A stretch of 24,784 nt of DNA from positions 1 through 24,784 of IMG/VR virus record IMGVR_UViG_3300020471_000045. One strand, given 5' to 3'. Of this stretch, positions 1 through 24,784 are shown one piece after another. The position numbers and the translations under genes are program-made. Below the pieces are notes generated by a model. The model did not search any database. It was not told the DNA's origin and saw nothing but the letters and a program-made list of their open reading frames with translations. The stretch comes from a virus. The stretch's first letter is position 1, and each line of letters begins with the position of its first letter.

Positions 1-3000
1 GAATCATGGAAGGCACGGAGATACCTGTTCTCCATATCAAGCATCATCTTACTGATCCGCTTATTGCTGTACTTCTTGGCAACTTTAGCGGGGGTCATCC
101 TTGGGTCATAGCTTGCTGTCTTAGAGCTAGGATCACCGATTGGGTTTAGGTAAGGAGGAACAGCTTCCATTACCTCACCGTTAATCTTCACCTCAATGCC
201 ACGCTTGCTTCTTTCTATGCGACTATCCCTGATGCTGACGATCTTGTTTATCTGCCGCCGAATTTCGTTCATCCGTGTCCCTCTGGACTTCTGACCTGCA
301 AGCTCGTTGTTTAGCTTTTTAAGTAATACTTGGTTGCGCCAAATCTCTTTCTTAACTACGGACTGCCTAGCTAATAGTTCGCCCAAGTATTCCTTAACAT
401 TCCTCTCTACCCAGTTAGCTTTCTCCCAGCCCTTAGCACCCTTAGCCCATTTGGGTCGCCTACTAGCTATGGTAAGGGGAACTGTCTGGTTGCCTCTGCG
501 GATGCCCCACTGGAATGGCTGTCCTTTAATAACATTACCACCCGTCTCTGGGTCTAGGGATACAAAGCCACCACCTATCTGTGGGCCAGTGCCAATGCCT
601 CCCATCTTTACTTTTATCTTAGTGTTAGCCTCAGATGCTACTACATTGTTTTCCTCAAAGCCCTCGAACTGAGCTTTAATAGCGTCATCACTCCACTTAA
701 TAAAATAACCAGACCACTTGGGGGATTCAGGGGTGGATAGGTTTTGGGAAATCCAGTTAAGTGCTTCAGAGAACTTACCCTCAGACTCCTTGACTAGCTC
801 GCTGTATCTGTTGGGAGATATTTCTGGGCCTAACTCTCTCAGGTTCATCATCTCGCTAAGAACCAATCTCCTAACGTGCTGCTTAAACCTTTTACCGTTA
901 AGCTCATCTATCTTCTTACGAATCTGTATTGCCTCTTCCTTTAACTGGTACAGATCAGACTCGACCTTTGGCCTATCCTTCTGGGCCTTCATCCTCCAAT
1001 CAACCCTGTTAGCGAACTCAGGAATAATAACCTTAGTGTAAATATCTTGGTTGACCCTAGAGTAATGCCACCAAGGCTGATCCTTCCAGCCAGACAGGGA
1101 CTCAGGAGACTCATCCTCATGCAACCTTTTCCTGAAGTCGGACAAGAAAGACCTTACAGCAATCTTGGTCGCCTCCATTGCCCGTATCTTTTTGCTGCCC
1201 ATGTTGGCTAGTTCAGTAGAGCCAGAATGGTAGTCCTCTATAACGGAGTCTATTTTTGTAAGATCAGCACCCTCTACACCCTCCTCAACTTCAACAAACT
1301 CCTCCCCGTCAAAAACAAGTTCCGGTATTTGCGAGGTAAAAACTTGAAGTTCTTTATCTGTAAACCTTTCGTCGGTTACAGTCTCTTCAATAACTTCAGC
1401 CCTAAATCCACCTTCCTCTCTAAGATCATCCCATCCGGTCATGCTGCCTTCTGAGAACTCACTCGCTGTACGGGTCGCTGTTGCCCCTCCTGCTATGTTG
1501 CGGGACTCACCTCCTGCTACGCGAATCTGCTTCTTAGACCTACGCTTGCGTTCCTGCTCTGAAAGCCTTTTACCTTTAGTTGACTGACCTCCCTTAACTG
1601 ACTCGATCCTAGCCTCCTCTCTTCGCCGAGCTCGAACCTGATCCAAGAAGTTTCTTTTTAGAATAGCCGCACCGGATATAGGTGCTTTGGTTCTGGCTAC
1701 TCGCATTATGTCAGGGCTTAGGGCGGCTTGCTCAGGGGTAGCACCACGACTTATCTCGTTGTCCATTACCTCTTCTGCTCTGCGTCTTAGCTCCTCAATC
1801 ATACCCGCCCTGAACTGAACCCTACCCTCTTCAGTTGTAGTTCCTTGAGCGTATGTGTTGAATCCGTGGAGAGCATCGTAAGCCATGTCGTATGCTTCAG
1901 TGCCAAACTCTCTCACATTACCTGCCGCAAGTTTCAGCGCGGAACGACGAGCACCCTCAAAGTAATTTATCTTTTCTATGGTTCCCGACTCAGGATCAAT
2001 AGCATTCCAACGCTTGCCCCAGTTATCGCTTTCAATGCCCCAAGAGCCGTAAATGGATATAGGGAAGTCCTTTGACTCAAGCCTTTGAAATAGTGGATGC
2101 CACTCCCTGCCTGAAGCCTCAGCATCTTTAGTGATTGATTTCTTGTGAAGATTGCCAGTGAGAAGCTTGTTGAGTTCGTCAGGGGAAATCTCAAGCTCCT
2201 GCTCAAGAACTAAGTCCTCACGCTCTGGCCTCTTTCCCTGAGTAAAGCCCAGAAGCTCACGCTCGGATGACTCGGCTGGGTCGGCAGACATTAACTGCTT
2301 TCCTATGCGTTGCTCTAAACTCCTTGTGTCACCCTCACCGCCATACTCTCTAGCGAATTGAGGTTGACCACCGAACATACCTCGATCGGGAATCTGGGCA
2401 TCACCCCTCTTACCGACTCTGCGAACACTCCTCTTAGCTTTCGGCTTATCTTCACCCTCTGGGAACTCTTCAAACAGTGCCTCCTGCTCGGTAGCGGGAT
2501 CACCTATCTGGCTCATCTCCTCTTCTGTGGGTCTTAGCTCATTAGGAAATAGCTCTGCTGGTAAAGAGTAGAAACCACCGCCCTCACCCGAATCCTCTGG
2601 CGGCTCTGGTGCAAATAGATCGCCTTGATTGGGGTCGCCCTTCCTCCTCCTAGCAAACGGTGCTATGTCATCTTCGCTTGGTGGTGCAACCTTTTTGGCT
2701 ATCTGTTTTAGAGCTTCATTTTCTAAGTGAGCACCTATGGTTATTATGGCGTTTGCCTCATCAGCATTAAGCCTAGTCTCCCAAAACGGATCGTTAACTA
2801 CAGCAACGGCAGTTTCGTCAAAGCCAATATAGTTAGCCTGTTCGTCATTTAAGTTTTTGATTAGCTCTTGAGCCTTATCCCCATCTAGCTCGGAAAGGTT
2901 TTGGTACTTTGTAATATCCTCCCAGCTTTCGATTGCAGAAAGAGCATTTTTTTGGGCGGCGCGGGCCTCGGCGTACCTTTGCTCGCCCTTCTCAAAAGCT

Positions 3001-4712
3001 GCTTGTGGGTTGAGCCCTTGTATAACGTAGCCTTTATCAGCGAGTTTTTTCTCGACCTCCTTACCCTTAGCTAGAAGAGATGCATCGTTTTCAATTTCAA
3101 CACCGCCCTCTTCAAGAGTTTTATCCCTAAGTTCAGATACGGTTTTCTCGTCACCTTCTCTTAGTGCAAGCCTGTACTTGTTGATAGATGAGCTTTTCCC
3201 GATAATGTAATCAGTGCCTCGACGTTGGGTCTCAGATTCCCCTACCTGCTGACTCGGCCTGATGGGTGGGCCATAACCTCGATCACCCATCCACATATTC
3301 AAAGCCCTGTTAGCGTCAGCTTTACTCATCCTGCCCATAGCACCCATCTCGCTTGGAGGGGTCTTGCCCTGAGCTTCTGCTTCAAACACTTCATCTACAT
3401 GGGTGTTAATTACATCGCCCTGTAACTGAGTGTAGTAACCTGAGTTAACTAGCTTCTGAGTTTCTGCCTTAATAGAATCAGCGTCCACCCCAGCCTTTCG
3501 CCTATCCCTAATAATACCGTTCAGGGCTTTTGAGTGATCGGCAGACATATCTTTAGTCAGGTTAGCTGCGCCGATCTCAAGCGGAGCCATACCGAACTCA
3601 GCGATGCCCTCTAGGAATACACTCTTCCAATCGTTAATCTTACCCTCGGAACTAAGCTGCCCGAAAAATTCCCCAGATGCTCCGAGTGTGCTTTGGAAGG
3701 CGAGTGGTGCAGCCATCGGTGCAGCTTTTTGTGTTCCCAGCAATCCTATCCTTGCCGCGTTATTTAGTAAGCCTTCCTTGCCTACCATAACCTTAGCCTT
3801 ACTACCTGCGGCATTGGCAATTCTCACGCCAGCATTAACACCTCTACCAGCTAGGCCCATAGATAGAGTGTCGAACATGGCAATAGGTATGCCGTACTTT
3901 GCTGCCTTGCTTCTGGCTTTCTTTAATGTTTCAGGGTCATTGAGAGAATTAAACAAAGCTTCAGGGTCATCCATTACGCTGCGACCAACCGTTGCTTCGA
4001 TTGTCTCAAGAAACTTAGATGAGGCGGATAGGTCGTAAGATGTTTTACCTAAGCCACCTGCTGCACCCCACAACGCACCGCCAGCCGCAGTGACAGCAGA
4101 CCCCGGCCCTGACCAAGCACCAACAGCAGCACCAGTAGCAGCACCAGTAGCAGCACCACCAGCAACATTCTTCCAGCCGTTGTGAAGTAGCGCAGCCATA
4201 GATTCAGTGACTACCTCACCTATAATGTAAGGGGTTTCTTTTAGCCCCCAAAACTCACCCCAAGATTTAATGAACCCATCAGCCTCTTGGAACTCTCTAA
4301 ACTCGTCAGATACTTCTAAGTCCTCTAACTCTTTCCTTATCTCAATTAACTTGCGAGCGTCATCTACAGTAAACTCTTTATTGACTCCAGAGAATGAAGT
4401 AACAATATCCGCTTGCTTAGACATTAAGATGCCGCGCTTGGCTGGGTCTTTAAGCAGTGTGCCGAATATGCCTCGCTCTTCCTCTGGCTTCTCCATTGCT
4501 TGCTGGAAGCCCTGAACAGTCTGCCTATCGAAAGCAGCACCATTCTCTCTGTCTTTGATTCTTTGGTAGGTGTCCCTGTACTGATTAAGCTCAGGGTGTG
4601 TTCTCCAAGCGTCTGGGTCTTTAGTCAGAATAGCAATCCCAAGCTGGGCGTCAGTGTACTCAGCTTGATCTGGATAACGCTGCCGCCACCAATCAAATAT
4701 AGAAGTAGACAT
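1..4712 (-). CDS. Giant internal virion (ejection) protein, T7 gp16 position, 3' end beyond window
   Basis: An uninterrupted minus-strand frame runs from ATG at 4712 to the window edge, giving 1570 residues without a stop; the C-terminus is missing. The start overlaps the stop of the upstream gene as TAATG. The N-terminus (FDWWRQRYPDQAEYTD) resembles the short N-terminal motif of large phage ejection proteins. A Gly/Ala-rich hydrophobic stretch lies at about residues 183-215 and could insert in a membrane. The middle is charged and low-complexity, with acidic and Pro-rich linkers. Residues about 917-1045 form a helical, Arg-rich segment that loosely recalls sigma-factor region 2. The last third is helical with many Trp and charged residues. 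The position after gp14- and gp15-like genes and the great length (T7 gp16 is about 1320 residues) support an ejected virion protein. I see no transglycosylase motif I would trust. The role is inferred from context, size and composition. Confidence 0.75.
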   Translation of the reverse strand, partial: MSTSIFDWWRQRYPDQAEYTDAQLGIAILTKDPDAWRTHPELNQYRDTYQRIKDRENGAAFDRQTVQGFQQAMEKPEEERGIFGTLLKDPAKRGILMSKQADIVTSFSGVNKEFTVDDARKLIEIRKELEDLEVSDEFREFQEADGFIKSWGEFWGLKETPYIIGEVVTESMAALLHNGWKNVAGGAATGAATGAAVGAWSGPGSAVTAAGGALWGAAGGLGKTSYDLSASSKFLETIEATVGRSVMDDPEALFNSLNDPETLKKARSKAAKYGIPIAMFDTLSMGLAGRGVNAGVRIANAAGSKAKVMVGKEGLLNNAARIGLLGTQKAAPMAAPLAFQSTLGASGEFFGQLSSEGKINDWKSVFLEGIAEFGMAPLEIGAANLTKDMSADHSKALNGIIRDRRKAGVDADSIKAETQKLVNSGYYTQLQGDVINTHVDEVFEAEAQGKTPPSEMGAMGRMSKADANRALNMWMGDRGYGPPIRPSQQVGESETQRRGTDYIIGKSSSINKYRLALREGDEKTVSELRDKTLEEGGVEIENDASLLAKGKEVEKKLADKGYVIQGLNPQAAFEKGEQRYAEARAAQKNALSAIESWEDITKYQNLSELDGDKAQELIKNLNDEQANYIGFDETAVAVVNDPFWETRLNADEANAIITIGAHLENEALKQIAKKVAPPSEDDIAPFARRRKGDPNQGDLFAPEPPEDSGEGGGFYSLPAELFPNELRPTEEEMSQIGDPATEQEALFEEFPEGEDKPKAKRSVRRVGKRGDAQIPDRGMFGGQPQFAREYGGEGDTRSLEQRIGKQLMSADPAESSERELLGFTQGKRPEREDLVLEQELEISPDELNKLLTGNLHKKSITKDAEASGREWHPLFQRLESKDFPISIYGSWGIESDNWGKRWNAIDPESGTIEKINYFEGARRSALKLAAGNVREFGTEAYDMAYDALHGFNTYAQGTTTEEGRVQFRAGMIEELRRRAEEVMDNEISRGATPEQAALSPDIMRVARTKAPISGAAILKRNFLDQVRARRREEARIESVKGGQSTKGKRLSEQERKRRSKKQIRVAGGESRNIAGGATATRTASEFSEGSMTGWDDLREEGGFRAEVIEETVTDERFTDKELQVFTSQIPELVFDGEEFVEVEEGVEGADLTKIDSVIEDYHSGSTELANMGSKKIRAMEATKIAVRSFLSDFRKRLHEDESPESLSGWKDQPWWHYSRVNQDIYTKVIIPEFANRVDWRMKAQKDRPKVESDLYQLKEEAIQIRKKIDELNGKRFKQHVRRLVLSEMMNLRELGPEISPNRYSELVKESEGKFSEALNWISQNLSTPESPKWSGYFIKWSDDAIKAQFEGFEENNVVASEANTKIKVKMGGIGTGPQIGGGFVSLDPETGGNVIKGQPFQWGIRRGNQTVPLTIASRRPKWAKGAKGWEKANWVERNVKEYLGELLARQSVVKKEIWRNQVLLKKLNNELAGQKSRGTRMNEIRRQINKIVSIRDSRIERSKRGIEVKINGEVMEAVPPYLNPIGDPSSKTASYDPRMTPAKVAKKYSNKRISKMMLDMENRYLRAFHD

Positions 4713-6766
4713 TACTTACTCTTATTCTTTTTTCCTTTAGAGGGATTAAGTGCTGGTCCTTGTCCTTTAGTGTGAAGATAGTGCTTAGTAATGAGCGTGT
4801 TCAAGCTCGCCCTCTTCTTTTGAATCTCGTCATATTCAGGGTACGCAGACCTTTCCATTTGCTTATTAAGCTCCTCGTACCGTCTCATTATTGCGTCAAT
4901 CGGAGGCTCCTTACCGTCCCAATTAACCCCGTTATCCTGCATGATTTTTAATTCGTTAGCTGACTCGTCGGGGAGCGGGTCGTTAGAGGGGGTAACTGAC
5001 AGGGGAGGCACACCTTCAGGAGTTCTAGTTGATTTAGTGTCCATCTGGTTGATGGGGGCAACTGGCTGGATTATGTTCTCAGCGGGTTTCCCTTTTTCAT
5101 TTACCTGCTCTGGCGGGGCTGGTTCTGGCCTAGGCAACTTAGGGAAATTAGGATCGCCTTCAAGCATTGCATTATTATCAGGCCCAATCATTCCACTCCT
5201 TGTCGGCTGCTCAGGGCGAGGGGATTGAGATGGTGCAGGGGCTAGGAATGGATTGCCAAGCTTCCACCCGTTAAGGAAATTAAATGTTTCTTGCGCGGTG
5301 GCTGGATCAAACATCTCCCATTTGGTTTTAGGCACATCTGTAAGATTCAGTCCTGACGGGCTTATTATTCTTGTCTCGCTGTACTCTTCGGTTTGCCGCC
5401 CCGTGGGCTCGTTAGCAAATGTAACACCACCGCTTTGAGAAACGGGCCTATCACCGAAAGTCACCTGAACCTGAGAAGGCCCGTACCTAGCTAGTGTGTA
5501 TTTCTTTAAGTTCTCCCAAGCGGAAAGAGTTGGCCCCATATCAAGCACCATGTTCTTAATTGGTTCGCCTGTATCCTTATTGAATAGTGGTTCCTCCCTG
5601 CCTTCCACAATATGAGTTCTATATGGTTTAGTCGGGTGCTCCTTGAATTTCAGAGCCCTTTGGAACTCAACATTATCAGGGTCTATTAAATGAGAAACAC
5701 CATTCTTCCTTGCGTCCTCTTCTATAAAGAACCTAGTAATCATACCATCTACACCAGATTGACCTTGCGTAGCTTCAATTTGCTTTAGCTCCTCACCGTA
5801 ACCTTTTGCATCAATAGAAATTTTAGCAACAGCTACCATATCGTCGTACTTGAGCTTTGCCTTACCTGCTTCTGAGTTTTGTAATCTAGCAAAATGCTCC
5901 TTAAATCCAGCACTTAACTCTTCCCTTCTTTTAGCAATGTAACCCTGAGCAGCAGCATTCCCTCCCGTGTAAGCAGTAATACGGTCAAGCTCAGTAATGA
6001 GTCTGCCCCTAAAGTCAGGAAAGCTTTCGCCATCTGTCGGCCCCGCCACCATGATTTCGTTAAAGGCTGTGGCTGCGCTCTCAAAAGCCTCCCTGTGCTT
6101 GATGGCAGTGTCAGCACTCTTAGCACCTTCTTCAGCTTTGTTTAAGTTAAAAGCAGCAATTTTAAGATTAGCTTCCGCTTGCTTTAATGAGGCATCAGCT
6201 TCCTTTTGCTTTATGGCTCGATCCTGATCGGCGTTTTTGTTGTAATCATTAGCCTTAGCCAGAGCAAGATTTGCGTCAGCTTCCTTCTGTTTAGCTTCAG
6301 CCGCAGACTTGGTAAGGTAATCTTCAGAAAGCTGCTCGTAACCCTCTTCACCAAGACCAGAACGAATCTTCTTTGTGTGTTGATTTTCTTGGGCTAGTTT
6401 CTTTGCCTCCTGCTTGGCTTGCCTTGCCTTGGCTGCTCCCTCTTTAATGGCAGACTTTTCTTTCTTCTGGAACATACCCTGCAACGGCCCCTTTTCTTTC
6501 TTGAAATCTGACGCTAAATCTGGAACTGCATCAACTTGATCCTGTTGCTCTTGGGTTAAGGTCGGCGCAGCTTCATAGTAACCATCTCGCTCCCTAGCAT
6601 CTTCCTCATTTTTTCTTCTGCGAGCCTCTTGCCTATTGACAGCCGCAGCGGCGTTGTTTGCTCTGCGGGATGCCTTGTCATTTTTCTTTTGACGCTTATC
6701 TGTCCTGCGTTGACGGGCTCTGTCCAAAATGTCTTGCCCTGCTTTCCAGCCAAATTCAAAACTCAT
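4712..6766 (-). CDS. Internal virion (ejection) protein, T7 gp15-like position
   Basis: A 684-residue protein preceded by a strong ribosome site (AAGGAGATA, 8 bases before ATG). The N-terminal third is very rich in Lys, Ala, Gln and Glu and predicts long helices or coiled coil, including two near-copies of KQKEADA(N/S)L at roughly residues 185-215. The middle looks globular and helical. The C-terminal part (about 515-620) is rich in Pro and Asn and looks disordered, followed by a short helical, Lys-rich tail. Length and gene order fit T7 gp15 (about 750 residues), which with gp14 and gp16 builds the inner core and is ejected to form a channel across the periplasm. I recognise no sequence motif specific to gp15, so the call rests on order, size and composition. 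The stop overlaps the next start as TAATG. Confidence 0.6.
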   Translation of the reverse strand: MSFEFGWKAGQDILDRARQRRTDKRQKKNDKASRRANNAAAAVNRQEARRRKNEEDARERDGYYEAAPTLTQEQQDQVDAVPDLASDFKKEKGPLQGMFQKKEKSAIKEGAAKARQAKQEAKKLAQENQHTKKIRSGLGEEGYEQLSEDYLTKSAAEAKQKEADANLALAKANDYNKNADQDRAIKQKEADASLKQAEANLKIAAFNLNKAEEGAKSADTAIKHREAFESAATAFNEIMVAGPTDGESFPDFRGRLITELDRITAYTGGNAAAQGYIAKRREELSAGFKEHFARLQNSEAGKAKLKYDDMVAVAKISIDAKGYGEELKQIEATQGQSGVDGMITRFFIEEDARKNGVSHLIDPDNVEFQRALKFKEHPTKPYRTHIVEGREEPLFNKDTGEPIKNMVLDMGPTLSAWENLKKYTLARYGPSQVQVTFGDRPVSQSGGVTFANEPTGRQTEEYSETRIISPSGLNLTDVPKTKWEMFDPATAQETFNFLNGWKLGNPFLAPAPSQSPRPEQPTRSGMIGPDNNAMLEGDPNFPKLPRPEPAPPEQVNEKGKPAENIIQPVAPINQMDTKSTRTPEGVPPLSVTPSNDPLPDESANELKIMQDNGVNWDGKEPPIDAIMRRYEELNKQMERSAYPEYDEIQKKRASLNTLITKHYLHTKGQGPALNPSKGKKNKSK

Positions 6767-6782
6767 AATAATATCTCCTTAT

Positions 6783-7748
6783 CTACCCTTTTAGAAAATT
6801 ACCAAACCCCTTAGCGAAACTACCTTTAGCAGCACTTCCAGCAATAGAAGTTCCAATTCCTCCGGTTACTGCGCCAAGACCTATACTAGCCACACCTCCC
6901 AGCACTGCACCGAATGGATCGCTTTGGTTAGCCATCTGAGTGCCGTATATCTGAGCCTGTGTCCCGAATATGTTAGAGGCAAAGGAAGTAGCTTGAGCAC
7001 CAGCGTTAGCATTCAGCCCGATACCAGCACCTAGCCCTTGTCCCATCATAGGAGCAGCACCCTGTTGAGCACCTGCCACCTGACCGAACTGCGCTGTCTG
7101 CGGCTGACCCACATAAGAGCGAGCCATGTTCATGCGCTGAGTAAGAAGCTGTCGGCCCATGTTATACTGCGAGAGAGTCTCCTGAATGGCAGGGGCAGTT
7201 CCAAGCATAGGCCCACCGCGAGCAGCAGAGGATCGTCGGAATGCCTGTTCAGCAAACTTAACCTCTTCGTCAGACAACTGCGTACCTTTCTCTAACTCAC
7301 TCAATGTCATCTCGGCCAGCCTACGCCGCACCTTAAACCCAACAGGATCAGACTCCTCAATACGTTTCAACGCTTGGTCAGCAAAGTCAGCACCGTACTT
7401 CTTTTGGATGTCCAAGGCAGTCTGAGCCATTGAGTCAGCACTCTGCCTGTAGGCTTCTAGGTTAGTTACCTGCTGGTCTAGGTCAGATATGCCACGGAAG
7501 TCGTACTCAATAGTCTCGCCACCTACAGTAATAGACCCGAACCCGCCCATCTTAGCCGCAGCTTCAATAGCTTTACGGGCAGGTAAGGTTCGGATGTCGG
7601 CCATGATACCTTCTCGGTTGGCCTCTGCATAATTAGGGGCGGCAGGAGGAGGTGGTGTACCTTTGTTGACAGCATCAGCAGCAGCCCAATACCTTTCACG
7701 GTAAGAGTCTGTAATGCCCTTTGCTATTTCAAGAAGCTTGTTGTACAT
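6783..7748 (-). CDS. Internal virion (ejection) protein, T7 gp14-like position
   Basis: A 321-residue protein with GGAGGA spaced well before ATG at 7748. The start lies 20 bases inside the preceding gene. The N-terminal 190 residues are helical and charged. From about residue 195 onward the protein is rich in Gly, Ala, Gln and Met, and the last 50 residues are a Gly/Ala/Ile-rich hydrophobic stretch with glycine-zipper character (repeated GAVxGG-type spacing) ending in a basic tail. This combination is typical of small podovirus ejection proteins that insert in the host outer membrane, such as T7 gp14. It is longer than T7 gp14 (about 196 residues). The neighbours (gp15- and gp16-like genes downstream) support the role. 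It could instead be a different minor virion protein; no catalytic motif is seen. Confidence 0.6.
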   Translation of the reverse strand: MYNKLLEIAKGITDSYRERYWAAADAVNKGTPPPPAAPNYAEANREGIMADIRTLPARKAIEAAAKMGGFGSITVGGETIEYDFRGISDLDQQVTNLEAYRQSADSMAQTALDIQKKYGADFADQALKRIEESDPVGFKVRRRLAEMTLSELEKGTQLSDEEVKFAEQAFRRSSAARGGPMLGTAPAIQETLSQYNMGRQLLTQRMNMARSYVGQPQTAQFGQVAGAQQGAAPMMGQGLGAGIGLNANAGAQATSFASNIFGTQAQIYGTQMANQSDPFGAVLGGVASIGLGAVTGGIGTSIAGSAAKGSFAKGFGNFLKG

Positions 7749-8082
7749 ACTGTTCCTCCCAAGAGTTCATTGCGTTGTCGTATAAGTTTCGGATTTGTGA
7801 TTTGTCTAGTTCTACTAAATTCTCAATAAAGAGAAACTGTCCGTACAGGTCGCACCCCCAGTATCCTGTTATGTATGCTTCCGCTATATCTGGCTGGTGA
7901 TCGTTTATCCATACAAAGCTTCTTCCTAATTCAACTGCGTCTAGGCTACCCTGTTGCTCGGCAGTCCGGTACGCCTCCCCCACATAGACCCCCACTGGCA
8001 GGGGCTTCTGCATCTTTATATTCGCTGTCGGAGGTTTGTTCTCGTACTGCCTCCCTTTTACAACTGTGCCTTTGACTATCAC
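7729..8082 (-). CDS. Hypothetical protein, GTG start, overlapping the GNAT-like gene
   Basis: A 117-residue protein read from GTG at 8082. AGAGAGGAT lies about 5-7 bases upstream, a better start context than the internal ATG at 8013. The sequence looks like a folded small protein: a basic N-terminus, then a stretch near residues 24-36 (MQKPLPVGVYVGE), then an aromatic-rich half with several Trp and Tyr and an acidic C-terminus. I do not recognise the family. It sits between the GNAT-like gene and the gp14-like ejection gene, and its first 137 bases lie within the C-terminal coding region of the GNAT-like gene in another frame. It overlaps the next gene by 20 bases. A minor virion or assembly role is guessed from position only. 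Confidence 0.6.
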   Translation of the reverse strand: MIVKGTVVKGRQYENKPPTANIKMQKPLPVGVYVGEAYRTAEQQGSLDAVELGRSFVWINDHQPDIAEAYITGYWGCDLYGQFLFIENLVELDKSQIRNLYDNAMNSWEEQYVQQAS

Positions 8083-8497
8083 TAAATATCCTCTCTATTA
8101 GTTGTTGTGAAAATTCTCTTCTTTTACCATGTCTAAGAGCGAGAACTCGCAACCTTCTCCAATCGGGAACCCTCTCCGCAAACTCATTGATACAAGTTGC
8201 GGTTGCCCATCTTTCAGAACATACGATGTCCGACAAGTAGAAGCTATCGCCTTCGGGGTTGAAGGGTTGCCAATGCCGATCCAAGTCGTTTTCATTGATT
8301 CGGTATCCCACTCCCATCCCAACCAATACACCATCCTGCTCGACGAGGCAGAGACTTCCATTTTGTTGATGGAACTTGATGTATATTTCCAAGATATTGT
8401 TCGGCCATCCACCGAAACAGAGCCCTCTGGTATCATATCTCCTGATGAAGCTAATGACATCAGATACAGAAAATCGTTTGTGTTCGTCATTGGTCAT
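7946..8497 (-). CDS. GNAT-fold acetyltransferase-like protein, T7 gene 13 position
   Basis: A 183-residue ORF whose ATG overlaps the previous stop as ATGA, with GGAGA just upstream. Residues 1-137 look like a small GNAT-fold domain: a helical N-terminus with GGWPNN near 29-34, a strand and turn (LVEQDGVLVGMGVGYRI, about 51-67), a second strand (GDSFYLSDIVC, 83-93) and a helix-strand end with RHGKRREFSQQLIERIF (122-138). GNAT-like proteins are common in podoviruses between the tail nozzle and ejection genes, where T7 has gene 13. The acetyl-CoA-binding R/QxxGxG/A signature is only loosely present (RHGKRR), so activity is uncertain and a purely structural role is possible. Residues 139-183 are overlapped entirely by the next gene in a different frame and look low-complexity. 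Confidence 0.6.
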   Translation of the reverse strand: MTNDEHKRFSVSDVISFIRRYDTRGLCFGGWPNNILEIYIKFHQQNGSLCLVEQDGVLVGMGVGYRINENDLDRHWQPFNPEGDSFYLSDIVCSERWATATCINEFAERVPDWRRLRVLALRHGKRREFSQQLIERIFSDSQRHSCKREAVREQTSDSEYKDAEAPASGGLCGGGVPDCRATG

Positions 8498-10047
8498 TTC
8501 TCCAGAGCCATAGTGTTCATAAACGCACTGGTTTTAATCGACCTAACTAATAGCCTACCTGAGCTTGCCTTGATCTTAAACCTAGCCTCATTGAACTCAC
8601 CCTTTGTGCTTAGGGAGAATGAGCGAGAGAACGGGCCAACAGCAGGTAGAGTAAATGGCAAAGTAACTGGGAGCGTAACCGATGTTGACTGAGTAGGAAT
8701 GTTGTTCTCGATCAATACGTCAGTAGCACCAGCTTCTTCATCAAGAGTTGCATATACTTCCGCGCAATGACATCCAGCAATGCTATTCTCAAACTCTATG
8801 TCCAAATGGTTCCCCAGCTTGGGTGATAAAAAGTCTCCGTAAACATGCCCCCTGCTGATAAGAAAGCTTTCTATGTCTACTGAGTTGTCCTGATAGGTAG
8901 ATGAAGATAGGGAAGAATCACTAACGTAATCAAGCCATGTAAGAACATTGCCGCTGTTGTCACCCATTATGAGCTTTGGGTAATTAGTAAATCCAGACTC
9001 GGCGTACACGTTATTAGTCCAGCCTGTCCAGTATCCGCTCCAAGACCTAGTCACAGTATTAAATACAATAGTATAGTCAGGGGTCGTCGAGCTATCGAGA
9101 GGCACACTAAGAATGTACCTATTGTTCCAGAACTTAGCGCATGAGTTTTGTGCAGAGCCCCAGTTGATTCTCTGTATAAGATCGTCAATAGGAGTAGAGA
9201 TAGGCTCGGACACAGAACTCTGAGCACCTGAGAGAATAGTGCGTACAGTGCGGATACCATCCCTAGCTAAGAAAAACACATCAGACCCAGCCTGTGCTAT
9301 AGTCCTACCTGCAACACAACCAACAGTATTATCAATTCTATTAACAGGCCAGCTACTAGCAGATGATTGAGATGGGTCAGTCACTACCACATGAATAGAG
9401 CGTTCCTTGAATACAACTAAATTAAAGTTATACCAGCTTACTATGCCAGTAATAGGATCACCTTCGCCGCCTCCAACCCTAAACTGAAACCCAGTTCCCC
9501 AAGTAGTTCCGTCTAGAATATCGCTCGCTGCAACCTCATCGTCGTAGTTGTTATTGTTTGCGGAGAAAAGCCTGTTCGTGTGGGATATTAAGAACTTACC
9601 CCTAGGTATTGATGAGCCTTCGTCCGTAACTGCTGAACCGTTGTAGGAGTGCAAGTTACCGCTCCCGTCCGTCATAAACATTTTGTCCACTAACTGAGCG
9701 AACTCAACATTATTAGAAGCTGATGGAGTGTACCCTGATACGCTAGAAAAGGTTGATCCAGTTGACTTATACAGAACACCATTAGATACAGCTAGAATCT
9801 CTTCATAGGAAGGCGTGTCAAAAAAGGTTAGCCCATTGATCGGATTAGTCAGAGTAGAGCCTACAATAGAAGTTCCTCGCCTAGTAGAAATAGCACCGAA
9901 CTTGTCGATGTCCATATTCTTGGCTTCGTGGAACTGACCTTCCTTTAAGAGATTAGCGCGTACATTGCTTATCTGACCTCCGATAAAACTACCGGACAAG
10001 TCGTAAGCTAACTGGTCATCAAGACCATCGTTGTAGTGTACAGGCAT
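8494..10047 (-). CDS. Tail nozzle / tail tubular protein B (T7 gp12-like)
   Basis: A 517-residue, beta-rich protein. The N-terminal segment (about 20-60) carries a typical virion-protein pattern, GQISNVRANLLKEGQFHEAKN followed within a few residues by TRRGTS, as in podovirus nozzle and stabilisation proteins that thread on the tail axis. The rest is a run of short Gly/Ser/Asn-rich strands with repeated Trp and Asn turns, consistent with a beta-propeller. In T7, gp12 forms the conical nozzle below the gp11 ring and docks the fibres. Here the gene follows the gp11-like gene with a TAATG overlap and is followed by the GNAT-like gene with an ATGA overlap. It is shorter than T7 gp12 (about 794 residues), nearer to P22 gp10. 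No ribosome site is obvious, so translation is probably coupled. Confidence 0.7.
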   Translation of the reverse strand: MPVHYNDGLDDQLAYDLSGSFIGGQISNVRANLLKEGQFHEAKNMDIDKFGAISTRRGTSIVGSTLTNPINGLTFFDTPSYEEILAVSNGVLYKSTGSTFSSVSGYTPSASNNVEFAQLVDKMFMTDGSGNLHSYNGSAVTDEGSSIPRGKFLISHTNRLFSANNNNYDDEVAASDILDGTTWGTGFQFRVGGGEGDPITGIVSWYNFNLVVFKERSIHVVVTDPSQSSASSWPVNRIDNTVGCVAGRTIAQAGSDVFFLARDGIRTVRTILSGAQSSVSEPISTPIDDLIQRINWGSAQNSCAKFWNNRYILSVPLDSSTTPDYTIVFNTVTRSWSGYWTGWTNNVYAESGFTNYPKLIMGDNSGNVLTWLDYVSDSSLSSSTYQDNSVDIESFLISRGHVYGDFLSPKLGNHLDIEFENSIAGCHCAEVYATLDEEAGATDVLIENNIPTQSTSVTLPVTLPFTLPAVGPFSRSFSLSTKGEFNEARFKIKASSGRLLVRSIKTSAFMNTMALEK

Positions 10048-10727
10048 TAGTTACTGAAATCGTTTAAGTCCCAAGACGCTTCTACTTGTGGAATAATCCT
10101 AGTGTCACTTGCTGATTGGTGAGTCTCCATGTCCTTAACTATCATTAGCTGGGCTGAAGCCTCTTGAAATTTAATCTGTGCTTTCTGGTACTGGCGAAGG
10201 TGCTCAAGCATATCTCCCTCCACAAAGCATAGAAGGGCGTTATCTACTCCGTTTATCTCTGGGCGATGATCGTCAGTAAGAACTGTGTGAAACACCTTGC
10301 CAAGAACTAGAAGCGTTTTAGCCTCCTTCGGCTTCCTGAGCAGCCTAATTTTTGCCTGACCCGAGGAGTCATTTGGAAGGACAATGAAATTGGCAACCTT
10401 ACCTGTCTCAGAGAATAGTTTAGGGTCAGTCCTGAACACTGCGGAATAGTCAATAGGTGTAATTTCTTCATCATCCCAAGAAGCTGCTATAGGAAACTGA
10501 ACCGCTGCATTTAGAGTTACTTCTTCTGTGTCAGCGGATACAGAGTAAGATGTTGTACCTAAAGACTCACGCCATATAGCAGAGTTCCAGATCATTTCAT
10601 ACCTACGGTCAATAAAAGACTTAATTAAATTTAGACTTCCTTGATCTGTTTTCTGTAGCTTGTCAGCAATAAACTGAGCCAAGTTAGATTTGGTCAAGCT
10701 CCTTCCGTAATATGGTATAGGTGTCAT
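10047..10727 (-). CDS. Head-to-tail adaptor / tail tubular protein A (T7 gp11-like)
   Basis: A 226-residue protein with GAAGGGA 5-6 bases before ATG at 10727. The N-terminal half is helical with a characteristic start (TKSNLAQFIADKL, then LIKSFIDRRYEMIWN, about 12-51) seen in podovirus tail tubular A proteins. The centre is beta-rich (RLLRKPKEAKTLLVLGKVFH, about 129-148). The C-terminal helix (EGDMLEHLRQYQKAQIKFQE, about 170-189) is also typical. T7 gp11 is about 196 residues and forms a dodecamer below the portal. The following nozzle gene overlaps by one base (TAATG), and stoichiometric pairing with the nozzle is expected. Alternatives are other gp4/gp6-type connector proteins; the fit to gp11 by order and size is better. 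Confidence 0.7.
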   Translation of the reverse strand: MTPIPYYGRSLTKSNLAQFIADKLQKTDQGSLNLIKSFIDRRYEMIWNSAIWRESLGTTSYSVSADTEEVTLNAAVQFPIAASWDDEEITPIDYSAVFRTDPKLFSETGKVANFIVLPNDSSGQAKIRLLRKPKEAKTLLVLGKVFHTVLTDDHRPEINGVDNALLCFVEGDMLEHLRQYQKAQIKFQEASAQLMIVKDMETHQSASDTRIIPQVEASWDLNDFSN

Positions 10728-10742
10728 CTTATCCCTTCAGGA

Positions 10743-11744
10743 TTAGTATTCAATTTTCACAAAGCCGCCGTGACCAATGTCAGACGAAGTGCTAGGGGAG
10801 GCTGCGTTATAACCCCCTGCTCCGTATTGGCCTAAATAACCTGAACCCGGAAATCCACCGTTGTGATTGGATCGTCCACTAACACTTATGTCCACAGTTC
10901 CCGTAACTGAACCGCCAGCAACTTCAGTGTTATTAGACCTTCCTCCGCCTCCCCCATTTGCCTGATAGGTAACTGAGTCATACGTAATTGAGCTATTATT
11001 TCCATCAGTCGCGGAGTACGGGCCGGAGCCAATACCAGCGTCATTGCCAGTTGCATTGGCGGCAGCAACAACAGCTATTGTGTCTCCTGCCGTGACGGAA
11101 AAGGTCTTCTCAAAATAAGCCCCGCCAGCACCGCCATCGTCATTAGCATTCCCGCTGGTTGTAGAGCTGTATCCTGCCCCGCCACCCCCTTGAACCGAAA
11201 CTTTAACTCTCGTTACTCCAGTTGGAACTGTCCAATCTTCGTCGGCCCCGCTGTCAAAAAACTCAACCAAGGGAACTGGCGTGCTGACGGATGGCGTAGT
11301 CCAGCTTGCCGTAGCCCCTGTTCCTCCAGCAGTTAGAACCTGTCCAGATGTTCCTGTGCCTAATCTTTCAGGTGCGCCATCTGCACCATAAACCAAAACA
11401 TCACCCTGAGTACCGTCCTCCATTTTAGCAGGAGTGATTGCGTTATCGGCTACCATGTCTGTGGCAACCTGAACCTCCCCTACCTCACCAGCGGTGGCTG
11501 CACCTAGCAATCTATTGTCAGTGGCAGTGTCCTGAATCTTAGCGTAGGTAATGGCGTCATCGGCAACCTTAGCTGTAGTTACATTAGCGTCCAGTATCTT
11601 TGCGGTTGTTACAGCACTATTGTTAATCTTAGCTGTTACTACTGCATTGTCGTTAATGGTAGCATTGCCTACTAGATTGTTAAGATCACCGTGAGTTACG
11701 GATTGACCTGATGTGAATGTTGTACCACCCGTTAAGTCTGGCAT
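10743..11744 (-). CDS. Glycine-rich tail fibre / adhesin
   Basis: A 333-residue protein. Residues about 28-72 carry a short imperfect repeat of the form NAVTTAKI.DANVTTAKV.D, a beta-helical fibre-shaft pattern common in marine phage structural proteins. A Gly/Ala/Thr linker follows. From about residue 175 the protein reads DWTVPTGVTRVKVSVQGGGG and then a long Gly/Asn/Ser-rich stretch with repeated GGxGG motifs to the end. This matches fibre tips in which a small beta domain is followed by poly-glycine strands; the poly-Gly-II sandwich of the S16 gp38 adhesin is a structural analogue. The gene starts one base after the holin stop and is followed by the gp11-like gene 15 bases later. It probably binds the host surface. 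The fine receptor is not predictable. Confidence 0.65.
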   Translation of the reverse strand: MPDLTGGTTFTSGQSVTHGDLNNLVGNATINDNAVVTAKINNSAVTTAKILDANVTTAKVADDAITYAKIQDTATDNRLLGAATAGEVGEVQVATDMVADNAITPAKMEDGTQGDVLVYGADGAPERLGTGTSGQVLTAGGTGATASWTTPSVSTPVPLVEFFDSGADEDWTVPTGVTRVKVSVQGGGGAGYSSTTSGNANDDGGAGGAYFEKTFSVTAGDTIAVVAAANATGNDAGIGSGPYSATDGNNSSITYDSVTYQANGGGGGRSNNTEVAGGSVTGTVDISVSGRSNHNGGFPGSGYLGQYGAGGYNAASPSTSSDIGHGGFVKIEY

Positions 11745-11745
11745 T

Positions 11746-11922
11746 TTATTCTGCTTTCTTTTTAGCTAGTGCTGACCACACCAAGCCAATGATTGTAATT
11801 ACTGCGCCAACCAAGGCTTCCACCTCAGTCTCCGCAACCATTCCTCTAGCTACTAATGCGCCCCCACCCGCTGTTAGGATGTGGCGAATTATTCCGTTAA
11901 GGATTGAGTCTTTATCAAGCAT
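11746..11922 (-). CDS. Small holin, two membrane segments (Pam3-gp28-like)
   Basis: A 58-residue protein starting MLDKDSILNGIIRHILTAGG. ATG at 11922 is preceded by AGAGAGGGA at suitable distance and overlaps the stop of the upstream 48-residue ORF by 8 bases. The longer in-frame start at 11958 would lie inside that ORF and has a poorer context. Two hydrophobic stretches (about 8-27 and 33-53) are separated by a short polar turn (VAETEVEA), and the protein ends in KKKAE. Pattern and length fit small phage holins with a final Lys-rich cytoplasmic tail. A holin permeabilises the inner membrane at lysis time. The XhlA-like gene two cistrons upstream supports a lysis role. Confidence 0.7.
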   Translation of the reverse strand: MLDKDSILNGIIRHILTAGGGALVARGMVAETEVEALVGAVITIIGLVWSALAKKKAE

Positions 11923-12061
11923 AACGCATCCCTCTCTTTGACTTTGTCTTTGAAGCAACTTTTGCTTTTTTATTGGCAGCGGTTCTTGCTTTACCCGTTT
12001 TTCTCATTCGTTTCTTAAACTCTTTTTCAGTTTCTTTATGATATTTTTTATAGTTTGGCAT
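11915..12061 (-). CDS. 48-residue very basic small protein
   Basis: This short ORF reads MPNYKKYHKETEKEFKKRMR and on to KRGMRYA. ATG at 12061 has a strong ribosome site (GGAGGA, 5 bases away). The stop overlaps the holin start by 8 bases. Close to half the residues are Lys or Arg, with no hydrophobic segment, so it should be soluble and may bind nucleic acid or anionic membranes. I do not recognise a family. The gene fills what would otherwise be a gap of about 140 bases in a very compact operon, and the start, spacing and overlap all look like a real cistron. A role with the flanking XhlA-like and holin genes is possible but not shown. Confidence 0.6.
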   Translation of the reverse strand: MPNYKKYHKETEKEFKKRMRKTGKARTAANKKAKVASKTKSKRGMRYA

Positions 12062-12062
12062 A

Positions 12063-12287
12063 TTATCCTCCGAATAGTTTACTTAACGCTAATCCTCCAC
12101 CCGCTGATCCTGCGCCGACAGCCCCTAAGAGCCACCATTTGAATGTCTCTAACTTCTCAATTCTTACCTGATGGTCGTCTAATTGTCGAATCATTCTGTC
12201 AAGCTTCTCTGTGTTGCCGACTTGCCTAGCTTCCATTCGGGTGAGAATAGAGTCCAGAGAGTTTGGATTTGGGACATAATCAGGCAT
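12063..12287 (-). CDS. XhlA-like coiled-coil membrane protein, putative lysis accessory
   Basis: A 74-residue protein from ATG at 12287, with GAGGAAAAG upstream. The in-frame ATG at 12353 would add 22 Arg-rich residues read inside the previous gene and has no good ribosome site, so the shorter start is preferred. Residues about 12-50 form a heptad-like helix (SILTRMEARQVGNTEKLDRM and on to VRIEKLE). The C-terminus (about 52-73) is a single Gly-rich membrane segment that begins KWWLLGAVGAG. This matches the haemolysin XhlA / phage holin-partner architecture. It overlaps the upstream gene by 8 bases and is followed one base later by the 48-residue ORF and then the holin. Confidence 0.6.
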   Translation of the reverse strand: MPDYVPNPNSLDSILTRMEARQVGNTEKLDRMIRQLDDHQVRIEKLETFKWWLLGAVGAGSAGGGLALSKLFGG

Positions 12288-12765
12288 CTTTCTTTTCCTC
12301 CCGCTTCGCCTTAGCCGCCGCCGCCCTAGCCTCATCAGCCTCGCGTGCTGCAACTTCGTCAGGGTTCATCGGCCAGTTCTGCTTAATTAAGTCAATGTCA
12401 GTGTAGGTGGCGGCAGCGTTGTATTCACCCTCCAGACGATCCGCCTCGGCAATTACAGCAGCACGGTATTCGGCCCAATCCTCTGCCACTGCTCGGCTAC
12501 GCTCTACGTTGGCAACTACCATCCAATCAGATTGAGCCAACATCTTACCCGCAGTGTCTTTAGCCCGAACAATGCCGTCCGACTTCTCACGATCCAACGG
12601 CGCACGGACAACTGGCGGTTCTTCCGGTGTCACCCAGCTAATGCCTTGCGCTTCTTTGTCGGCAGGTGTGGACACCCGAAGCCAGTTGGCGGGAAATGAA
12701 ATGTTGTTATGGCTGAACGCCTTGTCTAGCGGGAGTGCCCGACCTTCTTTTGTAGTGTATGGCAT
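12280..12765 (-). CDS. Tail-fibre assembly chaperone-like protein
   Basis: A 161-residue protein. Residues 20-45 (NISFPANWLRVSTPADKEAQ, then GISWVTP) match the N-terminus of tail-fibre-associated chaperones, which often carry a Phe-Pro-x-Asn-Trp-Leu segment. Residues about 77-106 (AQSDWMVVAN followed by WAEYRAAVI) match the hallmark (A-x-SDW ... W..YR) of the gp38/DUF4376-type tail-assembly family. The C-terminus is Ala/Arg/Lys-rich and helical. These proteins help trimerise fibres or become part of the tip. The gene follows the 1271-residue adhesin by nine bases, as expected for its chaperone, with AGGAT about 8 bases before ATG. Confidence 0.65.
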   Translation of the reverse strand: MPYTTKEGRALPLDKAFSHNNISFPANWLRVSTPADKEAQGISWVTPEEPPVVRAPLDREKSDGIVRAKDTAGKMLAQSDWMVVANVERSRAVAEDWAEYRAAVIAEADRLEGEYNAAATYTDIDLIKQNWPMNPDEVAAREADEARAAAAKAKREEKKDA

Positions 12766-12774
12766 GATTAAATC

Positions 12775-15700
12775 CTATCTGGCGTTGCTTGGTGCTGCGA
12801 AGGGCTGTTCGGCCCAAGCCGCAAATATGTATGTGTCGTTGTTTAGATTCCCAGCAGAACTCCGCAGCTTGAATCCGTTTGAAAGAAAATCCATGTGACC
12901 GTCCGAAGTGGATTCATTAAGGGACGATGATGGGTATAAAACTTCGTCATTTACATTATTAGATCCACGCGCTGAATCCCACATCCGCCAGTGATACCCA
13001 GAGGTATTAGATATGTTTTTCGTAATGACCAGCGCGGGCCGAAAGCCAAGATAGCAAAAAACGCCGTCTGATGAGCTTCCGTTTCCAGTCATTTTGCCGA
13101 ATTTGGAATAGCCCTCAACGCCAGTGAACGCCCAGATGCGTAGGTTAAAACCGTACCCGTAGTCATCAATAAAAGCCGAACCTAATTTAATATAATCAGC
13201 GTGAGCCGCCCCAGATGGAAAGTAAGTGCTATCGCTTGATTGGGCCGAGTTGCCATCAAGTTGCAAATAATTTCCGCTGCTCAAATCTTTATGGAAAGCT
13301 GGGAAGCCGCTGAAGTTTGCGCTCCCCTGATCGTCCGCCACGAAGAAAAACTCCGGTGCTGCTGACAGGCTGTGAGCCACTTCAAGATTGCCACTACTAG
13401 CTGGTGACACTTCAATCGTAGTCACTCCCGCCGATGAGTTGTAATGTTCGGTGCTAGGTGCAGTATATGAACTATTCCAAGTGCTGCTTGAACCAGTGCT
13501 TCCTAACTTCCAAAGCCACGCCACATAGCGTTCGGTAATTTCGTAAAAACCAAATTCGTCGTAGTAGTAATTTGTCTCGCCAGCCTGATCTACCGTGATG
13601 CCTCGGTTTGTACCCGACCCCGCGCTAAACGAAATCACCCCTTCCTCGCCAGAATTTAGGTATGGGCCACCACTACTAGAAGCCACATCGCCGTCTAAGT
13701 TATACCCTCCTGTGCTAGTCCCTGTGATTGTATCAAATAAATAATTACCGTATTCATCTGATCCGCTTCCGGTGAAACTTGATTCGGCACTGTTATCTCT
13801 ATCCTTAATCCACGCCATCCCAACGTCAAAATTGACTCCAGTAACATTCTGCGTTGATCCGCTGCCGTAATATAAATCTGAATTGCCAACGTAGGTTAAA
13901 ACGCCGAAATGCTCTGACGGCGCAACGGATGGGGCAGCGAGATTGCTGGTGTTCAGGCTTTTGAATCCGGTGGGCGGAGCGTAGTAGAACTCGGATTGAC
14001 TGGTGTCCTGACCGCTGGTTTTGTTCCCAGCAAAGGTTGGGTCGGCCCCGAAGTTAGCGTGATAAACTAGGCCAGAGACGTAGTTGCCCGCCGCAAAGAA
14101 TGCCTCTGTCCAGTTGTATGATGAATAACTTACTGCCGCGCCTACTAGGCTTCCGTTTTTGTACAGAGATACCTCTTCATCGTCAGCGTTTAAGGCGATA
14201 CCAATAATATCTCCATTAGCCCAAGTAGTTGATGACCCGCTAAAAGAAACTGAAGAACCATTTATGTAGACTGATGTTCCGGCTGTTCCAGTCCAAAAAG
14301 AAATGGATGTGTTTCCATCTGAATTACCCAAATAGTCACGTTCTCGGTTGTCTGCCGTAACGCCTAGCGGGTAATTAGCTTGCCCTGTGTAAAGCAACTC
14401 CGCATACCACTTACCGGAGGATGCCCCGATTGTTGAAACTATTTTAGCGGGAGTAGATGAGGTGGTAGTGACCTTTAGATTCCCTTCACTAAAGGTGTTG
14501 CTTGAGTTGACCAAAGGGTTCCACGTTGGGTGGTTTTTGAAAGGATTATCGATCAGCACATCGTGCGCCTGACTGATGCTCGTCGGCTCAAAATGATTCT
14601 TGTTACCGCTTTGGTCGCCTCCGAGATAGACGGGGTTTAGCTCGAATGGGGCTGATGGTACTGTGTAGGTTGAGCCAGTGTATTTTTCTTCGCCTTTAGT
14701 AAACCTAGCATCAAATATATACCCGTCTATGTCGTAGGTCGAATTTGCCGCATAATAATTACCTAAAGTAACAGACCTTGCTGATGTTATGTTAGAGCTA
14801 ACAGTGACATCGTTTATTTTATTGCCGTTCAAATACAGCCTAGCTCCGTTTGAAGTGTTGTCAGTCTTGACCAGCGCAACGTGATGCCACTCCCCTGTGG
14901 TTGCTGCCGTTGATGACGTTTGCCTACCACCGCCAGAATCATAGACCCCCCAATAACCTCCAGTGCATTCAATGACCCATCCATAAACATCCCCTACACC
15001 GTAGGTAGAAAATATCCCGTCATGCGTCGAGTGCGTGCTATTAAAATAAACCCAACACTCGGCAGTAAAAGAGTCTCCAGAGGCTATGGCTAAATCAGTG
15101 GAGGTTGAGGTGGTGATGTTATCGTTTCCATCAAAATACATCGCAGTTGATTTCGCTGCGGCTTCGTATGGTGTGGAGGCTGTGCGGGTAGGTGAGTCTG
15201 TTACGGAAAGAGCGTGGCTGTTGCTAGTCTCGTCGTGAAAATTAGTATCGTCCTTGTGTGGCTGGATAAGGAGTTTAGTGTCCGAATCCTCTGTTTCTAG
15301 TTTAGATGTGGGTGGCGTAAAGTTTGAAGTGTATCGGGCCGTGCCTTTAGTGATTCGGACATCAAAGATATAACCAGTAAAGGCAGCACTCGTTCCCGCA
15401 TCAGCCGTTGCGCCCAGCCGAGGGGTACTGTTAGCCGTTAGGTCATTACTGAAAGACCGCGTAGTTCCGGTGGCTGTTCCGTCGATGTATGCGTAAAGTG
15501 TTCCGCTATCTCTAACCAATGCAATGTGATGCCAAGTGTTGGTGGATAATGAGCCGCCTAACGTATAGTTAGCACCGGAGTAAACTTTTACCCCGTTTGT
15601 TGTGTCTGTTGAAAACGCAAACGTGTCAGTGTCCGTGCTATTAGTTGGGCGTAAATCAACCAGCATTGCATCAGTTCCACTCGGAATGGACTTAAAGTAA

Positions 15701-16590
15701 TACCAGCCTTCTACGGTAAAATCTCCAGTCCCAAACGCAAAGTCGCTGTGACCCGTTGTTACTGCAACCGTGTCATTATTACCGTCGAAGTAAATCGCCC
15801 TATCATCACCAGTAAACGGATTGCCAACCGCAATGCTATGCTCTGGGTCGCCAGTGTCAGTAATCGTATGCCCCGCTGCCACATCAACAAAGTCTGTGTC
15901 GCCATCGTTGCGGCTTACGGAGGTTACGAGGAGGTCGGCATCGTGGGCTGGCTGTGCGTCGATGTGGAATCCGTTTGTGCCGAATGAGCCAGTGTAGGCT
16001 TTGGGTTTGTAGCCTCCGTAATTATTAGACTCGATAAAATCTGTGGGAGACTTTGCTTCGCCTTCAATGAAATAGATGTCTGCCAAATACTGCTCTGCCT
16101 TATGACTGCTAGAAGTGCCGTAGTTAGCGAATCGTATGCTGGTAACTGTATTCTGCGAGAGACTCATGCCTCCCATGTTAGGCGACAACTCACCGTTAAT
16201 GTATAAGTTGGCTGTGCTGGATGAGCAAACGAGGCAAACGTGATACCACGAAGATGGGTCGGTATATTTGGCTGTTGAAATTGTTACGCTTGAGCCTCCT
16301 CGGAAGTATCCTAGAGTTCCATCAGCAACGAAAGAACCCCCCCAATAAAGCCCTGACGCATCATTGATTGAAAAGACGTATCTGTTGTTCGTATCAGGAG
16401 GAGTAATCCATGCCCGTTTCATCCAAAACGCCAGCGTCCAAGTTGTCTCGCTGGAGCTAACTGTTCGATGGAGATACGCACTGCCATCAAACCGCAGCGA
16501 ACGCACCACAGGGTCTTCGGCTGGGGTTGAGTCACCACCGCCCCCGCCGGAAGCTGGCTTATTCCACAGTGCTGATCCGAAGTCTGCCAT
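12775..16590 (-). CDS. Multi-domain adhesin: three LamG-like, one SPRY-like and DUF7483-like domains
   Basis: A 1271-residue protein; the start overlaps the previous stop as TAATG. Three concanavalin A / LamG-type domains are seen at about residues 27-185, 262-425 and 480-640. Each has a strand ending YFDG or RFDG, a W(Y/H)HxxLV motif with a following Y(I/L)(D/N)G hairpin, and a GYIFD(V/A)R.TKG-type close (a degenerate form in the first). A linker (DQSGNKNHF near 659-667) leads to a SPRY-like domain at about 690-870 (KWYAEL, DIIGIALNAD, SLYKNGSLVG). Segments at about 893-1030 and 1160-1262 resemble DUF7483 (GFRPALVITK, WDSARG, FLSNGFKL). Such proteins are glycan-binding tail appendages or fibres in marine phages. 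Function is inferred from domains; the sugar target is unknown. Confidence 0.75.
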   Translation of the reverse strand: MADFGSALWNKPASGGGGGDSTPAEDPVVRSLRFDGSAYLHRTVSSSETTWTLAFWMKRAWITPPDTNNRYVFSINDASGLYWGGSFVADGTLGYFRGGSSVTISTAKYTDPSSWYHVCLVCSSSTANLYINGELSPNMGGMSLSQNTVTSIRFANYGTSSSHKAEQYLADIYFIEGEAKSPTDFIESNNYGGYKPKAYTGSFGTNGFHIDAQPAHDADLLVTSVSRNDGDTDFVDVAAGHTITDTGDPEHSIAVGNPFTGDDRAIYFDGNNDTVAVTTGHSDFAFGTGDFTVEGWYYFKSIPSGTDAMLVDLRPTNSTDTDTFAFSTDTTNGVKVYSGANYTLGGSLSTNTWHHIALVRDSGTLYAYIDGTATGTTRSFSNDLTANSTPRLGATADAGTSAAFTGYIFDVRITKGTARYTSNFTPPTSKLETEDSDTKLLIQPHKDDTNFHDETSNSHALSVTDSPTRTASTPYEAAAKSTAMYFDGNDNITTSTSTDLAIASGDSFTAECWVYFNSTHSTHDGIFSTYGVGDVYGWVIECTGGYWGVYDSGGGRQTSSTAATTGEWHHVALVKTDNTSNGARLYLNGNKINDVTVSSNITSARSVTLGNYYAANSTYDIDGYIFDARFTKGEEKYTGSTYTVPSAPFELNPVYLGGDQSGNKNHFEPTSISQAHDVLIDNPFKNHPTWNPLVNSSNTFSEGNLKVTTTSSTPAKIVSTIGASSGKWYAELLYTGQANYPLGVTADNRERDYLGNSDGNTSISFWTGTAGTSVYINGSSVSFSGSSTTWANGDIIGIALNADDEEVSLYKNGSLVGAAVSYSSYNWTEAFFAAGNYVSGLVYHANFGADPTFAGNKTSGQDTSQSEFYYAPPTGFKSLNTSNLAAPSVAPSEHFGVLTYVGNSDLYYGSGSTQNVTGVNFDVGMAWIKDRDNSAESSFTGSGSDEYGNYLFDTITGTSTGGYNLDGDVASSSGGPYLNSGEEGVISFSAGSGTNRGITVDQAGETNYYYDEFGFYEITERYVAWLWKLGSTGSSSTWNSSYTAPSTEHYNSSAGVTTIEVSPASSGNLEVAHSLSAAPEFFFVADDQGSANFSGFPAFHKDLSSGNYLQLDGNSAQSSDSTYFPSGAAHADYIKLGSAFIDDYGYGFNLRIWAFTGVEGYSKFGKMTGNGSSSDGVFCYLGFRPALVITKNISNTSGYHWRMWDSARGSNNVNDEVLYPSSSLNESTSDGHMDFLSNGFKLRSSAGNLNNDTYIFAAWAEQPFAAPSNAR

Positions 16591-17831
16591 TAGCTAAAGT
16601 CTAGTTGCGGTGCGCCAAGCAGGATCGTGTTGTCGGCTTGAATAATGTACGGCAGCACATCCACTTTTGCTGATCCGCTCGAAAGTGAAGGTGCGCTGCC
16701 TCCAACATTCTTGTAGTCAGAAGTCCAAGTTGTCGTTGATGTGGAACTATCTTGAATCAAAACGATCACTCCAGTTTGCCCAGTGTTGCCCGAATCGGTT
16801 GTTGGGTTGGTAAAGCCGTTTGCGCCAGCACCTAAAGTGATTACGAAATTCTGGTAGGTGTCGAAGTCTAGTACGCCTGTGTCGCTGCCGACAGTTAACG
16901 CTGAGAAGGCCGCAGTCTGCGTGTTGCCTTGCTGGGCGGCAGTCCAAGAGTTTGACACATCGTTCTTGGTGGTGTCGGCATCGTAGGCTTGAACATCCGA
17001 ACCGATAGCCACCCCAATATTAGTTCGGGCTGTGGATGCCGTCACATCACTCAGGTTGTTGGTAATCTGAAGGTAGGCTGAGTTATGGTTGTGCGCCGCC
17101 GCAGCAGCACCAATGTCACTCAATACCTCAGACCCGCTGCGACTCTCCAATCCGCTTGCAGTGAACCGAGCATATTCGTCATCAGCTACATCCGCTGAGT
17201 CTACCTTGACCGCATTGGTATTTGCGATTCCAAAGGTGAGTGCGTCTTGCTTTCCGTTCCATGTTGATGCGCTGGCTATGTTAGCGTCAGGTAGGTTGCC
17301 AGTTACGTCAGCAGTTAAATCAATTTGAGCTAGAGTAATCTCCTGACCGCTCAGAGTTAAATAGTCCGGTGTTCCAGCTAGGGTTACAGGGGTTGAGTTG
17401 TCTGTTCCGGCAGCATCAGCAGTGCTAGTAAAAGTAATCTTATCTCCATCCCTAGCAATAGTAAGCCCAGTGCCAGCCTCTAAAACTATGTCATCCGTAG
17501 AGGAGTCGCTACCAGTTAGTCTAATCTTTTCCTCATCAGTGTTATCACCATCAACAGCCGACACACCGTAAGTGGTGTTAGCGTCAGTGGTCATGTCATC
17601 CACAACAAAGTTTAACTTACCAGCCGCATCATCGTAGGTAACAGTGCATCGAGTTTCAGTGCCACCGTCAACCATTGCGCCAACGATGTCCTCAACTGTT
17701 TCGGTAAGCAGGTTAATAGTTACTGCACCACTAGAACCACCACCATCTAGATTAGTTCCAGCAGTAACAGAAGTAATGTCGCCAGTTCCACCACCGCCAC
17801 CTAAACTCTGACCTAATTGGCTTTGGCTCAT
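16590..17831 (-). CDS. Tail fibre / virion appendage protein
   Basis: A 413-residue, Thr/Ser/Asp/Gly-rich protein with very few Cys and few aromatic residues. ATG at 17831 overlaps the previous stop as ATGA, with GGGGG about 9 bases upstream. The N-terminus contains SVTAGTNLDGGGSSGAVTIN (about 21-40), a recurrent beta module in phage fibres and cyanophage-type structural proteins. A related glycine/aspartate module appears at about 117-135, and a HNHNSAYLQ-type stretch (about 247-255) is common in fibre shafts before the trimerisation region. The C-terminal 100 residues look beta-rich. It is followed directly, with a TAATG overlap, by the adhesin gene, which suggests both belong to the same appendage. 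No enzymatic motif is visible. Confidence 0.6.
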   Translation of the reverse strand: MSQSQLGQSLGGGGGTGDITSVTAGTNLDGGGSSGAVTINLLTETVEDIVGAMVDGGTETRCTVTYDDAAGKLNFVVDDMTTDANTTYGVSAVDGDNTDEEKIRLTGSDSSTDDIVLEAGTGLTIARDGDKITFTSTADAAGTDNSTPVTLAGTPDYLTLSGQEITLAQIDLTADVTGNLPDANIASASTWNGKQDALTFGIANTNAVKVDSADVADDEYARFTASGLESRSGSEVLSDIGAAAAAHNHNSAYLQITNNLSDVTASTARTNIGVAIGSDVQAYDADTTKNDVSNSWTAAQQGNTQTAAFSALTVGSDTGVLDFDTYQNFVITLGAGANGFTNPTTDSGNTGQTGVIVLIQDSSTSTTTWTSDYKNVGGSAPSLSSGSAKVDVLPYIIQADNTILLGAPQLDFS

Positions 17832-18172
17832 ACTATTACCCCCGTAAACCAGCAGTCTGCTGAAGATTTGGTTAAGGTTGTGTTTGTCGAGGAGAAAGCA
17901 ACATACACACCGTTAGTAAATCTAAGCCCCCTAACAGGAACCTCTAGGAAAAAGTTGTCTCCACCCTTCACATAGATCGGATGAATTGATGGGGCAGTAC
18001 CGTCACTTACAGCACTGGCACTATCGAACACCATGACGTACTGATCGGAAGATGCCTTACAAGAACCGAAAAGCCCCAGCAGGGAACACCCGCTAAGACT
18101 AACCTGCAATTCATCATCCCAAGTTGTGTTGCTTACTACCTCGCCTATGTCGGCAATATCTTTTCTAGCCAT
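17828..18172 (-). CDS. Small beta-rich structural protein, function unknown
   Basis: A 114-residue protein with GGAG about 6 bases before ATG; the start also overlaps the upstream stop as TAATG. After a short charged N-terminus it is almost entirely beta-strand-like, with three Cys residues and motifs such as PVRGLRFTNGVYVAFSSTNT near the C-terminus. This resembles small jelly-roll proteins found near capsid and fibre genes in marine phages, possibly head decoration or fibre-base proteins. I do not know the family by name. It overlaps the next fibre gene as ATGA. Confidence 0.5.
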   Translation of the reverse strand: MARKDIADIGEVVSNTTWDDELQVSLSGCSLLGLFGSCKASSDQYVMVFDSASAVSDGTAPSIHPIYVKGGDNFFLEVPVRGLRFTNGVYVAFSSTNTTLTKSSADCWFTGVIV

Positions 18173-18426
18173 TAGTCACTCCACGCTTTTTTGATTTGTT
18201 TCTTGCTATAGTCGGACTTCCATCTCCCGCCTTTGCATTCTTCAGCATAATAACCCTTGAGAACACCATCTTTCATGTTCGTAGGGTTGGAAGCGTTTCC
18301 TGTAAAAGACATTGCCTGTGGCTCCTTCACTCTTGAGTATCCATCAGGGCATCGGTCTTTGTCTTTGGCGAGTCGTATCTCTTCTATCCTCTCGCCCCTA
18401 TCATTTTCATAAACATATATCGGCAT
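18172..18426 (-). CDS. FmdB-like small protein with degenerate zinc ribbon
   Basis: An 84-residue protein starting MPIYVYENDRGERIEEIR, which has the shape of an FmdB-family N-terminus (MPxYxYxC..CG...E). The usual CxxC pairs are lost: only Cys26 (RCPDGYSRVK) and Cys64 remain. The later GYYAEECKGGRWKSDYS recalls the GSGFYxTDY end of that family. The remaining zinc-ribbon shape would not bind zinc normally. The gene starts shortly after the hairpin that follows the capsid gene and ends with a TAATG overlap into the next one. It may be a small structural or regulatory protein. The FmdB link is by eye and is tentative. Confidence 0.5.
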   Translation of the reverse strand: MPIYVYENDRGERIEEIRLAKDKDRCPDGYSRVKEPQAMSFTGNASNPTNMKDGVLKGYYAEECKGGRWKSDYSKKQIKKAWSD

Positions 18427-18446
18427 CTTACACCAATCTGTAAAGC

Positions 18447-18482
18447 GGAGGGAGCAGGGCTTTTTACTTCCCCACCCCCTCC
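18447..18482 (-). terminator. GC-rich hairpin after the capsid gene, possible terminator or 3'-end stabiliser
   Basis: The arms GGAGGG (minus strand, 18482-18477) and CCCTCC (18452-18447) pair perfectly. A second inner GC stem of three bases (18473-18471 with 18459-18457) closes over an A/T-rich loop. It lies 11 bases after the capsid stop and 20 bases before the next gene. No U-run follows (GCTTTACAG), so it is not a canonical intrinsic terminator. It could slow transcription or protect the abundant capsid mRNA from 3' exonucleases. Confidence 0.45.
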
Positions 18483-18493
18483 ATTGTTATTGT

Positions 18494-19501
18494 TTAGGCA
18501 TACGCGCTCTTAGAACGCAACACCACGAACCAGTTCTCATTAAGAACCTTAGCGGTGTAGTATGCTTTCCAGCCAATCGTGGTGGTCTGGTTGAGTGGAT
18601 CGCTCTTGTCAGGAGTGTCAGTAATGACAATCGAAGGCGACTTAGGTGACTCACCGGATAAGGCAGGTACACCAAACGCCTGACCACCCATCACGAAGGA
18701 GGTGAAGATGTCACCAGAGGCACTGTAAGTACCCTTGGCGGAACTCGAATCCTCGATGAATGGGTTGGTATCTTCGATGACTTTAACTCCGTGGAAGGAG
18801 CCGACCTCACCCTTGAACAAACCTTGGACTGCGCTGTACTTGTGAGCTTCCAGCCAATCAGTGTTGTTCATCAGATCACGGGTCACTTGTGGGGAAGCAA
18901 CCATAACGTACTGACCGCCAATCTGCGGAGCACGGTTGATCTTCAGGTTAGTCACACTGTCCAACAAGTCAGTTGCGTCAATTTTAGTATTGGCAACCGT
19001 GTCGGCAGCTAACTCAGCCCAAGTAGGAGTAGCATCACCACCAGAGTAACGCTTGGTACGGCTGTCGCTCTCGTCGCTGTCGGTCTTGTTCACCAACTCG
19101 TCACGGATAAGGTCATCCATGTAGAGGGCAGCATCTTCGCCATTAGTCTTAATAGCTTGCTGCATGATGTTCAGGAGCGAAGTAGCGTTGAGAACGTCAG
19201 TCACGCCGATCACCTGACCGATTTGGTTCAAGGTGGCATCGACGTAGCCGAGCGATAACTCACGATAGTTGCTGCTGCTAATCGCAGAACCCTCAGTCAA
19301 GTCCTGCACACTGGCAGTAGAAGGCTCGCCAAAACGGAAGAACCGAATGGATTGAGCCCCCGCGTTTTTGGGGAGTGCTGCGGTTTGAGCGAACTCAGCC
19401 TTGCGTAAAGACTGAACGGCGTAGTCTAGCAGTTGCTTGCTAAAGTACGTTTGGTATTGATCCGCCATTGTGGACGGATTCGATGTGCTTTGTAGAGCCA
19501 T
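18494..19501 (-). CDS. Major capsid protein (N4-gp56-like family)
   Basis: A 335-residue protein directly downstream of the scaffold gene, the usual place for the major capsid protein. Features seen are an N-terminal helix-rich segment (LLDYAVQSLRKAEFA), a strand-turn with SIRFFRFGEP about 50-60, an acidic segment (LTEGSAI), and the pattern YVDATLNQIGQVIGVTDVL about 86-104. These match the N4-gp56 family of HK97-fold capsid proteins as I know it. The middle contains QYVMVASPQVTRDL (about 198-211) and the later segment GEVGSFHGVKVIEDTNPF (about 231-248), both typical. The ATG has no Shine-Dalgarno sequence within 20 bases; the best one lies about 30 bases upstream, ahead of a two-codon ORF. 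Confidence is high in the capsid role and moderate in the family. Confidence 0.85.
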   Translation of the reverse strand: MALQSTSNPSTMADQYQTYFSKQLLDYAVQSLRKAEFAQTAALPKNAGAQSIRFFRFGEPSTASVQDLTEGSAISSSNYRELSLGYVDATLNQIGQVIGVTDVLNATSLLNIMQQAIKTNGEDAALYMDDLIRDELVNKTDSDESDSRTKRYSGGDATPTWAELAADTVANTKIDATDLLDSVTNLKINRAPQIGGQYVMVASPQVTRDLMNNTDWLEAHKYSAVQGLFKGEVGSFHGVKVIEDTNPFIEDSSSAKGTYSASGDIFTSFVMGGQAFGVPALSGESPKSPSIVITDTPDKSDPLNQTTTIGWKAYYTAKVLNENWFVVLRSKSAYA

Positions 19502-19516
19502 GATTTATGCAATAAG

Positions 19517-19540
19517 TTAATCCATTAGTAGCCTCCTCCT
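19517..19540 (-). promoter_or_regulatory. Strong Shine-Dalgarno plus two-codon minicistron ahead of the capsid gene
   Basis: On the minus strand AGGAGGAGG (19540-19532) is followed after six bases by ATG GAT TAA (19525-19517). This start overlaps the scaffold stop as TAATG. The major capsid ATG lies only 15 bases after the TAA and has no ribosome site of its own. The strong site also encodes the end of the scaffold (Gly-Gly-Tyr). Capsid translation could therefore depend on termination and re-initiation from this minicistron. Confidence 0.45.
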
Positions 19541-20481
19541 GCATCTACTTCCGCAGCGCGGCGTTGTAGTTCCGCGAACTGTTCCTCCGGTGTTAGTTCG
19601 TTAAATGAACGATCACCAGTTGGTGCAGACGGGTCAGAGCCTCCAATGGAGAGTTTAGATTTTAGACCAGCATTCTCTTCAGTGAGAGCGTTGATCTGTT
19701 CTTGAAGCGAGTTAGCTGATTCTGCTTTCTGCATATTGGCAACAATGTCTGCCGCATCTATAATGCCGCCTGAATAAGTTGCTAGGACGGGTCGCTCTTG
19801 GAGAATCTGGTTAACAGCCTTCCTGAATGTGGAATCTCCTTCTCTTAATTCAGGGTAGGATTTAGCGGCTTCCTCGAAATTAGCGGCCCATTCTTGTTTG
19901 AACTGACCTTCATTCTTGGAAACCTTATGTTCCTGAGCCATAGCCCTGACCTCTTCGGCTTGCTCTCTAGCTTTCTCAGCTAAACGCATTTCACCTTCAA
20001 GCTCAAAGTTTCTGGCTGCTGCTTCATAGTCCTCCGCAGAGTTGCCGTCCGAATCAACAAATTCCTCTGGCTTACCTCGGTCATTAAGCGATTGCCTGAC
20101 TTCTTCAAGCTCCTGCCTTTGCCGTGCAAGCTCAGACTTTTCGTCATTCAGTTTGCGCCAAGAATCGTTAAGCCGTTTTTCAGACTTAGTAGACTTGCTA
20201 TCTGCTTCACTTTTCAAAGAACTGTCAGGCACTTCTGGAGGCCCAGCTTCTTTCTGCGGTTCAGGTTCGGCAGGTTTCTCCGGTTCCGCTGGCTTCGGCT
20301 CAGGTGCTTCAGCTTTAGGTTTCTCCGGTTCGGGCTGACTCTGTTCGTTCCGCCTCTGCTCGATCTCAGCAGTGGGAACTTCAGCAGGGTGCGACCCCTC
20401 ATCATAACCCGATAACCTGTCCTGTTCCGCAGCCATTTGCTGTAGCTGCTCCAATGTTACGCCCTCTGTTTCTTCACTCAT
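19525..20481 (-). CDS. Capsid scaffolding protein
   Basis: A 318-residue acidic, helical protein without Cys, immediately upstream of the capsid gene. Residues 49-85 are a Pro/Glu/Lys/Ala repeat (EPEKP, EPKPAEPEKP and similar), likely extended. Residues about 100-190 predict long coiled coil (KSELARQRQELEEVRQSL), with further helix at 255-277. The last 30 residues hold NELTPEEQFAELQRRAAEVD, a plausible capsid-binding helical tail. Composition, length and order (portal, scaffold, capsid) match podovirus scaffolds (T7 gp9, about 307 residues). The start overlaps the stop of the 45-residue ORF as ATGA and has no ribosome site of its own, so it is probably translationally coupled to it. No protease motif is seen. 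Confidence 0.8.
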   Translation of the reverse strand: MSEETEGVTLEQLQQMAAEQDRLSGYDEGSHPAEVPTAEIEQRRNEQSQPEPEKPKAEAPEPKPAEPEKPAEPEPQKEAGPPEVPDSSLKSEADSKSTKSEKRLNDSWRKLNDEKSELARQRQELEEVRQSLNDRGKPEEFVDSDGNSAEDYEAAARNFELEGEMRLAEKAREQAEEVRAMAQEHKVSKNEGQFKQEWAANFEEAAKSYPELREGDSTFRKAVNQILQERPVLATYSGGIIDAADIVANMQKAESANSLQEQINALTEENAGLKSKLSIGGSDPSAPTGDRSFNELTPEEQFAELQRRAAEVDAGGGY

Positions 20482-20615
20482 TTTTTATCTTTGTGCATTT
20501 TTTCAGATAAGCTCGCACATTGCTTACCTGTGGTGTGTCTTATAGTTTCGCCTAGGCCCGACACCAGCTTCGGCGTATTCGGGATGTCTTTAAGTTTCGA
20601 GGTCGCTTGGCTCAT
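20478..20615 (-). CDS. 45-residue small protein translationally coupled to scaffold
   Basis: This short ORF runs from ATG at 20615 to a TGA that overlaps the scaffold ATG (ATGA). It begins MSQATSKLKDIPNTPKLVSG and ends with a Lys-rich tail (KMHKDKK). GGAAGGGG and GAGG lie just before the start, within the end of the preceding 104-residue gene, which it overlaps by 26 bases. It fills what would otherwise be a 108-base gap, and the scaffold start has no ribosome site of its own. These points suggest a real cistron. I do not recognise the family; a small head-assembly or regulatory protein is possible. Confidence 0.55.
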   Translation of the reverse strand: MSQATSKLKDIPNTPKLVSGLGETIRHTTGKQCASLSEKMHKDKK

Positions 20616-20904
20616 CCCCTTCCAAGTCCTCGTAAAGTTCTTTGTTGGCAAGTGACTCTATGGCACTCACACAACCCTTAAAACCATTAGCAAACCCTGC
20701 GCTGAAAACAAGGTCTTTTTTATCCTCTAAGCAATAAGACTGATTTCTTATCACCATATTCGCAAGTGTTCTGGAAAACTTCTGCCCCGTTTCGCTCTCT
20801 AGGAATAATAGTAGTTTGACGGAATCTTCTTCTTTCCACTCCGGTTCTGGTGTCCATTGTACCTCTCTGGCGAATAACAGCATCGCCCTTATCTTTCTAA
20901 ACAT
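20590..20904 (-). CDS. Hypothetical protein between HNH endonuclease and scaffold
   Basis: A 104-residue protein with AAGGAAG about 7 bases before ATG at 20904. The first 20 residues are hydrophobic and basic. The middle (DSVKLLLFLESETGQKFSRT) and later part (FSAGFANGFKGCVSAIESLA) look helical. The tail is acidic (LEGDEPSDLET). Small proteins with this LLxFLxSxxGQ / AGxxxGFxxxV layout are common near portal and scaffold genes in podoviruses, but I know no function. It overlaps the HNH gene by 16 bases and the downstream 45-residue ORF by 26 bases. Confidence 0.55.
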   Translation of the reverse strand: MFRKIRAMLLFAREVQWTPEPEWKEEDSVKLLLFLESETGQKFSRTLANMVIRNQSYCLEDKKDLVFSAGFANGFKGCVSAIESLANKELYEDLEGDEPSDLET

Positions 20905-21452
20905 ATTTTACTTCCTTTTCTTAGGTTATCATGTTTCCACATTGGCTTTAAGTTACTAAAGTGCCAACAAGCTTCAAATTCTTTTTTATTAGATTGATCG
21001 TGAGCGCATACTGGAATGTGGTGGTCAACGTGCCAGTGAGTGCCATAGTTTTTCCAAGTCATCCCTCTCTTAAATTGAACTTCAAGGTGTTTCAGGAAAT
21101 GTTCCCTACTACAACCTAGTGTCTTTTCAGCTATCTTGCTTTTACCTTTTATTACCCTGCTTATTCTGTTTCTAAGGTTTGCTATAATTCTTAGGGCAGG
21201 GTTGCTAAGGAAAGCCTCTTTTCTTCTTTGGCTTATTATATCCTTATACTTACTCCTGTAAGCCTTCTGCTGCGCTCTTATCTTTTTTGTGTTTTTCTTG
21301 TAATATTCCTTACTTCTCTCCCTATGCTCTTCTTTATTCTCTTGGTAGTATTGTTTATACCACGCAGCTATCTTTTTCTTATTTTTCTTTGCGTAAGCTT
21401 TTCTGGTTTCAGGGTAGTTATCTTCTCTACTGTTGTTGGATTTGTTCGGCAT
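20889..21452 (-). CDS. HNH endonuclease, probably a homing endonuclease
   Basis: A 187-residue protein. Residues 1-80 are a very basic Lys/Arg/Tyr-rich helical region typical of DNA-binding N-terminal tails in phage HNH proteins. The C-terminal domain has ...GTHWHVDHHIPVCAH (about 137-151), giving the His-x-Asp-His core at 141-144, and NLKPMWKHDNLRKG (about 167-180) with the conserved Asn and the second His-Asn helix. These residues suggest a metal-dependent nicking or cutting activity. The start is 26 bases inside the end of the portal gene and the end overlaps the next gene by 16 bases. Base composition is visibly more AT-rich than the neighbours, supporting a recent mobile origin. It has no obvious intron partner here, so it is a free-standing endonuclease. 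Confidence 0.85.
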   Translation of the reverse strand: MPNKSNNSREDNYPETRKAYAKKNKKKIAAWYKQYYQENKEEHRERSKEYYKKNTKKIRAQQKAYRSKYKDIISQRRKEAFLSNPALRIIANLRNRISRVIKGKSKIAEKTLGCSREHFLKHLEVQFKRGMTWKNYGTHWHVDHHIPVCAHDQSNKKEFEACWHFSNLKPMWKHDNLRKGSKICLER

Positions 21453-23271
21453 CAGGAGCCCCCATTACCTGAGCCTGACGATCCATAGCCAATGATTCAG
21501 CAGACTCAGCGAGTTGTTTTCGTAGCTGTCTTGCTGCATTGGTATCAACCTGCTCGTATGCATCAAGTAGCTGGCTTATCCTTTGAACGACTAGTTGTTG
21601 GGTTGTTTGAGATATGGCATCATTATCAGCCATCTTATTATCTAAGTAACCTACCAGTGTGGCGATCCGAACTTCAAAGTCCTCGTCACCACGCACCGGA
21701 ACTGGCATTCCCACCTCCATAATTCCGATGTTGTTAGCTTCCTCAAGAGATTCTGTTTGTTGCTTGAACTGCGGATCAATGTACATCCTGCGAACCAAAG
21801 ACGGATCATCCAGTTCCAGTATCGAGCGATCCAACTCAGCTTGGTTGATATAGGGTGAGCCAGCGAATAACTGCTTGCGCCCCATAGCTTGCTGTAGTTT
21901 GAGTGCTCGGTTCTGGCTGTCAGGCCCACCTTTAGGTTCTATCACATACTCACCGAAGAATGCGTCAGGTTCCATCTGCCCGTTATCTTCACGGTATCGG
22001 AACTCCAAATCTTCCTTCTTGTACTGTAAGTATAGCGACCAAGACTGACGGTATAGAGAGCCAAGCGACAGACGGAACACGCGAGCCCGTAAGTCATTGG
22101 ACTCTGCCATAAGCCCACTAATAGCATTGATCTCTGTGGCAGTTCGTCGATCTCCTTTACTGCTCATCGAGTTAACACCAAAGTCAGGCATACCGATCCT
22201 CTGCTCTGCAATGAACCGAGTAGTCTCAATCTCCTGATCGAAGCTGATAGGAGGCTGGGCCATCTGCACTGGTGCTAATCCAACTGGTAGAATTTGGGCT
22301 GGGGAAAGGCGAATGTTGCTGCTGTTGGGTACATCCCTGTCCGACTTGAACATAGGACGATTGTACAGCGTCATCGCATCGTGCTTGTCATTCCACATCT
22401 TACATAGAGATGCTTCAAACGGAGCAATGATTTCGCATACCCCGCGAGGAGAGAACCAGCCCTTATCTTTAATCTCATAACTGAAGTCTACAAACGGATA
22501 CTCTCCGTGATTGTAGTCTAGTTCCATTGGTGGACGTACATCCATCTCAGGAATCTCAGGGCAGAATGTTTCTACGATCACCTTGCCCTCGCTCTTGTGG
22601 TACACCTCCCAAAGAATAATGCGGCTCATATCTGAGGAGTAGTTGATTCCTTCTCGTCTATAGGTCGTGACCTCCTTCTCCGCGCTATTGCCAGCTTTAT
22701 ATCTCTTGGATTGTACTAGCTCCACATCCACGCCTGAGTATTTCGGGTCGTTCTCGAAAGCCTCAACACTCATCTGCATAATGTGAACCACCCTCTCGGA
22801 GTCTTGAAGATTCTTGGTGCGGTCTGGTACTACGACCATCATCGGGTCAATCGCATCGTACCTTACCTGCTTCTTGTCTGAGTCCCAGTAGACTTTGATA
22901 ACTGAACGGCCACTCATTAGTCCGTGGTCAATCCAAGTAAGGCACTCAGTTAGGAAATTGGTTTTCTCTTTGGTGTGGTAATCAAACCACCGCTCGGCTG
23001 TTACAGTCATGCCGTTGTCCTGCTGGCGCATAGGAACGAACGAGGCAATCGTATCCATACCCACAACCTGCATATAGTAGAACGGCTTCAGTCTCTCGAT
23101 AACTGAGTCGGCTAAGGGGAAGTGCAAGTCACTGGCGTTACGCCAAGGTTTATTCTTACGGCGCAGCCCATTGTGGCGCATCTCATACCACAGCTTTTGT
23201 CGTGTCTCCCAGCGGGAGCGATCTTGTATATCTACGGTGATGGAGTTACTTAGTTCCTGTCTATCAATCAT
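21427..23271 (-). CDS. Portal protein (head-tail connector)
   Basis: A 614-residue protein with AAGGAAACAAG just before ATG at 23271. Expected portal features include an N-terminal helix with DRSRWETRQKLWYEMRHNG, a wing/stem region with KNKPWRNASDLHFPLADSVI (about 39-58), GLMSGRSVIKVYWD (about 117-130), YPFVDFSYE (about 264-272) and the crown-type segment GDRRTATEINAISGLM (about 375-390). The C-terminus is Gln/Ala-rich and helical. Portals form the 12-fold vertex for DNA packaging and hold the tail tube. The length is a little above T7 gp8 (536 residues). It follows the lipoprotein gene with an 8-base overlap and precedes the HNH, scaffold and capsid genes, an order shared with many podoviruses. 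Confidence 0.85.
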   Translation of the reverse strand: MIDRQELSNSITVDIQDRSRWETRQKLWYEMRHNGLRRKNKPWRNASDLHFPLADSVIERLKPFYYMQVVGMDTIASFVPMRQQDNGMTVTAERWFDYHTKEKTNFLTECLTWIDHGLMSGRSVIKVYWDSDKKQVRYDAIDPMMVVVPDRTKNLQDSERVVHIMQMSVEAFENDPKYSGVDVELVQSKRYKAGNSAEKEVTTYRREGINYSSDMSRIILWEVYHKSEGKVIVETFCPEIPEMDVRPPMELDYNHGEYPFVDFSYEIKDKGWFSPRGVCEIIAPFEASLCKMWNDKHDAMTLYNRPMFKSDRDVPNSSNIRLSPAQILPVGLAPVQMAQPPISFDQEIETTRFIAEQRIGMPDFGVNSMSSKGDRRTATEINAISGLMAESNDLRARVFRLSLGSLYRQSWSLYLQYKKEDLEFRYREDNGQMEPDAFFGEYVIEPKGGPDSQNRALKLQQAMGRKQLFAGSPYINQAELDRSILELDDPSLVRRMYIDPQFKQQTESLEEANNIGIMEVGMPVPVRGDEDFEVRIATLVGYLDNKMADNDAISQTTQQLVVQRISQLLDAYEQVDTNAARQLRKQLAESAESLAMDRQAQVMGAPDAEQIQQQ

Positions 23272-23491
23272 CTTGTTTCCTTAGTTGGTACTCTAAATCG
23301 TTTATCGAGTGAAGTGCCTCTCTGGCCCATCGCTTCACATCATCCCCTGATTCCTTTATAGAATTAAACTCAGGCATTTCTGTTAGACGCTTAACATTGC
23401 CTTCTGGCAACCTAGTAGTCGGTAGCGGTCTTAGGCTACTGCAACTGGTCGTCAATATAATCAGCAGTATGCTTATGCACTTTAGCGGCAT
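23264..23491 (-). CDS. Small lipoprotein, Rz1-like outer spanin candidate
   Basis: A 75-residue protein with AAGGAACAAG before ATG at 23491. The first 17 residues form a signal peptide (MPLKCISILLIILTTSC) with a lipobox LTTSC, so Cys17 should be lipidated after cleavage. The following segment is Pro-rich (SSLRPLPTTRLPEG), as in Rz1 proteins, and the C-terminal half is a charged helix. The start lies 56 bases inside the preceding small membrane-protein gene in another frame, the usual Rz/Rz1 overlap. It overlaps the portal start by 8 bases. Outer spanins span the periplasm with their inner partner and fuse the membranes at lysis. Alternative: an unrelated virion lipoprotein. Confidence 0.6.
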   Translation of the reverse strand: MPLKCISILLIILTTSCSSLRPLPTTRLPEGNVKRLTEMPEFNSIKESGDDVKRWAREALHSINDLEYQLRKQDD

Positions 23492-23597
23492 CTTGTTCCT
23501 TTATTTCCTTTTTAGTCGCTGCCCTGTTATTAAGCCACCATAGCCAGATTGATAACCCAGCCCCAGCTATGCCTAAGATTCCTTCTATGTATCCCAT
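23436..23597 (-). CDS. Small single-pass membrane protein, possible inner spanin or holin-like partner
   Basis: A 53-residue protein from ATG at 23597, beginning MGYIEGILGIAGAGLSIWLW. Residues about 3-22 form one membrane segment, followed by a charged helix (RAATKKEIKEQDAAKVHKHT). The arrangement (membrane anchor, short periplasmic helix, lipoprotein gene starting within it) fits an inner spanin, but it is much shorter than the classical Rz of about 150 residues. The ORF is also open back to ATG at 23705; the extra 36 residues cross a strongly structured leader and neither start has a good ribosome site, so the short form is preferred but unsure. Confidence 0.45.
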   Translation of the reverse strand: MGYIEGILGIAGAGLSIWLWWLNNRAATKKEIKEQDAAKVHKHTADYIDDQLQ

Positions 23598-23607
23598 CGT
23601 TAGAGTA

Positions 23608-23681
23608 CGGTGCTTTGTTTCAAGGGCTCCCAGAGAGAGGTGCGAGCCGTTACGGAATCTCTCCGCACACCATACGCACCG
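23608..23681 (-). promoter_or_regulatory. Leader with two mutually exclusive stems upstream of the spanin-like genes
   Basis: On the minus strand the segment GCGGTGCG (around 23682-23675) can pair either with CGCACC (23644-23639) or with GCACCG (23613-23608). Both give six GC-rich pairs but they share the same 5' arm. A small CGGA/TCCG hairpin lies between. The second pairing would end about 10 bases before the ATG at 23597. The layout is that of a small switch or attenuator, but the stems are short and could be chance. Confidence 0.3.
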
Positions 23682-23747
23682 CACTGTAGGAATTACTATT
23701 AGCATAAACGGAAAGATTCAAGTTTCTTATGTATCGGATATTTCGGT

Positions 23748-23812
23748 TCGGAGAAAACCCCTGTCTGTAAGAAAACTATTTTACTCTTTCTCCACTTTCT
23801 CCGAGGTTCTCC
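23748..23812 (-). repeat. GGAGAA repeats and inverted repeat in the leader
   Basis: On the minus strand GGAGAA occurs three times at 23812-23807, 23802-23797 and 23793-23788, spaced 10 and 9 bases, about one helical turn. An inverted copy (TTCTCC at 23755-23750 on the same strand) forms a 9-base inverted repeat: TCGGAGAAA at 23804-23796 with TTTCTCCGA at 23756-23748. This could be a protein-binding or operator site, or an RNA element in the leader. No such cluster is seen elsewhere by eye. Confidence 0.4.
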
Positions 23813-23858
23813 AAAATACTCACACTAGAATATAGTAGAATAGATTAGAGTAAATTAG

Positions 23859-23888
23859 ATTATATTATCCTCTATAGTTTAGTCTCCA
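23859..23888 (-). promoter_or_regulatory. Candidate sigma-70-like promoter
   Basis: On the minus strand an exact TATAAT (23864-23859) follows TGGAGA (23888-23883; four of six matches to TTGACA) after 18 bases. It sits at the end of the HExxH gene, just before the only sizeable non-coding stretch in the window (23598-23864), which is AT-rich near the site. It would drive the spanin-like, portal and downstream genes. The region is so AT-rich that a chance match is possible. Confidence 0.35.
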
Positions 23889-24143
23889 GAGAAGCTTAGA
23901 AATGTTAGCAGCAGTAGTATCAACCCATTCCTCCTCGGAGCATTTATCTATAGACGGGTACTCTGCGTGTAGGCATTCATGTATCAATACCTCCAGCCTG
24001 TACCGCCCCTTGAGTTTGGGGCTTATAGTTATAGACTTCTCCTTATCCTTCGGCGGGTTATCCGAATCACAGCACAGCCCGTCTATGTCCTGTATGTGTA
24101 TGTCAAATTTACCCGTACTAAACTGATGTGTCCTTACGCCCAT
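23865..24143 (-). CDS. Small HExxH metallopeptidase-like protein
   Basis: A 92-residue protein whose start overlaps the terminase stop as TAATG. Residues 53-60 read LIHECLHA, giving the zinc site His55-Glu56-x-x-His59, and the helix after it (SEEEWVDTTAANISKLLWRL, 69-88) offers Glu70-72 as a possible third ligand. The layout, HE(L/C)LHAxxPS...EE.V....i...LWRLgYR, is one I recall from small phage zincin or SprT-like proteins. The N-terminal half carries two Cys (CCDSD, about 24-28). The role is unknown: it could process virion proteins, act at lysis, or be structural. It has no signal peptide or membrane segment, so a cytoplasmic or virion location is likelier than secretion. Confidence 0.7.
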   Translation of the reverse strand: MGVRTHQFSTGKFDIHIQDIDGLCCDSDNPPKDKEKSITISPKLKGRYRLEVLIHECLHAEYPSIDKCSEEEWVDTTAANISKLLWRLNYRG

Positions 24144-24784
24144 TATCCAGCATCCATTCCTCCTACGCCGTGAGTGACACTGTATCCATCCCCCTCGTCA
24201 GGCCAGATCATATCAAACACATTTTGTCGCCCGTGCTGTACAGTTGGGTTGTTGATGCCCCCGCAGGTTAAAGCTCCCACAACCGCATCCCCTCTGTCCG
24301 GTGAGTTGATGCCACGGGATTTCATATCGTCCTTACTCTCCAGCATTAGCTTACCCTTACTGTTCGTCTTACCTAATCTGGTGGTAAGCTGCTCAATAAG
24401 TAAATCGTCCTCTGGCAGTATAGCCTCTGCCTTCTCAATTATACGGGCTGACTCATACCACATCTCAGCCCCTCGGTTCCCATAGTGTCTATCGTCATAA
24501 GCCTTAGAACCATTGTTCACCCTATTAACTGCCCAGCCAGCTTCAGCCAGAGCGTCACACATAGGTATGCCCAGACCTCCAGCGTCAGCGTATATACAGC
24601 TTGGGTCTAGGTCAGACTTCTTGAACTCCATAATAAACCTACCCACAGAGTCCATAGTGTTACGCTCCTTCCAGCATTTCAGCGGTAAAATCTCATTGCC
24701 CTCACGGATACATAGCACATTCTCGTCACCCCCAGCAGCGAAGTCACAGAAGGCTATACGCTGGCCTGTCCTTTTCTGCGGTGG
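24143..24784 (-). CDS. terL: Terminase large subunit, C-terminal nuclease domain (5' part beyond window)
   Basis: The frame is open from the window edge to TAA at 24145-24143, giving about 213 residues of a longer protein. The visible part begins just before IAFCDFAAGGDEN, in which the first Asp matches the RNase H-like catalytic start of phage terminase nucleases. A second acidic site follows in SCIYADAGGLGIPMCDALAE. The late segment DMKSRGINSPDRGDAVVGAL is the typical end motif, with Asp that completes the metal site. This domain cuts concatemeric DNA during packaging; the ATPase half lies outside. The Gly/Asp-rich C-terminus is normal for the family. Confidence 0.85.
   Translation of the reverse strand, partial: PPQKRTGQRIAFCDFAAGGDENVLCIREGNEILPLKCWKERNTMDSVGRFIMEFKKSDLDPSCIYADAGGLGIPMCDALAEAGWAVNRVNNGSKAYDDRHYGNRGAEMWYESARIIEKAEAILPEDDLLIEQLTTRLGKTNSKGKLMLESKDDMKSRGINSPDRGDAVVGALTCGGINNPTVQHGRQNVFDMIWPDEGDGYSVTHGVGGMDAG

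Follow-up and report, generated by a model that had tools for sequence, protein, structure and literature searches.

In the marine phage contig described here, the gene for the major capsid protein is preceded by a two-codon mini-ORF that overlaps the stop of the putative scaffold gene, and the scaffold gene is preceded by two tandem H-type RNA pseudoknots whose stems covary. The mini-ORF and its spacer are conserved in the lineage of this contig and in one further relative, and no junction of the clade has both a mini-ORF and a normally spaced Shine-Dalgarno sequence (SD) for the capsid gene. We propose, at close to even confidence, that scaffold and capsid are expressed as one coupled unit by way of the pseudoknot leader, a restart on the mini-ORF and a restart on the capsid gene.

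The scaffold-capsid junction

The window, by which we mean the whole stretch of DNA that was analysed, is a contig of 24,784 bases from an uncultivated virus, and its genes lie on the minus strand. At the junction the features are the following.

18494..19501, minus strand: major capsid protein gene, 335 aa, with no SD in the 18 nt before its ATG
19525..20481, minus strand: putative scaffold gene, 318 aa, Glu-rich, with the tail GGA GGA GGC TAC TAA and no SD
19540-19532, minus strand: AGGAGGAGG, the SD-like sequence of the mini-ORF, made of Gly codons of the scaffold tail
19525-19517, minus strand: two-codon mini-ORF ATG GAT TAA (ATG 19525-19523, TAA 19519-19517)
19502-19516, minus strand: 15-nt A/U-rich spacer with a TTGCAT box, before the capsid ATG

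We regard the identity of the capsid gene as firm from the match of its product to the PHROG 1357 major head protein (E=1.4e-47) and also to Pfam Phage_capsid_3. The scaffold gene is putative, being named by its position and Glu-rich composition only, and in family searches no family gave a scaffold identity to the 318-aa protein. Between the portal and scaffold genes lies an Endonuclease VII-like gene (20889-21452, minus strand; PHROG 1035, E=1.1e-7). Since the capsid N-terminus, MA..., is kept in relatives that carry an SD at this start (L021, L028-L031), the capsid start at 19501 is right. A start at Met12 instead was rejected, Met12 not being conserved.

When the minus strand was re-read, the order given in the initial annotation was found to be exact: an SD, six bases (CTACTA, between AGGAGGAGG and the mini-ATG), ATG GAT TAA, 15 bases and the capsid ATG (19501-19499), which stands 15 nt past the mini-stop and 23 nt past the scaffold stop. 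The overlap that it described was also confirmed, the scaffold stop (TAA, 19527-19525) sharing a base with the mini-ATG (19525-19523) to give TAATG. The mini-ORF shares its frame with the capsid gene, and a second in-frame TAA follows downstream at 19507-19505. An SD and a short ORF immediately before a gene with no SD is the layout of minicistron coupling. The suggestion that the Gly codons resemble a ribosome site by chance applies to the SD-like part of the pattern. Because AGGAGG is formed by Gly-Gly codons, and GGAGGN is found in 24 of the 77 Gly-Gly pairs in the genes of the window, the SD-like part alone is unremarkable and within chance. The whole pattern, AGGAGG-N4-9-ATG-NNN-stop, is present at one minus-strand site of the window (in two overlapping registers) and at none on the plus strand, and shuffles of the minus strand contained 0.1 on average.

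Folding of the junction in the window gave a z of -0.54, and a sigma-70 scan around it gave chance level only. A pseudoknot scan of the capsid junctions returned only a weak window-clade candidate, with a score of 24, within the scaffold tail. The TGCAT box of the capsid leader was considered as a repeated promoter and rejected, as it is not enriched in the window (18 matches against 26 expected; 8 against 6.8).

The initial annotation had called it odd that the most abundant phage protein has no ribosome site of its own; the capsid gene is not the only one without a site. Among 25 candidate starts that were scored, the scaffold start and those at 16590, 11744, 10047 and 4712 are likewise without an SD at normal spacing. 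Those at 16590, 10047 and 4712 each overlap the upstream stop as TAATG and that at 11744 is one base past a stop; of the 25, the scaffold and capsid starts alone lack an SD and also have no stop codon adjoining or overlapping the ATG. TAATG overlaps are found at five further gene junctions, namely, 24143, 18172, 16590, 10047 and 4712, with an SD-like sequence upstream of the first two, and this overlap is the usual junction type of this phage.

Capsid junctions in relatives

Searching viral contigs for the capsid protein gave 24, 71, 20 and 23 loci, mostly on the same contigs, the last two adding only L098. No relatives were found in the bacterial genomes searched, and among named phages there were no close DNA relatives and the protein relatives were at most 30% identical. 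The window clade consists of 32 sequences with 16 distinct junctions, which make up about five lineages by capsid similarity as judged by eye; because descent is shared, the 16 are not 16 independent cases.

A mini-ORF is found at the scaffold stop in 11 of the 16 distinct junctions, and its end lies anywhere between 15 nt short of the capsid ATG and 13 nt beyond it. None of these 11 has a capsid SD at normal spacing, L012-L014 having just a GAGG 13-14 nt away. Four others (L021, L028/L029, L030 and L031) lack a mini-ORF, and in them an SD-like AAGG, GGGA, GAGG or GGAG stands 8-12 nt from the ATG of the capsid gene. The two are thus mutually exclusive in the clade, both at normal spacing being present in 0 of the 16. 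The remaining junction, the L009 type (L009/L010/L011/L025/L026; 5 of the 32 sequences), has neither a mini-ATG nor an SD and keeps the same capsid start. Relatives of just this kind, lacking the minicistron and keeping the capsid start, had been named beforehand in the initial annotation as refuting re-initiation, and they exist.

The alignment of this junction in relatives, proposed at the same time as a check, gave a divided answer. The ATG-NNN-stop form, preceded by AGGAGG and separated by 15 nt from the capsid ATG, is kept in the window, L002-L008 and L022; elsewhere in the clade it is different or absent. The other mini-ORFs have 5 to 12 codons and occur in any frame. In L012/L013, L014, L015 and L027 they have 5 or 7 codons, and the distance from their end to the capsid ATG is 3, 3, 0 and -1 nt, respectively. 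In L016 a mini-ORF of 7 codons stops 7 nt short of this ATG and in L019/L020 one of 9 codons stops 6 nt short, whereas in L017/L018/L072 and L023/L024 the mini-ORF extends 13 nt beyond it. The gap from scaffold to capsid is 15-35 nt across the clade.

Of 20 distinct junctions outside the clade, six (the L039, L042, L047, L048, L050 and L053 types) carry no SD and no mini-ORF. Because these six and the L009 type keep the capsid start with neither element, direct SD-less entry is possible in this capsid family. L067, which was left out of the 20, has AAGGGG-ACAAT-ATG-TAATG before its capsid gene (about 2990-3012). Here a start codon is followed directly by a stop, which in turn overlaps the ATG of the capsid gene; this is apparently an independent mini-ORF in a distant relative.

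Use of the mini-ORF is, in our view, best supported by a single comparison, that of the window with L022. In L022 the scaffold stop is one codon earlier than in the window and AGGAGG-N5-ATG-GAC-TAA-15 nt-ATG is retained, with a silent GAT/GAC change in the second codon of the mini-ORF. The spacer from stop to ATG is identical at 18 of 23 positions (counted by eye) as against 44% identity, close to saturation, at the four-fold sites of the two capsid genes (binomial P=0.001). For L003 and L007, four-fold sites agree with those of the window at 95-96%; L003-L008, being near-identical to the window (as measured for these two), have no independent weight and only L022 has it.

Tandem pseudoknots in the scaffold leader

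The leader of the scaffold gene contains two H-type pseudoknots, copy A and copy B.

20575-20535, minus strand: copy A, the upstream H-type pseudoknot, directly before copy B
Copy A stem 1, minus strand: CGCC/GGCG and GCU/GGC, in the window by eye and with an internal loop, in relatives by the scanner
20564-20560 with 20539-20535, minus strand: copy A stem 2, GTGTC with GACAC
20530-20493, minus strand: copy B, the start-proximal H-type pseudoknot, ending 11 nt before the scaffold ATG
20530-20522 with 20512-20504, minus strand: copy B stem 1, CAGGTAAGC with GCTTATCTG
20518-20514 with 20497-20493, minus strand: copy B stem 2, GTGCG with TGCAC
20503-20498, minus strand: A-rich loop of copy B

Nineteen distinct leaders, out of 30 located, were aligned. 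In stem 1 of copy B (7 pairs counted, 9 if the invariant CA:UG is included) 99.2% of cells are paired and both sides have changed in 6 of the 7 pairs. For copy B as a whole 99.6% of cells are paired and covariation is 0.651 as against 0.202 +/- 0.029 in shuffles, a score that was matched by 0 of 500 shuffles, and a slid alignment gave at most 0.112. Stem 2 of copy B, GUGCG:UGCAC, has no letter that varies among the 19 aligned clade leaders and, because it is invariant there, is by itself no proof within the clade; in distant groups it is altered yet pairing (GUAUGC:GCAUAC, UUAGUGC:GCACUAA and UGAUUGC:GCAAUCA). With a covariance model the copy in distant relatives was picked up at E=0.00025 in L034, L040 and L068, and weakly in L035, L049 and L036. 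Stem 2 of copy A was compared in 18 distinct leaders, where all 90 of its 90 cells are paired and three pairs are double-changed (GUGUC:GACAC, GUAUC:GAUAC and GCGUC:GACGC). Its covariation is 0.336 against 0.199, a score that 0 of 500 shuffles reached. Crossing helices that are kept by compensatory change, the mark of an H-type RNA pseudoknot, are therefore present in this leader.

A strict scanner was applied to 45 distinct leaders and located the start-proximal knot in 37 of them, the upstream knot in 25 and the complete tandem in 21. For comparison, of up to 400 segments drawn at random from these loci, 19 had at least one knot and 1 had two. No pseudoknot was found in the scanned leaders of L056, L060, L065 and L066, and no tandem pseudoknot in the three named phages examined (Y3, poppyseed and ctQWt234). 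A scan of IMG/VR for the copy-B pattern gave 54 stretches. Across all the loci collected by then, 41 distinct sequences have the pattern. Those that have the CA and 6-7 of the 7 stem-1 pairs number 21 and are all from this capsid family; the other 20, including L132 (7 of 7 pairs and no CA), look like chance. Rfam searches found no family in the window at the gathering score, just an 18-bit chance match to snoU31b elsewhere for positions 20300-20900 at E<=5, and no family in 10 relatives at E<=1.

Among pseudoknots already described, one stands in a phage leader, that of gene 32 of T4-type phages, and two kinds are tandem, STAXI and ToxI (the latter is taken up below). The gene 32 leader of T4, T2 and RB69 (PMC3014915) also has an H-type pseudoknot in a phage mRNA leader before the start codon, whereas the leader here, from another phage family, belongs to a scaffold gene and has a tandem pair that ends 11 nt from the start. 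STAXI (RF01728; PMC2864571) is likewise a pseudoknot in tandem repeats, but it has frequent UUCG tetraloops and is found near DNA-handling genes of Enterobacteriales. Among the titles and abstract openings of the literature on coupling, scaffold, pseudoknots and bar minigenes, a set with few subscription papers, none dealt with pseudoknots in front of a scaffold gene.

The TGCAT(TAAA) box at 19504-19512, just upstream of the capsid gene, is complementary by eye over 5-7 nt to the ATGCAC of copy B. This complementarity between the GTGCAT box of the capsid leader and copy B is seen in the window clade only and could be chance around the self-complementary TGCA.

Proposed coupling of scaffold and capsid translation

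From the sequences we infer initiation on the mini-ORF, a restart at the capsid gene and control of translation by the pseudoknots, the tandem leader setting translation of the scaffold and, via coupling, that of the capsid. Ribosomes would enter at the SD-less scaffold start, behind the two knots, and at the end of the gene would stop at the UAA of UAAUG, where GGAGGAGG in the scaffold tail would help an immediate restart on the overlapping AUG. The mini-ORF, AUG-GAU, would be read up to the second stop, which would place ribosomes 15 rather than 23 nt from the capsid AUG, and from there they would reach that AUG through the A/U-rich, unstructured spacer and restart. The knots would set ribosome entry at the scaffold gene, maybe through autogenous repression by the scaffold protein; they could equally be a folded entry platform or protect the mRNA.

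Parts of this arrangement are familiar. Termination-reinitiation at overlapping genes (TAATG or ATGA) has the same overlap of stop and start and an SD in the tail of the upstream gene; here, by contrast, the overlapping start opens a two-codon ORF and the next gene is 15 nt further on. Lambda has the two-codon bar minigene (PMC7948969). The uORF or bicistronic design (PMC12548453), which brings ribosomes to the gene downstream, also sets a strong SD and a short ORF ahead of a gene that lacks an SD, the difference being that here the arrangement occurs naturally, in the capsid operon of a phage, and is joined to the scaffold stop. The mini-ORF is probably a lineage-specific bridge and not a requirement, a coupling device of known kind.

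The claim of the initial annotation that re-initiation at the minicistron ties capsid to scaffold output is supported by the retention in L022, by the trade-off in the clade (11 of the 16 junctions with a mini-ORF, 4 with an SD) and by the TAATG overlaps at five further junctions of this phage. The L009 type, the varying length and frame of the mini-ORFs and the six distant junctions speak against it. The gap of 15 nt is long for reinitiation. In E. coli, reinitiation shows a 40-80% loss at 14 nt and falls steeply with distance, to near zero at about 20 nt, according to PMC10666635. Because of the L009 type, the six distant junctions and this steep dependence, the re-initiation reading is just partly supported. 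In addition, a ribosome on the strong two-codon site could cover the capsid AUG, 24 nt away, and hinder it.

An unlikely but serious alternative is that the capsid AUG is entered directly with no SD, by binding of the ribosomal protein S1 type at its A/U-rich unstructured leader, the mini-ORF being a by-product of TAATG. The SD-less capsid starts of the L009 type and the six distant junctions, the A/U-rich TGCATTAAA-like box that is conserved before the capsid ATG in the clade and the lack of a fold in the spacer are all as direct entry would have them, but it explains neither why L022 retains the SD, ATG, GAY-TAA and 15 nt despite its moved scaffold stop nor why mini-ORF and SD replace each other. 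The ATG kept in L022 also goes unexplained if ribosomes that terminate on the scaffold gene reinitiate at the capsid AUG over 23 nt, with GGAGG only holding them and the mini-ORF unused. We consider that improbable; it agrees with the 15-35 nt gap found clade-wide and conflicts with the published distance dependence quoted above.

The lambda barI layout is SD-AUG-NNN-stop. The two-codon ORF with an SD found here has the same build, and it may be asked if the mini-ORF lowers capsid output, by trapping ribosomes over the capsid start or by peptidyl-tRNA drop. This is quite improbable, because capsid protein is required in large amounts and the L009 type, with no mini-ORF, shows no stronger capsid site; moreover, here the codon is GAU, the mini-ORF is within an operon and there is no sign of a tRNA starvation role. 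T4 genes 25 and 38 have a split SD with a bridging hairpin, and a TAATG/CATTA hairpin could in the same way bring GGAGG near the capsid AUG. Such pairing is possible by eye in most of 12 aligned junctions, and the L009 type has TGATATA/TATATTA. We nevertheless give the split site very little credence: RNAalifold, run on 12 of the 16 distinct junctions (the four SD-type ones left out), found 0 consensus pairs and so no conserved SD-AUG stem, the window has 4 of the 5 pairs only, and L012-L014 have no upstream GGAGG. The pseudoknots themselves might be decoys of a type III antitoxin RNA (ToxI) against a ToxN-type host defence, their position before the scaffold gene being incidental. ToxI consists of tandem 34-36 nt H-type pseudoknots, similar in size to those here, and phages can evolve pseudo-ToxI (PMC5086642). 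This is the least credible of the alternatives, since the two copies are unlike each other in sequence, were found at most in pairs, adjoin the scaffold start as a gene leader and have no Rfam match; PADLOC found no toxin among 10 small window proteins, and near-identical repeats beside a ToxN-type gene were not seen.

The P22 scaffold protein is autoregulated. Under the coupled reading that we prefer, a fuller scheme can be put forward tentatively, at well below even confidence: the tandem-pseudoknot leader would control the scaffold gene, for example through binding of the scaffold protein to the mRNA that encodes it. The mini-ORF would hand the same flow of ribosomes on to the capsid gene, and the phage would in this way dose both assembly proteins through one autogenously regulated unit that has no SD at either start.

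Scaffold and capsid are needed in the right ratio, and this clade seems to start both assembly genes without ordinary ribosome sites, with pseudoknots for the scaffold and a mini-ORF for the capsid. If a second, tandem kind of pseudoknot controls capsid assembly genes, then the way in which uncultured marine phages control the stoichiometry of assembly can be put to the test.
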